The notes beneath the pieces are model-generated. The model did no database searches and was not told the DNA's origin. It worked only from the letters and a program-made list of their open reading frames with translations. A DNA stretch of 64,000 nucleotides from Aotearoamyces nothofagi (Eukaryota; Ascomycota; Leotiomycetes; Leotiales; Tympanidaceae): the NCBI GenBank assembly GCA_015345905.1, contig JADDTR010000004.1, forward strand, positions 1,054,001-1,118,000, in the 5' to 3' direction. Position numbers and translations under genes: made by a program. Positions 1 to 64,000 of the stretch are shown here, piece after piece. How positions within the stretch are numbered: the first letter of the stretch is position 1; each line of letters opens with the position of its first letter.

Positions 1-631
1 TGGTACTGATGCTGCACTATCTGGCCGTTCCAAGAAGGATGATTACAAGCGCCGCGCCACTGTATTTGAGCCAGCCTATTTCTCCTCTCCAAAGAAAGCA
101 AGTTAGCCAGTTAACAGACCATGTCGTTGTCTTGCTAGTATTGAGTCTACAGCCAGCTAACTCTTTGGCAGGTCAACCCACGTACGTTTCAGCGCTTTAT
201 TGATTCGGAGTCGCCAAACCGCCGCATTCCGAGCATCTCAGGCATGCCGCAGGGATGGAATGACATACATGATCGCTTCATCACCTACCTTACCACCCAT
301 GCACCACTGACTAAGGATGGTCGGGTCCCAAAGGGCGTCTTCGAGTGCTATGCGACGGATGATATTTGCCGCATGCTTCAACAGAAGTTTCACAGGTTCC
401 GTCTTGTCGTATGTCCCTCCCTTCACTACAATCCTTTAACCATCACCCCAACCCCTTTGTCAATGCCCCCTCTTCCCCACACCAACCCCAACACATGACT
501 AAGTAGACAAGCAGAAACTCTCCGTCAACGCAATCGACAAGCGCCTGCAAATCCTCGAATTGCTCGGCAACAACTACTTCAACCTCCCATACCACTGCTA
601 CCAGTTCGAGGACTGGGGCCGCGATATCTAA
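1..631 (+). CDS. 3' end of an unrecognised conserved-looking protein (5' truncated by window)
   Basis: Three exons can be read. Exon one runs from about base 3 to 97 and encodes a lysine/arginine-rich stretch including KKDDYKRRATVFEPAYF. Exon two starts at 172 and encodes IPSISGMPQGWNDIHDRFITY. The last exon starts near 507 and ends in YQFEDWGRDI with TAA at 629-631. The first intron (98-171) keeps frame only with a GCAAGT donor, so it looks like a GC-AG intron. For the second intron the canonical-looking GTATGT donor at 409 breaks the frame; a donor at 413 keeps it, giving VVY-KQKLSVNAIDKRLQILELL. I do not recognise the family. The coding call rests on codon-like composition and consistent frame across the introns. 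Confidence 0.6.
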
Positions 632-1207
632 GCGCCCTATTCCACAGCCACAGCCACGCTACTGCGCTTAGTAGGCTGCGGATACCGCTGGGTACGGGTA
701 CATTATCTATGCATAACAGCGGGGGAATAGTGGTTTGTAAGACTTTGAGACAGGCAGGCACGACAGGCCGGCTTATGATACGCATATGCGATACGATGGA
801 TTACGATTACGATGATAGGGTATGACAGGTTTGCTCATTTGCTCGCAGGACAGGATACGATCTGTCGCATGTAAGATAAGAAAATCATAGCGTAAGCTGT
901 AAATGGGAACTCTGAGCACAGCTACTTGACACCATGCCTGCTTCCGTGTCAGTTGACTAGAAATGGATGATAGCCTTTCCCTTTACCCTCTTGCCTTTTC
1001 TATGACAGCTAGAAACAAACAGACAGTAACAGTCATAATCAGACGCGAAAAGAAGACCTGACATCTGAAGCACATACGACTTCTAATCTAACAATCAGAA
1101 GAGTGTAGAATGAGATTTAGCTAGACTTTTTAATTACCTTTGTACCTTTTTCTAGGATTATCTGTGCCTTATAAAATTACAATATATACATACGCTTGCA
1201 CGACAGA
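632..1207. other. Intergenic, convergent 3' ends
   Basis: This stretch lies between the 3' end of the first gene and the 3' end of HEM13. It is moderately AT-rich and probably holds both 3' untranslated regions. No gene, repeat or RNA structure stands out. Confidence 0.6.
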
Positions 1208-2490
1208 TCAAACCCACTCTCTGGGCTCCCTTAATACATCCACCAGTCTTTGTTCCCGGCTTCCAGGCTCGGCCTCGTACATGTATCTCCAACTTGCTGT
1301 CACCGGAAGACTCATTAGAATACTCTCTACTCTTGCACTTGGCGTATTGAGCCCAAATGCTGTCCCTCTATCGTGCACTAGATTAAATTCGACGTATCTT
1401 CCCCTACGGATCTGCTGCCATTCTTTTTCCTTCGCTGTAAATGGCATGTCCTTCCGCTTGTTGATAATGGGGACGTATGAGGGTAAGAAGGCTTTAAGAC
1501 ATGACTGGATGAACTCGAAAGTGTTTTCTCGGTCCTTCTCTTGATCGTCTAAATCGTCGAAAAAGATTCCTCCAATACCGCGTGCTTCGCCTCTGTGCTT
1601 GTTCGAGAAGTAGCTGTCGCACCACTTCTTGAATCGTGGGTAGTAGGATTTATCGTGCTTATCACATGCCTCCTTGATGGTCTTATGGAAGTGGACAGCG
1701 TCCTCATCAAAGAGGTAGCTGGGCGTCAGATCTGTTCCTCCGCCAAACCACCATGCATTAACGGTTCCATCAGGATTCATCGTCTCGAAATATCTATAAT
1801 TGAGATGGACGGTTGGCGCCATAGGGTTGCTTGGATGCAGCACCATGCTGAGACCTGCAGCGAAGAATGGGATAGAATCAGCTGTTTCGTCTATTTTCTT
1901 ATGATTTGCGCGCATTTTTGCGATTGCAGCTTTGGGTAGGTCGCCATAAACCACTGATACGTTGACTCCAGCCTTTTCAAACACATTTCCGTCTTGGAGA
2001 ACACAGGAGATGCCTCCGCCGCCCACATCTCGTTCCCAGGTATCAACGCGGAATTTTTTGCCATCTACTTCTTCCAGTCCTGCCACTATCTCTTTCTGCT
2101 GTTGCTTGATGAATTCTTCCATCCGTAGGCGCATGGGTGAGTCTGCCGTGATACCTGCTTCGCGCTTGATCAAGGTGTCGCGTTCGGCGATTGACGGGGT
2201 ATCGAGCTTGGCAGGTTTTTCCGTAGCCTGCATTTCTGTAAGCAAATATTCTTGAATAGTCCTTTGAGAATTACCATAGAGTAGATCATAGAACCGATGA
2301 GCACAACGCCAACTGCCAATCGGGACTTGGGCGCCCAAACACCCTTACGCGGTTCAGCATTGGGATTGGGAGGCGTCTTGAGCTCTGCATAGCCTCTTCG
2401 GCATGCTGTGAATCGAGATATTTGGGGTAGAGGTTGAGGTCGGAGTTTTGTGGCGGTTGACCACCGGAGGACGGGTCTCACTGCGGACAT
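1208..2490 (-). CDS. HEM13: Coproporphyrinogen III oxidase, oxygen-dependent
   Basis: Catalyses the oxygen-dependent oxidative decarboxylation of coproporphyrinogen III to protoporphyrinogen IX in haem synthesis. The spliced product is 411 aa. Family hallmarks are clear: [17 protein letters not shown], an [18 protein letters not shown] block, [27 protein letters not shown], and the C-terminal [18 protein letters not shown] plus [10 protein letters not shown]. The start chosen is the ATG at 2490 ([10 protein letters not shown]), because the following residues form an Arg-rich presequence-like stretch. A Met 15 codons upstream is also in frame. A 47-nt intron (2228-2274) is needed to join the first 72 codons to the rest. 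Residues about 52-69 form a hydrophobic segment, so this enzyme may be membrane-anchored, unlike the soluble yeast protein. Confidence 0.95.
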
Positions 2491-3732
2491 GATTTGTAAA
2501 GTTTTCAGATGCACCAAAACAGCTGCAATTGCCAATGCTACCGAAAGTACATGAAAAGGACAAAGAAGATATTATATACAGGAGGTCGTATGGGAAGTGC
2601 TGAGAAGCTAAATACCATCAGCAGATGTTCTGTCGGGGATGCTCTGATGTCGGCTCGTATTCGCGAAATGTAGGTACCGTACATGGTACCTGCGATCATG
2701 ATGAAAGTCATAATCGCCTCACAATGCAAACTAAAATCATGTTTGCTCGGCCGCCTATGTTTCGGGAATCAGGGGCAACATTTTAGTTTCGGCGGGCTAA
2801 GAACGGACCCTTTTAAGGTCCAGGTAATTGTAATACAGCAAGCTAGTGAGCCATTATACAAAGCCTATATAAATAACATACCATATTTAAGTATTTCAGA
2901 GTTGGAGGTGTGTTATAAGGGAATCCGAATGAGCACATCAACAGTCTGTAAATTTAATTCAAGCTGATAATTAATTTTTGAAATAAAAAAATGGAAAATC
3001 GCATTTTATTAATGTAAGTAACATGAATCCAGCCTACCAGAAGCCTATAGAATAATTGAAGAAATAACCACATGAATACTATATTATATATCCACGAAGG
3101 CGGGCCTTGAACTTCCATATCTCGATGCCTCCTTGACATATCGTCGATCCAACTAGACAGAATCCAAGGATTATAATAGCCTATTTACGTGAGTCTTCCG
3201 CATCCCCAGCAGTACGATTAAACAGATATATGAACTGACCGAAGAGAGACACTGGCAAGGGTGGGATGGTGAATAATGGATGGAGATGAAGAAGACTCCA
3301 CGGATGCGGAAAGGCGCTCTCTGATCTAATCAGCCCTTAACACCTCGATCTTAAGGCCGGTATGTAACCCGGATGACTACATAGCACGTGCTTAGATACG
3401 GTCGTACGTGCACCCACCTGTAGAGTACAGTTCATACCGTCCATGTCAACCTCGAAGACTCGACCAAGTCACCAGCCACGCATGCGATTCCAGAGTCGCA
3501 CCTCTGCCCTTTATGGACATCCAAAGTCACCTGCCTGGAGACAAACAAAGTCACCGTCATTCGCCGCCTGACTGCATTATTCACCAGGCGGCGCTAAGAC
3601 ATAAGCGAGCCCCGCCGTTAGGCAGTGGATTGCGACCGCAGCTCACCGTCACCTCTCTCCATATCCTTCGTCCCTTGGCACCTCGACACAGATCTACACA
3701 CAACAGTCAACCACGAAATCATCACCATCACC
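2491..3732. other. Divergent intergenic region between HEM13 and ATG8
   Basis: About 1.2 kb shared by two divergent promoters. The middle (roughly 2820-3080) is AT-rich with no coding signal. A CACGTG palindrome lies near 3383 and a GC-rich perfect inverted repeat at 3562-3593. Short open frames here have no coding character. Confidence 0.6.
3562..3593. promoter_or_regulatory. GC-rich hairpin upstream of ATG8
   Basis: CGCCGCCTG at 3562-3570 and CAGGCGGCG at 3585-3593 are perfect reverse complements around a 14-nt loop. The structure lies about 140 bp before the ATG8 start, so it is either in the promoter or in the 5' leader. A role in control is inference only. Confidence 0.45.
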
Positions 3733-4356
<624 letters not shown>

Positions 4357-5209
4357 ATAGACAATGGCAGACCCTCTTTTGACCTTGACTCATCGACGGT
4401 TATCTCAGGCGTTCCGGAAATTTCTTTCCTTTCCGATGTGGCAATGGAAAGGGGACATCGGGCTAGTATGGTAGTAAGAGCAGTATGGATTTTAGCAGGC
4501 AACAAGGCTCGACGCAGAGCGTGCATCCAATTCCAAGCTATCGGCACCGACTTGTAGGATGGCATCCGCAATGCAACGGACGGGATCGGAGCTATGACAG
4601 ACAGAATGCTCTACGTTTCTTAGAATTGAAGAATAGGCATAACGTATGTCTTTGCAATATTTGATTGAACTGCATCTGCTGTACACTGTGTTGCATGCAT
4701 TTTTATTATTCCCGCAGCCTGGTGATCTACGCCAAAGCATCGTTCAAGCTTCAGGGCTAGGCCACCGGTAGAATGGCTCATGTAGCCAGCCCATAATTCA
4801 ACTATGCCTCCATTCCTTGTTAAGGAGCTGCATGAGTTGCTTTGGAGCCACTCAGAGAACCCCCTTAAATGCCATCATAGTCTGCCTCATCTCATCCGTC
4901 AGCCTCCAAGAATTCGTTTGTTCACGGAGCTGTGGTCAAGAAATGACGATGACCTGGCGTTCGTTCTTCGAGGCGTGGAATGGTTATGGGGTATCGTGTT
5001 CGTAAAGCTGTTATCAGACGGTGAAGAGGTTGTAAAATGACCCGTGAAACTGTCGGTGGGAACTGGCTTGACCGTAGAGGGTGAAAGGCATGAAGCTCCT
5101 CATCTCGAGGCATCACAGTGATAGACACCATAGTGGTTAGGAGCACCAGCCATGCACTCCTGTGAACACTGCTCTTTGAGAAACTCTATCACTCCCGCGA
5201 TAGATCTGC
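4357..5209. other. Intergenic, convergent 3' ends
   Basis: About 850 bp between the ATG8 stop and the NCE101-like stop on the opposite strand. It is likely two 3' untranslated regions. Open frames of 60-80 codons occur on both strands but lack coding character and overlap one another. Confidence 0.55.
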
Positions 5210-5473
5210 TCAATTCGTCTTCGGTGGATATCCTTGAACAGGCAGACCCAATCTCCTAAACGGATGAAGAGTCAGTTATGTAATCATGAGTCGAGGTGCA
5301 AATCTGGAGATGAGAGGAATGGCGTACCTGAAGCCGGCATTTATTGTCTGCTGGGTGCTGCGACCTTGCTCTTTCTCTTCACGATTGATGCGCATGGCCG
5401 CAGCGGAGAGTCCAATGAAGAGGGCGAAGAAGGGATCTGCCACCTTGGATATCAGGTAGGTAGAAGGTGCCAT
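5210..5473 (-). CDS. NCE101-like small single-span membrane protein
   Basis: A 63-aa product from two exons (5328-5473 and 5210-5255) joined over a 72-nt intron with a phase-2 border. The protein starts MAPSTYLISKVADPFFALF, has one hydrophobic segment (about residues 5-27), then the charged block RINREEKEQGRSTQQT and a tail ending GLPVQGYPPKTN. Size, the hydrophobic N-terminus beginning with the K-x-x-DP motif, and the charged tail resemble non-classical export protein 1 (NCE101) of yeast and its filamentous relatives. Its role in leaderless secretion comes from yeast genetics and is not shown here. Confidence 0.72.
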
Positions 5474-5846
5474 TTTTGTGTAATAAGAAAGATGCAGCTT
5501 TGCTTTTCAAATTATGGGACTTGGAGGTTGTAAGGTTGTATGTGAACGCGATTTATTCCATATTAGAATTTGAGGTCCCACCTCGGCTATTGTAAAGGCT
5601 TTCCCGAGGAGGCTAAGCTCACATAATCATAAGGCTGAAGCTACAAAGACTTGATTAGAGGCTGTTGCATTGGTTTATTCCAGAGTCGAGTGTCTAGTAT
5701 AATCTATGCGCTAAGGAAGAGACTTGAAGAATAGTTACAAGAAGATGACATTGTCTTTGATATGTGAACGCCAACTCCCAGTCCCAATTTTTTGCTTCTG
5801 TCCCTCCTTTTTGGTACACGATCATAAAGTCTCTTTTAGGATAGCC
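5474..5846. other. Intergenic between NCE101-like gene and GGC1
   Basis: About 370 bp that must contain the promoter of the NCE101-like gene and the 3' end of GGC1. AT-rich. No feature seen. Confidence 0.5.
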
Positions 5847-7107
5847 CTATTTCTTTGATAATGCTATATCAAACGCTGGAATTAAAGTCTGAGCAAGCCA
5901 GAATGAGAAGACAAGTTTAGGTCCAGTCATGAGTAGCTTCGGCACCAGGCCCTTGAAGAAACTTGTGATACCCTCGTTCTTCATCATGCTGCTCACAATC
6001 TTGAAACCACCTTCTGGATTTTCAAAGTTTCGGTTTTGAATCCGGGTCTTGATGACATCTAGAGGAGCCGAGACAATGAGAGAAGCAGAAGCACCAGCGA
6101 TGGATGCTACAAAGTTCTGTGCCCATGTAGCCTTATTGTAATCATCGAGTTTATAGAGGTATCCCTTCGTGAAAGCAGAACCACCAAAGAGCTATTAGGT
6201 ATGTTAGAATTCGAAAGGGTGAATCAGGATATATTGCACAACGTACAGCAAATGACCCAGGGGCGTTCCGTGCAGCGGTCCATCCCCATCCTCTATAAAG
6301 GCCAAAGCCCTCATCCCTAACAATCCTGACAATACCCCGGCCTCTAAAAGCCTCCGGATTTGTTTGCCGTTTAATCTTCAGGACATCGAGTGGTAGTAGG
6401 ACAATCTCTCCAATGCCGATCACACTACGAAGTCTATGTCAGTCTCTGCCATCATTCAAACGCTAGAACTATTGTAAATTTACCTTCCGGCCAGTGAGTG
6501 CATCATGGCTTTGCCGGTTTTGGGGCCGAAGACATTATCAAACTCCGTTCCGAAGTTCTTGGCTAGCAAGTCACGAGCGAATGGCTGGCCACCGTACTTA
6601 TATATTCTTTGCGAGACCTAAAGGATGGTGATCAGACCAGCTCAACGATGATGGATATGACAACCAACCTTATATCCTGCAGCGTATCCTAAACCGGGGA
6701 ATAACGAGAAGAATTTCTTTCCGGCTGTGACAGAAGCCTTGTCCTTGAAGATAACTTGGTTGAGTTGTGATACGGTCGTGATCTGTTTTTGGTCAGCATT
6801 GAGGTTCATATGCAATTCCAAGATTCCGGTATTTCCCTAACCTTTCCCTGGTTGCTCATAAGGCGTTTCGCAATAGTATCGACCTTAATGAGTCAGTAAG
6901 GTCCTCATCGTAAAGGGGCCGAGGAAATTCGTACAGGATGGAAGACGGCAAGCTCAGCAATACCGGCGGAACCTGTTGTGCTGTAAGCAATTGATCGTAG
7001 TTTAATTGCTGTAAGTTGTAACGCGAACCTGAGCCAAGCAGCCGTGCCAGCGTAGACTCTGTCTTGTAGTCCTTGGAGGCACTGATAGGAGCAATTGGAG
7101 GAGACAT
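5847..7107 (-). CDS. GGC1: Mitochondrial GTP/GDP carrier
   Basis: A mitochondrial carrier family protein of the inner membrane, here of the GTP/GDP exchange type that links matrix GTP to iron handling in yeast. About six short introns interrupt it. The reading joins MSPPIAPISASKDYKTE to SAGIAELAVFHPVDTIAKRL, then QRIYKYGGQPFARDLLAKNFG, IGIGEIVLLPLDVLKIKRQT, RGWGWTAARNAPGSFALFG, SAPLDVIKTRIQ and a tail ending AFDIALSKK. The Px(D/E)xx(K/R) carrier signature appears three times: HPVDTIAKR, LPLDVLKIK and APLDVIKTR. The GEIVLLPLD block and short N-terminus favour GGC1 over other carriers. Start at 7107 is the only suitable Met. Confidence 0.92.
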
Positions 7108-7715
7108 GTCGTTTGGAGGGCGATTGAGATGTTTGGAGTGGGTCTGAAAGATTGAAGACTCAGTCTGAAATCTATCTCAATCGTCTTCTTCAACGTCCTA
7201 GGAAGTGTGGTCGAAGGAGCGTTGAAAATGAATCTTCTCCACGGGACCGGTCACCGGTGCACGATTAAAAAGTTCTTGGGCGCAAGGCTACCCCAACCCT
7301 GGTATCCTTTTCGGTGCTAAAAGCTAATTCGCGGAAAGCCCCGGCGGTGCGCTAATGCATAATTCGAGTCTTCCTCGCAGTTGTAGATCCTGACAATAGC
7401 GCATCCTTAAAATATTAAATGAGAATGAAAGTATATTTTTATTTGAATATATCAAATAACTTTAAGGGCCACTAGTGATGTAGGCCATTTAGTGTAGATT
7501 AGTCATTTTGCCAATTGTAAGTTGTGTATTATTTTACATCTTATTCTCTACTATTTTTGATCAACTATCAAGTAGATCTGTGGTATCAAAAGTTCCAAGC
7601 CAGAATGGATCCTCTCTTTGCTCTTTGACTGAACGCCATGTCAAATATTCAGCAAATGATACGCCTTCCATGCCAATGTTAGCTGCCGTAATATCGTATC
7701 CACCCAAAGCCGAGG
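7108..7715. other. Intergenic between GGC1 and RPC82
   Basis: Contains the GGC1 promoter and the 3' end of RPC82. The part around 7390-7560 is AT-rich. No gene or repeat recognised. Confidence 0.5.
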
Positions 7716-9985
7716 TCAGAAGTCTCTAAAGATCCCCACCAAGTGATCAAGTCTAGTGGCCTGTATTAGAAGCCTTTCCTCCTTCTCTCGAACTGCTAAT
7801 AGACTTTTAAGTTGGTCTCCGCTAAGCATCGCGTCCTCTTGCCCCTTGACATCCGTTCGTTCAGCCAAAGAGAGCACATCGAGCTGTTGAAACTTCTCAA
7901 CATCCATGACCTGAAGGCACCTTGCCATTGCCTTGTAGATCATTTCCAACAATATGGCTGTCACCCGCTCAAGATCAAAATACCATAAAAATATTGTACG
8001 ACTCGGAGTACGATTGTTGTCCCGCGGGATCTCTTGAATATCAACAAAACCTGACATCTGCATCTCCACGAGCTTTGTGCGAACGTCCTTTTGTTTCAGA
8101 AGGCCAAACTTCTGTATTTGTTTCTCATCAAGTTTGCCATTGCGCATGAGGATCCGAGCTATACGTAATCCGGTGGGACCAAATGCTTGAGAGATATAGG
8201 TGTCCAGTTCAACCTCTTTCATGTACTCTACGGCGCGGTCGAAGTCGACAGTCCATTCTCCAAGACCACGAGTTCCGCAACGCCGAATTAGATGATGAGT
8301 ATGCTCCGATAGTAAGAGTAAGTGCTGCTTGATTTGTGACATCCGGTTCTGCCGGTCTTCTGCTGTTACTGGCCTTGGAAGTTTATCTTGAAACGTGACT
8401 TTGGTGGGCCGGGTGGATTGAACAGCAGGGGCGTCGGTGAAAGGATCTTCTCCAAGACTATCAGAATCCTGGTCAACCTCATGAATGTTGCCCTGATTGT
8501 TTACGTCCTCGCCGTAATCATTCTCTTCATCCTCGTCGGAGCTCGCATCGCCTTCTACTGTTGCCTCGTCATCGGGCGTCCGTTTTCTCTTTTTCTGTGC
8601 CCTTTCTAGAACCCGAGTGTCTATCTTGTCACCCGGGGCTTTCCCAATACCAGTTGAAAGGCTGATGCTCTTACTGAGAGCTAATGAGAGTTCCATTGTG
8701 CTGACTGAAGGCCCATCACTGACCTCATCCGGATCGTCCATTGTGGGATCCAAACGGCATCGAGGGATCTTCTCTTCCATCAACCTCAAAAGCTCAGCGT
8801 AGACTTGTGATGTGGTCTCGCCAATGTCGTGTTCTGCAAGGGCAATAAGCTGTTGGTTTCGAAGCGCGACTGTGCATTTCTCATAGTTGATTCGTACGAT
8901 CAAATTGCGCTTAGTGCAAGTCAGCAAATTGTTTGGTCAGCTCCTGATGCGCGAGAAACCCACGTCAAGTCTAATGCCTTCACTGTGCGATGAGGCATCT
9001 CCATTTGTCAACTTTCTTCGTTTCTCGCCGCCATTAGCATGTGCAGCGTCTAAAGGGCGCTTGTTGCCCTTGCTGTTCCACCCTCTCCCCTCAGATCTTA
9101 TTGCTCGTAAACCTACGCTAATCCTTATTCTGAGCTCTTCTTTCTGCTTGGTTCCCTTTATGCTGCCATTGAAGTCCCTTGTAAGTATCTCCTTCTCAAC
9201 TTGGTTATAGGTGTCGTCGGGACTTCGAAACATGCTCTCTACAACTGGCTCAACGAATCCTGCTTCCAATAACTGTGACAAGACGTTATCTAACTCGTGA
9301 GATTCGTGAGAATCAGTATGGCCATTTGTACCGTTATGAACACCGTTCACAATTGAGTCTCGGTTGCTGGTACCATTGGTATGGGCACTGCTCGTCCTCT
9401 CCTTCGCATCATATGCATCGGCAAGGTCTCCTACCTTTGTGTGGCCTAGTAAGAGTAAATTTTGGACGATTTCTCGAGCAGTAGCACCATATCTTGATTG
9501 CACAATTTCCATGACCCTCCCAGCGCGCAAGAGAAAGTACGCGGCTTCTTGGTTGGCCTCATAATGAGTGATTCCTGTTTCTGTATTGAGATGGTGATAA
9601 ACCAGATTCTGCTGGACCAGAACTGCTAATCCATGCCGTAGTTGTCGTGCAGTAAGACGTGTGTGTTGTACAAGTGCTGGTATGGGTAGTCTCCCTCGAC
9701 GGAGGAGTAAGGCAAATATTCGCTGTGTTGGTGTCAGATATATTCAAATAAGAATACAGAACATTCAGCAGCGCAAAATGCCTTGCAGAACTTGATGAGA
9801 TGCGGCCATAGAATTCGACCACAAACTGGCACACATACACTTGTCAATTCACCGTATGTCTCTCGTACGAGCAGAGTACAAAGCTCCGCAGCGTGCGTTG
9901 TCTGATGCGCAGCAGTCAGTATAGAACTCCAGACTTAAGCGGCAGGGAGCCGTAGGAAATACAAAAAGAAACGTACTCGAGACAT
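7716..9985 (-). CDS. RPC82: RNA polymerase III subunit RPC82 (RPC3)
   Basis: A subunit of the RPC82/34/31 subcomplex that recruits RNA polymerase III to TFIIIB-bound promoters and helps open DNA. Four exons (9977-9985, a 63-nt exon near 9840-9905, 8964-9722, 7716-8909) give 674 aa. The N-terminus MSRTTHAAELCTLLVRETYG and the winged-helix block RLTARQLRHGLAVLVQQNLV are typical, followed by EANQEAAYFLLRAGRVMEIV. The middle RNLIVRINYEKCTVALRNQ lies just after the third intron. An acidic low-complexity insert (DASSDEDEENDYGEDVN) and the tail VREKEERLLIQATRLDHLVG also match the family layout. It shares a 344-bp divergent upstream region with QCR2. Confidence 0.93.
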
Positions 9986-10329
9986 TCTGAATGCTGCTAG
10001 AGACTATCTCAAGTTCTCTAGAGCTGCCACGCGTGCTACCGGTGCGTCATTTAGGTCCAGTATGTATAGTTTTTTCTGCGGTTGAATCCGAGATATTGTT
10101 CATCAACTTTCGGCGGTTGGCGACTGCAGAAGCCCCGCGTCAAAAATTCCAGTGGTGCACGGTGCGCAAGCGAATTAGTGCTGGCCGAACGGACTAGCAA
10201 CGGACCAATCACGTGCAGTGCTTTGCTGCTTTGACGAACCCGAGTCTCTCCATCACTTTAAACTTGAAGCTCCACCTTGATTTCATTTAATCACTGTCTT
10301 CGTGACTTTTCTGCCAATTCTCCCGAACA
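9986..10329. promoter_or_regulatory. Bidirectional promoter region RPC82/QCR2 with CCAAT and TCACGTG
   Basis: Only 344 bp separate the two start codons. A CCAAT box (10205-10209) overlaps TCACGTG (10209-10215), about 115 bp before the QCR2 start. In fungi CCAAT is the site of the Hap complex, a regulator of respiratory genes, and CACGTG is bound by bHLH factors such as Cbf1. Occupancy here is inference. Confidence 0.55.
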
Positions 10330-11888
10330 ATGATCTCAAGGTCGGCGATTGGCCGAAATGCACAGCTTGCCCTTCGCCGGCAATGCTGTGCTCAACCTGC
10401 CAACCGACGAGGTCTCGCAGCTGCCGTCTCCGGATCAACATCATTCTCCTACAACACTGCGGATGTGACCGGTATCAAGGTTGCTAGCAGAGATGTTGCT
10501 GGATCTACCACGAAGCTTGCCGTGGTTGCTAAGGCTGGAACAAGATACCAATCGCTGCCTGGGTTGACCAATGGCCTCGAACAGTTCGCTTTTAAGGTCC
10601 GCTCGACGCTATCTAGCCAACTTCTTCCTTTCGGATTATGTTGAGATACTGACCAAATCATCCAGAACACTAACAGACGCTCCGCACTACGAATCACTAG
10701 AGAGGCCGAGCTCCTCGGAGGTCAATTGCTAGCCTATCATACTCGAGAATCAATCGTCATCGAGGCCAAGTTCTTGCGTAATGATCTGCCTTACTTCACT
10801 GAGCTGCTCGGTGAGGTTATCTCCCAAACTAAGTACACTCGTAAGTATGCATACATTACATCCTTTTACTCGGACTGACAGACTATCTACCAGCCCACGA
10901 ATACCACGAAGAGGTCGAGGATAGCATTAAGCTACTGCAACATAAGTTGCTAGCGGATGTGTCGGAACTTGCTCTTGATGCAGCACACGGAGTAGCCTTT
11001 CACCGTGGCTTGGGCCAGCCTCTTCAGCCATCCCCTTCGTTTCCTTTGCATAAATACCTGAACAACGAATCGATCCGAGACTTTGCTTCTTCTGCATATG
11101 CCAAGCCAAACATATCCGTTGTTGCCAACGGCGCCAGCCATGCAGACCTGACTAAGTGGGTTGGCCAATTCTTTGGTGATGTACCAAGTACCGCATCTCC
11201 ACTTCCAACAGAAGTGTCGAAATACTATGGTGGAGAGGAGCGCATTGCTCATAGTTCCGGCAATGCCTTTGTTATTGCATTCCCAGGTTCAAGCTCTTTC
11301 ACCGCAGGAGCATCATACAAACCTGAAATTGCTGTTCTCACAGCACTTCTAGGAGGCAAGTCAAACATTAAATGGACTCCTGGATTTTCTCTCCTTGCAA
11401 AGGCCGCTTCGACATTCCCTGGCGCCAATGCGGCGGCAACTCACTATGCATACTCAGATACTGGCCTATTGACAATCAAGTTCACCGGCTCTGCGAAGGC
11501 TATCCGTGGTGCTACTACCGCCGCAGTGAAATCTCTTAAAAGCATTTCTGAGGGTTCAATCAGCAAGGAAGACTTCGTCAAGGCTGTTGCCTCCGCAAAA
11601 TACAAAGCTCTAGAAGAGGGGCAAAACTTTGAGGCAGGACTTGTTGCAACTGGTGAAGGTCTTATTCATAGTGGAAAGCCTTTCCAGATTGAGGAGGTTA
11701 GCAAAGCAGTAGAGTCAGTCAGTGTGGACAAGCTCAAATCAGTAAGTCTCCTATTACTTCGCGTTGGAACATCCTACTAACTCCCGCTATAGGCTGCAAA
11801 GGCTTTACTTGAGGGCAAGGCATCTGTTTCAGCTGTTGGAGACCTGTTTGCGCTTCCATATGCAGAGGAGATTGGTCTTAAGGTATAA
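10330..11888 (+). CDS. QCR2: Cytochrome bc1 complex core protein 2
   Basis: Core subunit 2 of respiratory complex III in the mitochondrial inner membrane, a non-catalytic member of the M16 peptidase fold. Four exons with introns at 10597-10665, 10841-10893 and 11742-11792 give 461 aa. The N-terminus MISRSAIGRNAQLALRRQC is an Arg-rich matrix presequence. Then follow TGIKVASRDVAGSTTKLAVV, AGTRYQSLPGLTNGLEQFAF, RSALRITREAELLGGQLLAY and the C-terminal FALPYAEEIGLKV. There is no HxxEH zinc motif, as expected for core 2. The neighbour 347 bp downstream on the same strand is ATP15, another oxidative phosphorylation gene. Confidence 0.94.
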
Positions 11889-12103
11889 GAATGTATTACC
11901 TTGATGGTGTGATGGGTGTGTATCAACAACTTTCGAAAAGCATTGTAGAATGTGATACACTTTTTGAACATAGTAGTATTTTTTAAGCTTTCAATGCATG
12001 TATAGCCGTGTTTAATATTGGAAGTACCGGAGTGACTGTGAAACACTTTAGTTGTGAAGTCAAGGTACTTTAGTTGAACTGAACCAAATTGTGGGTTGTA
12101 ATA

Positions 12104-12111
12104 TCACGTGA
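12104..12111. promoter_or_regulatory. TCACGTGA palindrome upstream of ATP15
   Basis: A perfect 8-bp palindrome containing the E-box CACGTG, about 125 bp before the ATP15 start. The same TCACGTG core is upstream of QCR2. Confidence 0.45.
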
Positions 12112-12234
12112 CTACAAATCGGCCCTCGGTCCGCCGGCTTTGCGTTGAGCAAGCTTGACCCCGAGAGTTGAACAGAACTGCAACAACCACACCCAATCCG
12201 CCGTATCTCACCTTCAGCCTCTCAAACCTTCACA

Positions 12235-12624
12235 ATGGCATTTGCCTGGAAAGCATCGGGTCTGACGTATGCCTGAACTCTTCTCTTGTCCCCTTAAATG
12301 CGTCATCGGTCGTTGTGGTAGTAAGCCTTTTACTGACGAATAACCTCATAGCTACAACAAGTACCTGCAAGTCGCAGCACGTGTGGTCCGTAGAAGTTTG
12401 AAGGACGAACAACGAGTACTAGCCGAGCGACGAGGACAGACTGAGCTGAGATCTGCCAAGTGGATTGTAAGTGTCTTCTCGACTACTCAACTGCTTTTCG
12501 GACGTGACCGGAGTGGGCTAATTGGGTGCCATTGATATAGAACGGCAAGCAAGGCGAGGTCAGCAGCGTTCAGGAGCAAAACGCCAAATTGATGGCAGAG
12601 GCTGGCGAAGCACCAAAGTCATAG
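12235..12624 (+). CDS. ATP15: ATP synthase F1 epsilon subunit, mitochondrial
   Basis: Epsilon subunit of the F1 central stalk of mitochondrial ATP synthase. Three exons (12235-12266, 12352-12466, 12541-12624) make a 76-aa protein. MAFAWKASGLTYNKYLQVAA followed by RVVRRSLKDEQRVLAERRG is the conserved epsilon core: short, basic, no long cleavable presequence, with the family's W-K-x-x-G-L-x-Y-x-x-Y motif. The last part NGKQGEVSSVQEQNAKLMAE is more variable. The ATG is the first in the leader and sits 124 bp after TCACGTGA. Confidence 0.92.
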
Positions 12625-13302
12625 ATAATGATTGTGGCATGAAGTCCGTGGTGTAGGGGGACCACAAGGCTAAATCGACGGAATACGACGGCGGGTATGG
12701 GAGATTGTGCGTGAAATACCTGTATAATTGTAACGAAGTTGAACTCTTTGGACCATCGCACAATATTTCAAATGAATTGGGGCCATATAAATTAGTGATA
12801 CTGCATCTGGGATCGTCCTAAGATCCAGGCTTAACCACTGGATCCCTATAAAACAACTTTTAAATTTTCAAGAAGCCGAGTTAACTAAAAGGATCCCCCC
12901 ATATTGCACTGAGAATGAAAAATAAGCAATATCATAAAGCTAATAGTTGCCGTTTGAGATGGCATTTGAATGCTGAGTAGCTCTTAACATTCTACTGGTA
13001 TCTAATTAAGAAAGCATTTGTAAATACTAAGGGATAGAAGTGACGATAAACAGGCTTCGGATTTTCTGATATCAATCTCGACACTCAAAATTTAGAATAA
13101 CCCTTTCTTATATTGTTAATATATTCACCGTGTACATCATGACTTCTACGACTGTCTCTTCCAACCAGATCCGACCAGCACCGATAATCTAAGCGAGAAT
13201 AAACTGCCTCCCGACTCTCTCCGCACATGTCAATTGTCAACCTCCTTTCATGTCTGTTTGAAGCCTGTAATATTGGAAGTTGATCACGGGGCTAGCATCG
13301 CC
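12625..13302. other. AT-rich intergenic between ATP15 and NAA35
   Basis: About 680 bp, AT-rich, with no coding signal. It holds the ATP15 3' end and the NAA35 promoter. Confidence 0.5.
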
Positions 13303-15890
13303 ATGGATCCAGATACTATAGATGCCATATCTAGAAGTAAAACCGTGATCCTGAACAGCTTTGGACATAGGCTGACATTTTGACAGTGACATCAAAGGTT
13401 GATATCGAAGATGCTCCAAACCGGCCAGCGACATTTCTGGGCTATGATGAAGAGCCTCCACCAGCACCGAAAATCAGCAGCAAAGGTGTAGTGGCTACAG
13501 ACATCACCGTACTCTTCACCCAGGCGGCTAAACGTGCGTTTATGCCTCAGGCTGTTTTTAAACGTCTTTGACTGATCAGAATAGAGCTCGAGGTTGGTCA
13601 GCTGATCAAGGATGAGTACTTTACGTTGTTTGAGTCTGTTGGCGCCATAGAGGTAGGCCTTTCTGTTGTGCTTAGTTTTGATCATGTCTCATGCTATGTT
13701 AGATCATGGATCCGAAGATGGATACTGGTTATCTCGCCCCCGGGGAGACTATGGATGACGACTATGATATTGGACGAAATCTATTGCCTGAAGAGGTAAT
13801 GGCTATTATAGACCATTTGCTTTGCTTGGAGGTAGGCTTGCCACATTGCTGAAGAACTTTATTGGTATTGACGACCATTAGATGGCTTGGCATATGGGCC
13901 ATCCGCTGTCGCAGACTGTCTTTACTAGCCTTTACATTGACAGGTTATTGGTCTCGAAGCCGCTAAACCTAGACTCTATCCGATTTGATAAGGAGAATGG
14001 CTTAGCTGTTGAACCTCTCCCGTTGAGAGTGCTTCGAACCTATTGCTCTGGGCTGATCAAGACATGCTGGCATGTCAATAATCGGGTCAAGTCTGAACAT
14101 TATTACGAGGTATGCTACATATACTTTCCATTTCGCACTCTCTAATTTTGAATAGGAGGAGGACTTTGTCACCCATACCTACAATAGGAGCTTGTTAGAA
14201 GAGATCGATGACTCAGTAGTCTTCGACTTCTTTTCGGATACTATAAAACTATTCCCTTCCAAGGAATCTTCACCTGTGTGGGATGGCCTCCTCCAGAGAC
14301 TTTTATTTAGGATTGCTTTTTTGAAAACAGTGTCCATCTCTGACCAGAGAACATTTGCTGGACTCCAACAACTCTGGACCGACATGCTTACGTTGTTGCC
14401 TGGGATCAAGTTGGGACAGGAGCTTGCAAAGCCTGTCCCGGAATCTTTCAGTGTAAAATTGCAGCGTAAACTGGCAAGTTCAGTCCCGCCACGACCTGTC
14501 GTTACTGTGGCATTTGCAACTGCATATAGTCATCTGGAAAGACTCTGTAATGATGGTAAGGCTGCCACAGGAGTGTTGAAATATCACGATAGTCATAGTC
14601 TGATGGTAAGTATATTGTCGTAGGTTGAAATATGTCATTGCTGATAAGGTGTAGACATTTGTTAGTCTCTTTCAGACAAGGAAACCTCAGCCTTCAGTGT
14701 ATATTCGTACACTGTTACAACATTATCTGTTTGGCGATATGATAGTTTTGGGAACAATGTCAATCAGACAGATACTAGATGATGATCTGGCAAGTATTGT
14801 TCTTCCCGAGGACCAACTACTGGATCGGTTTAACGACGAGATCGAACTACCGCATGACCCACGATACAACATGGCACAACGGATGGAATTATTCCGCAGC
14901 CGTGCTGCACAATCATATCTCGATATCCTGCGAACGTTGTGCCAAAATCGATGCCGCATAAGGCGAACCCTCACCCATACGATAGCAGACTGGGATAATC
15001 TACAACTTGACGCCGAAGAGATCGACCAGGACCTACGCCAATTTACAAAAGAAGAACCCATCATCGACCCCTCCTTCTCCCAAAGTGCCATCTACTCCTT
15101 CCCCCTCTCCTCTTGGGCCTATTTCTACAAACTCCGCCAAATGGAACTCATCGTTCAAACGGGATTTGAGCTTGAAGTATATCAACCCGACGAGCTCGCC
15201 GGTATGTACTGGTACCTCCAATACCTCAGTCAAACCCGCATCCGCCACCTCGAACGCATCCGCGGCTTCATCATGAAGCGTCTAGCCTCCTCAAATCGCA
15301 AAAAGACCATACCCCCTCCTTCACAAAAAGATCTCGCCATCGCCCGCACTCTTTCCTACCTCAACTTCTCTATGCTCGAAGCAACAGCAACCCAAGGTTT
15401 CGCTGACGCCCTCAGCATCCTCTACACCATCCTAACCCGTCTCTCGGCCATCCCCACTACGGCCCACCCCTTCAACTCGGCCACCATGCGCTACGAGCTC
15501 CGTATGAAGCCCTTCCTCCAAATCGTGCTCCCCCAATTCATCCCCCACGCCACCTTCTCCGCCGCCGTATCCCAAGCCCACGAATCGACAGCCGACCTGA
15601 CGGCCTTCGCAATCGAGGCGTTCGCGCGCGCCAAGAAAGACTTCGAGCTCCTGGCGAAGCTCGATGCCGACACGGCGCGCTACTGGGGCGTCGAGGAGGG
15701 CTGGAAGAAGAATGTCAGAGAGCAGCTGAAGGCTTGTATCAGTGCCGGGATTGTGGCTGCCGGCTTGAAGAAGACGCTGGATGCGGATGCCAAGGATGGC
15801 GCGAGGAAGGGGAAGCTGACGGCGGAGATCACGCCCGTAGGGAAGGGCTATCATGATTTTTGGATCGTGCCCAAGATCTCGACGGCGTGA
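13303..15890 (+). CDS. NAA35: NatC N-terminal acetyltransferase auxiliary subunit (Mak10/NAA35)
   Basis: The large auxiliary subunit of NatC, which acetylates nascent proteins starting with Met followed by a hydrophobic residue. The family hallmark spans a splice junction: LIKDEYFTLFESVGAIE then IMDPKMDTGYLAPGETMDDD. Next come LLPEEVMAIIDHLLCLEMAW and HMGHPLSQTVFTSLYIDRLL. Six introns lie in the first 1.4 kb; the last exon (from about 14653) is long and uninterrupted, ending GYHDFWIVPKISTA. Total length is roughly 720 aa, normal for the family. The start MDPDTIDAISR is split after 34 nt by an intron with donor GTAAAA. The third junction needs donor GTTTAT rather than the earlier GTGCGT to keep frame. 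Confidence 0.92.
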
Positions 15891-16493
15891 AGAAGTCATC
15901 AGAGCGAGCGAGTAGAAGTATGGAATCGAGAGCGAATGGAGTAGATATCTCTACTTGTGCATAGGTATGAGAATGTAGCAAACGAAGTACAATTTAAAAT
16001 TCATGAATCGAATCCTGATAGATTTCTCAAACCTTTATTTCATTCCATGTTCACAATTGCCATGAAAGTCTATCATCTCAAAAATACCATTCATCTTTAA
16101 TATCGCGTTGCTATAGCGGTGTGCACACGACAAAGCGCAATGCAACACTGTTCTGTTTAAACTAAGCTATCTTACAAACCCATCCATTGCAGGTAATACA
16201 AGCTGATAGCTATTCCCGTGCCCACTCTGTCGCCGCCCCATCTGCAGTAAACTTCATGTGCCGGGTATCGTAAGGAACCAACGCCAGTGCGACCTAAGCA
16301 AGCCCCATCCTCCTCGTGCTGTGTATTCCAATAACCGACCACCTTGCGTCTCTTTTTTTTAATGCCTGTCGATATACGCCTGTACTACTTGTGTGGGAAT
16401 GGGGAAAAAGTTGGAGGGACTGGGGGAAAAGTGGATAAAAAAACCGAGCTGCCGCCATTGGTTCGTTGATGTACAAGCAGAAGGAGTTAGCGT
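15891..16493. other. Intergenic, convergent 3' ends
   Basis: About 600 bp between two stop codons on opposite strands. Nothing beyond probable 3' untranslated sequence is seen. Confidence 0.5.
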
Positions 16494-19232
16494 CTAAAAG
16501 TTGATCTTTTTATCCCATGCCACCTGGTGCTTCTTGCTGAACTCGACGAGGACGGCAGTGGCGATCTTCTTCATCTCGGAAACAGGCATTGCCTGACCAC
16601 CAGGAGATGACATGAAGGACAGTGATGAAGAGGTTAGCTCGGCCGGGAATTGATTTGCAAAAGCCTTGCACTCGTCTCGATACTGAGCCCACATCGTAAA
16701 GCGAGTGCGTAAATTCTTCACCATATCGTCTCTAAACTTGAGATACTCGGGAGACGAGGAAGGCTGTTCTCTGGCAAGTCTGTCCATATAAATCTTCTCG
16801 AGCTCGTCCGCACAAATACCGCCAAGTAGGGTAGTCAAGATGTGTAGTTCTGGATATTCTTTTGCTCGGGTCGTGAGGAATGCCAATAATCCGAAGAAAG
16901 ATACCCAGTAGTCACCCGTATTGATCTTTCGCTCGAGCTGCCGCTGAATGTCATACGCATGGAATGCAGCCATGTAAGCCACAAGAGATTCCACACCAAC
17001 CAGAGCTCCCAGCTTCTTCTCGTCTTCAGACAATAAATATCGGTTAGATGTGTCCTTGATCTTCAAGATCCGATCCATTTGTCTCTTCAGAGATGTGCCT
17101 AGAGCGGCATACTTTGTATACTCGGCTTTAATAGCCTCAAGCTCTTCGGCCTTGATATCGAGTGCTGCTTCCGTCTTGGAATCTCTGCCATTATCTTTAG
17201 GCTTTTCAGCGCTGGCAGGGGTAGAAGAAGGGACTGGCTGGGGAGTCTTAGCCTGACCCTCACTGGAATCGATCTTCTGCATTGCAATACTCTTTATTGC
17301 GTCACCTCTCTTAGGCGTACTAAACGAGCTTCTCTGGGTGCCAGGTGTATTTGATAAAGCAGGAGACTTAAATGCTGGAGCAGTAGGAGTACGGGACTTT
17401 GTGATGTCGAGATTGTTGGGTAGTTTTGGGCGCTTTGCAGAAGGTTCCAGTTGATCGTTACCGGGGCGAGGGCGCTTCTTTTCGTCAGATCTGGAAAGTT
17501 CTGAGGCTTGTAGCGCCCTGGCATTCTCATTGCGGGAAGGTGCTTGTAAGGGACGATTGGGAACTGCCTTCATTGCCAGGATTCGTTGGATATCCTTAAC
17601 ACGGCGTTTCTTATACTTAAGCTTTACCACCAATCTCTTGTCCGGTATCTCAGAACGACTAGTTGAAGTTTTCTGGGTCACCTCTTTCGGTTTTGAGTCG
17701 GATTTTAACGATGTAGAATAGCTAGACTCGTCCTGCCAATCTTTTGCGACATTACGATCAGCTGCACGTGGGTTTGTCTTTCTAGCTACACCTGGGGTAT
17801 CTGGATTGCGACTTCTCTCGCGCCGAGCTTCAACCGTATTTGCATTGCCCTTACTACGAGCTAGAGCGCGTTCAACGTTGGGTGGGAGGGTAGGTGACAA
17901 TAGAGGTGGCATTTCAGGAAGTGGCGAAAGAGAAGGAGAATCAAACTTGGAGTCGCGAACATGAGGTGACCTGGTAGTACTAGTTCTCCCTTGATCAGAC
18001 TTTGGTAGGTTTACATGTTCATCTTTGCTCGTAGTTTCGACACGTCCAGATCGGAAATGTGATTCCTCGGGGCGTAACTCCGGACTGCTGAGGCCAGCTG
18101 GAAGAGGAGAAAGAAGAGGCGGCATCGCATCAACTGACTTTGGTGGTGTAGGCTTCTGTTGTGGCGAAAAATCGGACTTAGAATTTTGCTTTGCGTTCTT
18201 CGGTTCTAAACGACTTTTAAAGGCTGAATTTCCGGTAAGCTCTCTTGGCCTGTGAGATTCAGCAAGTTTCCTGGGTTGAGAGTCAGAGCCGGTAGGTGGT
18301 GTATTTATTAGATGACTTTTCTGTGAGGTTGGAGTCGACTCGGTTCTTGCACGCTTCTCTGGGGGGTTACGACTGGCTTCTTCCAACGGTCTCTTAAGCT
18401 TCAACTTCTCTTCAGCTCCTCTATCTCTCATTGATGTGCTAATATCCGATTGCCCTGGTGTAGCTGTCTGCGCCGCAGTTCTGCTTCCAGTTGCGACTTT
18501 AGTTGGTATCGGCTTCGCTTTTTGGACGCCATTGACTGGCGGTCGATCCAACTCCAATGCCACCTTCGCGGAAGCTTCTGTTCGCGGTATGATATTATCC
18601 GCTTTTGCGGTAAATGTGGGCACCTTAGCTGCTTCCTCTCCTCCCTTCGGGTTTCCACCTGGCCCCGCTGGGTCTATAAAGGTGGGCTTCTTTGGAAGAC
18701 CATTGGGATTTGGTTTCTTGATTCCTGCCTTGTAATCCGCCAGGCTCATCTTGGTGCGGACCTTGTTGGGATCTCTGTCACTAAATGGTGTCGTAGTACC
18801 ACTCCGAAGGCCTGCGCTATGCGGCGAAACAACATCATCCTCCCAGTCCCCTCTCACGAAAGCTACTCCTCGAGTGGGGGTAGAAAGGAGAGTCATGTAT
18901 TGAAGTTGCATTACCTCCCATTGCTCAAACGGCGTGTTTTGGTTTTCGTATTGAAAGTGTGGTATGTATGGCGTCCTTGTCGGGACAGACAGAAGATGTG
19001 GCATGCTGGGTAGAATGCGACTGGCCAGCCGGTCAATGGCCTTGTCCGTGTCCTTGAAAGCAATGCCAAGCTTGGATTTAGGTTCCATGTTGGGAGCGGT
19101 ATTACGGGCAGTGGGGTTGTGGTTCTGAGTCGCGGCTGAAATATTCTGGGACCTGGCAGGTGTCGTTGCTAGAGGGGCTTTGGCGGGGAGCTGAAGCTGA
19201 TTTTTGGCGACAGCCTTTGTAGAGCGTTCCAT
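16494..19232 (-). CDS. Large mostly disordered protein of unknown function with an ordered C-terminal domain
   Basis: A single uninterrupted frame of 912 codons. Residues about 55-180 look conserved-type (KLGIAFKDTDKAIDRLASRI, FEQWEVMQLQYMTLLSTPTR, MSLADYKAGIKK). Residues about 180-690 are low-complexity, rich in Pro, Ser, Lys and Glu, with repeated PPLLSPLP-like motifs and a basic KLKYKKRRVKDIQRIL block that could be a nuclear signal. The last 220 residues are helical and well composed: LEAIKAEYTKYAALGTSLKR, VGVESLVAYMAAFHAYDIQR, LLGGICADELEKIYMDRLA, ending KKHQVAWDKKINF. The layout suggests a nuclear scaffold or transcription-related protein, but I do not recognise the family. Start at 19232; an in-frame Met lies 48 codons later (MEPKSKLG). 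Confidence 0.8.
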   Translation of the reverse strand: MERSTKAVAKNQLQLPAKAPLATTPARSQNISAATQNHNPTARNTAPNMEPKSKLGIAFKDTDKAIDRLASRILPSMPHLLSVPTRTPYIPHFQYENQNTPFEQWEVMQLQYMTLLSTPTRGVAFVRGDWEDDVVSPHSAGLRSGTTTPFSDRDPNKVRTKMSLADYKAGIKKPNPNGLPKKPTFIDPAGPGGNPKGGEEAAKVPTFTAKADNIIPRTEASAKVALELDRPPVNGVQKAKPIPTKVATGSRTAAQTATPGQSDISTSMRDRGAEEKLKLKRPLEEASRNPPEKRARTESTPTSQKSHLINTPPTGSDSQPRKLAESHRPRELTGNSAFKSRLEPKNAKQNSKSDFSPQQKPTPPKSVDAMPPLLSPLPAGLSSPELRPEESHFRSGRVETTSKDEHVNLPKSDQGRTSTTRSPHVRDSKFDSPSLSPLPEMPPLLSPTLPPNVERALARSKGNANTVEARRERSRNPDTPGVARKTNPRAADRNVAKDWQDESSYSTSLKSDSKPKEVTQKTSTSRSEIPDKRLVVKLKYKKRRVKDIQRILAMKAVPNRPLQAPSRNENARALQASELSRSDEKKRPRPGNDQLEPSAKRPKLPNNLDITKSRTPTAPAFKSPALSNTPGTQRSSFSTPKRGDAIKSIAMQKIDSSEGQAKTPQPVPSSTPASAEKPKDNGRDSKTEAALDIKAEELEAIKAEYTKYAALGTSLKRQMDRILKIKDTSNRYLLSEDEKKLGALVGVESLVAYMAAFHAYDIQRQLERKINTGDYWVSFFGLLAFLTTRAKEYPELHILTTLLGGICADELEKIYMDRLAREQPSSSPEYLKFRDDMVKNLRTRFTMWAQYRDECKAFANQFPAELTSSSLSFMSSPGGQAMPVSEMKKIATAVLVEFSKKHQVAWDKKINF

Positions 19233-20235
19233 GTCGTATGGGGTTAGTCGCTAGGACTGTATAGTCGTCGAGGTGAAGATTGTTGGAGGGTGAGAAGTGA
19301 AGGAGGTCGAATATGAACGTTGTATAGCACCAGCGTTGCTATTGTCTCTATTCAACCACCACCCTCTCAATAGCCTCACTTAGTGTCGGAAGGCGCTCAA
19401 CCCATCGACAATGCTTCGCCAGCCGCATCCGATTGTTGTAGGAACGAGAGTAATAGAAAGTGACATCGACTTGTCACGGGTTGTGTTAGAGAGCGACGAT
19501 GAGGTTGCGCGTTGCGCGAAACTATTGTACGGGGACTGGTGGAGGTGGATTATGTAGTCGGCCGGCAGGGTTGTGATTGGGATTGGGATTAGATTTCGTC
19601 ACGCTTCGCTACATGATAGCCAAGACACCAAAGCGCAGAAAGGCGCCGGAAGACGCAGTTAACTACGTAAATGGCCAGGAACGGATACGGCGAATCAGCA
19701 GCAGCAGCAGCATAAGCATCAGCACGGATCAATTGAATCCCAGCTCCAATATGATCTACCGTCAATTCATCTGATCTAACATCTCTTCTTCAGAACAGCA
19801 TTTGTTCGCCAGGCCATGCATTATTATATTTCCCACGCCTTCATACTAAAAACACTTATTAATATCATATCCGTCACAGAATCTACGGATCTACTTGTAC
19901 GTATTTGCTGACATGAAACTCCGTGCCATAATTGCCAGGGCGACAAATCTTGCCTTTGCCGAGTCCACGTAGCCTGTCAGCAGCAAGCCCCTCTGCATGG
20001 CAGCGAACAATCACACGCATATCTGAAACTAAGGCCCATTCTGGAAGTCAGATGGACCTCTGTGATTCCACATAGGGGGGTTCAACTGATTTGCACAGTG
20101 AGCTGCCTGCTGTTAAGCTCGCTTTCTTTCGTCTGATAAAATTGCAACGCCATGCTTGCTTCCCGATGATGGATATCGTAAATTCATAACCCTTTTCACT
20201 ATTGGCACTCCCCACCTAGCTTCACTTGATCTCAT
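19233..20235. other. Intergenic upstream of the 912-aa gene
   Basis: About 1 kb with the promoter of the minus-strand gene and the 3' end of the MINDY gene. A short AGC run sits near 19690-19712. No gene recognised. Confidence 0.5.
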
Positions 20236-23153
20236 TTACATTACCACACAGTCCCTTTCCCTCTCGTCGTGATATTGTTGTGGCGATAAGCTTTGTCGGC
20301 GTCCATTTTGCGCGTCATTAATTAGCGCATTTGGTCTCGATCCGACCGAGCCGCCTCTTCCTCCGGATGGTCTTGTAGCAGTATTTGCCGAGTACGCGCT
20401 TGTTCTTCGTGGTTGAGAAATAGGCGCGTTGGGATTCGCAGATGGATGTGCGGGATGGTTGAGAGGGGGGTTATAAGATGGTTGGGAAGCTGCTTGTTCG
20501 TAGCTTGGTGGAGGGCAATCCACACCCGCCTCTGGATCAATGGGAGGAGGGGCATGCGCTGTATTGCTTCTCCTTGGTGGAATGGCGGGGCGCATATCGG
20601 CAGCTTCACGCCTGGGACCACCACGCACCATGCTACCGCGCCCGCGAGTCCCCCCGCCACGACCACGAGTAGAGACGGGGATATTAGCTGGTTGTGAGCC
20701 TTGTTGCTCAATGTATTGCTGTGAAAGCTCAGTTTCACGACGACGGCGCGCGATTTCATCGCGGTGGCGCTCTTCCTCTTCTTCTTGCAGTTGCATAGCA
20801 AGGGCAAGGTCATGGTCTTCTTGTTCCGTGTTAGGGCTCCCAATAGTAGGCCCAATAGGTTCATAGCGGTTTGCCGATGGGCTTGATAGAATCGGGCCAA
20901 TGCTAGCAGAAGAATGGGTTTGAGAATGAAGCTGGCTACCACCCCGTGGTACCGTCGTCCAGCCTGCGGAATTATCCATATGTTGGCTTGCGATCGGGCT
21001 GGAAGGAGCACCTCCAACTATTCGGAAGTCACCTGAAAAAAATTCGCAGTTCTCGCCGTTTATATCTGATAGACTCTCCCAGACAATTTCATCATGTCCA
21101 GCATAGCCCATATCTGTCACCAAATGTAGTAACTGCTGGCTTTCGGGATGTTTGTATAAAGTGCTAAAGTGATCGTTGCGGAAGAGGATAGCTACAGATC
21201 CAGGAGCCAAAGAGTTTGTAATTGTTTCAAGTCCGTACGGAGTAAGTTGGGTAGCGGATGAGGTGAAGAATGCCTTAATTGTTGAAATATCTTCAAGCGT
21301 TCCTTGTTCCTCAAAGCTTAGACCTTCCCTTTGTAGCTTGTCTTCCAATTCCTCTTCCCTAAACATTAGATTTTGAGCATCTTCGTAAGATTGTGCAGAC
21401 CTTGTAAGTGCAGAGCAAGCGGCCGAATCACTTGGTGGCAGCCAGCCATGTATTAAAGGAATCGAGAATGTACTATATAGCTTCATTTCTCGGGTCTCCT
21501 CAAAGGTTCCTGGTGTTGCAGTTTCATGTTTAGATGAATGCATATGAGGCATGGATCTTCGTGGATCGGTTGTAGAATTTTCGACGGGCGGTGGTGGGAT
21601 AAATCTTGGATTGACGTTCATGCCAGTATGTAGGGTAACGAGGAATGAGTACAAATCTCCCACGTCAGGTAGCTCCTGGGCACCATCACCACGGCGGCCC
21701 GACATAAGTTCATCGAATACAGCATCTAGGAGCAATCCGAGGCTTACTTGCTCACGCGAGCGGAGTGTTTCCACTAATGCTGTATTCAAATTGGCGGGGG
21801 TTGATAGGATAAGCGCATTAACAAGAGCCAAAAGTGGGCAAGGACCATTTGCGTTTTGCACAAGAATCGGAGATGAACGTGGATTTGATGTAGCTGTCAC
21901 ATCAAACCAAGCGACCTTCTTAATATCATATGTCTCCTTTTTCTGTCCCCGTGTATTGATAGATGCCGGGGTACTAGGACTGGGAATGGGTGAGGTGCTC
22001 CGGTTGTTGTCAACCGGTGGGGGTGGTATTCGCTGTGGCCTGTCAGATTCCAGAGAAGGCCTGGGAGGTAGTGCTGACGATTGCTCGTCTGCTGATCGTC
22101 TAGGAAGTGCTGGCAGATTTCCCACTAAAGAGGAAATATTTGACCCTGTAACCCCAATTTCTTGTGGTTGGATATCAGACTCCCAGCCTCCGTCTCTTCG
22201 CAGATATTCCTCCTGAACAGCTCTTTCTGATGCTACTTCCACTTCTTGGGCCTGCTGCAGTTTTAGACTCTGTTTCCACGCATTCTCTATCTCGGGTTCA
22301 GTCTGAACAATGTGCAGATTATGAGTACTAGCGTTTGCTGTATCAGACAGCTCTTCTTCATCCCAAGCTGGTGATTCCACTTCGTCCATGGAGATTAATC
22401 CGGGAGAGTCCAATGGTGGCAAGACTGGTGCATCCCTCGAGGGTTTTGGAGTCGGTAACCAAGGTCCATTGCTAGGGCCTTGCCATCGCATTTCTGGAGT
22501 TTCTGCATATTTCGGGAGAGGTTTTGTATCGAGAGAAGGCTGCCAAGGATTGTTGTTTGGCTCTGAGATATTTAAATCGGTAAGTTGCGGGATGGATGGA
22601 GTATCTATTATAGGTTAGAATGGAAATGGAAGGTCAACTGCTGATTGAGATGGTTACTTTTGTGTAGTGGACTAGGTGGTGGTGCATTTGAGGGAGGGGG
22701 GGGTCTCTCGGCGAGTCCTCCCCATGCACTCGCGCTGCTATCGTTCCCCCCTAACGATTCTTGCTTACTGGCCTGCTGTTGTCGTAGATATGGGTTCGTA
22801 GATTGAGCAGTAGGCCTCACTAGTTCCCCAGAACTCCGTGGAGTGTGTCCAGGTGACCCTACACGCAACGACGCGGGGATATCCATCTCCCCATGTTGGG
22901 CTCGTCCACCATCTCCAACGCGTAAAGACGAGGGTACACTCTCAACCGTTTCCTGGCCCAGGCCTTCCGAGCTCCACGCGTTTCGGTTCTCTGACTGACC
23001 GCTTCTGCCTGTAGGATGACTACGGAAACCTACTGGATCTCGAAAGGGGCGAGGTGCGGCTTGAGATGTCGGAGTTCGTGGATATGGGGGATCGGCCTTC
23101 TGAGGAGTAAAGACTCCGTCTGGACTCGAGGGCACAGGCTTTCGAGTGACCAT
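20236..23153 (-). CDS. MINDY-family (DUF544) K48-type deubiquitinase with C-terminal CaaX box
   Basis: Two exons (22658-23153 and 20236-22604, 53-nt intron) encode 954 aa. The MINDY catalytic region begins at KKVAWFDVTATSNPRSSPIL; QNANGPCPLLALVNALIL carries the expected nucleophile Cys and FRNDHFSTLYKH the expected catalytic His. Family enzymes trim K48-linked ubiquitin chains. Downstream, EDHDLALAMQLQEEEEERHR resembles a ubiquitin-interacting MIU motif. An Arg/Gly-rich stretch (RGRGGGTRGRGSMVRGG) follows. The protein ends DERERDCVVM, a CaaX-type prenylation signal with Met favouring farnesylation. The first 300 residues are disordered and Ser/Pro-rich. Junction SPLHK-NTPSIPQLTD is in frame. 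Confidence 0.92.
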
Positions 23154-23966
23154 TATGACACGCTTCTAATTAAAACAAGGCCGGGTATCCTTTGCCGGGC
23201 GACAATTCGAGGATGTCTCTTGTCACTGGAGTCGAGGACTCTGTATAAGGTGCCTTATCCAAGCGCCGCCACTAGGTTCACTCAATGCGGATGTTGGCGG
23301 ATTGTCAGCAGGGAACGACTTGTGCTCGCCGCATAACAAGGTCTTCGGCGAGATCTGGCAAACTGCTACACGAGAAGCAGCCCGGTCATAAGAACATTCA
23401 AGAGTAATATCAGTGATTGTCAAGACAGCGCTGCAGAGCAGATAGCTGGACGTAGCCGGGGGGCGGATCAGCGTTAAAGCCAGAAGCTATCGATAAAGGC
23501 CGCCGTACTGCTCAGCCACAAGGGATAAGCATATGGCGGTGCAGAAGAGGATTCTGAGATGGGAGACCAAACACATTCTAGCCGTGCCAGCTATTCTAGA
23601 AAGGACACCTTTTCCAGGTTAACTTCACTGGCAATTGCTTCGTCTCCGGGTGGTGGCCATTCCTGTTGGGCCAACCATGCAGGTGTACGCGGACATTGCG
23701 CGTCTCCAGCTTCTCGACGCCGCAATCACTTGCAATCAACAAGGCGACAGCCACTCGCAGCGCGAAATCCGCAATGACGCAGCGCGCACAGGCGAGGACA
23801 AGGCTATCAGAAGGCTGCGCCATCGGAGCGACGGATCAACCGTACAATATGCTAGTGGAGAAGGCTGAGAGAAATATTTTGGCGGGGAAAAAGTGCTGGG
23901 ACAGAGAAGCACAAAATATGACTTGATGATCACGGCCTCTTTTTACGATATCCGCTGTATATCGAC
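23154..23966. promoter_or_regulatory. Divergent upstream region MINDY/TRM6
   Basis: About 810 bp between two divergent starts. No gene or repeat is recognised. Overlapping open frames on both strands cancel each other as evidence. Confidence 0.45.
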
Positions 23967-25769
23967 ATGTATTCTGTAGTGAAGCCGAACGCATGGATTG
24001 TCTTGCGACTGCCGTCAGATACCCTAAAAGTCCTTCAAGCTGTGCCAAATACGTGAGTGACAATGGATGGAGTGAGCATCTTCATGTCCCACTTGTCTCC
24101 TACCTATAATTCTCGAGTGCTAATATGCCGCAGCACTATATCGATAGGGAAATATGGCAGCTTCCAAAGTAATCTAATTCTCGACCGGCCCTACAACCTG
24201 ACGTACGAACTTCAGGACAGGCAAGGAAACCAACCCGCAGAGCTACGGATTGTCCCAGCATCAGAACTGCATGCAGACACAATTGCAGAGGAGGAAGCAG
24301 CTGCGAACCCATCGGATGACGATAAGGTTACCATTGGAGGGGATGGAGTTGAATTTCAGCTCGTCGGTGAAAATGGCGAAGTCATCATGCGGTCGAATCG
24401 AGAAACAATAGATGATTCGGCGCGCCAGACTTTGACAATGGAAGAAATTGAAGCCCTGAAACGAGACGGCGCAGATGCTGGAAAAGACCTCATTGCGAAA
24501 TTGATGTTGTCACACACGGCGTTGGACCAGAAGACAGCATTTTCTTTGGCCAAGTATAAGCTTCTGAAAACGAAGAAATATCTACGGCAATTTACGGTTC
24601 TACCTCTCGATGTGCCCATGCTCACGCATTGGCTTATCGAGGAGAAGGATCCTGGTAGGATAATGGAAATGAGGGAAGAGTTGCTGGCCTTGGTGGGCTG
24701 TTGGGGAAATGTACATTTCAGTGGTGAACCTGAGACAGCAATGGACGCTGGACTTTCGAATAGTCCAGGTGCAGGGCGCTGGCTTGTGGTAGATGAAGTA
24801 GGTGGACTTTTGGTCGCAGCAATGGCTGAGCGGATGGGCGTGCTCACACCGTCTGAAGACGAGGACGATGACTTCCTGGCCCATCCCATCCCATTAGAGT
24901 CTACAGCATTAGAACCACAACTAAACGGCCACCCACAACCAATCCATCCACCAGACGACCTTCAACCCACCTACGCCACATCCAACACCCTCACTATGGT
25001 CCATACCAACGCGCAACCAAACCTCTCTCTCCTCAAATACTTCTCTTTCACTCCGGACATCCCCCAACCAGGCCACCCCCTAAGCAAGCATCTCAAAACC
25101 CTTTCCTGGCTCCAGCTCCTCTCTCCCGATGACGACACAACCTACTCGACCCCTCCACCCACCGCAAGCCCGACCGAACTCTCCACCTGGAAATCCGGCA
25201 AGCGCGGTACATATTATCGGAAACGCCGACGCTGGGCACGCATCCACTCCGTCGTCGACGAGACTCGTGCCGGCAACTTCGACGGCCTCGTCGTCGCCAG
25301 CGCCATGGACCCCGTCGGCATCCTGCAAGCATGCATCCCGCTCCTCCGCGGCGGCGCACCGGTCGTCATCTACTCGCCCGCTATCGAGCCCCTCACGCAC
25401 CTCGCAGATCTCTACTCGACCAGCCGAAGGACCGCTTTCATCACAAACCCGCCCGAGGACGGCGATCTGACTCGATGGAAGGGAAACGAGGATTTCCCGC
25501 TCAATCCTACTTTGCTGTTGGGCGTCACGGTGCAGACGAGCAAGGTGAGGCAGTTCCAGGTCTTGCCCGGCAGAACGCATCCTCTGATGACGGGGCGCGG
25601 TGGTGCGGAGGGCTATGTCTTCACAGGGACGAGGGTCTTGCCAGCGGAGGGAAGGGTTGAGGCGAGAGGGAAGTTTAAGAAGAGGAAAATCGAAGCTGAG
25701 GGCGAATCTGTTGCTGTGGTTAAGGAGGTGGGGATACTAGCGTCACAGACCACCGTCTCGCCATTATAG
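23967..25769 (+). CDS. TRM6: tRNA (adenine-58-N1)-methyltransferase non-catalytic subunit
   Basis: Partner of the catalytic subunit TRM61 in the nuclear enzyme that makes m1A58 in the T-loop of tRNAs, needed for initiator tRNA stability. Exons 23967-24052 and 24134-25769 give 573 aa. The N-terminus MYSVVKPNAWIVLRLPSDTL then TISIGKYGSFQSNLILDRPY is typical of Gcd10/Trm6. The core RSNRETIDDSARQTLTMEEI, KRDGADAGKDLIAKLMLSHT and FSLAKYKLLKTKKYLRQFTV is the family signature. The C-terminal half has a Rossmann-like fold without a SAM motif (NFDGLVVASAMDPVGILQAC, GGAPVVIYSPAIEPLTHLAD). An acidic Pro-rich insert of about 100 residues separates the halves. Confidence 0.93.
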
Positions 25770-25981
25770 AAGTAGAAGTAAACTGGCGTGTTTCAGACGT
25801 ACAAAGCAAGATGCTTATTGCACAGGATAGCAATCGAGCATGAATATGTTCTATGATTCTCCAGATGCCTGCAGATTATTTTTTGCTGTTGCAGAGCACC
25901 TTGTAGTAATGCTAAACCCCTTTCATTTCTCTACAGTGCCATCTTTCCAGTCGCCACACGCCCAATGAATGAAATCCCGCA

Positions 25982-26816
25982 TCACAAAGACTTGCCCATA
26001 AACTTCCTCTTTGTAAAGCTCAGCCACCACTTGCTCGGCTTCCCGTCTCCACCCTCTTCGTACACCCGCGCCAACAAACGCGTTGCCAGTTCCTGCCGCA
26101 CTTGGGTGAGATATTGTCTGAGGACCTCGGCATCTTGACGGTCACGAGGCGGCTCAAACATCTATATAGGGAAGTAGATATCAGCTTGGAATGCCCAGGA
26201 ATTGGTGGACAGAAGTATAGTGAAGGCCTGACGTACCTGGTTTAGAGGAAATCCTGGGTCTCCTGGAATGGAAAAATTGGTGTCTAATGCGATATTCTGT
26301 ACTTCCTTCTGCGCATCCCTGCATTGCGCAACATATTCATTAGCACTACTTCATCCATCGAAAGCCGACACGGCCTTGATCTCCGCCACATCTACCTTCA
26401 TCCCACGCCCTGCAGCAATAAAGAGTAATTCACACATACCTCACACCCATGTTTGGCCGTATCTTCCCTAAAGCCTCGCTCACAAACAAAATACTATAAA
26501 TCAACAGCCTATCCGCCGGGCCCAGGATCTCGAAGTTCCGGAAGAAGGTGTTCGCGCGGAACAGCGACAGTGCCTCATCGAGCGCATCGTAGCTTTCGTT
26601 ATCCGGTTCAGGAGCTTGCGATGCGGGAACTGAGCTGTCGAGTGGGGGGAGAGTGTATGCGGGACCGCGTGTCCGTGTGCGCAGTGGCAGGAGGGGGAAG
26701 TTCCCAATCAGTCGTACGTCGGGCTCGCTATTGAAAATGGAGTTGTAGGCCTGGGAGATTTGAAGGTCAGCTATAGCAGAGATTATAACGTGTGTTATAG
26801 AGGAACCTACAGGCAT
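25982..26816 (-). CDS. ARC18: Arp2/3 complex subunit 3 (p21-Arc)
   Basis: ARPC3 of the actin-nucleating Arp2/3 complex, acting at endocytic patches and hyphal tips. Four exons (26811-26816, 26440-26750, 26237-26318, 25982-26161) splice exactly in frame to 192 aa. The first exon is only six bases, ATGCCT. The protein reads MPAYNSIFNSEPDVRLIGNF, then PLLPLRTRTRGPAYTLPP, YDALDEALSLFRANTFFRNF, ADRLLIYSILFVSEALGKIR, FSIPGDPGFPLNQMFEPPRD and a C-terminus KWWLSFTKRKFMGKSL. All match the family. An in-frame reading of intron 1 would give a false longer N-terminus, so the micro-exon is the better model. Confidence 0.95.
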
Positions 26817-27396
26817 AGCGACGGCAATGGCGAGAGGATGTATGGTCGTCAGATGGGATGTTGTAGAGATGGTGGGGTCGGCACCATTTGAATGCCTGGA
26901 AGTTGGCTGTTGCGCGGCAGGCCGTAAGGTATATTGCCGCGACACTTGAACGAGCCAGAATTATGAAATCGAAATAACTATGCAAATCCTCATAATAATA
27001 AGCTATTCTGGAGCAAAGCCGCTAGAATTATCACAATGATCCTTCTGCGAATGAATTGATTAGTTAATTAGATACTATTTGCGTTGCGCACTCTCAAGCC
27101 TTCCTAGCGCCTTAGAGCGCGCTTCGCGCGGCTCTGGCTAATTAGATGCTGGGCTTATAGTCGATTCGTTCGAGGTAGCTATAAACAAATTGCAAGTCTA
27201 TATATCATATCATACATCAGTATACAATATACCATTCTTTTATGCTATTAGTTCGAAAAATACTGTTTTCTTGTATCTACAGCTCTATCTCTATATTATA
27301 TACAACCATCAACCTTGTCCAATACAGACAACGGCATTCTCTTAAACCTGACTCTGCTATCTGTAAAATCCGCTATAAAACAATACCACGAGAAGC
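26817..27396. other. Intergenic between ARPC3 start and SNT1-like stop, with a small GC hairpin insert
   Basis: AT-rich region with a 65-bp GC-richer segment (27074-27138) bounded by 9-bp direct repeats TAATTAGAT (27065-27073 and 27139-27147). The segment contains the hairpin GCGCG-CTT-CGCGC at 27117-27129. It resembles a tiny insertion with a target duplication. Confidence 0.45.
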
Positions 27397-30300
27397 CTAT
27401 CCGCGGCGAGACTCGTCCATGCGTCGCTCGTCTGCATATCTTCTCTCCTCAACGCCTCGTTGATATGCTGCCTCTTCAGCTCGTCGATCAAAGCCATAAC
27501 TGTCGCGCTGAAGAAGTTGTTGGCGTAGAATAGAATCCTGCTCTTGTGGTGTAATTCGATCCATGTTTTGCTGAGAAGGAGGCAAAGAAGCGTAGCCTCT
27601 AGGGTCGTAAGAGGTTGGCGTGTATGAACGAGGAGGTCCGCCAGAAGGTGTATGGTGATGCGTTGGATGTGGAGGCAGTTGCCCGTAGGCATGCTGTACG
27701 GCTTGTTGCTGGTGCTGCGGCGGTGCAGGCTGCGCCATCTGTGGCTGAGGGGGTGTGCTAACATGGGCCTGGTGGCCTGTAAAGCGTGAGGTCTGATGAG
27801 AGTGTTGCTGAATTTGTGCGCCGTATGACATCGGCATCGAGGACCCCTGGAGCTGAGACGTCACGTATGCTTGTTGAGGAGCGGGTGGTGGTACAGAGGC
27901 TGGGGGTCCTTGGCGTCCATCGAAGCTGTTGTGACGCGATGCGTGCATTGAGGAATGTGTAGGGTACTGAGGAGCGTTTGGAGAGCTAGGATGATGAGCA
28001 GATTGACTAAATGCAATTTGACGATGGCTAGACTGTTGAATGGGTTGCGGCTGGTATGCGATTTTAGGCTGTGGAGTATTGGATGCCGTCTGTTGATGTT
28101 GCATCACGTACTGCTGATGAGCATAGTATTCACGTTCAGATGCAGGTGCGGTGTCCATGGGAGATACGACTTGCTGGCGTGTCTGAGGTTGAGATTGGGG
28201 ACTGGCAGAGTATGGCGACTCATTGAGTCTTGTAGAAACCTGAGAAGTACTGGAAGGCCGTGGATATTGAACTTGAGTACCACGAATATCACCTAACGAT
28301 GAGTCGCGACGAAGGTGTCCCGGCTGAGGTCCTACTGAGCGAGTAGGCTGTTGGTACATCTGCTGTTGAGGTGCTGGAGAAGGTGATGGTCTCAATGGAG
28401 CAGGTGGAGTATCAGAAACACGCTTGATTGCCCTAGGCTCGCTCGGCTCGTCATTAAGGAGTGACATGATGTTGGATTTCCTGGCAGGTTCCTGCGGACG
28501 CACCGAGGGTATAGGAGGTGCTGGTAGCGGAGGGGCGGGAAGCTGTTCTTGGCGAGCTGGGGGGGCACTCATTGTTGTTCTGGCGACTGTTGCAGTTTCA
28601 GTTGGCAATGGGCCGGATGAACCTGGGCTTGCAATATCGCCAATCAGGTTTCTGGGATGCTGTAAACTCCGGGGCTGGTATTGTGGCAAGTGTCCAGAAG
28701 ACCGTCTGAGGTCATCAGTATGCATCGGGGAGCCGGGCTCGGTTCGAGACTGTGCCAGAATACTCGATTGTTGCGGTTGCGAAGAGTATTGCTCATATTG
28801 ATTCAAATTTTGCATCTCGCTCTCCTGCTTCAATCGCAGCTGTTGCTGTCTTGCCTGTTGCTGCTCTTCAAGTCGCAGCGCCTGCTGCCTCTCTAGTTGA
28901 GCTTCTTGAGCAACTAGGTGAGACCGTTGAGTTCTTATAGGATCAGAGAGAGGCATGGGTGATTGCCCTTGATGTGATGTAGCAGCCTGCAGAATTGGTC
29001 GGTCTCTGTCAGGATTGAAATATCCAAGTGCAGGTCCACGTGATGGTCGATTCTGCTGGATTTGTTGTACAAGTTGCTGGGCCTGATGTTGATGCTGCAT
29101 CTGCTTGGGTGGTATTGTCACTGGGTGTGCTCCATGAGTAGTACCCTGAGGTATAGGACCAGCCTGAGCGAGCGCAGGAAAACGAGACGTGTTGGGTGGT
29201 TGAGGAGATGATGAGTGCTGTATGTTTACTGGCTGGCCAGTCGGTAGCATATCATCGAAGCCATCCATGGCAGAGCCCAGCGGTCGTTGCATAGAACCTG
29301 GAGGACCGTCATATCGTCTCTTTATCGGAACCGTAGGGATCGGTGGTGGCCCAGTAGACTCCCCCCTACTCCGTTTCTCGTCTGCCACCCTCGCAATATC
29401 CTCCAAGTCTGCACGCCCCGAGTCAAGCTGGCGCTGGTAATAATTTTTTACCTGTTTTTCTATGTTAGCGACACGCCGACTCTTGTTCGTGTCTTGAGGC
29501 ACTGTAAGCCATTGTTGAAAAACGGTGGTATATACCATTATATACGTCTTAGATCCCATCCACTTCGCAATCGCAGGCCAATCTGTTCCAAAATGGGATA
29601 AAAGAGCCGGGAAATCTGTCTGCTCCGGGACACTCCAGTAGCTTGAGGTTTGTGGCATATTACGCCGGTCTTGCTGCTGATTGTCAAAGGCGATCCCTGG
29701 TGGAATTGACCCAAAACGTTCCTGATTAACATTGGGCTGTAGCGTTACTTCCAGATTGCCGGGCATTGTGGGATTGGGCTCCTCTCGAACGGCATATCGG
29801 GGAGCAAATACGGTCTGCGGAGTACCATCCCACTGAGGCACGAAACGAGGAACAGATTCAACCGGTAATTGAGGTTGAGGGGGCTGGCGTTCTTTAGCTG
29901 GTGTGAGACGGGCATCCTTGTCGGTATCGCGGCCTTTCGAGGATGTATTGGGGGCGGCTGCGAGTAGTTGACTATTCTTGGCCTGCTTGGAGCTTTTCTC
30001 TCGCGTTGAACCTGCCTTCCCTTTTCGTTTGCCGGTACCAGTTTCGGTAGATCCAGCCTCGGTTTTTGGTGTCGCAGCTGCACGTCGACCAGGTGTAGGT
30101 GCTGGAGTTGCAGTATCGGACTCACTTGGAGCTGTCTCAAATGCAAATGTCGGCGCAGCAGCTCGTCTTGGTCGACGGCGCTCCCCGGTACCATCAGCAT
30201 TGTCATGGGCCCCTTCTAACTCATTCTCGCGTGCGGCGTCTTGGGTTGCAGTAAGTGAGCTCGCAACCTTTTGCTTACCAGCTTTCCTCCCCTTTTTCCT

Positions 30301-32871
30301 GGCCTGCTTCTTTAACAAATCCTTGAAATTGACCTCATGTTTGACCTGATAATAATGCAGGATGCAATGTTTGTAGTTGCGGCCAGGCAGAGTGGCTGCG
30401 ATACGAGTCCACTGCTTTGGGTAGTCAAGCATGGACTTTATAAATATCCGTTCTTCTTCCTCGGTAAAGTCATCGATCGGAGGAAGTACCTCAAAGACCG
30501 CAATAGCTCTATCCGGGTCAACTTTGTTGGTAGTGTCTATAAAGCGAGTCGCTTCGCGTTCTTCCTTGCTCAGCATGTCTGGTATTACAGCTTCTTTTTC
30601 ACTAGCAGCTTTTGCTTTAGCTGCACGGTCAGATCGCTCGCGTTGCTCTTGAGCCTCTCTTTCTGATGCTTTTAAAACCATCTCCATGTCGTGTTCAGTT
30701 GCAAACCTGCTGGCAGCTCTCCTACCTTCCGGTCGGCCTTCCGAAGTAGGCGCAGCGCTTGCAGCTCGACTCACGGCGGCAGCCCGATTCGCCTCCCAAA
30801 GTTCTCGGGTTTTAACAGCGAGCGGATCATCAGATCTATGAAATAATAGATAGTTCTTGTAACGCTCCTTGTACACACGATTTTGTTCTTCTATTTCTTC
30901 CTCCCTCCGATCAGCCTTTGCAGCTAAATCTGCGAGAAGAAATGCTTTGAATGAATCCTCTGGTATGAGACTATTCAGAAACATGTCGTCCTCCTCCCAG
31001 TTTGTTATAGGATTGAATGGAAGACTTGAAACGGGGGGTGTTTTCATTCTTGGTCGAACAGCTTCAAGAATATCCAAGAACTCGGTCTCGTCTTCGGACG
31101 TTTCATGCTGTGGAATAAGCGTTGGAGGCTTGGATTTAGGAGATGAGCTAGTTGAGGGGACTTCTACGACGTCTCCGTCTAAGTCAAGTGCTTTGGGTGA
31201 TAAGAGCTCCTGGTCGGTTGTAGAATCTAGAGCTGCAACGGCGAAAATGCCCTTAACTTCCTTTAGTAATCTATCTTGTACGGCTTTAATCTCTTTGTCG
31301 AAGTAGTCATCATCTATATCATCGCCTGACTCTGAGTCAGATGCCTCCTCTTCCTGCGAATTATCTCTGGGGAGAGCTTTTTCTCGAAGGATCTGGGAAA
31401 TCTGATCATCAATCCTTGGCACCACGAAAACTGGCGGTTCGGAAATGCGATTAGGTTCAAATGCTGGCGCCGTAGCGTTCTCGGCGGCGAGTAAGCGAGG
31501 TTGCTGGGACGCCGATTCATTCACGGACTTGGGTTCTGTAGATGGGGGTGGCATCCATTTCATACCGCCTACAGGTCCCTTAACTCTCCCACGTGTTACC
31601 TTGGGACCGGTCGGAATTTGGGAAGAGACTGGAGCCTGTGGAACCTGAGAGTCTTTCAATGGGGCCGGGAGATCCTGACGGCCAGTGTCAATCTGTACTT
31701 GACGATCATCACCCACGCGATCCGCCCGTGGACCAGTTGGTGGAGCTTTCCAAACGTTAGAGGAAGGCACTGAGCCAAAGGCCGGTATCTCTGGTGCTTG
31801 TGGCGGTGGTGAGGGCCTGTCAGCCGCCACTGAACGTTCCTTTGCATAGCGATTTGGTTCGCGTTCTGGAGATCGACTTCGGCCTCTAATGCGGTCACGG
31901 CCATCATCAAAGTAACCGCGGCCCCTTCCCCGAGGCTCCCAGTCTCCTCGACCACGACCACGTCCTCTTGAAAACCCTCGTCCGTACGAAAATGGCATGT
32001 TGGCGACTGGGGACTCGACAGATGATGACCCGGTGGATAGAGGACCATCTCGTGAGCCTCTCCTCGAACGATCAACATCAGGGCCTATTGGAAATTCACG
32101 GGAGTCGCGGCGATCCCAAGCATCGCGGGAGTCATGGCGACCAGGCGACCGTATTCTCCCAGGAGATGAAGGTCCGCGACCACGAAAACTCTCTCGACGA
32201 TCCCTGTCGCCACGATCTCGGTCAACCCATTCTCTACCACGACCTCGATCATCACGGAATGGTTGTGCTTGTCGATCATCCCATCTGTCTCTGTAGTCAC
32301 GGTCTAACTCACGGCCCCTGTCTCGACTCTCGTCTCGCCAACCTCGTCCTCGAGCGCGACCTCTTCCTCTGAAGTCGCCTCTAAAGTCGCCGGAAAAGCT
32401 ATTGGAACGAGGTCCACTTGGAATGTCTCCTAATGCCCTTGGTCCCCGGGGAGGTTCTCGATTTAACGGTTCTCTGCTAAGGTCACGAGATTGTTCTCGA
32501 AACCCATCACGATTCGAGGCGAAACCGCCGCTGTTTGAGCGGCTCAGGCTATCCATATTCCGGCCTGGTGCACCATTGTATGAACCCGGGCCTCTTTGAT
32601 CATTGTATCGCGGCGGTGATCGGTCACGAGGCGAGTGACGAGACTCGTTGCCAGAGTCTGCTGGTTGATACCTCGACCTATGCAACAGAACGTTAGCAAC
32701 GCGGACAATGACAATGTGGAGCCATAACAAACATTCATGTTCATGGGCGATGGCCCCGGCTGTAGGAACTATGTGTATTTGAGGTCTTAACGGCGATGAT
32801 CCTTGGGTTGTAATAGATTTCAGCCAGTGTTGTTGATGCTCTGGGTGGCGCGCAAACGGCCTGTTCGTCAA
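27397..32871 (-). CDS. SNT1: SANT-domain co-repressor, SNT1/NCoR-like
   Basis: An open frame of 1824 codons; the true start is uncertain. The product resembles the SANT protein of the Set3 histone deacetylase complex (SNT1, NCoR/SMRT relative). N-terminal residues 70-350 are Arg/Asp/Gly-rich with RGRGRGRGDWEPRGRGRGYF-type repeats. The first SANT domain is at about 801-850 (FTEEEERIFIKSMLDYPKQW, LPGRNYKHCILHYYQVKH). A second SANT-like domain is near 1100-1160 (TDFPALLSHFGTDWPAIAKW). The last 600 residues are a Gln/Pro/Ser-rich tail with polyglutamine-like stretches, ending RMDESRRG. The first 65 codons of the open frame look non-coding, and a branch point plus TTGCATAG acceptor occurs at about 32677-32700, so a separate upstream exon is likely. 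Confidence 0.82.
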   Translation of the reverse strand: MTNRPFARHPEHQQHWLKSITTQGSSPLRPQIHIVPTAGAIAHEHECLLWLHIVIVRVANVLLHRSRYQPADSGNESRHSPRDRSPPRYNDQRGPGSYNGAPGRNMDSLSRSNSGGFASNRDGFREQSRDLSREPLNREPPRGPRALGDIPSGPRSNSFSGDFRGDFRGRGRARGRGWRDESRDRGRELDRDYRDRWDDRQAQPFRDDRGRGREWVDRDRGDRDRRESFRGRGPSSPGRIRSPGRHDSRDAWDRRDSREFPIGPDVDRSRRGSRDGPLSTGSSSVESPVANMPFSYGRGFSRGRGRGRGDWEPRGRGRGYFDDGRDRIRGRSRSPEREPNRYAKERSVAADRPSPPPQAPEIPAFGSVPSSNVWKAPPTGPRADRVGDDRQVQIDTGRQDLPAPLKDSQVPQAPVSSQIPTGPKVTRGRVKGPVGGMKWMPPPSTEPKSVNESASQQPRLLAAENATAPAFEPNRISEPPVFVVPRIDDQISQILREKALPRDNSQEEEASDSESGDDIDDDYFDKEIKAVQDRLLKEVKGIFAVAALDSTTDQELLSPKALDLDGDVVEVPSTSSSPKSKPPTLIPQHETSEDETEFLDILEAVRPRMKTPPVSSLPFNPITNWEEDDMFLNSLIPEDSFKAFLLADLAAKADRREEEIEEQNRVYKERYKNYLLFHRSDDPLAVKTRELWEANRAAAVSRAASAAPTSEGRPEGRRAASRFATEHDMEMVLKASEREAQEQRERSDRAAKAKAASEKEAVIPDMLSKEEREATRFIDTTNKVDPDRAIAVFEVLPPIDDFTEEEERIFIKSMLDYPKQWTRIAATLPGRNYKHCILHYYQVKHEVNFKDLLKKQARKKGRKAGKQKVASSLTATQDAARENELEGAHDNADGTGERRRPRRAAAPTFAFETAPSESDTATPAPTPGRRAAATPKTEAGSTETGTGKRKGKAGSTREKSSKQAKNSQLLAAAPNTSSKGRDTDKDARLTPAKERQPPQPQLPVESVPRFVPQWDGTPQTVFAPRYAVREEPNPTMPGNLEVTLQPNVNQERFGSIPPGIAFDNQQQDRRNMPQTSSYWSVPEQTDFPALLSHFGTDWPAIAKWMGSKTYIMVYTTVFQQWLTVPQDTNKSRRVANIEKQVKNYYQRQLDSGRADLEDIARVADEKRSRGESTGPPPIPTVPIKRRYDGPPGSMQRPLGSAMDGFDDMLPTGQPVNIQHSSSPQPPNTSRFPALAQAGPIPQGTTHGAHPVTIPPKQMQHQHQAQQLVQQIQQNRPSRGPALGYFNPDRDRPILQAATSHQGQSPMPLSDPIRTQRSHLVAQEAQLERQQALRLEEQQQARQQQLRLKQESEMQNLNQYEQYSSQPQQSSILAQSRTEPGSPMHTDDLRRSSGHLPQYQPRSLQHPRNLIGDIASPGSSGPLPTETATVARTTMSAPPARQEQLPAPPLPAPPIPSVRPQEPARKSNIMSLLNDEPSEPRAIKRVSDTPPAPLRPSPSPAPQQQMYQQPTRSVGPQPGHLRRDSSLGDIRGTQVQYPRPSSTSQVSTRLNESPYSASPQSQPQTRQQVVSPMDTAPASEREYYAHQQYVMQHQQTASNTPQPKIAYQPQPIQQSSHRQIAFSQSAHHPSSPNAPQYPTHSSMHASRHNSFDGRQGPPASVPPPAPQQAYVTSQLQGSSMPMSYGAQIQQHSHQTSRFTGHQAHVSTPPQPQMAQPAPPQHQQQAVQHAYGQLPPHPTHHHTPSGGPPRSYTPTSYDPRGYASLPPSQQNMDRITPQEQDSILRQQLLQRDSYGFDRRAEEAAYQRGVEERRYADERRMDESRRG

Positions 32872-34007
32872 GGATGTTCGGTGCGCCAGCGGCCTGGATC
32901 AGCAGACCATGAGCGCACGTAAGAATCGCTATGTAAGGAGCGTCGGTTGCTAGAGGGCAAACGTGGTGTTGAAGTCGCAATAAAGTGAGATCGTTAAGCT
33001 CCTCGAAGACGAGGTGGAGATCTCGAAAGGCTACGCGCTAATGCGAGATTCCTTGCACCCCTTGCAGGTAAAGAACGACCTGACACGCTGACACGCCTGG
33101 ATGCGCCCGGCCCAAATACGAAAAAGCAAGCCTCACCGGGGCGGTCTGGTCTACAAGAACACCAAACATCGCGGCATTTTCAGATGTATAGTAGCACTAC
33201 ATGATGGCATCCAAAACTCTTGAAACTTTCAGAGAACATTCAGAAGAGCTGCTTCTAATACTATGCAAGATGCAAATAGTTCAGTTAGTTTTGTTATCGT
33301 TATACAGGCTGAAGTGTAGCAGATTTTCCTGAACTGGTCGATTCGCTTGCCAGCTGGACGGCGAATCGGTGGTACTTTTTAATCACACCAGAAGGACCTT
33401 CAAAACAGTGCAATTCTATCAAAATTATAAAAGTCTTATATATAGTAAGACTGCATAATTTCTTTCCAAGTTTGGTGGCTTCATTCTCAGTTCTTGGCGA
33501 GGTACATATATTCATTGCAATGGGCCCAGATGTTTTGGTTTTGGTATACCGTATGCTGTTTCGTTTGAAGCCTGCTAACAACTCCCTTCCCGCTGTCACC
33601 TTACGCTAGCTGGCTTGGATCGCGGCTATGTCGCTTAAATTTCAAAATCTTTACACGAATCACGAGACTTCATCAAATGTAAATCTTGAACAACTCATCA
33701 TATTCGGGAAGATCTAAAACTCGAAAAAAGCATTTGGTTAACCCGGTGTAAGAGATCAACAGATCAGGGTTGAATTCTATTTATATTCCGGATTTGCAGA
33801 CCTTGTCAAGCCAGCCGCCGAGCGTGACTGACACCTGCCTCTTTTGCCAAAAAGAGCACTGAAGCCCACCTCGCACCTGTCCTAGGAAGCCCGTACCCTG
33901 GAATTGAGCAAGTATAACAAGGCCTGCATGGTTCTGAAGTAATTGTTTACGCTTCTCTGAATATTTCCACTCTCTCTTAGAAAGGCGGATACCCAGAAGT
34001 TCCTAAA
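32872..34007. promoter_or_regulatory. Divergent upstream region SNT1-like/DYS1
   Basis: About 1.1 kb. It probably holds the missing first exon and leader of the SNT1-like gene and the promoter of the deoxyhypusine synthase gene. The part 33180-33500 is AT-rich. A 99-codon minus-strand frame there has no recognisable features. Confidence 0.45.
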
Positions 34008-35202
34008 ATGGCAGCTACAAAGAATGATGGCGCGCTTCCATCTTCAGTTTCTGCCGCGGTTCTCATGCCATCAGATGAGATGCCCGCAGGTTCACAGAAG
34101 GTTGAAGAATTAGACTTCAATAAATTTGCTGGCCGAGCTGTTACGGCAGAGGATCTTCTTAGTGGGATGAATCATATGGGATTCCAAGCAAGTGCAATTG
34201 GAGAAGCTGTACGGATTATAAATGACATGGTATGTAGGTTTAATATATTTACTTCTATCATTCAAGCTAGACGAGCTTGAATCAAGTGCTGATATTATCA
34301 CAGAGAGCATGGCGTGATCCTGAGACTGGTGAGAAATCTACCATATTTCTTGGCTATACATCAAATCTTATCTCATCTGGTCTACGTGGAACGCTTCGCT
34401 ATCTTGCTGAACACAGACATATCTCTGCAATTGTTACAACTGCTGGCGGCATTGAAGAGGACTTCATCAAATGCTTGGGCGACACATACATGGGCTCATT
34501 CACCACATCTGGGGCAGAGCTTCGCGGCAAAGGTTTAAATAGGATCGGAAACCTTATTGTCCCTAATAGCAACTATTGCGCCTTTGAGGATTGGTTTGTG
34601 CCAATTTTAGATACAATGCTAGAAGAACAAGAGGCGAGCAAAGGCACGGCAGAGGAGATCAACTGGACTCCATCAAAGGTCATACATCGCCTTGGCAAAG
34701 AGATCAATGACGAACGCTCGGTCTATTACTGGGCATATAAGAACGACATTCCCGTATTTTGTCCAGCCTTGACAGATGGTAGTATCGGCGACATGCTCTA
34801 CTTTCACACGTTTAAGACGTCGCCTTTACAATTAAAGATCGACATTGTACAAGATATTCGACGAATGAACACGCTTGCGGTGAGAGCGAAACGTGCTGGA
34901 ATGATCATTCTTGGAGGGGGAATTGTGAAGCATCATATTGCGAATGCCTGCTTGATGAGAAATGGTGCGGAAAGTGCAGTCTATATCAACACGGCTCAGG
35001 AGTTTGACGGGAGTGATGCCGGCGCTCGACCAGACGAAGCCGTGAGCTGGGGTAAGATTAAGATTGGAGCCGATAGTGTCAAGGTAAGCATTCAAATTTA
35101 CACCATCATAGACCAGGATATTGGCTAACACTCACTTAGGTATACGTTGAGGCGACAGCATGCTTTCCCTTGATAGTTGCAAATACATTCGCAAAACCTT
35201 AG
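34008..35202 (+). CDS. DYS1: Deoxyhypusine synthase
   Basis: Transfers the aminobutyl group of spermidine to one lysine of eIF5A, using NAD, as the first step of hypusine formation. Exons 34008-34229, 34304-35083 and 35140-35202 give 354 aa. Signature segments are [78 protein letters not shown] and [20 protein letters not shown]. The reactive lysine is in [15 protein letters not shown]. The last exon adds [20 protein letters not shown]. Length and all motifs are as expected for an active enzyme. Confidence 0.97.
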
Positions 35203-35769
35203 AGAGTTAAATAATAGATGCTAGCCCATCTTACAAATAAATGTATTATATTGTACGTGAGGTGATATGCAAAAGCCACTAACCACTTATATCAATGTAT
35301 CATCCAACAATCAGTCAATCAATTGACTTGGTATTCTGTAGGACCATTTAAATAGCCAATAGCCAATTGCTTTCTAATCCGTCGCTCTCGTTTAGAGAGT
35401 TCTTTCAACCATTTTACACCTGTAGGCTGTATAATCTGAACCTCCTTAGTAGCAGCTCCTTAGAACAACCTGGCTTTCACTACTAAATAACAAAACGGTG
35501 ACTTTTTGGAAGCAGACTAGTCATTATATATACAAGTTATAATTTTAAGCAGTTCAATGAGTTAGCATTTTACTCAGCTACAGTTATGCCGAAAGGTCAC
35601 CATTACTGCAAATTCGAGAGTCGGTCACGTGTCTTGTTTTGAGCGGTGCGCCTGACACTTTAGGCTACTATCAAAATATATTTGTCGTACATGAACATGT
35701 CGTAGTCAAACTAATTGGTAACGACCCCAACATTATGATCTAGCAATTCGCATTTTGCCCTAGATCAAG
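35203..35769. other. Intergenic between DYS1 and CWC27
   Basis: AT-rich, about 570 bp. A GGTCACGTG motif at about 35627 lies some 140 bp before the CWC27 start. No gene seen. Confidence 0.5.
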
Positions 35770-37374
35770 ATGTCCTCTCTCTATAATCTCGAACCTCAAC
35801 CCAACGCCTCTTGTATTCTTAAAACCACCTCTGGCGACATCTCCCTCGAACTATGGGCTCAACAAGTACCACTCACATGCCGAAACTTTCTCCAGCTCTG
35901 CCTCGACGGCTACTACGACAATACGATCTTCCACCGTCTCGTCCCAGGTTTTATTTTACAGGGTGGTGACCCTACAGGTACCGGCTCAGGCGGCGAATCG
36001 ATCTACGATGGCGGGGCTTTTGGCGAGGCTCGGGAAGAGAACGGCATATGGCCACTCGAAGAGAGGAAAGGGAAGAATGCAGGCTTGCAAGGTATTGGAT
36101 TTAAGGATGAGTTTCACAGTAGATTGAAGTTCAATCGGAGGGGTTTGCTGGGTATGGCGAACGAGGGGCCAGATTCAAATGGCAGTCAGTTCTTTTTGAC
36201 ACTGGGCGATACACCGGAGTTACAAGGGAAGAATACGCTATTTGGAAGAGTGGCTGGAGATACGATTTATAATCTGACGCGTATGGGAGAGGCGGAGGTG
36301 GAAGGAGACAGACCTGTGTATCCTTTGAAGGTTACTGGGGTGGAGGTTTTGGTAAACCCCTTCAAGGATATGGTCGCAAGGCCAAGGACCGCGGCGCCAG
36401 TTACAAAGAAGAAGGAGAAGGCCAAGACGAAGAAGAGGAAGGGAGGGAAACAGCTTTTGAGCTTTGGGGGTGATGAGGGAGATGCCGAGGAAGCTGCGCC
36501 AGTATTGAAGAAGACAAAATTCGACACAAGGATTGTGATGGACGTGGAGGATAATACTCCACGCGAGACAGCATCCAAGAAAGTTGAGAAGAGAGCAGAG
36601 AAGGTCATCAAGAAGCCAATATCAGCTGAATCGAGTCCAGAGCCCACTCCGGCACCCCAACCCCTGTCAAATCGTGCAGCCAAGGTTGAATCCCGGGATA
36701 TCTCGTCATCACCGGAACCTATACAGAAAGTATCATCACTACTAGACCGGACGAATGCTCAGATTGCAGAACTGAAAGCATCCATGAAACGAAATGTCCA
36801 AACGGCGCCTATCAAAGAGAAAAAGAAGTCGGCTCTAGAAGAGCTAATTCCAGAGACCTCCATCAGAGGGCGAAAACGACGAGGAGGCGGACTAGCAACG
36901 TCAGCTACTGACCAGCAATCGCTTGATATCCTGCGAGCCTTCCAATCAAAACTCGAAAAAGCACCCGCGGAAAAGGAAACCTCAGCAGCAACACCCGCAC
37001 CCGAAACCGCCCAGGAGACTCCAGATGACGAAGAAGCCGCACTCTGTGACCTACATTTCATAGCAAACTGCCAATCATGTAAATCGTGGGACACGCAAGC
37101 AGAAGGAGCGGATCCAGAAAATGACGACGACAGTGGATGGATGTCACATGCACTATCCTTCAAAGCAGATAAGCTGGGTAAGGATCTGAGTTATAGGAAG
37201 AAGGCCGAAGATGAACTTGTGGTTATCGACCCGAGAGAAAAGGCCAGGACGCTGAAGGAAGAGAAGAAAGCTCAGCGTGATGCCAAGAGCGGTGGGTCTG
37301 GAAGAGCATGGGATCAAGACAGGAATGCCAAAATGGCTAGGGCGTCGAATCTTGCTGGGAGAGGGGCTAGATGA
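35770..37374 (+). CDS. CWC27: Spliceosome-associated cyclophilin Cwc27
   Basis: An intronless 534-aa protein. Residues 1-200 are a cyclophilin domain: SCILKTTSGDISLELWAQQV, CRNFLQLCLDGYYDNTIFHR, LVPGFILQGGDPTGTGSGG, and GLLGMANEGPDSNGSQFFLT. The position of the usual active-site Trp is occupied by Glu (DTPELQGKNTLFGRV), the change known for CWC27, which acts as a spliceosome scaffold rather than a strong isomerase. The C-terminal half is lysine-rich and disordered (KKKEKAKTKKRKGGKQLLSF), then CDLHFIANCQSCKSWDTQ and DSGWMSHALSFKADKLGKDL, which are characteristic of this orthologue. Confidence 0.96.
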   Translation: MSSLYNLEPQPNASCILKTTSGDISLELWAQQVPLTCRNFLQLCLDGYYDNTIFHRLVPGFILQGGDPTGTGSGGESIYDGGAFGEAREENGIWPLEERKGKNAGLQGIGFKDEFHSRLKFNRRGLLGMANEGPDSNGSQFFLTLGDTPELQGKNTLFGRVAGDTIYNLTRMGEAEVEGDRPVYPLKVTGVEVLVNPFKDMVARPRTAAPVTKKKEKAKTKKRKGGKQLLSFGGDEGDAEEAAPVLKKTKFDTRIVMDVEDNTPRETASKKVEKRAEKVIKKPISAESSPEPTPAPQPLSNRAAKVESRDISSSPEPIQKVSSLLDRTNAQIAELKASMKRNVQTAPIKEKKKSALEELIPETSIRGRKRRGGGLATSATDQQSLDILRAFQSKLEKAPAEKETSAATPAPETAQETPDDEEAALCDLHFIANCQSCKSWDTQAEGADPENDDDSGWMSHALSFKADKLGKDLSYRKKAEDELVVIDPREKARTLKEEKKAQRDAKSGGSGRAWDQDRNAKMARASNLAGRGAR

Positions 37375-37705
37375 TTTGATGCTGAGAGATGAGATTTCAA
37401 AGATGGGCTATCCAGCGGGCCTGTATGGTATATACCGTCTTTGATTAGAAATGTCATAGTCGTAGGTCAAATCTATCATTCTGTCAACAACTACATAGCC
37501 ATCTGTTAAAACTCATTGTGACTAACTTTTGCGCATTTCAACTATCATACACCCGCCCAACTTAATCCAGATCTCCCCCATTGTCAAAATCCCCCCCCCC
37601 CTAAAGAACACCATGCAAAAAGAACTCATCGATCAACATCTCATCATCACCACCCAACCTCCCCCCCATCAGTCCCCCTTCCCCCCTCTCTCAAACCGCA
37701 AGCTC

Positions 37706-37809
37706 ATGCCCGTACCGGACGGCACAGCGACCGCAGCGATGGTGGCCGCAATCGCCGTTGTGGCACTGGCCTTTGGAATCTTCGTTCCCCGAGAAGCACT
37801 AGGTTTTTG
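37706..37809 (+). CDS. Possible first exon of a small membrane protein
   Basis: From the ATG at 37706 the frame reads MPVPDGTATAAMVAAIAVVA followed by LAFGIFVPREALGF, then a donor-like GTATGT at 37810. It would be a short N-terminus plus one hydrophobic segment. It has better codon-like composition than the surrounding low-complexity DNA. No convincing second exon was found, and the opposite strand also offers a spliced reading, so this is a weak call. Confidence 0.25.
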
Positions 37810-38660
37810 GTATGTTGGTTGGGTTGTCGTTGTTTGGGGGAGAGAGGAGGACGGAGGGGAAGAAAATGGGGAGATGATGGGGGGAAGAGGAAGGAGGGGG
37901 GGAAGAGGAAGGAAGGGGGGTAAAAAGAAGAAGAAAGGAGGAAGAAATACTCACCCTACAACACTCCCACCACCTCGCAACCGACTCATCCACCAATCCC
38001 CGACCTTCAAAGACGGAGGCGCACATCTCTTCTCTCTTCTTCTCTTCTTTTCTTTTTCTTCGGGCTTTGGGCTGGTTGTTTTCTCTTGCTGCTGTTCTTC
38101 TTCTCCTTCTTCTTACTGCTCGTGTTGGGAGGTCTGGGGTTGGGGTTTCGTACCGAGGTCCTGGATTGAGGAGAGGATGGTAGAATAGAGGATGGTAGAA
38201 TAGATGATGGCAGAGGATAGTACGGTAGAGTAGAGGAGAGGATTGTAGAATGGCAGTATGTACAAGTACATATATACTCCTTCAGCGGATGGAAAAGTCA
38301 ATGTCGATGTAGAAGATTGATATATCAGCATTTTCACTGTGTAGCTCCGCATTGGAGATTCGCTGGGTTTGGGAATTATGAGTTGTGAATCGTGAATTGG
38401 GAATTGTGAGTTGTGAATCGTGAATTGGGAATTGGGATTGGAATTGGGATTGGGATTGTGAATTCAGGAAGTGAAGGGAGAGGGAGAGGGAGAAGGAGAG
38501 GTTGATATGTCTGATATAAATAGATCTGGGTTTGGGTTGGAGTTGGGGTTGATGTATATATATGTGTAAATGTATATAAGTGAAAAAAGAAGGGGGGGGA
38601 GTCATTATTGCTGTAGTCGTTGCAGTGGGTCTTGCCGCTACAGTGGTTGTTGTTGTCGTT

Positions 38661-39116
38661 ATTCATCGTCACCGTTACTATCATTGTCACCGTTACCACC
38701 GTCACTACTATCACTATCACCACTATCATCATCATCACTATCACTACTATAATCATCATTACTATCATTACCACCACCGCCATTACCATCATCACCGCCA
38801 TCATTACTGCTATCACCACCGCCATTACTACCACTATCATCATCATCATCACGACCATCGCTACTATCACTATTATCATCATTACCACCACTATCGCTAT
38901 CATCATTACCATCGCCACTATTTTCATCACCCCCGCCGACATCATTGCTACTATCATCATCGCCATCATCACTGATACTATCGCTACCGTCACTATCGTC
39001 ACTATTACTATTATTACTATCACTATTATTACTATCACTATTACTTCTACTACTACTATTACTATCATTCTTATTACTACTATCATCACCACCATTACCA
39101 CTACCACTATTATCTA
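38661..39116. repeat. Long degenerate (A-Y-C)n triplet tract
   Basis: About 450 bp composed almost wholly of ACT, ATC and ACC triplets, with very few G on the + strand. All three + frames stay open (His/Tyr, Ile/Thr, Ser/Leu runs) simply because of the triplet content. This is a degenerate trinucleotide microsatellite. Confidence 0.85.
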
Positions 39117-39469
39117 TATCTCTAATCATTCTTACTCCCTCTCTTCCTTCTTCCCTTTACTATCTAATTGTTATAATCTCCAATTCTCAATCTCCAATCT
39201 CTACTCTATCTACCTTCCTTTCTATCTACCTCTCTATTTACTCCTCTATCCTCCTCTATATAAACTATATCAAAACTATATATTCTATATCCTATCATTA
39301 TAACCAAGCCAATCTCAACCTCGATCCCAAGCTTCCTCGACGCGATGCAGACCCAATCAGCCCGTTAGCAAGCCAGCCAGCGAGCCAGTCAGCGAATGCA
39401 CTGCTGTGTATTCAATATCCAGCTATTCCTCTACTATCCATCCGGCCGCCCCTCCTCCTCAAAGCTATC

Positions 39470-39600
39470 TTTACAACCCTTACAACCCTTAAGATCCTTA
39501 CAATCCTTACAATCCTCACGATCCCCATCCCAAGTATCTATCAACCAAGAATCCATCAACCAAGTATCAACCAACCAAGAATCCATCAACCAAGCACCCT
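39470..39600. repeat. Short tandem repeats (CTTACAAYCC and CAACCAAGWATCCAT types)
   Basis: Two successive tandem arrays: roughly 9-10-bp CTTACAACC-like units at 39470-39525, then CAACCAAG-ATC units at 39535-39595. Confidence 0.7.
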
Positions 39601-40120
39601 CCTCCTCTCCTCTACAAGAACTACTAATTGCTTCTACAGCCAATTTACAAAAATCTTGTAATAGAATTTAGAGAAGGGATATATCAATCTACCAATCTAC
39701 CAATCTATCAATCTACCAATCCCTCTACTAACTAGATCTACTCTCTATCCCAAAACCCTTCTAACGATAAGAATTTTTTTCTTTTTTTTAATCCTCTATC
39801 CTCAACCCTCTATCCTCTATCCTATCAAGAACCCCCCCCCCCCAAAAAAACCCCCTCCAGAGAAAAAACCAAACCCGAACAAACCCTCTCACACTACAAC
39901 GACATCACAAAACCTAAAACCGAAAGAATCTGCAGCGATGTATCATATCATATTGTAGTTTTTCATACTCCCAATTCCCCATCCCCGATCTTTTTATTTT
40001 CGATTTTCTCAGAACCGTGATTCTCCTCGATCATCATCATCAATATATATATATATAATCAAGAAAATCAACACAACCCCGCTCGCCGGCTCCGAGCTTC
40101 CAAAACTAGCTATCTCTATA

Positions 40121-40398
40121 GAATCAAGCCAGACAGCGAAGCCAGACAGCGAAGCACCAAGACAGAACCATAAAGCCCATCGATCAATCAGTCTAGATAG
40201 ATTAAAAAGAAAACGGCTCTGACGCTCGGATCGACAGGACAGAGAAGAGAGTAAGGATATAGCCAGCCTCCAAACCAGCCATTCCCATCCCCATGGATCA
40301 AGCCAATCGCGAAGCCAAAGACAGACAGACAGACAGACAGAATTATAAGCACATCGATCTTATCAGTCTAGATAAAAAAACGGCTCTGACGATCGATA
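40121..40398. repeat. Diverged direct duplication (two copies about 105 bp, offset about 175 bp)
   Basis: Copy one (about 40121-40230) and copy two (about 40295-40398) share ATCAAGCCA, GCGAAGCCA, a GACAGA-rich stretch, CATCGATC, ATCAGTCTAGATA and AAACGGCTCTGACG in the same order. The second copy has an expanded (AGAC)n run. Confidence 0.7.
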
Positions 40399-40861
40399 GG
40401 GCGCGTCACGAGCCAAAGCTACAGAAAGCAGGGAACGTGACAGGCGGGGCGAATTCTGTTCTACTTGTATTTTTTTATTATTTTATTTTATTTTTTAATT
40501 TCCTAAATTTCCTCCTTCTTCTGCGATCCCCCTTCCCCTTATTTTTGCAGGGTCCGGCGCGCGAGAGATCTTTTGGGCTAGGAGGGGGGGGCCTGTGGGC
40601 GAAGCAAGGGGGGTGCGTGCGTGTCTAGGACCGAAGTGGCATGGGGGAGGCGGCTAGCGAGTGAGTGTGCTTAGATGATGGGAGAGATGGGGAGAGATTG
40701 GAGATGGTGGGAGATGGGAGATGGTGGGAGATGGGAGGGGGGAGGGAAGGGAGGGGGGAGAGAGAGACGCGCTGGAGAGGGATGGGTTGGGGGATGGCAT
40801 TTCGGGTTTTGAAGGGGGATGGATTGCTGGTGCTGGTGTTGGTGTTGGCGCTGGATTGGAT

Positions 40862-40890
40862 TGGAATGGAATGGAATGGAGTAGAGTAGA
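40862..40890. repeat. GGAAT / GTAGA pentanucleotide repeats
   Basis: Three GGAAT units are followed directly by about three GTAGA units, then a GA run. Confidence 0.65.
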
Positions 40891-41261
40891 GTAGAGAGAG
40901 AGATGAGGGATCTCGAGAAGACAAACAGTGGGTATGCAACTCGCAAAGCAAGGCAGAGAGAGAGAGAGAGAGAGATGCTATGCAGAGATGCCATGCAGCG
41001 TGCCTCATGCATTGCGACCGGAACCCCGTTGGGAGAACCCATCCATCTCGCTCTTGCGAGACTCGGAGTATATCCACCGGTGTATATATATACATATCTG
41101 CACTGCGTCTATACACATATATACACACATATACATCTATATATATATCTATATCTCTACAGCGCGATACCAGAAGCAAGCTCCAAACACAGCAAAACGC
41201 CAAAAACAAAAAGACGCCGAACGGGGATGCCACGCAAGCAGAATAGACTTGCGGGGGGGGG

Positions 41262-41302
41262 GGATCCAGGATCCAGGATCCAGGATCAGGATCAGGATCA
41301 GG
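41262..41302. repeat. GGATCCA then GGATCA tandem repeats
   Basis: Three 7-bp GGATCCA units grade into three 6-bp GGATCA units directly after a run of nine or more G. Confidence 0.7.
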
Positions 41303-41640
41303 AGTTTTTGGGGGGGCAGCGTTAGATCCGAAGCAGATGGCGTAAAAACAGAGCCCGAAGGGTCGTGCTTGAGGGAGGGATGGGAATGGGGGGGGATCAG
41401 GGACGGGAGACGCGGAGACTTTTCTGGCGAGCGGTGCGGTGAGCGGTGCGGTGCTGGGACGGAGAAAGGTGGCAGCGAGAGCCGGTGGTGGGTTTGGCTT
41501 GGACTGCGTTGGAATTGGGCGCGCCGCGCTACTGGGTTCTGGGTGGGCGGAGGGAGGGAGGGGAGGGGAGGGGAGGGGTGTTCTGCCGGGTGGCTTGGCT
41601 GGGCTGGGCGAGATGTATGTATGTATGTTAGTATGTTAGT

Positions 41641-41759
41641 ATGGGCGGGGCGGAGGGGAGGGAGGGGAGGGGAGGAGGGAGGAGGAGAGAGGAGATGAGA
41701 GGAAGAGAAGAGGAGAAGAAAGAGGAGAAGAAGAGAAGAAAAGACAAGAGGCAGCAAGT
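41641..41759. repeat. Purine-only tract, G-rich
   Basis: About 115 bp of G and A with almost no pyrimidines, containing many GGGG and GGAGG runs. Such DNA can form G-quadruplex or triplex structures. A similar G-rich tract occurs at about 48117-48225. Confidence 0.7.
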
Positions 41760-41840
41760 AGGCAGAGGACATGACATATCGCCGCCCAGCCCTCCTGCTC
41801 TCCTCTCCCCTCCTCTATCCTATCCTATCCTCTATCCTGA

Positions 41841-41868
41841 ACAGTACAGTACAGTACAGTACAGTACA
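41841..41868. repeat. (ACAGT)n pentanucleotide repeat
   Basis: Five to six tandem ACAGT units in a row. Confidence 0.8.
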
Positions 41869-42085
41869 AGGCAGTATAGTAGCCGTTCGGCACCCATCCC
41901 CAGCTAGCACACGGCGTCGGCAGGCGCGTGTAGGCGAGGCAGAGGCGAGTACAGTAGAGCCGAGCAGCAGAGCAGAGTACAGTAGAGCAGAGCAGAGACG
42001 AGACGGGCAGGAAAGAGCAGAGTAGAGCAGCAGCGTACGTTCTCGAGATGGGGAGTGGCCGCAGGGAGAGAGGAGAGAAGAGAAG

Positions 42086-42130
42086 AGGACAGGACAGGAC
42101 AGGACAGGACAGGACAGGACAGGACAGGAC
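42086..42130. repeat. (AGGAC)9 pentanucleotide repeat
   Basis: Nine perfect tandem AGGAC units. Confidence 0.9.
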
Positions 42131-43253
42131 GTTGTTAGGCCAGAGGCTGAGGCTGAGGCTGAGGTTTTTCCTGTGCTGCTGGCAGTGGTGGGCAGTGATG
42201 GTGGGCAGTAGAGGTGGGCGGTAGAGGATGTCTATACTGTCTATAGTGGTCTACAGTGATCAGTAGAGGTGGCCAGCAGTGGTGATCTATCTACAGCCCA
42301 CCGAAGCCAGCCAGCCAGCCAGCAGAGCCGAGCGCCCACCACGGCCCAAGCCCGCGCGCCCCTATCCAGTGCATCATAGCTCGGCGCCGGCCACCCGGGC
42401 GCGCCAAAGCCGCGCTCTGTCGGGCCAACGAGCTCGACGCAGGAGGGGGGGGGGCTGCTGCTGCTGCTAGATCCGCCATCCCATCCCATTCCATTCCTCG
42501 CTGCAGCGCGAGGTGGGTAGAGAGAGGGAGGGAGGGCGAGGAATGGTCCCAGGGAGAGAGAGAGATGCGCGATGCGAGGCTGGCATGGGCGCATCTGTTA
42601 CCAGACCAGAGGCATGCGATGCGGTGCGGTGCGAGGAGGGGGCAGTGGAAGTTGGGGGAGTCTCTGCAGCTGCAGCTGTACAGCACCGTCGTTTTTTTTT
42701 TCTTCTTCTATCCAACACCCCCAGTACAACAGGACATCATATCATATCACCAGCAAGCAGAAGCGACGCAGCGAATCCGGGGACCAGGGAGAAGGGAAGG
42801 AGAGGAAAGAAAGAAGAAGAAAAAAACCCCCCCGGGACGCATCCGCAGAAGCCGAGCGTGGCCGGTTGGGCAGGCCGGGACGGCTGGTGCCGAGGGCGGC
42901 GCTGGGTGCGGTCTGTCGCGGGTTAGGGGGGGGGTTTCTTTCTTTCTCGACTTTACTTTCTTGCTTTTTTTGCTGGTGGGAGTCGGGTTGGGTTGGGTTG
43001 GTGAGGAAGGTGTGTGCGGGATGGAGATGGATGGGATGGGCAGTGTGGATGTAGATGTAGATGGATGGGCACTGTGGATGGGCACTGAAGACGGACGGGC
43101 TGGACGGGTTCCAGCAGCGCGGTTGGCGTGCGCACACTAGGGGGTTGTGGGCTGGGTGCTGGGGCGTGCGGCGGCGGGATTTTGTTGCGCGCGCTGTAGC
43201 TGTTAGCTGTAGCTGTAGCTGTTGCTGTTGCTGACGAGCTGCGGCTTCCTGGC

Positions 43254-43295
43254 GACGGGTGACGGGTGACGGGTTATGGGTTATGGGTTATGGGT
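43254..43295. repeat. (GACGGGT)3 followed by (TATGGGT)3
   Basis: Two adjacent perfect 7-bp arrays that share the GGGT half, suggesting one array changed into the other. It is telomere-like in look only. Confidence 0.8.
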
Positions 43296-43692
43296 TCCTG
43301 GCTACAGGCGACGGGCTACAGGCTACAGGGCCTACAGGGCCTGCGGTGCCTGCCGCGCCTCCCGGCTTCAGGGGCGACAGCCTCTCTCTCTCCTCGCAGA
43401 GCTGGACGGTGGCTGCGGCTACAGTGGCTGCGGCTACAGCTACAGCGCACCCAGTAAGTTCGCTCCTCGAGATACAGTACAGCATGAAAGAGGAGCAGGG
43501 AAGGAAGGAAGGTATCGGGATCCAGAGATATACATCTTCTACTGCCACTTATCGCAGAGGAAGTCCAGAGCTATTTCTGTAGTCTACACTTCTGGAGAGG
43601 CGTTGGCTGTATACTGTATCCTGTATAATCTCCATCTCTGTCCCTTCTTTCTACCTCAACTCGACCAACAGCATCAAATCCATACAACCCAG

Positions 43693-43931
43693 CATCTTCA
43701 TTTCATGGGGGATTCTCCCCCAAACCCCCTGTCCTCGCTGCGCTCGCTCGCAGATATAGCCCTAGATATTCAGGGCTGCAGACCAGCGGAGCCATCAGCT
43801 GCAGAGTCGGGCTGCGCGTGTGTGACGCGGAGATGTATGTATTTTGTTTATAGTCAAGCTATGGCTATGGCGGAGAGCGAGCGCAGCGAGGACAGGGGGT
43901 TTGGGGGAGAATCCCCCATGGAATGAAGATG
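43693..43931. mobile_element. MITE-like element with 56-bp terminal inverted repeats
   Basis: Arms 43693-43748 and 43876-43931 are reverse complements over 56 bp with one mismatch. The arm starts CATCTTCATTYCATGGGGG, contains a smaller internal palindrome GGGGGATTCTCCCCC and ends GTCCTCGCTGCGCTCGCT. The 127-bp interior has no coding capacity. No clear target duplication is visible. The form fits a non-autonomous inverted-repeat element. Related arm sequence occurs twice near 48.2-48.5 kb. Confidence 0.75.
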
Positions 43932-43934
43932 GGA

Positions 43935-43957
43935 TAGCATAGCATAGCATAGCATAG
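43935..43957. repeat. (AGCAT)4 pentanucleotide repeat
   Basis: Four tandem AGCAT units directly next to the right end of the MITE-like element. Confidence 0.8.
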
Positions 43958-44135
43958 CGTACAGTAAGTAGCAAAATCACAGCGGCCAGCCTACGCGCCT
44001 GCGCCCACCTGCCAGCCAAGCCAAGCCGACACTACCAGCGACGAACTCGCCCGGCAGGCTTGGGCTCCAGCAGCAGCAGCAGCAGCGCCAGCGCCAGCGT
44101 CAGCGTCAGCAGTACGCGACCGACAGATGCCCGGG

Positions 44136-44170
44136 CTTGCCTTGCCTTGCCTTGCCTTGCCTTGCCTTGC
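44136..44170. repeat. (CTTGC)7 pentanucleotide repeat
   Basis: Seven perfect tandem CTTGC units. Confidence 0.9.
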
Positions 44171-45012
44171 CACAGCCAAGGTAGGTACTGTGCTGTACCT
44201 AGGTGCCTCTGCTGCCACCGTCGCCCGTCCATCGTCCATCACGTCCGCATGGCCGCAAAGCTAATATAGATCACCTTTTATAACCTTTTGCACCTTTTAC
44301 AACACTTTATAACATTTTATACCCTTTTCTGATAGCCAGCCCCGTCCTGTTCCCGTCCTGTTCCCGTCCTCTGCGCACCGCCCGCCAGCTCCTCGCGCCG
44401 TCGCAAGCGGGATAGCCTCGCCTCGCTTACGGCCTAGCTTCTCTCCCTTCCAGGCTCAGCGTGACGACTGAGCAAAAGTCACTCACACACTTCCCTCCCG
44501 GACCTCGACCAACTCAACCACATCTCGACCATCGCGACCTTCTCCACTGCTGCCGTCTCGTCGAGATCCTGGAATCCGCCCTGTCGACTGCTTCACGGCC
44601 TGGCCCCGCCCGCTGACCCTGCCTCCACGGTGCCGCGACCGCACGTCGCGCCAGTCTCGCACCCCGAAGTATCTATCTAGGAGAAGGAGAAGGACAAGGA
44701 CAAGGAAAAAGGGCTCCCGCACGCATCCGGGCCTCACGACGACAGGCCATCGCCGGGCACTGCACCTCGACGGCCGACGGCGACTCACGACTCTGCACTG
44801 CTGGTGCAGGCTCACAGGCTCACCGGCTCACAGGCTCACAGGCTCGACGCAAGGTGCCACGATAGGCTTCAGCTGCGCGAGCTCCGAGGGCCTGAACTTG
44901 GTAGGCGATTTAAGCTTCGACAGCGTGCCTCCGCCGGCTCCTTGCATTGCCGTTGGCACAGCAAACCTCCTACATTCTCTATCTACCACTACATAGTCCT
45001 GGCACCGTCGCC

Positions 45013-46981
45013 ATGGCCTCCCAGCACGACGAAATGTTCTACGATCCGATGAGCCGCTCCCCTGGCACCGCGCTGCCCCGCGGCTACAACACGCTGGGCA
45101 TCAACCGGCAGCCCTCGAGACAGTTCGAGAGCTACGGGCAGCCCGTGGGATACGGAGGAGACGATTATGCTGCCGCGCGCTACGACATATCACGAACGGA
45201 GAGAGCGGCGCCACAGTTCCTCAGCTCTCCCTATACCGGCTACGACTCCCAGACGTGGAACTACAACGCCAGCAACGCCGGCGCGGCCACGATGGGCCCG
45301 ACGTCCCGTGCGAGATCGTCGGCTAGAAGAGCCGCTCTGCCCAATGTGAGTAGAGAGCCGATCCGTGACGAGATTCCTGATGATCGTGAGTGACTAACAG
45401 GCCCTGAAGACATGGATGGAACCCCAGCAGCAGCCCCAATACTCGCAGATACCGACCGGATTAGGGATGAATGGGCTGGCAAACGGACAGGCGAACAGCG
45501 ACTACAACCGGCCGCCGTCACGACCCGGGAGGAACTCGCCCCCCCACGACTCGGAGGAGCTCATCCCGACGGCGATCGTCATCAAGAACATCCCGTTCGC
45601 GGTCAAGAGGGAGCAGCTCACCGATGTGATGACGCAGCTGCAGCTCCCGCTCCCATACGCCTTCAACTACCATTTTGACAACGGCGTGTTCAGGGGCCTT
45701 GCCTTTGCCAACTTCTCGAGCCCCGAGGAGACGGCCCTGGTGATCGAGAGCATGAACCATCTGGACCTGCAGGGAAGAAAGCTTCGGGTCGAGTACAAGA
45801 AGATGCTGCCACTGCAGGAGCGTGAGCGGATTGAGCGGGAGAAGCGTGAGCGTCGTGGACAGCTCGAGGAGCAGCACCGCCCCATGCAGCAGACCCTGGG
45901 CCTGCACAACGCACCTTCTATATCGTCGCTCTCACCAGTCCACCCCGCGCCCTCGCCTTCTCCTGTTTCGATGAGATCGGGAGAGCCTGCCACTAGTAAG
46001 TTGACATGTCTGATACGCGTGGGATATGCTACTGACGTCTGCGTAGAAATCGACATGAATGACCCCCAGACGCTCGAGTACTACTCTAGACTCATTGTGT
46101 TCAAGGACGACGAGACCCGCAAGGTCATGGTATTCGAGCCTCCTCTCCAGGCCATATACCGCAGGATCATCCACGAGCTTGCGCACAAGATGGGCTTGGA
46201 GCACGAATCTGCTGGAAGTGGCGACCAGCGACATGTGCAGATCTACAAGGACAAGGCAACCATGCGCGGCATGACCTCTCAGAACGTCTCCTATGACACG
46301 CAGCGTCGGAACCTGGCTCGCGCCGCCACGATGGACTTCAACGAGCGCGACACCCAGTACCACGGACTCCGCAACCAGAACTCTGGCCTCCTGGATCTCC
46401 CCGGATCGCCTGGCATCGGTGGCATCAGCGGCCAGCGCAGCCTGCGCGAGGCCAAGTCGTTTGGCGATCTCCAGGCCCGCACGGCGTCTCCAGCTCTCTC
46501 CAGCTCGAGCTTCCCTGCCAACCTGACCCAGAACATCAGCCGCTTCACGGACAGCTATGGCATGGCCAATGGGACGGGGGCGGCAAACCTGACGCCCGCA
46601 TTAGCTGCGAACAACAGAGATGACTCGTACCTCTCCAACGGCTTCGCCAACATGTCGCTTGGATACGAGAGGCCGTCAAACACGACTTCCCGCCTCAACG
46701 GACGCCTTGGTGATGGCCACCCAACAGCCGGCGCAATCGGTAGCCAGCGCGGCCTGAATCTTGGCGGTCTCAACGGAAGCTATGAAGATCAGCAGCGCAG
46801 TGGAGCCTCTACCGTTCCAGAGAGGCAGCCACGTGGCCCCGGGAGCGAATGGGGTGCTGGATTCAGCAGGCCTCGACAGAATGGACATGGTGGCCGCAGT
46901 GGCAGCGGAGACCTTGACGTTAACGACCCCGACCAAAATAGTGACCGTAACGGCCAAAACAACACCTCACGATACATGTAA
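45013..46981 (+). CDS. PIN4: PIN4/Cip2-like RNA-binding protein with RRM and R3H domains
   Basis: Exons 45013-45345, 45401-45995 and 46047-46981 splice in frame to 620 aa. Residues about 165-245 form an RRM (ELIPTAIVIKNIPFAVKREQ, GVFRGLAFANFSSPEETALV, LDLQGRKLRVEYKKMLPLQE). An R3H domain is at about 312-380 (DPQTLEYYSRLIVFKDDETR, RRIIHELAHKMGLEH, HVQIYKDK). This order is that of S. pombe Cip2 and S. cerevisiae Pin4, cell-cycle and stress RNA-binding proteins. N-terminal and C-terminal parts are Ser/Asn/Gly-rich and disordered. The ATG at 45013 (MASQHDEMFYDP) is preferred; an in-frame Met lies 22 codons upstream. The gene is GC-richer than its neighbours and sits alone inside the repeat island. 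Confidence 0.88.
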
Positions 46982-47578
46982 GACCTTTACGAGTATGACA
47001 TAACGAATTAGAAGCGACGGCCATAAAAAAAGCCTTGGCGACTACCGGATTGTGTGTGTTCCCATACGCATTCTTCGGTTTCCTCACTACATGTAATTAT
47101 TGATTCCAAACCCTTGTCGCTTCCTTGTGGACCTCTTAATTTCTTTTCGAGTTCACCTTCCCGCATTGCCTTGGCTATGATAGGAAACGGGATTTTCACG
47201 ACGCACTTTCTACATCACGACAACAGGATACCTTGTACAGCGACTGGGCAACCATCACGAATGACGCTGATATGACCTGTGATACTACCGACACACAACA
47301 ACACACCTCACGCATACCTTAACCTTGATGATATATTGAACTCACCTAATCACACCTTATATATTCGAGTTCTTCCTGACGGACAGGTATCAACATGACT
47401 GGGGGTATTTTTCTCTCAAATGGACGGGCTCGGCTTTGTGGGATTGGTTCCATAGAGGATCAACAAATGTTCGCATATTGTTTCGTGGAGCTTTAATAAG
47501 GGATCTGTTCCACCTGTGGTGCTTTTGCCTTTCGAGGGTAGCTCAATACCCTTCTTTTGTCCTGTTGACATTCCCCAC

Positions 47579-47639
47579 CAATCAATCAATCAATCAAATC
47601 AAATCAATCAAATCAAATCAAATCAAATCAAATCAAATC
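47579..47639. repeat. (AATCA)n / (AAATC)n pentanucleotide repeat
   Basis: About 60 bp of ATCA tetramers grading into AATCA pentamers, roughly 12 units in all. Confidence 0.85.
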
Positions 47640-47948
47640 TTTATTGAGAATACAAAGCCCACAATGTTTAGAAACGGGGCGAAAATGGACTCTCTTGTTA
47701 CTGGTGCTGCCAGCCCCAATCCCCTCTCCCCCTCCCTCACCCGTCTCTTATTACTTGTACTCTTAAAAAACATTTATTTTATTTTATCTACTCTCTCTTT
47801 TTTTTTTTTTTTGCATCCTGCATCATGCCTCCTTAACATGCGCGAAAACGGGACACACACACGCGTCTCTGCATCCCGGCCTGGGGCCGGCCTGATATCC
47901 TGATATCAAATCATGATTGTATTTGCCCTTGGATTTCCCTTTTTTTCC

Positions 47949-48042
47949 CGCTTGCGCTTGCGCTTGCGCTTGCGCTCTGGGTGTCTGGGTGTCTGGGTGT
48001 CTTTTTGTTGCCTCTTGGCGGTTGGGATGGGATGGGATGGGA
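47949..48042. repeat. Cluster of (CGCTTG)4, (TGGGTGTC)3 and (GGGAT)n
   Basis: Three different short arrays within 95 bp: CGCTTG hexamers (47949-47974), TGGGTGTC octamers (about 47979-48002) and GGGAT pentamers (48023-48042). Confidence 0.75.
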
Positions 48043-48220
48043 CTCCTTAGCTCCTCTTCTTTTTCTTTTTCTTTTTTTTTTTTGGGTTGTGGTGTTTTGG
48101 TCTGGGTAAGCTGGTTGGGGGGGTGGGAGGGAGAGGAGGAGGAGGGGTGGGAGGGAGATGAGGGGAGGGGAGGGGTGGGAGGGAGATGAGGGGAAGAGAG
48201 AAGAGGAAGAGAGGGGGAGG

Positions 48221-48275
48221 AAGAGAGAGCGCAGCGATGCCTAGGGGGTTTGGGGGAGGATCCCCCATGAGAGGA
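48221..48275. repeat. MITE-arm-related repeat, copy A
   Basis: A 55-bp sequence sharing with the 43.7-kb element the core GGGGGTTTGGGGGAG, ATCCCCCATG and AGCGCAGCGA. Differs from copy B by one base. Confidence 0.75.
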
Positions 48276-48449
48276 CAGGAGAGAGGGGAAGGAGAGAGGG
48301 GAAGGAGAGAGGGGAGGAGAGAGGGGAGGAGATGGAGTGAGGGATAGAAGATAGAAGAGATGGAAAAACCCACAAGCCTAAAAACAAAGCACGGAATATA
48401 GAACGGACGAGGATGAGGACGAGGTGAAAGAGGAGGGGAGGGGAAGAGG

Positions 48450-48504
48450 AAGAGAGAGCGCAGCGATGCCCAGGGGGTTTGGGGGAGGATCCCCCATGAG
48501 AGGA
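48450..48504. repeat. MITE-arm-related repeat, copy B
   Basis: Same orientation as copy A, 229 bp further on, 54 of 55 bases identical. Flanks are also purine-rich and similar but not identical. Confidence 0.75.
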
Positions 48505-48721
48505 TAGGCGAGGAGGGAAGAGAGGCCAAAGGGCCGACAAGATAGATACCAAACAGAGGCAGGCAGGGCAATAATAGACGAACAGAAGGACGATTCGAAG
48601 GAACGGCTGACCTAGCCCTCGAGAGCCGAGATAAATACAAATACATATATATATATATATATATATATACGATGAAACGAAGGGAGGATCTCGAGATTAA
48701 GTTTCTTGCTTTTCTATATTG

Positions 48722-48740
48722 ATGGTATGGTATGGTATGG
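48722..48740. repeat. (ATGGT)n pentanucleotide repeat
   Basis: Three to four tandem ATGGT units. Confidence 0.7.
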
Positions 48741-49083
48741 ATATCCCTCTCTCTCTCTAGCTCGCAAGCCGTCAGCAGACCCCGCATCAGCATCAGCTAC
48801 CCCGCCCCGCCCCTCGGCACGGGCGAGGGAAAGGAGACCGACGCCTAAAGGATATATGTATATATAGCGGCAGTCTAGATCCTATGCCGAATCCCTTAAC
48901 CGAGGGCCCCTTTCTTTCAGTAGCCGCCGCCACCCCATATAGACCAGACCGGGCCGCCCTCATGAATCGTGCCTCGTAAACAGGTAAAGTGCGCCGACCG
49001 TTGCGGCTTCTGATATTTTGCCCTCCCCCGAACCTCCGCGCTTGAATAACTCCGTGCTGTGAGCAGCTCGCAATGTGGACGAC

Positions 49084-51384
49084 TCAAGCCTTCTTCCGGC
49101 GCTTGCTGGGACTGCGGTGTCCGGCCGAGTGCTGGGACTCGATCGTCTCTACGGGGCTTGCGCCGTCGCTTGATCCGGCGGTTTCGACGATTCGTCCTCC
49201 GCCCGTGACTCCGTCGATTCCAGTTCCTCCAAGCCCATCGTGGGTACCATCCATTCCAAAGTCAAATGGAGCCCCACTAGTGTCTCCGATGACACCATGG
49301 TTGAATGCATCGTAGTTGTAATCGCCACCATCACCATTTGTATAATAGGCTCCAGTGTCCAAAAATTGATCCAAGTCGAGATTGTTTCCAGCCAACGGAC
49401 TATCATCGCCAGCATCGAAGTACTGCCCATCGTTTAGACCGTTCAGACCAGGGATAGAGCCAGACGGACTGAGCGGTTGGATATAGGTCTGAACGTGCTT
49501 CAATTTCTCCTCTTGCTCATTCTGCATCCGGATGAGCTCATCAATCTCGGCCTGAGTGTAATTGATCTGCTCAAGGCTCGGCGGTGGCGGTGGGGTTGGC
49601 GAAACAAGCGCGTTGTTGCTGCCAGCAGAAGATCCACCGGCGATAATGTTCAACATATCAGATCGCTGCTCGGAGGTGAGGGGCGAATTGCCATTGGACC
49701 TCTCGTAATGAGATAGGACATCGGGGAAATTCATGGCTGGTTTCAAGCCTGCACGGGCACCACTTGCATTGGTATTATTTATGAGGTTCATGATGTTCTG
49801 CTGTGGATTGACCTGGGAGCTCTCAAACTCGTGTTTGATCGGTGGCGACTCTGCGTTGGAAGGAGATTCGAACAGCTCTTCGATGGCGCCTGGGCGAGGA
49901 GATGTAGACATCCGGTATTGATTTGATTGTGGGGTTTGCATCGAGACTGCTGCACTAGCAGTGGCTGGCTGACTGTGAGCACCGACCGGAGGAGCCATCA
50001 ATAACCGCTGCGGCCTCCTGTTTGGACTGGCACTTCCAGGTGCCTGCTGCTGTTGGTTGCTAAGATCGCCCATATCAACCACGTTTCCTTGATGTTGCTG
50101 CTGGTCCTGAGGCATGCCGTTTGCAAACATCTGCGAAATATTGGGGGTTCCTTGTCCATCCAGACTTCTGTTGTAGACAGTTGCAAGGAATGTGAGGATG
50201 GCATTTATTGAGCTCTCATGTCGATCATGCAGAGTCTGGAATGCGATAGATTGCTGGTAAAGTTGGTTATGGTCTTTCCGTAGTCGGGATATGGCGTTTG
50301 AGATAGCACCCTGTTGCTTCTGAATCTCTTGTAGTTGGCTCTGTACCACGGCCATCTCTCGTCTTTGTAGTGGCCCAGATTCTGGTGCGGCGGAAATTGC
50401 TCTTTGGCTACCTTGCACTGGAAGTTGTCCATAGCTTGCTCCGTATGTCTCATCAACACCATCTCTTCCATCCTCGTCACTGTCGCCCTCAACACCATCC
50501 TCCGTCTTCACTCTGGCTCCTTTCCCCTTCTTCTGACCAGTGCCACCTTTTGGTTTATTGATCAGCCATAACAGATTTGGGTGACCACGCTTAAAGTATG
50601 GATTGTAGTATTCGCTAGGGCTCTTGTTCTTTCGCTCGCTCGCCTTCATTGAATTATCAGAGAGCCCTACTCTTTTGTGAAAACCATACATGTTGAGTTG
50701 TCGAACGAATGAGGCGTAATTATTGTGCTTGAATAGCTCCGGAATCAACGTCTTTGCAAACTCATCCTCGTCGAGCACCACAAATGAGTCCCCACGATCC
50801 GACCACCGAATGAGCTCTGTGTTTTTTGACTCGTCTAAAAAGCTGTCCAGATAAAGTTAGCAGCCGAAACAGATGTAAACGGAGAAAGGCGCATACCTGC
50901 TCAGTTTCTGCACAAATGGAGGAATCTGCTTCCGTTTCGATTGTGCATCTCTCTTCGCTATCACAGCTCGCTCCTCCAAACGTTCCACACTGTCATTCTC
51001 CTCCATAGCGCCGTTCATGCCTTGAGGGTCTAGCATGGAGTCATCACCAAACGCTCCCCAGGGATCACTGACGTTGTCGTATGCCTGCCGCGGCGCAGTG
51101 GAGACGAGTTGCCGACTTATGGGTCTTCGTGCTAGTTGTGTCGAGGGTGTGGGCATAGGCTGCTGATATGCCAGATTCGATACTGCGGTCTCACTGAGCC
51201 CATTCATACTATAAGCCGCTGGGTCCGTATAATTCGCGTTGTCAGGGCCCTGACCCCATCTCGAAAACTGGTCATTCGAGAGCTGCGACGGTGCGGCTGC
51301 ATAGGCTTGCTGAATCTGAGGCTGTTGAAGAGCCGGCGACGTCCCTGGAGCTGCTCGCTTTCTTGGGTTTGCCGCTGGAGGCAT
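49084..51384 (-). CDS. HSF1: Heat shock transcription factor HSF1
   Basis: Two exons (50897-51384 and 49084-50842, 54-nt intron) encode 748 aa. The HSF DNA-binding domain spans about 154-260: PPFVQKLSSFLDESKNTELI, SFVVLDEDEFAKTLIPELFK, HNNYASFVRQLNMYGFHKR, then YFKRGHPNLLWLINKPKG. A heptad-rich coiled coil follows at about 320-390 (MAVVQSQLQEIQKQQGAISN, AISRLRKDHNQLYQQSIAF), the trimerisation region. A long Asn/Gln/Ser/Pro-rich activation region and a basic end (SPSKRRKKA) complete it. The intron inside the DNA-binding domain supports the model. Start MPPAANPRKRAAPG is favoured over an in-frame Met 33 codons upstream. Confidence 0.94.
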
Positions 51385-51584
51385 TCCAGTAAGTTTTCGA
51401 TACTGGAGAACCTGAAGAAGATATGGCTGCCGCTTCGTGGCTATGCGAAGGGCGGATCGTGACGGTGAACAGCTTGCAGTCACTCGAGGCTGACTGCAGC
51501 CTGCCTAGCCTAGCCGGTCAGGCGCAATTATCTGAAAAGATCTCGATAAGCCTCACAACGGCAACGTAAATCGTGTAGATGGCT

Positions 51585-51597
51585 TTCTGGAAGTTTC
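51585..51597. promoter_or_regulatory. Perfect three-unit heat shock element upstream of HSF1
   Basis: The sequence TTCTGGAAGTTTC fits TTCnnGAAnnTTC exactly, about 200 bp before the HSF1 start codon. This is the trimeric binding site of HSF itself, so the gene may control its own expression. Confidence 0.6.
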
Positions 51598-51639
51598 GCC
51601 TCAGCTGGTTCGGTCCAGAGAGGAGATGCTGGCTCTAGG

Positions 51640-52511
51640 TAGTTGGGGCGTGAGGCCGTTTATATATCGAACAGAAATGGAAGATTGAAAGAGAAGGCTT
51701 CCGTCAATGATGGGCGTCTTGAGTCGTTTCTGGCGCTATTCTATTGTCCTGCACCAGTATCTGAGACGGAGAGTACCAAAGATTCGTTGTCGTCGGTCAA
51801 TGCGGGAGGTTCGGGAAGATGCAGGCCAGTTTCTTGGTTGAGGCCGTTTCGCTGTCTTGAAAAGTGTTTAAGGCTTTGAGAAAGAAGTCTCAAGATTCGC
51901 GTATCTTTAATGTGGTGCCCAGCATGTCCATTACGATGTGGAGATAGGCTTTAAGGTGTTTAGTAGTGCGACGTGTCGTTTTCTAGTTGTGCGCGATCGT
52001 GAGTCGCATGTTTTGGGATATCAACATTGCCTTCAGACGTCAGTAATACATAACGAAGGGCCTGCCGGGGTAGGCCAACCTAGGCACGTGATCTTGGCGA
52101 CAAAACCCAGCTACATCACCCAATTCGAGTACGGAGACGACGCCTTTGCAGCCGGACGTGCCGGACCACCAGATAAATACAATATTTGGGAAAATAGCCC
52201 CGTTCGTGCCAAAGGGTTTTTTCTAGATCATATACCGGGGGTGAATCATTATACCATCTGGTGAAACGCATCTTCATTGGTGCACTTGATATCAACGGCG
52301 GAGGAAAAGCTCCGCTACGTCAGGTAGCCTGACCTTTTGTATACGTAGTGGCACGAGTGGGTATATTTAGCAGTATCATGAAAGCTATGGAACGAATCAA
52401 GCACCAACTTGCTATGCGTCTATATATGCACGGTACCTATGTAAGTCTCCATATTCCTAAAAGATCGCCGATCCCAATACTGGACTGGCCGGCTCACCGT
52501 TATGCCAAAGT
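51640..52511. other. Intergenic between HSF1 promoter and glutaminase 3' end
   Basis: About 870 bp without a supported gene. A GGCACGTGATC motif lies at about 52083. Open frames of 60-108 codons on the + strand have no recognisable features. Confidence 0.5.
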
Positions 52512-55023
52512 TTACAGTGTCCAGGATGCAATAGTGTAAAGCAGAGCCCCACCCAACAGCAGCGTCCCCGTCCTCGATACAAGACCGGCTGGACCCTCCG
52601 TTCTAGAGCCTGGTCCCAATCCAGACGTGGCCATTGTCTCGGCTTTCGCTGATGGCGATGCTGAGGTGGTTGCTGCTTTGCCCGACGACGAGTTGCTCAC
52701 CATCGCCATAGAACTCCACATTCCGCCAACCTTCATAGATGTCAGTATTTGGAGGCAGCAAGTCGATCAAGGAGTGTGATAACGTACCACTGGGCGATTT
52801 TTGTAACCGTCGTATGCCCCAGGGGAGTCTTGCTGCCCCGATCCAGCCGACAAGAAGAATCTATCACTGAAGGGCACACTGTTCTTTCCATTTGTTAAGA
52901 ACTGGTGCACGTCATTGATGAACATATCCCGAGTGGCATCGGCGCTTGTCGAACCGGCCCAGAGCATCCAGTCTGTCTTCGCCCAGTCAACTAGCCCATC
53001 CAAAGCCACACCGCCTGTCGATCGTACCTTGGGATACCAGTCCGATTGCATTGTGAATGCGGTGGTATTGAAAGTATTAAGCTTCATGAGATAATCGGGA
53101 AAGAGGTTAAATGTTGTTGCCCAGCCCTCGTCATTTCCATACTCGAGGGTGAAATGCGTCTTGTTGTAGTCTACACCGAGGCCTCCCTCATAAAGCGTAT
53201 GTGCAAATTCTTTGCCTTTAGCTGTATAGTTGGCTTGGTTTGCAAGAGCGCCAAAGGCAGTCAGTCCAACAGCTGCCTTGATGGCCAGGTTAGTTTGGTT
53301 TGCTGCTTGGCCAGCTGCATCATCTGTTGAGAGCTGCATTACTGGGTAGAGACCGTTATTGACAAGATAGTCAGCATATCCTTGGAAGAGGGAGGTATAT
53401 TTGCTAGCCCAATCCGTGTTGCCTGAAACCTTGGTGTATATATATGCCAGAATCAAGAGATTTCCGGTCTCTTCGATTGGCTGATTTTCTTCGACCTGGT
53501 CACCATGTCCTGTTGCGTTTGGATAAGATGATCCAATATCGTGGATCACGAATGGCTGCTTCCACTTGCCACCTGCGAGATATCGGACAACTGGCTCAAG
53601 TAAAAGTCTGATGTATTCAATATCGAGAACGTAAAGTTGTGGAAATGCAGGATAAATAACGTCGAGAGTATTGACATTTCCGTCACTAGAAATTTCTTTG
53701 AGGAAGATCATGAGGTCGGTAGTATCCCGAGAATGACCAGGAATGGTTAAGTCAAGAGCACCGAATGTCTGCCTGGCTGATAGTGTTACTATATCAGAAT
53801 AGTTCTGGCCAGCTGCAGCAATGGCCGTATCATGGATTTGGGAATCAACCAATGCCGATTGCGCACTTGCCGTGGTATAATCTTCCAAGAAGAAGGCCGC
53901 GGCAGCCACAACGTCGTTGTACTTTGACTTGAAGTACCCTACTCTGCATTCGCCGAGATAGTTAACCTCACACGGACGATCATATCCAAGAGCAAATGTG
54001 ACATTCGTTGCGGTGCCTACCATACCCAAGTCGTGGGAAAATGCTGTAACACCAGTTTTATCCCAGCTATTATCATGTCCTAAGGCTGCTAGGTTACCGC
54101 TGGAGATGAAGGCTGATCGAACTTCTGAGAGTTGGCCCGCAGCAAATGTGAGCTCCGATGAACTAGATGACTTAGTGGCATAATATGTTGATCCCCAAAG
54201 TGCCATGTCGCCATTTGGGCCGCCTTCAGTGTACTGGATACCGTCGATATTGCTTATCTGCCATACTGTTGTATTTCCTGTTGTCGTCGAGTTCCACGCA
54301 CTTTTCTGGTCCCATAACTCAAGATTCTGGCCATTCCAAGAATCATCGATATCACTATAGATCTGTATTTCGACTCGCTCGCCATTGGCTACGCCTAAGA
54401 CTGAAAGCGTCAGATAGCTAAAAGGTAGTGACTGGCGCAAATAGTCCTTGGGATTAACTGGAGAGAGGAATTCGAGGGATAATCGAGCTTGTCCAGCAGT
54501 GACGATAAAAGTGGTGCGTGTTGCTGTGTATGTAGCCGATTCGACTGTAGCACTTTGAGTGTTCTGCTCCGGATCGACAACGCCGAAAACACTGTACGAT
54601 GTACCGGCGACTCGTGCAATGACAGACCACGTGAGAGAAGCGCCAGCCCAGAAAAATGCACGGTTATTAGCTAGGTCCTCAACTGCACCTCCAGAGATCC
54701 ATGCTGTTACATGTCAGCTTGAATATCTAAAAATAAACCAAAAGAGATAGTTCTGGAGTGAGCAGAAAGCGCTTTGGTAAAGAGTCCTAAAACCATACAT
54801 CTTTCAGAGGAGACAATGAAAGAATGAGGCCACGGAAATGTTTCTACTGACCATTGAAATATGGATTTCTAACAGCACTGCGTCTGTTAGCATCAAAGGA
54901 ACTCAAAAATAATATGTATGAGAAAACTTACAGTGGATATGCCGGCGGCTGAATAGGTGTGTATGTGATAGCTGCAACAACGGTGAGCAGCACCGCACAG
55001 AAAGTTAACGGTATGGACAACAT
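52512..55023 (-). CDS. Secreted GtaA-family glutaminase, probably GPI-anchored
   Basis: Resembles fungal glutaminase A (GtaA; DUF4964/5127/4965/1793 architecture), which hydrolyses external glutamine to glutamate. Introns separate MLSIPLTFCAVLLTVVAAIT (signal peptide), the short AVRNPYFN exon, the WISGGAVEDLANNRAFFWAG exon, a long central exon and a C-terminal exon. Core motifs are SFSYLTLSVLG-like strands, AALGHDNSWDKTGV, RQTFGALDLTIPGH, FVIHDIGSSYPNATGHGDQV, and IEETGNLLILAYIYTK. The last junction gives NRPV-VGGMWSSMAM, matching the family RPVVGG end. A Ser/Thr-rich linker and hydrophobic tail (TLLLGGALLYTIASWTL) follow, typical of a GPI signal. Length is about 770 aa. Many N-x-S/T sites fit secretion. 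Confidence 0.86.
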
Positions 55024-56617
55024 GTGAGGTTATAATATGTTTAGATTTTGGAGAGTGTATGATAGAAAGATTGAAACTATGTAGAAGGGAATATTGAAGA
55101 TAGAGTAGGCAATAGTTGAATTATACCACGTAAGCCTAGAGGTGAATGCGATTGTGAATGTGATAGTGAATATCCAGGATTCGCTGAGGCAGACAGGGCT
55201 CCTTATAAAACATTTGTAGACTGCAATAGTATACAGTAAGAACTTGATGCAAAAGACTAGGAGGACAAAGGTATATAAGATCTAAGTAGCATATAATACT
55301 GCAACAGGAAACTATTGAGCAGGTGACCGAATTACTTCCGTGAAGAAGAGCGCAAGACCCCATCATAAGATCCAGCGGCATATTCAAGTACAGTACAGTC
55401 ATCTGCTTTGGTATAACTATGACTAGTAGATACATTTTAGTGGACTATAATTACTTTCTGGCAAACCGTTGGGATCTATGGTTGCCAATTGGTTGTAGCT
55501 AAACCGATGAACAACAAAGCATATAGAGTAACAACAATCATCATCCATCACCAGCGGCTGTAATGACTCCAGAGACATCGCGCACCGTTGTTCGATCCCG
55601 GCCGTTAAGAATCGAGGGTGTTCTTTTGAGCCACGATATCTCACTAAGACGCCGATATTGTGCAGCGAGCCTTACACTGGAGACCTTCAGAATCTTACGG
55701 AGATAATGAAGTGTAGTCAGATGCGTTGCATTTTTCGTAGACAAAATCGAGTCTTCTCATTGCTGTATCCAGTCCCTACCCCAGACACCTAGGAATATGA
55801 GACACGTGCTATCCTCACCTGCAAACGCACAATGACACAAGAGCATTATTATGCTTAAAATGCTGCAGCCCTGTAGAAGATGATGCCCTGTCATAGAGAC
55901 CCAGCCAACGGTCGCAAACAGTAAACGTGGCGCCGAAGATCTGCAGGGTCTAATAAAACAATATGATCGACGAATTAAAAATGAGAAACAGCAAATATCC
56001 CTAAAACCTAAAATATAAATACTTAGATGGCAAGGCTGAGTGTCCTGTTCTTGTGACTATCGAGTTTCTATATCATGAAAAATGCCGATGGGTCGTCCGG
56101 TGATGAGTATGGGTGTAGTCAAGAGGAGTCAAATGTGCCCAGGATTTGTTTCATTTTGTATCACTAGCCCTTAATCTGACTTCTGTCAGGGAGGGTAGCA
56201 TCTTAGTGTAACTGTCGAGTAGATATAAGTTGGCCCAGAGGATGACCTCAGAAGTGACTGGGTTGTTAGAATAATGCATTACTGTGTCGCGTGCCGAGAG
56301 AATTTGCGGGGAAGGAAGGTGCGTCATAATACACATGTTTTCCTGCAGATATCTGACACAAGTGCATATAGTCTGGGAGTAATAAGATACGATGTTTCTT
56401 TATGATTTGCCAAGCAATGCATTAGATACGTTTAATTGTAGAACATTTCGTGATGAGCGGAGATAGCTTATCAAGGATGTATCCTATTCCATGGCCCGGT
56501 AACATCAACTGTCTTGGAACGCAAAAGCTCGGTAAGTGCTATTCGTTGGATATGTACAGAGCTCATGATACCAGCTGTCACCAGATCTGTCTATAAGAGG
56601 CCACAAACAAAGGCCTT
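55024..56617. other. Intergenic between glutaminase start and amidase stop
   Basis: About 1.6 kb, AT-rich, with no supported gene. A minus-strand frame of 67 codons at 55541-55744 has a plausible composition but no recognisable motif. Confidence 0.45.
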
Positions 56618-58712
56618 TTATGGCGTTATGGGGATATTCGTTGCCTTGTAGTTATAGTAGAATGGTCTTGGCCTTTCTTCCGGGCCTCCAAGAAGGTCTT
56701 CGATCGCACTAGCATATTTGATGAGTTTCGCCTCGCCCCAGGCAGTCTGTTGCAAGCTTAATCCGAAGGGACGTCCACCTCTTTCATCGCTGTCCACTCC
56801 GACTGGAATTGAGATGATTGGATATCCCGCTTGGGCAGCAAGCTGTTGACCTGCGGATTTTCGATCAGCAATCAACAGTGCATCGAGCTGTATAGCTGAT
56901 CTCCCTGGTTCAGGTTGATATTGCAGTGCCGCATCAATACCTTCAGCTCGACATCTCTGTCGTGTATGAGCTAGCGCAGAGTGATAAGTCTCGTCCTTAA
57001 TTCCTTTAAGAAGAGCCACGTGCTCGAGGATGTCATGACCTGACGGAAATGCAGGGCTATCACCAGCTCTAGCTCCCTCGACCACGGCATGGGTATTGTT
57101 GAATACGATAATATCTTCAATTGTACGAATATTTGTATTCTTTAGCTCTTTCAGATATGCGTGTAGGCCATGATAGAAATCGATCGAACAAACATGGAAC
57201 TCAGATTCGGCTGGTGGGTGTTGATCCCTAATAAGGTCAGAAAACCTATACGCACATCGAAATTGTCATGAGACTACTCATCATGCTACAACATACCAGG
57301 ACCACCCCTCCTCCGATATTCTGTCTTTCCTGTAAATGTCAGCACCATATAAGCAATGTGGTAAGAACCCTAAAGCTATGTTCGCTTACCAGCAAGGGAA
57401 ATCTACCTCCACAACCTCAGCTCCTGCTTCAGTGATCTTGTCCAAGACCGCTCGCATTGTAGGCAGGATGTCTTCATCCACATTATCCCAAACACGTTTC
57501 ATAGGGATACCAAATATAGCTCCACGAAGAGCGTCTTTAGTCGCTAGGTGTTTAGAATAGTCTTCAATATGTTTCTTGGCGTCCGCAGTGCATGGGTCAC
57601 GAGAGTCCACACCGGCAATTGCTATTAAGCCATAAACTGCATCTCTCACAGAACGAGCAAGTGGACCTACCGTGTCTTGATTTTCGCTGACCGGGATGAT
57701 TCCGGTTCTGGAGGTCAAGCCAACAGTTGGTTTAATCCCTACCAGACCTGTCATGTAAGCGGGACCAATTATTGAAGTATCAGTCTCGGTTCCGAAAGAC
57801 AATGGAACTATTCCTGAAGCGACAGCTACGGCTGAACCACTTGAAGAGCCCCAAGCACTCATTGAAAGATTGTAAGGATTGCGCACTTGTCCTCCACGTG
57901 CTGAATATCCCAAAGACTCAGTGCTTGACCTCATAGAAGCCCATTCGGACATAGCCGAGTGACCAATAATGATTGCCCCAGATTGCCTAAGAAGTTTGAT
58001 TATGTGGGCATCTCGAGGTACTATTGAGCCAACTAGAGCAAGGGATCCAGCTGTCGTTTCCATTTTATCTGCTGTGGCCATGTTCTAAAGTTGTTAGCAT
58101 TGATCAGAAAGACTATTTGGCCATTATTACATCTTTGACAAGAATTGGAATACCGTGGAGGGGACCTCTTATGAAGCCATTGTTCCGTTCAATGTCGAGG
58201 GCTTCGGCGATTTCAATAGCATCGGGATTTATCTCACACACGGCTTTGAGATACGGATTTATCTGACCACTCCCAAATCAGCAAACACTGGCAGTGAAGG
58301 CTTGGGAGTTTGGGTTGATACAGTGGTCTAATTAGATATGCAAACTCAATCTGCCAACAAAAACCAATATAAAAGAGGTGTTTAATAGGTAACGGCAGGT
58401 AGAGGGTATATATATATATATATATACAGGTCTAATGCAGTCAAACCCAGCGACAGACAATGGTAAAAAATTAGGTCAGGAACAAAAGAGGTAATGGATA
58501 GCCCCTACCAGTCCAAATATGAAAAGTAGTACCTGATGGATTCTTTTAATATAGAAGGCTGTAAGTTCGCGAGAAGTGAAGGATCCATCTGATAGGTGTT
58601 GCTGTAGTTGGTCAATAGAGATCTCTTCAATGTCTCTATCATTTAGGCATGGTAAGGCAAATGTCTTTACAGTAGCCAGGTCCGAAGTGTGCCGACTGGA
58701 CTCGTGGGACAT
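56618..58712 (-). CDS. Amidase-signature family hydrolase
   Basis: A fungal amidase of roughly 560 aa in about five exons. The start MSHESSRHTSDLATVKTF is followed by ISIDQLQQHLSDGSFTSREL, a canonical amidase N-terminus. The next exon gives NGFIRGPLHGIPILVKDN, with the catalytic Lys. AWGSSSGSAVAVASG holds the cis-Ser region and FGTETDTSIIGPA the nucleophile Ser. VGIKPTVGLTSRTGIIPVSE and QDTVGPLARSVRDAV are further family blocks. The C-terminus has AGYPIISIPVG and GRPFGLSLQQTAWGEAKLI. The triad appears complete. Substrate cannot be told from sequence. There is no signal peptide, so it is likely intracellular. Confidence 0.93.
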
Positions 58713-59233
58713 CCTGGGTGACGTATTAGACTAAGGGAGAAATATGATCTTTCGGCGACGTATTAGAGTCTTGTCTCATATTGGCAATAGCTTAATTTAC
58801 CTCTAGTAAACTGTTTTCTTTTAGTTGACTTCATAACTTTCAAATGCAACAATCCTGAGGAAGACAGAAGCCGTGGCTTACCTTTTCAGCCTTTGTCTGT
58901 GTGATTCTTGCCGGGACAAAGTGGACCCGCTTGGAAGCTATCCGGCGTAAGGATAAAGCTAGACGTGGACAGAAAGAAGGGCGATGGGGTCTCAAAGGCT
59001 GCTAAAAGAAGAAAGAGATCAGGTACTTTTAGAAGTATATTGTGTGAATAGACCGCGACACTGGAATAGAGACTGAAAGATACAAGATCTAGGCCACATC
59101 ATTCAGGTGTACAAAAGTCAGGGAAAGGGTCCATGGAATGCCCATAGAAACTGAGCTGTTTGCTTGTAGATTGACAAGAGAGTCAGCTTAGTGAAAGCCT
59201 GCGATGTTCTGTTCAACATGGGCTAGATCCAGA

Positions 59234-59300
59234 ATGGGATTGAAAGCATGTGATCGATGTAGGGGACGACATGTTATGAAATGTGATGCCCCAGGCTCGC
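59234..59300 (+). pseudogene. Possible remnant of a Zn2Cys6 transcription factor N-terminus
   Basis: The frame from an ATG at about 59235 reads MGLKACDRCRGRHVMKCD, close to the opening of a fungal binuclear zinc cluster, but with seven instead of six residues between the second and third Cys. No second half of the cluster follows in frame. A donor-like GTATGA at about 59301 comes next. Confidence 0.25.
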
Positions 59301-59339
59301 GTATGACTAAAAATGCCCTATTCCGAAAAGGAGTTAGGC

Positions 59340-59590
59340 TACATCGTCCATCGTCTGTCTGTGAAGTGTCGAAGAACGACGAACGTCTCTCCAGCGCCGG
59401 TCTTGCTTTCCACGAGTATCTCACAACTCTTCTTGCTTATAATGTCTTCAGCCAGAGCATCAAAGTCTTTGCCATACAAGGCATCTCTTGTAAGTCTATA
59501 GGCAATGTTGCCAGTATCCGGTGTAAGGATACTCTAAGCAACTGCCCGTGTCGCATCACGGCCCATGGCGGCTTCAAATCTTTCCCCATT
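59340..59590 (-). pseudogene. Coding-like minus-strand segment, probably decayed
   Basis: On the minus strand one frame reads RFEAAMGRDATRAVA, an in-frame TAG, then SILTPDTGNIAYRLTRDALY, GKDFDALAEDIISKKSCEIL and VESKTGAGETFVVLRHFTD. Composition is far more protein-like than other frames nearby, and a CTGAC-CAATAG acceptor-like site precedes it. The stop inside and lack of flanking exons suggest a gene fragment. I do not recognise the family. Confidence 0.25.
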
Positions 59591-59923
59591 TTCTCTATTG
59601 GTGTCAGAACCACATCAGAGGTATCAATCACATCACGTCTCTTTGCTTTATTCATTTTGTTACTCTTTTAGGACCTCTTTGGTGGTAATATGTCCTTCTT
59701 CAATTCCCTCCAAATTCCTCGCTGGCTGAATTCGGAAGGCAATCTTCTCGCTAAAAAGCCGCTAAACCCAACAGCTGCATATCCTTTTGTCGACAACATC
59801 GACGCGCCTCCTAGTAACATCATCAACATTCTAACTTTCTCCTCGCCAATCCCCGGAGAGTCAACTTTACAACTCGATTTTTCGATATTCCAACAATCCT
59901 TACGCTCAAATCTACCGCTCGCA

Positions 59924-60791
59924 ATGGCTGGAGGCAAAGGAAAATCAGGTGGAAAGTCATCCGGAGGCAAGGTCGGCGCCGATGGAAGCAAGAAGCAGCA
60001 GAGTCATTCAAGCAAGGCTGGCCTTCAGGTTAGTAATCCAATCTATGTGAACCCTATGTTTTCGACTTTGAATGCACCGGTTTGCGCATCGATCTGGCTG
60101 GTGAAATCATCGCGTTATCACCCCGCCAAAGTCGCGTCATGACTCGATATCTACGAGCCACCTCTGTACAATGCGCAACTCTCTATGGAGAGCGCGCTGG
60201 CTTTACGACCGTCGCATGCGGTATAGATTCATGAAAATTCTTTTTGAGACCTATAATCCAACGCGCCTGGCCAGAAAACCAGCCCGAACACTTGTCGCGT
60301 ACTGGTAGAAGATTTTTATTCCGAAGCTACGCATATCATCACACCCATCGAGTCCAGCCTTGTTTATTACTGCTTGTGCTATCTCAAGATTCAGGAATGC
60401 TGACAATTTTTCTTGTTGTAGTTCCCTTGCGGTCGTGTCAAGCGTTTCCTCAAGAATAACACCCAAAACAAGATGCGAGTTGGAGCTAAGGCCGCCGTCT
60501 ATGTCACAGCCGTTCTTGAATACCTTACCGCTGAAGTTCTCGAACTTGCAGGAGTGAGTCAAAATGTGAATTTCTATCATTTCTGTGCTAACTATATACT
60601 AGAATGCCGCCAAAGACCTCAAGGTCAAGCGTATTACCCCTCGCCACCTCCAGCTTGCCATCCGTGGTGACGAAGAACTCGACACATTGATTCGCGCCAC
60701 CATTGCTTTCGGAGGTGTACTACCACACATCAACCGTGCACTGCTCCTCAAGGTTGAGCAGAAGAAGAAGAACAAGGGCATCGAGGCTTAG
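59924..60791 (+). CDS. HTZ1: Histone H2A.Z variant
   Basis: The H2A.Z variant placed by SWR1-type remodellers at promoter-flanking nucleosomes. Exons 59924-60028, 60422-60553 and 60603-60791 give 141 aa. The N-terminus [20 protein letters not shown] is the acetylatable Gly/Lys tail. Then [40 protein letters not shown], and [20 protein letters not shown] follow. [20 protein letters not shown] and [11 protein letters not shown] are the H2A.Z docking-domain forms, which separate it from canonical H2A. The first intron is 393 nt, by far the longest intron in the window. Confidence 0.97.
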
Positions 60792-61152
60792 ATGTATAAT
60801 TCTATGGCTAGGCACCGCTTGCTGTTTCTTACTTGTTTATGGTTGGTCAAAGATTTTGATGGTGTAAGGGGATATTTGCTTTTTCGGTTTTCATATGGGC
60901 TTCACAAGATGAACTGAGATTGGCTCGCTGATTGTCTCTTCGTGCATTTGCTGAGACGGGCATGAGGCTGTAGGATGGAAAGAATTCGTAGTTGTACTAA
61001 TAGCAACAATGATCAAACTAGGATGATCTGTGTACTGGATACAACATCGTCGTGAAGGTCAGGCAATGGGTGAGATAAAGGTTGGTGTTACAATGTGAGA
61101 TCTATAAGTAATCTAATGTTACAATCGCGCCGGACCTTTCCCTAGCATTCAC
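60792..61152. other. Intergenic, convergent 3' ends
   Basis: About 360 bp between stops on opposite strands. No feature seen. Confidence 0.5.
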
Positions 61153-62085
61153 CTACACCTCAACTTCGAGCATTTCCTCCTTTCGTTCTTCCCAACTTCC
61201 CCTTCTAGGCACATCACGGTAACGTATCAGGTGCTCAAAAGTCTCCTCCCTACCCAAAAACATATCAGCATCCCCTTTAGCATCAATACTAAATTCTTCA
61301 TTCTCTGCGTTTTCATCTACAGTTTTCAAAATCCCAGATGGCTGGTGCGGGTGTGTATACAGTAATGACAGCCCTTCGGCTGCATCTGTCCTCCTTTCAT
61401 CCAGCTCCTGCACGAAGAAAGACACTTTTTTCCAGCTAGGTGGCGATACAGGCGAGGGTGCCGTGTCTAGAGATAGCAAAGAGGGCATGCGGAAACATTC
61501 TGACGGGTAGTCACAGTCTGTATGGCAATCTTTGGTTTCTTTCAAAACTGGCGAGACAGCATCAAAGCGGGAAAAATCACGTCGCCACGCATTCCATATT
61601 GCCCAGCCGTCGTAGTCGAACTCGCTGGTGCAGCCCTGAGCTTTCTTTCTCTTGCGACGTTGCTCTTTGACCCGCTGGTATTGTTCCTGGGTAGGGACTG
61701 GGGATTTGGCACTTTGTGCATCATCGAAGCTGTTGCTAGGGGAAGGGAAGAAGAAACTCGGTGCGAATGCGGACGGGCTGCAGGATGTGGGAGGAACACT
61801 GACGAAGCAGAAGTAGTGTCCGTCGTTTAGACATCGTCTGGTTGTTCCGAGTCTGTACGTCGTGTAGCATAAGTGGCAACGCCAGAGCCAAGGACCGGGA
61901 GACGATGGCGGCTGGAGACTTGTGCTTGGTGTGCGGGTAAGCTTGAATTGCGGAGTTGGCAATGTGTGTAAGGTAGCATGGTCTGGATGTGGTGTTCTCG
62001 GGAGTAGTGGGGACGGAGGAGTTGTGTGCTGGCGTAGGTGGGAGGGGGGTTGCAAAGAAAGTATGATAGATCGTGGATGAGGCAT
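61153..62085 (-). CDS. Uncharacterised 310-aa protein with a Cys/His-rich motif
   Basis: A single-exon frame ending REERKEEMLEVEV-like acid tail (final residues KEEMLEVEV). The start MPHPRSIILSLQPPSHLRQH at 62085 is chosen; the open frame continues upstream to 62226 but with unlikely composition. Notable parts are WLWRCHLCYTTYRLGTTRRC followed by LNDGHYFC, which has a C-x2-C and later C-x3-H pattern that could bind zinc, and EFDYDGWAIWNAWRRDFSRF. The middle is Lys/Arg-rich (KEQRRKRKKAQG). I do not recognise a named family. The motif block looks conserved-type rather than random. Confidence 0.65.
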   Translation of the reverse strand: MPHPRSIILSLQPPSHLRQHTTPPSPLLPRTPHPDHATLHTLPTPQFKLTRTPSTSLQPPSSPGPWLWRCHLCYTTYRLGTTRRCLNDGHYFCFVSVPPTSCSPSAFAPSFFFPSPSNSFDDAQSAKSPVPTQEQYQRVKEQRRKRKKAQGCTSEFDYDGWAIWNAWRRDFSRFDAVSPVLKETKDCHTDCDYPSECFRMPSLLSLDTAPSPVSPPSWKKVSFFVQELDERRTDAAEGLSLLYTHPHQPSGILKTVDENAENEEFSIDAKGDADMFLGREETFEHLIRYRDVPRRGSWEERKEEMLEVEV

Positions 62086-62870
62086 TATGAAGGTATAAAG
62101 GGGGTTGGCGATAGAAGAGCAGATATTCGACACAGTTCGTGGCGTCGGAGCACTGGACAGGGTGTAGCTGTACAGCGAGATTTCCGGAATAACGATATAA
62201 GAAATTAGTATTGATAAATGAGGCAATTAAGAGGTCCAGCTTCGACAAATTTAGAGTGTATCGCAATACTCTTGCGAAATAATTCAAAAAGGAAGACTGG
62301 CTTCTACGAGGTGCTCAAATGTTATGAAGACAGGTCCGAACGGGATCTTAAGCCGGGAGAGAATTGAAATGATGATCCGGGAGGTCTCATGTGGAAACTA
62401 TAACGAGAAATGAGAAGACATCCCATGTGAAGTTGTGAGATAAAAGATGGGGTTCTTTGTCTTGATGGAAGGTCTCTGAGACCTTGACATTCGCATCTAG
62501 AACATGATCAAAAGGAGTAAAGTCTGAGATGTATTTTAGGAACAAAGAAATAGTGACAACTCGACTGAAGCTTTTTGGATCAACCATGGCAGTCCTCAGC
62601 TAATAGCTTGTGAGTTGTTGTTTCTGAGGAGATCACGTGTATGGCGGCTTGTATGTACTTGTCATCCCTGAAGTCCAGACCGGATGTCAGATTAGTCGCG
62701 TAAGATAACGGGTCTCGCCGGGAATACTTCTTATCCGAGACGACCTCGAATCCGTAGTACTCCAGGACTCGGGACCCACAGTCGATACGTGATACGGAAT
62801 AAAGGTTCACCCATCGCGATGTCTTGTTTGTACCACATAATACAGCACATCGCGGGCGACCTTCGCTGCT
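62086..62870. promoter_or_regulatory. Divergent upstream region of the 310-aa gene and the Zn2Cys6 gene
   Basis: About 785 bp. An ATCACGTGT motif is at about 62631. Minus-strand frames through 62580-63122 overlap the Zn2Cys6 gene and are rejected. Confidence 0.45.
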
Positions 62871-64000
62871 ATGCCTAAAGTACGCCCTCGGGCAGCTGAG
62901 CAGCGTACAGGAAATGGCTGCTGGACCTGTAGACTCCGAAAGCTGAAATGTGACGAGGCACAAGATGAATGCAAGGAGTGTTGGCGACATGGTATCCCAT
63001 GTGCTGGTTATGGATCGAAGCCGGATTGGAAAGATGGTGGAGCCAAAGAAGCAGAGAAACTCGAAACTGTGAAATCCATCATCGCTCGAAGGAGAAAGAA
63101 TGGCTATCGACGACGAACTCAAGATGGCATTGTTGAAAAGAAGTCTCCAGCTCCAATTATATCACCAGCATCAACAGAGTCAGCAGTAGTGGTTAGTATA
63201 GGCCAAGAGATTGAGTTACCTTCGCTGGACCACCTTCTGTATCGTCCTTTTGCAAATTCTTCGGCCTTTGAATATCAATCATTTATCGCGGAGCCAGCTA
63301 CCGTGTCTCCAGAAAAATTACCAATTGATTCCTCGACTAGAGAAGATGAACTTCTCATGCATTATCTCGATTATGTTTTTTATTTACAATTTCGACACCA
63401 TAAATATGCAGCAAATTTCTCCTCTCGAAGCTGGCTATTCTCCCTCGTCAAGCGTATTAGGCCACTCCGGCATTCTGTTCTAAGCCTGAGTGCCCTGCAT
63501 CAGCACACCTTGAATCAGCAAGGAGTCTATGGACCTCATCATGATGACACATTACGTGAATTACGAAGTCACCACTCGTCAACTCTCAGCGAACTACGCC
63601 AGTTTATCCATGATCATGCTAATGATCCCTCGGCGGATAACCATGTTCCTATACTTGCTTGCTGCGTCCAGTTAATTTCGTTTGATGTATGATATCAATC
63701 CAACGGATAATTGTGGAAGCTGACGGGTTCATAGCTCTTCCAAGGTGGCAAGAGCCAATGGTTTATGCATTTGCAAGCAGCTGCCACCCTAATAGCAGAT
63801 CATGTTAATCGCGTTGGAGCAGGATCTAGGCTAGAACAGCAATTTCACGAAGATATGGCTTCCAACTTCTGTACCGGCGCAATTATGTGGTTTGACATTC
63901 TTGCCACTGCGGCAACAAACAGAAAACCACTGTTGTATAGCACTCATCAAAGATTACTCATGTCTCGGCCACCCATGGTCAATCTAGAGAACATTATGGG
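62871..64000 (+). CDS. Zn2Cys6 transcription factor, 5' part (runs off the window)
   Basis: A fungal binuclear zinc cluster regulator. Residues about 17-44 read CWTCRLRKLKCDEAQDEC then KECWRHGIPC, a C-x2-C-x6-C-x6-C-x2-C-x6-C cluster with the preceding G-N-G. A basic linker follows (IIARRRKNGYRRRTQDG). The middle region begins LLMHYLDYVFYLQFRHHKY and matches the style of the fungal-specific TF domain 2 (PF11951). The first exon ends at 63688; a short intron with donor GTATGA and acceptor TTCATAG (ending 63737) leads to LFQGGKSQWFMHLQAAATLI. The 3' end lies beyond 64000. Targets are unknown. Confidence 0.9.

Follow-up and report, generated by a model that had tools for sequence, protein, structure and literature searches.

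A dense island of five-base repeats beside a PIN4-like gene looks like one example of a genome-wide habit in Aotearoamyces nothofagi

Why should so many different pentanucleotide microsatellites gather around a single gene, and does anything local explain them? The arrays lie in a 64-kb window (the whole stretch of DNA analysed), where they flank a plus-strand, three-exon gene at 45013–46981 (exons 45013–45345, 45401–45995 and 46047–46981) with RRM and R3H domains, which we take to be PIN4-like. This gene had been described in an earlier note as intact with a clean spliced frame, and it is: the frame is open for 620 codons plus stop, and Pfam matches R3H (3.9e-15) and RRM_1 (1.5e-4). Its left neighbor is a cyclophilin-type prolyl isomerase gene (35764–37374, plus strand; PF00160, 7.2e-42) and its right neighbor an HSF-type transcription factor gene (49084–50856, minus strand, 3′ part; PF00447, 1.8e-28), both taken as stop-to-stop frames. 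The coding ends of the three genes bound two noncoding spacers, one of 7.6 kb upstream of the PIN4-like gene (37375–45012) and one of 2.1 kb downstream (46982–49083), referred to hereafter as the island.

Counting perfect period-5 arrays with three or more copies (our main count), 17 of the 18 in the window fall inside these two spacers (9.7 kb), 11 upstream and 6 downstream. The sole array in the other 54 kb is CCCAT ×3 at 24880, within the Gcd10 ORF, in agreement with the earlier statement that such arrays are almost absent elsewhere in the window. The nine arrays named at the outset are all located in the flanking spacers, on the plus strand. Upstream are TGGAA (equivalent to GGAAT; 3.8 copies, 40862–40880), GAGTA (equivalent to GTAGA; 3.6 perfect copies, 4.6 in total, 40879–40900), ACAGT (5.6 copies, 41841–41868), AGGAC (9.0 copies, 42086–42130), ATAGC (equivalent to AGCAT; 5.0 copies, 43934–43958) and CTTGC (7.2 copies, 44136–44171); downstream are AATCA, the one imperfect array (12.8 copies, 47580–47639), TGGGA (equivalent to GGGAT; 4.0 copies, 48023–48042) and ATGGT (3.8 copies, 48722–48740). 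The 17 perfect arrays belong to 13 different unit classes and far exceed composition-matched chance: Markov sequences of orders 1–4 trained on the same DNA gave means of 0.01, 0.03, 0.07 and 0.48 arrays, and the highest single run among 200 held 3.

No five-base array comes closer than 842 nt to the ATG or 599 nt to the stop of the PIN4-like gene, or than 344 nt to the coding end of the HSF-type gene, which is the expectation if transcribed ends are constrained (a pattern noticed after the fact). Array position relative to genes is also a theme of the enrichment of short tandem repeats at eukaryotic gene borders (PMC11686069), although the effect reported there concerns mono- and dinucleotides no more than 100 bp from the border, whereas the five-base arrays here are 344 nt or more away from all neighboring coding ends. 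A hidden gene in the island was considered and rejected, as no Pfam match passed the cut-off in the 10 scanned of the 20 island ORFs of at least 150 aa (one match was sub-threshold, E 0.042). A coding-like minus-strand ORF at 38662–39156 was likewise set aside; its complexity is low (0.41), and it is taken as a by-product of a long imperfect triplet tract of ATC/ACT/ACC units that occupies the same interval.

Repeats of other periods are also concentrated in the spacers relative to the rest of the window (period 4, 8 versus 1; period 6, 6 versus 0; period 7, 3 versus 0), an enrichment absent from the earlier note. When all periods are considered, Tandem Repeats Finder (TRF) covers 35.2% of the upstream spacer (8.0 repeat loci per kb) and 24.1% of the downstream spacer, against 1.1% of the window to the left and 0.6% to the right; among the best-scoring TRF loci, only 9 of 61 upstream and 4 of 13 downstream have period 5. 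The island is probably best described as two weakly constrained spacers beside a regulatory gene, filled by slippage-born repeats, with a five-base lean that is largely genomic. Tandem repeats of every short period would arise and grow by replication slippage in both spacers and, constraint there being weak, would escape removal by selection. The lean to five-base units would then be largely a property of the genome rather than of the locus, possibly stemming from a mismatch-repair ceiling at four-base loops such as that of S. pombe.

A sample of 20 stretches of 10 kb (200 kb), chosen regardless of content, gives the background for this reading. It holds 23 five-base arrays, or 115 per Mb (0.115 per kb), and these are unevenly distributed: counts are overdispersed among the stretches (chi-square 47.4, 19 d.f., p 0.0003) and track those of period 6–8 arrays (Spearman 0.64, p 0.003). 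Noncoding gaps 2 kb or longer hold 21 of the 23, shorter gaps the other 2. Spacer length alone nevertheless fails as a predictor, since nine gaps of that size whose GC is 0.42–0.505 hold none, whereas eight of higher GC hold 13 and six AT-rich ones hold 8 (some of the middling-GC gaps may be missed genes, because the gene calls are crude). GC alone fails as well, being uncorrelated with array count over the 20 stretches (Spearman 0.10, p 0.68; 0.54, p 0.03, for the 16 stretches above GC 0.42) and reaching only 0.49 in the downstream spacer; nor are arrays restricted to GC-rich gaps, given the 8 of 23 in AT-rich ones.

The same units recur across the genome. Four-copy forms of ACAGT, AGGAC, ATAGC and CTTGC occur at 169, 123, 25 and 17 positions, respectively (a single array can yield several positions), and they cluster: 6 of 32 AGGAC arrays on C1–C16 have an ACAGT array no more than 3 kb away against 0.63 expected, or 5 of 31 against 0.61 with the island left out. 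Five loci of 9 kb fetched for carrying arrays contain 13, 4, 17, 7 and 7 five-base arrays. This fungus thus has several islands of the kind, the present one being among the densest observed, and arrays of the same kind are present in other spacers of the genome, as befits a microsatellite-rich intergenic spacer. A locus-specific domain of five-base slippage should have a density or spectrum unlike that of any other spacer; two of the fetched loci, L031 with 17 arrays and L029 with 13, are comparable with the island, bearing in mind that both were chosen for their arrays and that content-blind gaps are sparser.

How much room this leaves for the local process first proposed, in which a late-repairing or recombining domain around the PIN4-like gene favors 5-bp slippage, depends on how the density is read. 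Taken over both spacers it is 1.75 per kb, ~15 times the sample mean and at the observed extreme; the upstream (1.44 per kb) and downstream (2.85 per kb) spacers each lie above all sampled gaps of similar length, the densest of which reach 1.06 (longer than 3.5 kb) and 0.77 per kb (2–3.5 kb). Equal density elsewhere, the outcome that was to undo the proposal, was therefore found only in part: some array-chosen loci equal the island, but content-blind gaps do not. The island also leans to five-base units, as had been claimed, with 17 of its 25 tetra- and pentanucleotide arrays of at least three copies being pentanucleotide, against 23 of 51 in the sample (p 0.018). Given these three features, a modest local factor may act at the island. 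The full proposal of a local five-base process nevertheless does not hold up well against units that occur and cluster genome-wide, comparable loci elsewhere and the concentration of periods 4, 6 and 7 in the same spacers, and we consider it decidedly improbable. Clustering in particular intergenic regions does recall the meiotic hotspots of S. cerevisiae, where hot intergenic regions carry long arrays of mono-, di- and trinucleotide units roughly twice as often (PMC2267716); the link is, however, described in that study as weak or absent for units of 4–6 bp.

Another candidate is spread of the arrays in blocks, as copies of a mobile or duplicated repeat, and a dispersed ~45-nt G-rich repeat does have copies both in the island and elsewhere. 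Among 21 ACAGT/ACAGG arrays, however, we found no unique shared flanks: flank matches between loci extend for at most 57 nt and resemble other short repeats, and none involves the window's two ACAGT/ACAGG arrays. Together with the 13 unit classes among 17 arrays, this makes block spread very improbable, and it was rejected. The earlier view that the units are unrelated and do not reflect spread of one repeat thus stands in that varied units adjoin without such flanks, but "unrelated" needs qualifying: some units are strongly favored, as with (ACAGT)4, which occurs at 169 positions where the mirror-image unit occurs at 0.

If slippage in weakly constrained spacers is the preferred account of the island, the five-base lean itself may have a genome-wide cause, in that mismatch repair would fix loops of up to 4 nt while five-base slippage escapes, the island being where the resulting arrays are tolerated. 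The two ideas are compatible and can both hold; the repair ceiling itself is a possibility that we regard as doubtful. In S. pombe, msh2, msh6 and mlh1 mutants destabilize tetranucleotide repeats but not (CTGCC)6, whose changes are mainly one-unit gains, and Msh3 is described as without an evident role in mismatch repair (PMC5427490); by likeness, five-base slippage would stay uncorrected here, although the S. pombe ceiling was shown by reporters and our evidence consists of array counts and of MSH genes being present. Those counts favor the idea at a length of at least 15 nt, where period 5 exceeds period 4 in both the sample (23 versus 11) and the island (17 versus 4), and the pentanucleotide share in the sample (0.45, at least three copies) is above the 0.21–0.27 given for four aspergilli at the same threshold (PMC5611378) and the 0.29 for many fungi at five or more copies. 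No step between periods 4 and 5 is seen in the sample at 20 nt or more (6 and 6), however, periods 6–9 (two or more copies) are as common as period 5 or commoner, and at five or more copies there are only 4 pentanucleotide against 6 tetranucleotide arrays, all these counts being small and clustered. Nor does a ceiling explain the preference for ACAGT over its mirror image. Instability through loss of MSH2, MSH3 or MSH6 was rejected. MutS domain I has six genome matches, read as four genes, and open stretches of 656, 662 and 673 codons find their best matches in Msh3, Msh2 and Msh6, respectively, so that homologues of all three are present with long open frames and the gene content found does not set this fungus apart.

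Other islands lie near RRM, Velvet, Myb and bZIP genes, in keeping with the alternative that selection maintains the arrays as tunable elements in the promoters of regulator genes. On C1–C16, an array is located no more than 2.5 kb upstream of the domain match at 4 of 20 bZIP, GATA or homeodomain loci, whereas none of 34 proteasome or carrier loci has one in the 5 kb upstream (p 0.015, one-sided Fisher test). The bZIP class, however, was picked once a bZIP gene had turned up in L033, an array-chosen locus, and dropping it leaves 2 of 10 versus 0 of 34 (p 0.048); counted in either direction, the comparison fails, with 4 of 20 versus 1 of 34 for a 5-kb limit (p 0.057) and 4 versus 2 for a 10-kb limit (p 0.13), all distances being measured from the domain match rather than the gene start. 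It may simply be that regulators come with long spacers, and Sec23-, rhodopsin- and P450-like genes also lie near islands, where 12 of 20 scanned ORFs have no Pfam match. The Velvet and fungal rhodopsin domains indicate a filamentous fungus. There is thus a weak indication that arrays may prefer the upstream regions of regulator genes, and selection of the arrays as promoter elements seems quite unlikely. A broader conjecture, which we hold to be rather unlikely, would make the microsatellite spectrum a record of the reach of mismatch repair: loops of up to 4 nt would be corrected, five-base slippage would be the shortest to escape, ACAGT and ACAGG would be favored by their own structure, and fast-changing five-base arrays would fill the spacers upstream of regulator genes.

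The island, then, looks ordinary in kind, a dense case of a tendency shared across the genome rather than the product of a special local process, and the genome is of more note than the locus. Surveys of Aspergillus (PMC5611378) and Heterobasidion (PMC4696308) likewise describe perfect short arrays that are placed non-randomly and often outside coding sequence; tri- and tetranucleotides dominate there, whereas in this fungus pentanucleotides nearly equal tetranucleotides in the sample, exceed them in the island and form dense clusters. Per megabase, five-base arrays in the 200-kb sample are ~4–10 times as frequent as the 12–29 given for four aspergilli (PMC5611378), and at least one unit, ACAGT, is favored far over its mirror image. 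Should array excess and unit preference hold genome-wide, the loop-size limit of mismatch repair could be legible from genome sequence.

The ~45-nt G-rich repeat is present in the island in two arrangements, as an inverted pair upstream (43693–43931; 73-nt arms at 43693–43765 and 43859–43931) and as two direct plus-strand copies 229 nt apart downstream (48209–48520). Among prokaryote genomes scanned for this repeat, a single contig contained a match, and only one.

Perfect period-5 tandem arrays of at least three copies (five-base arrays) are concentrated in the two spacers around the PIN4-like gene (45013–46981, + strand), which we call the island: one spacer reaches upstream to the cyclophilin gene (37375–45012) and the other downstream to the HSF-type gene (46982–49083). 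The island holds 17 such arrays in 9.7 kb, against 1 in the remaining 54 kb of the window, contig C4:1054001–1118000, bearing out the earlier note's claim that they cluster here with few elsewhere. Markov models of orders 1–4 for the same DNA give mean expectations of only 0.01 to 0.48 five-base arrays, so the excess is real. Other periods follow the same pattern (island versus rest of window: period 4, 8 versus 1; period 6, 6 versus 0; period 7, 3 versus 0), and tandem repeats detected by TRF cover 35.2% of the upstream and 24.1% of the downstream spacer, as against 1.1% of the window to the left and 0.6% to the right; five is the best-fitting period at 9/61 TRF loci in the upstream spacer and 4/13 in the downstream one. 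Tandem repeats of every period abound in the island, and among perfect arrays with units of 4–8 bases period 5 is the commonest. Its upstream part (GC 0.53) carries 1.44 five-base arrays per kb and its downstream part (GC 0.49) 2.85. A 22-nt direct repeat (40207–40228 and 40374–40395; 91% identity, 167 nt apart) also lies upstream; the DNA preceding both copies is similar by eye, as if a local duplication of ~170 nt had since diverged.

The gene inside is intact, as had been claimed, its three exons joining into an uninterrupted frame of 620 codons and a stop. The name PIN4-like is provisional, given for the gene's RRM and R3H domain pair. Pfam domains were found in eight of nine scanned window ORFs (Gcd10, Myb, deoxyhypusine synthase, cyclophilin, R3H with RRM, HSF, glutaminase A and MINDY), and one of the nine gave no match. 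Directly 3′ of the cyclophilin gene, a short open frame with a hydrophobic stretch (37613–37815, + strand) could be the first exon of a small membrane protein; the ORF enclosing it gave no match in the Pfam scan.

For a genomic background we took one 10-kb stretch from each of contigs C1–C20, always at the same coordinate and regardless of content. Together these 20 stretches contain 23 five-base arrays, or 0.115 per kb, with no more than 5 in any one; they are overdispersed among stretches (p 0.0003) and correlated in number with arrays of periods 6–8. Array count does not correlate with GC over the full set (Spearman 0.10, p 0.68) and does so over the 16 with GC above 0.42 (Spearman 0.54, p 0.03). 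By gap class, delimited by a crude codon-usage segmentation such that some gaps may be missed genes, there are 13 arrays in eight gaps of at least 2 kb with GC of at least 0.505 (35.0 kb), 0 in nine such gaps of GC 0.42–0.505 (30.3 kb), 8 in six AT-rich ones (39.6 kb) and 2 in 39 gaps below 2 kb (35.6 kb). Sample gaps of similar length are sparser than the island, yet hold arrays of like kind; taken with the array-rich loci described below, some of which equal the island, the density check proposed earlier goes only partly against the earlier note's reading. Three AT-rich stretches (GC 0.31–0.35) have TpA/ApT of 1.21–1.30 and (CpA+TpG)/(ApC+GpT) of 0.73–0.91, values resembling those of repeat-induced point mutation; the corresponding values are 0.83 and 1.32 in a further stretch of GC 0.38 (L021) and 0.82 and 1.33 in the upstream spacer.

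The 17 island arrays fall into 13 unit classes, and flanks of 21 ACAGT/ACAGG arrays match between loci over at most 57 nt, in what look like further short repeats (anything longer comes from flanks that overlap inside one locus); this gives no sign that a single repeat has spread here, as the earlier note held. Four units, all drawn from the window, were searched as four-copy patterns across the genome (25.48 Mb, 55 contigs), giving 169 positions for ACAGT, 123 for AGGAC, 17 for CTTGC and 25 for ATAGC, with several positions per array. Merged by hand on C1–C16, these amount to at least 56 ACAGT, 32 AGGAC, 8 CTTGC and 6 ATAGC arrays (the ACAGT matches listed run as far as C16:709296, and some near the end of that contig may be lacking; those of AGGAC reach C23). 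Among the matches listed, 6/32 AGGAC arrays have an ACAGT array no more than 3 kb away, versus 0.63 expected (5/31 versus 0.61 with the window's island excluded), and 6/32 have one within 10 kb, versus 2.03 (p 0.014; 5/31 versus 1.98, p 0.046, with the island excluded); CTTGC lies within 3 kb of either in 2/8 versus 0.24 (p 0.021), and ATAGC in 1/6 (p 0.17). Five loci fetched for co-occurring array types contain 13, 4, 17, 7 and 7 five-base arrays per 9 kb. Islands comparable to the window's thus exist in the genome, as the loci with 13 and 17 show, their frequency not being given by loci selected for arrays, and a process particular to one place is not supported.

Some units are favoured genome-wide: the reversed (mirror) unit of ACAGT, (TGACA)4, occurs at 0 positions versus 169, that of CTTGC at 0 and that of ATAGC at 3, the AGGAC mirror being uninformative as it falls in AGGAC's own class. 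CpG in the mirrors of CTTGC and ATAGC may be a partial cause of their scarcity; the ACAGT mirror is without CpG, and as single motifs in the sequence analysed ACAGT outnumbers it only 1.4-fold (3219 versus 2273).

The lean towards five bases is probably, in large part, a property of the genome. At an equal copy threshold, a survey of four aspergilli gives 12–29 five-base arrays per Mb, versus 115 in our sample, and a pentanucleotide share of tetra- plus pentanucleotide arrays of 0.21–0.27 (PMC5611378); a pooled fungal survey gives 0.29 at five or more copies (PMC8070597). Our sample's share is 0.45 (23/51; p 0.005 versus 0.272 and p 0.010 versus 0.288 from these surveys), a comparison in which clustered arrays are not independent and search programs differ between surveys. 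The lean varies with threshold: periods 4 versus 5 number 11 versus 23 in the sample and 4 versus 17 in the island at 15 nt or more, and 6 versus 6 and 1 versus 7 at 20 nt or more; at five or more copies only 4 penta- and 6 tetranucleotide arrays are left in the sample, and at 18, 20 and 25 nt periods 6–9 (at least two copies) are at least as common as period 5. Loops in pentanucleotide repeats escape mismatch repair in S. pombe (PMC5427490), and a ceiling on loop size like that one may exist in this fungus. Loss of MSH2, MSH3 or MSH6 is not the cause, because open stretches of 656, 662 and 673 codons match Msh3, Msh2 and Msh6 best, respectively; a MutS domain-I search gave six matches, which we read as four genes. 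A real and dense feature that stands out inside its window, the island is nevertheless one of several in the genome, and the reading of least cost is that its repeats would have arisen by slippage in weakly constrained spacers. The parts deserving follow-up are the genome's five-base lean and its preference for certain units; among the open-licence papers listed by our searches, none was seen to describe such pentanucleotide islands in a filamentous fungus.

A Pfam scan of 20 ORFs from eight loci resembling the island matched eight of them (RRM, Sec23, Velvet, Myb, bZIP, P450, fungal rhodopsin and, below its cut-off, a kinase fragment) and gave nothing for the other 12. The Velvet and fungal rhodopsin domains point to a filamentous fungus. 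Regulator proximity was compared by coordinates on C1–C16, beyond which the array lists are incomplete, for four array types, with the window's island removed, distances running from the domain match and direction judged by eye from strands. Among the matches listed, 4/20 bZIP, GATA and homeodomain loci have an array within 5 kb, in each case upstream and no more than 2.5 kb from the domain match, versus 1/34 proteasome and mitochondrial-carrier loci, on the downstream side (one-sided p 0.057 without direction, 0.015 upstream only; random places 0.056); at 10 kb the counts are 4/20 versus 2/34 (p 0.13). The bZIP family was picked after one had been seen in a fetched island, and without it the upstream comparison is 2/10 versus 0/34 (p 0.048), again among the matches listed. 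We regard arrays upstream of regulator genes as a lead, not a result.

The island also carries, at four sites (43693–43931; 48209–48291; 48438–48520), a dispersed G-rich repeat of ~45 nt with the core GCGAGCGCAGCGAGG..GGGGGTTTGGGGGAGaATCCCCCATG. Its exact 25-nt core has 26 matches genome-wide, and a DNA search of the genome gave 84 matches at no fewer than 43 distinct places, arranged singly, as inverted pairs or in tandem clusters. Flanks of eight copies compared are mostly unrelated, two copies on C3 having common flanks. A prokaryote genome collection searched for the repeat gave one match on one contig. The layout of the repeat resembles that of bacterial REPINs.
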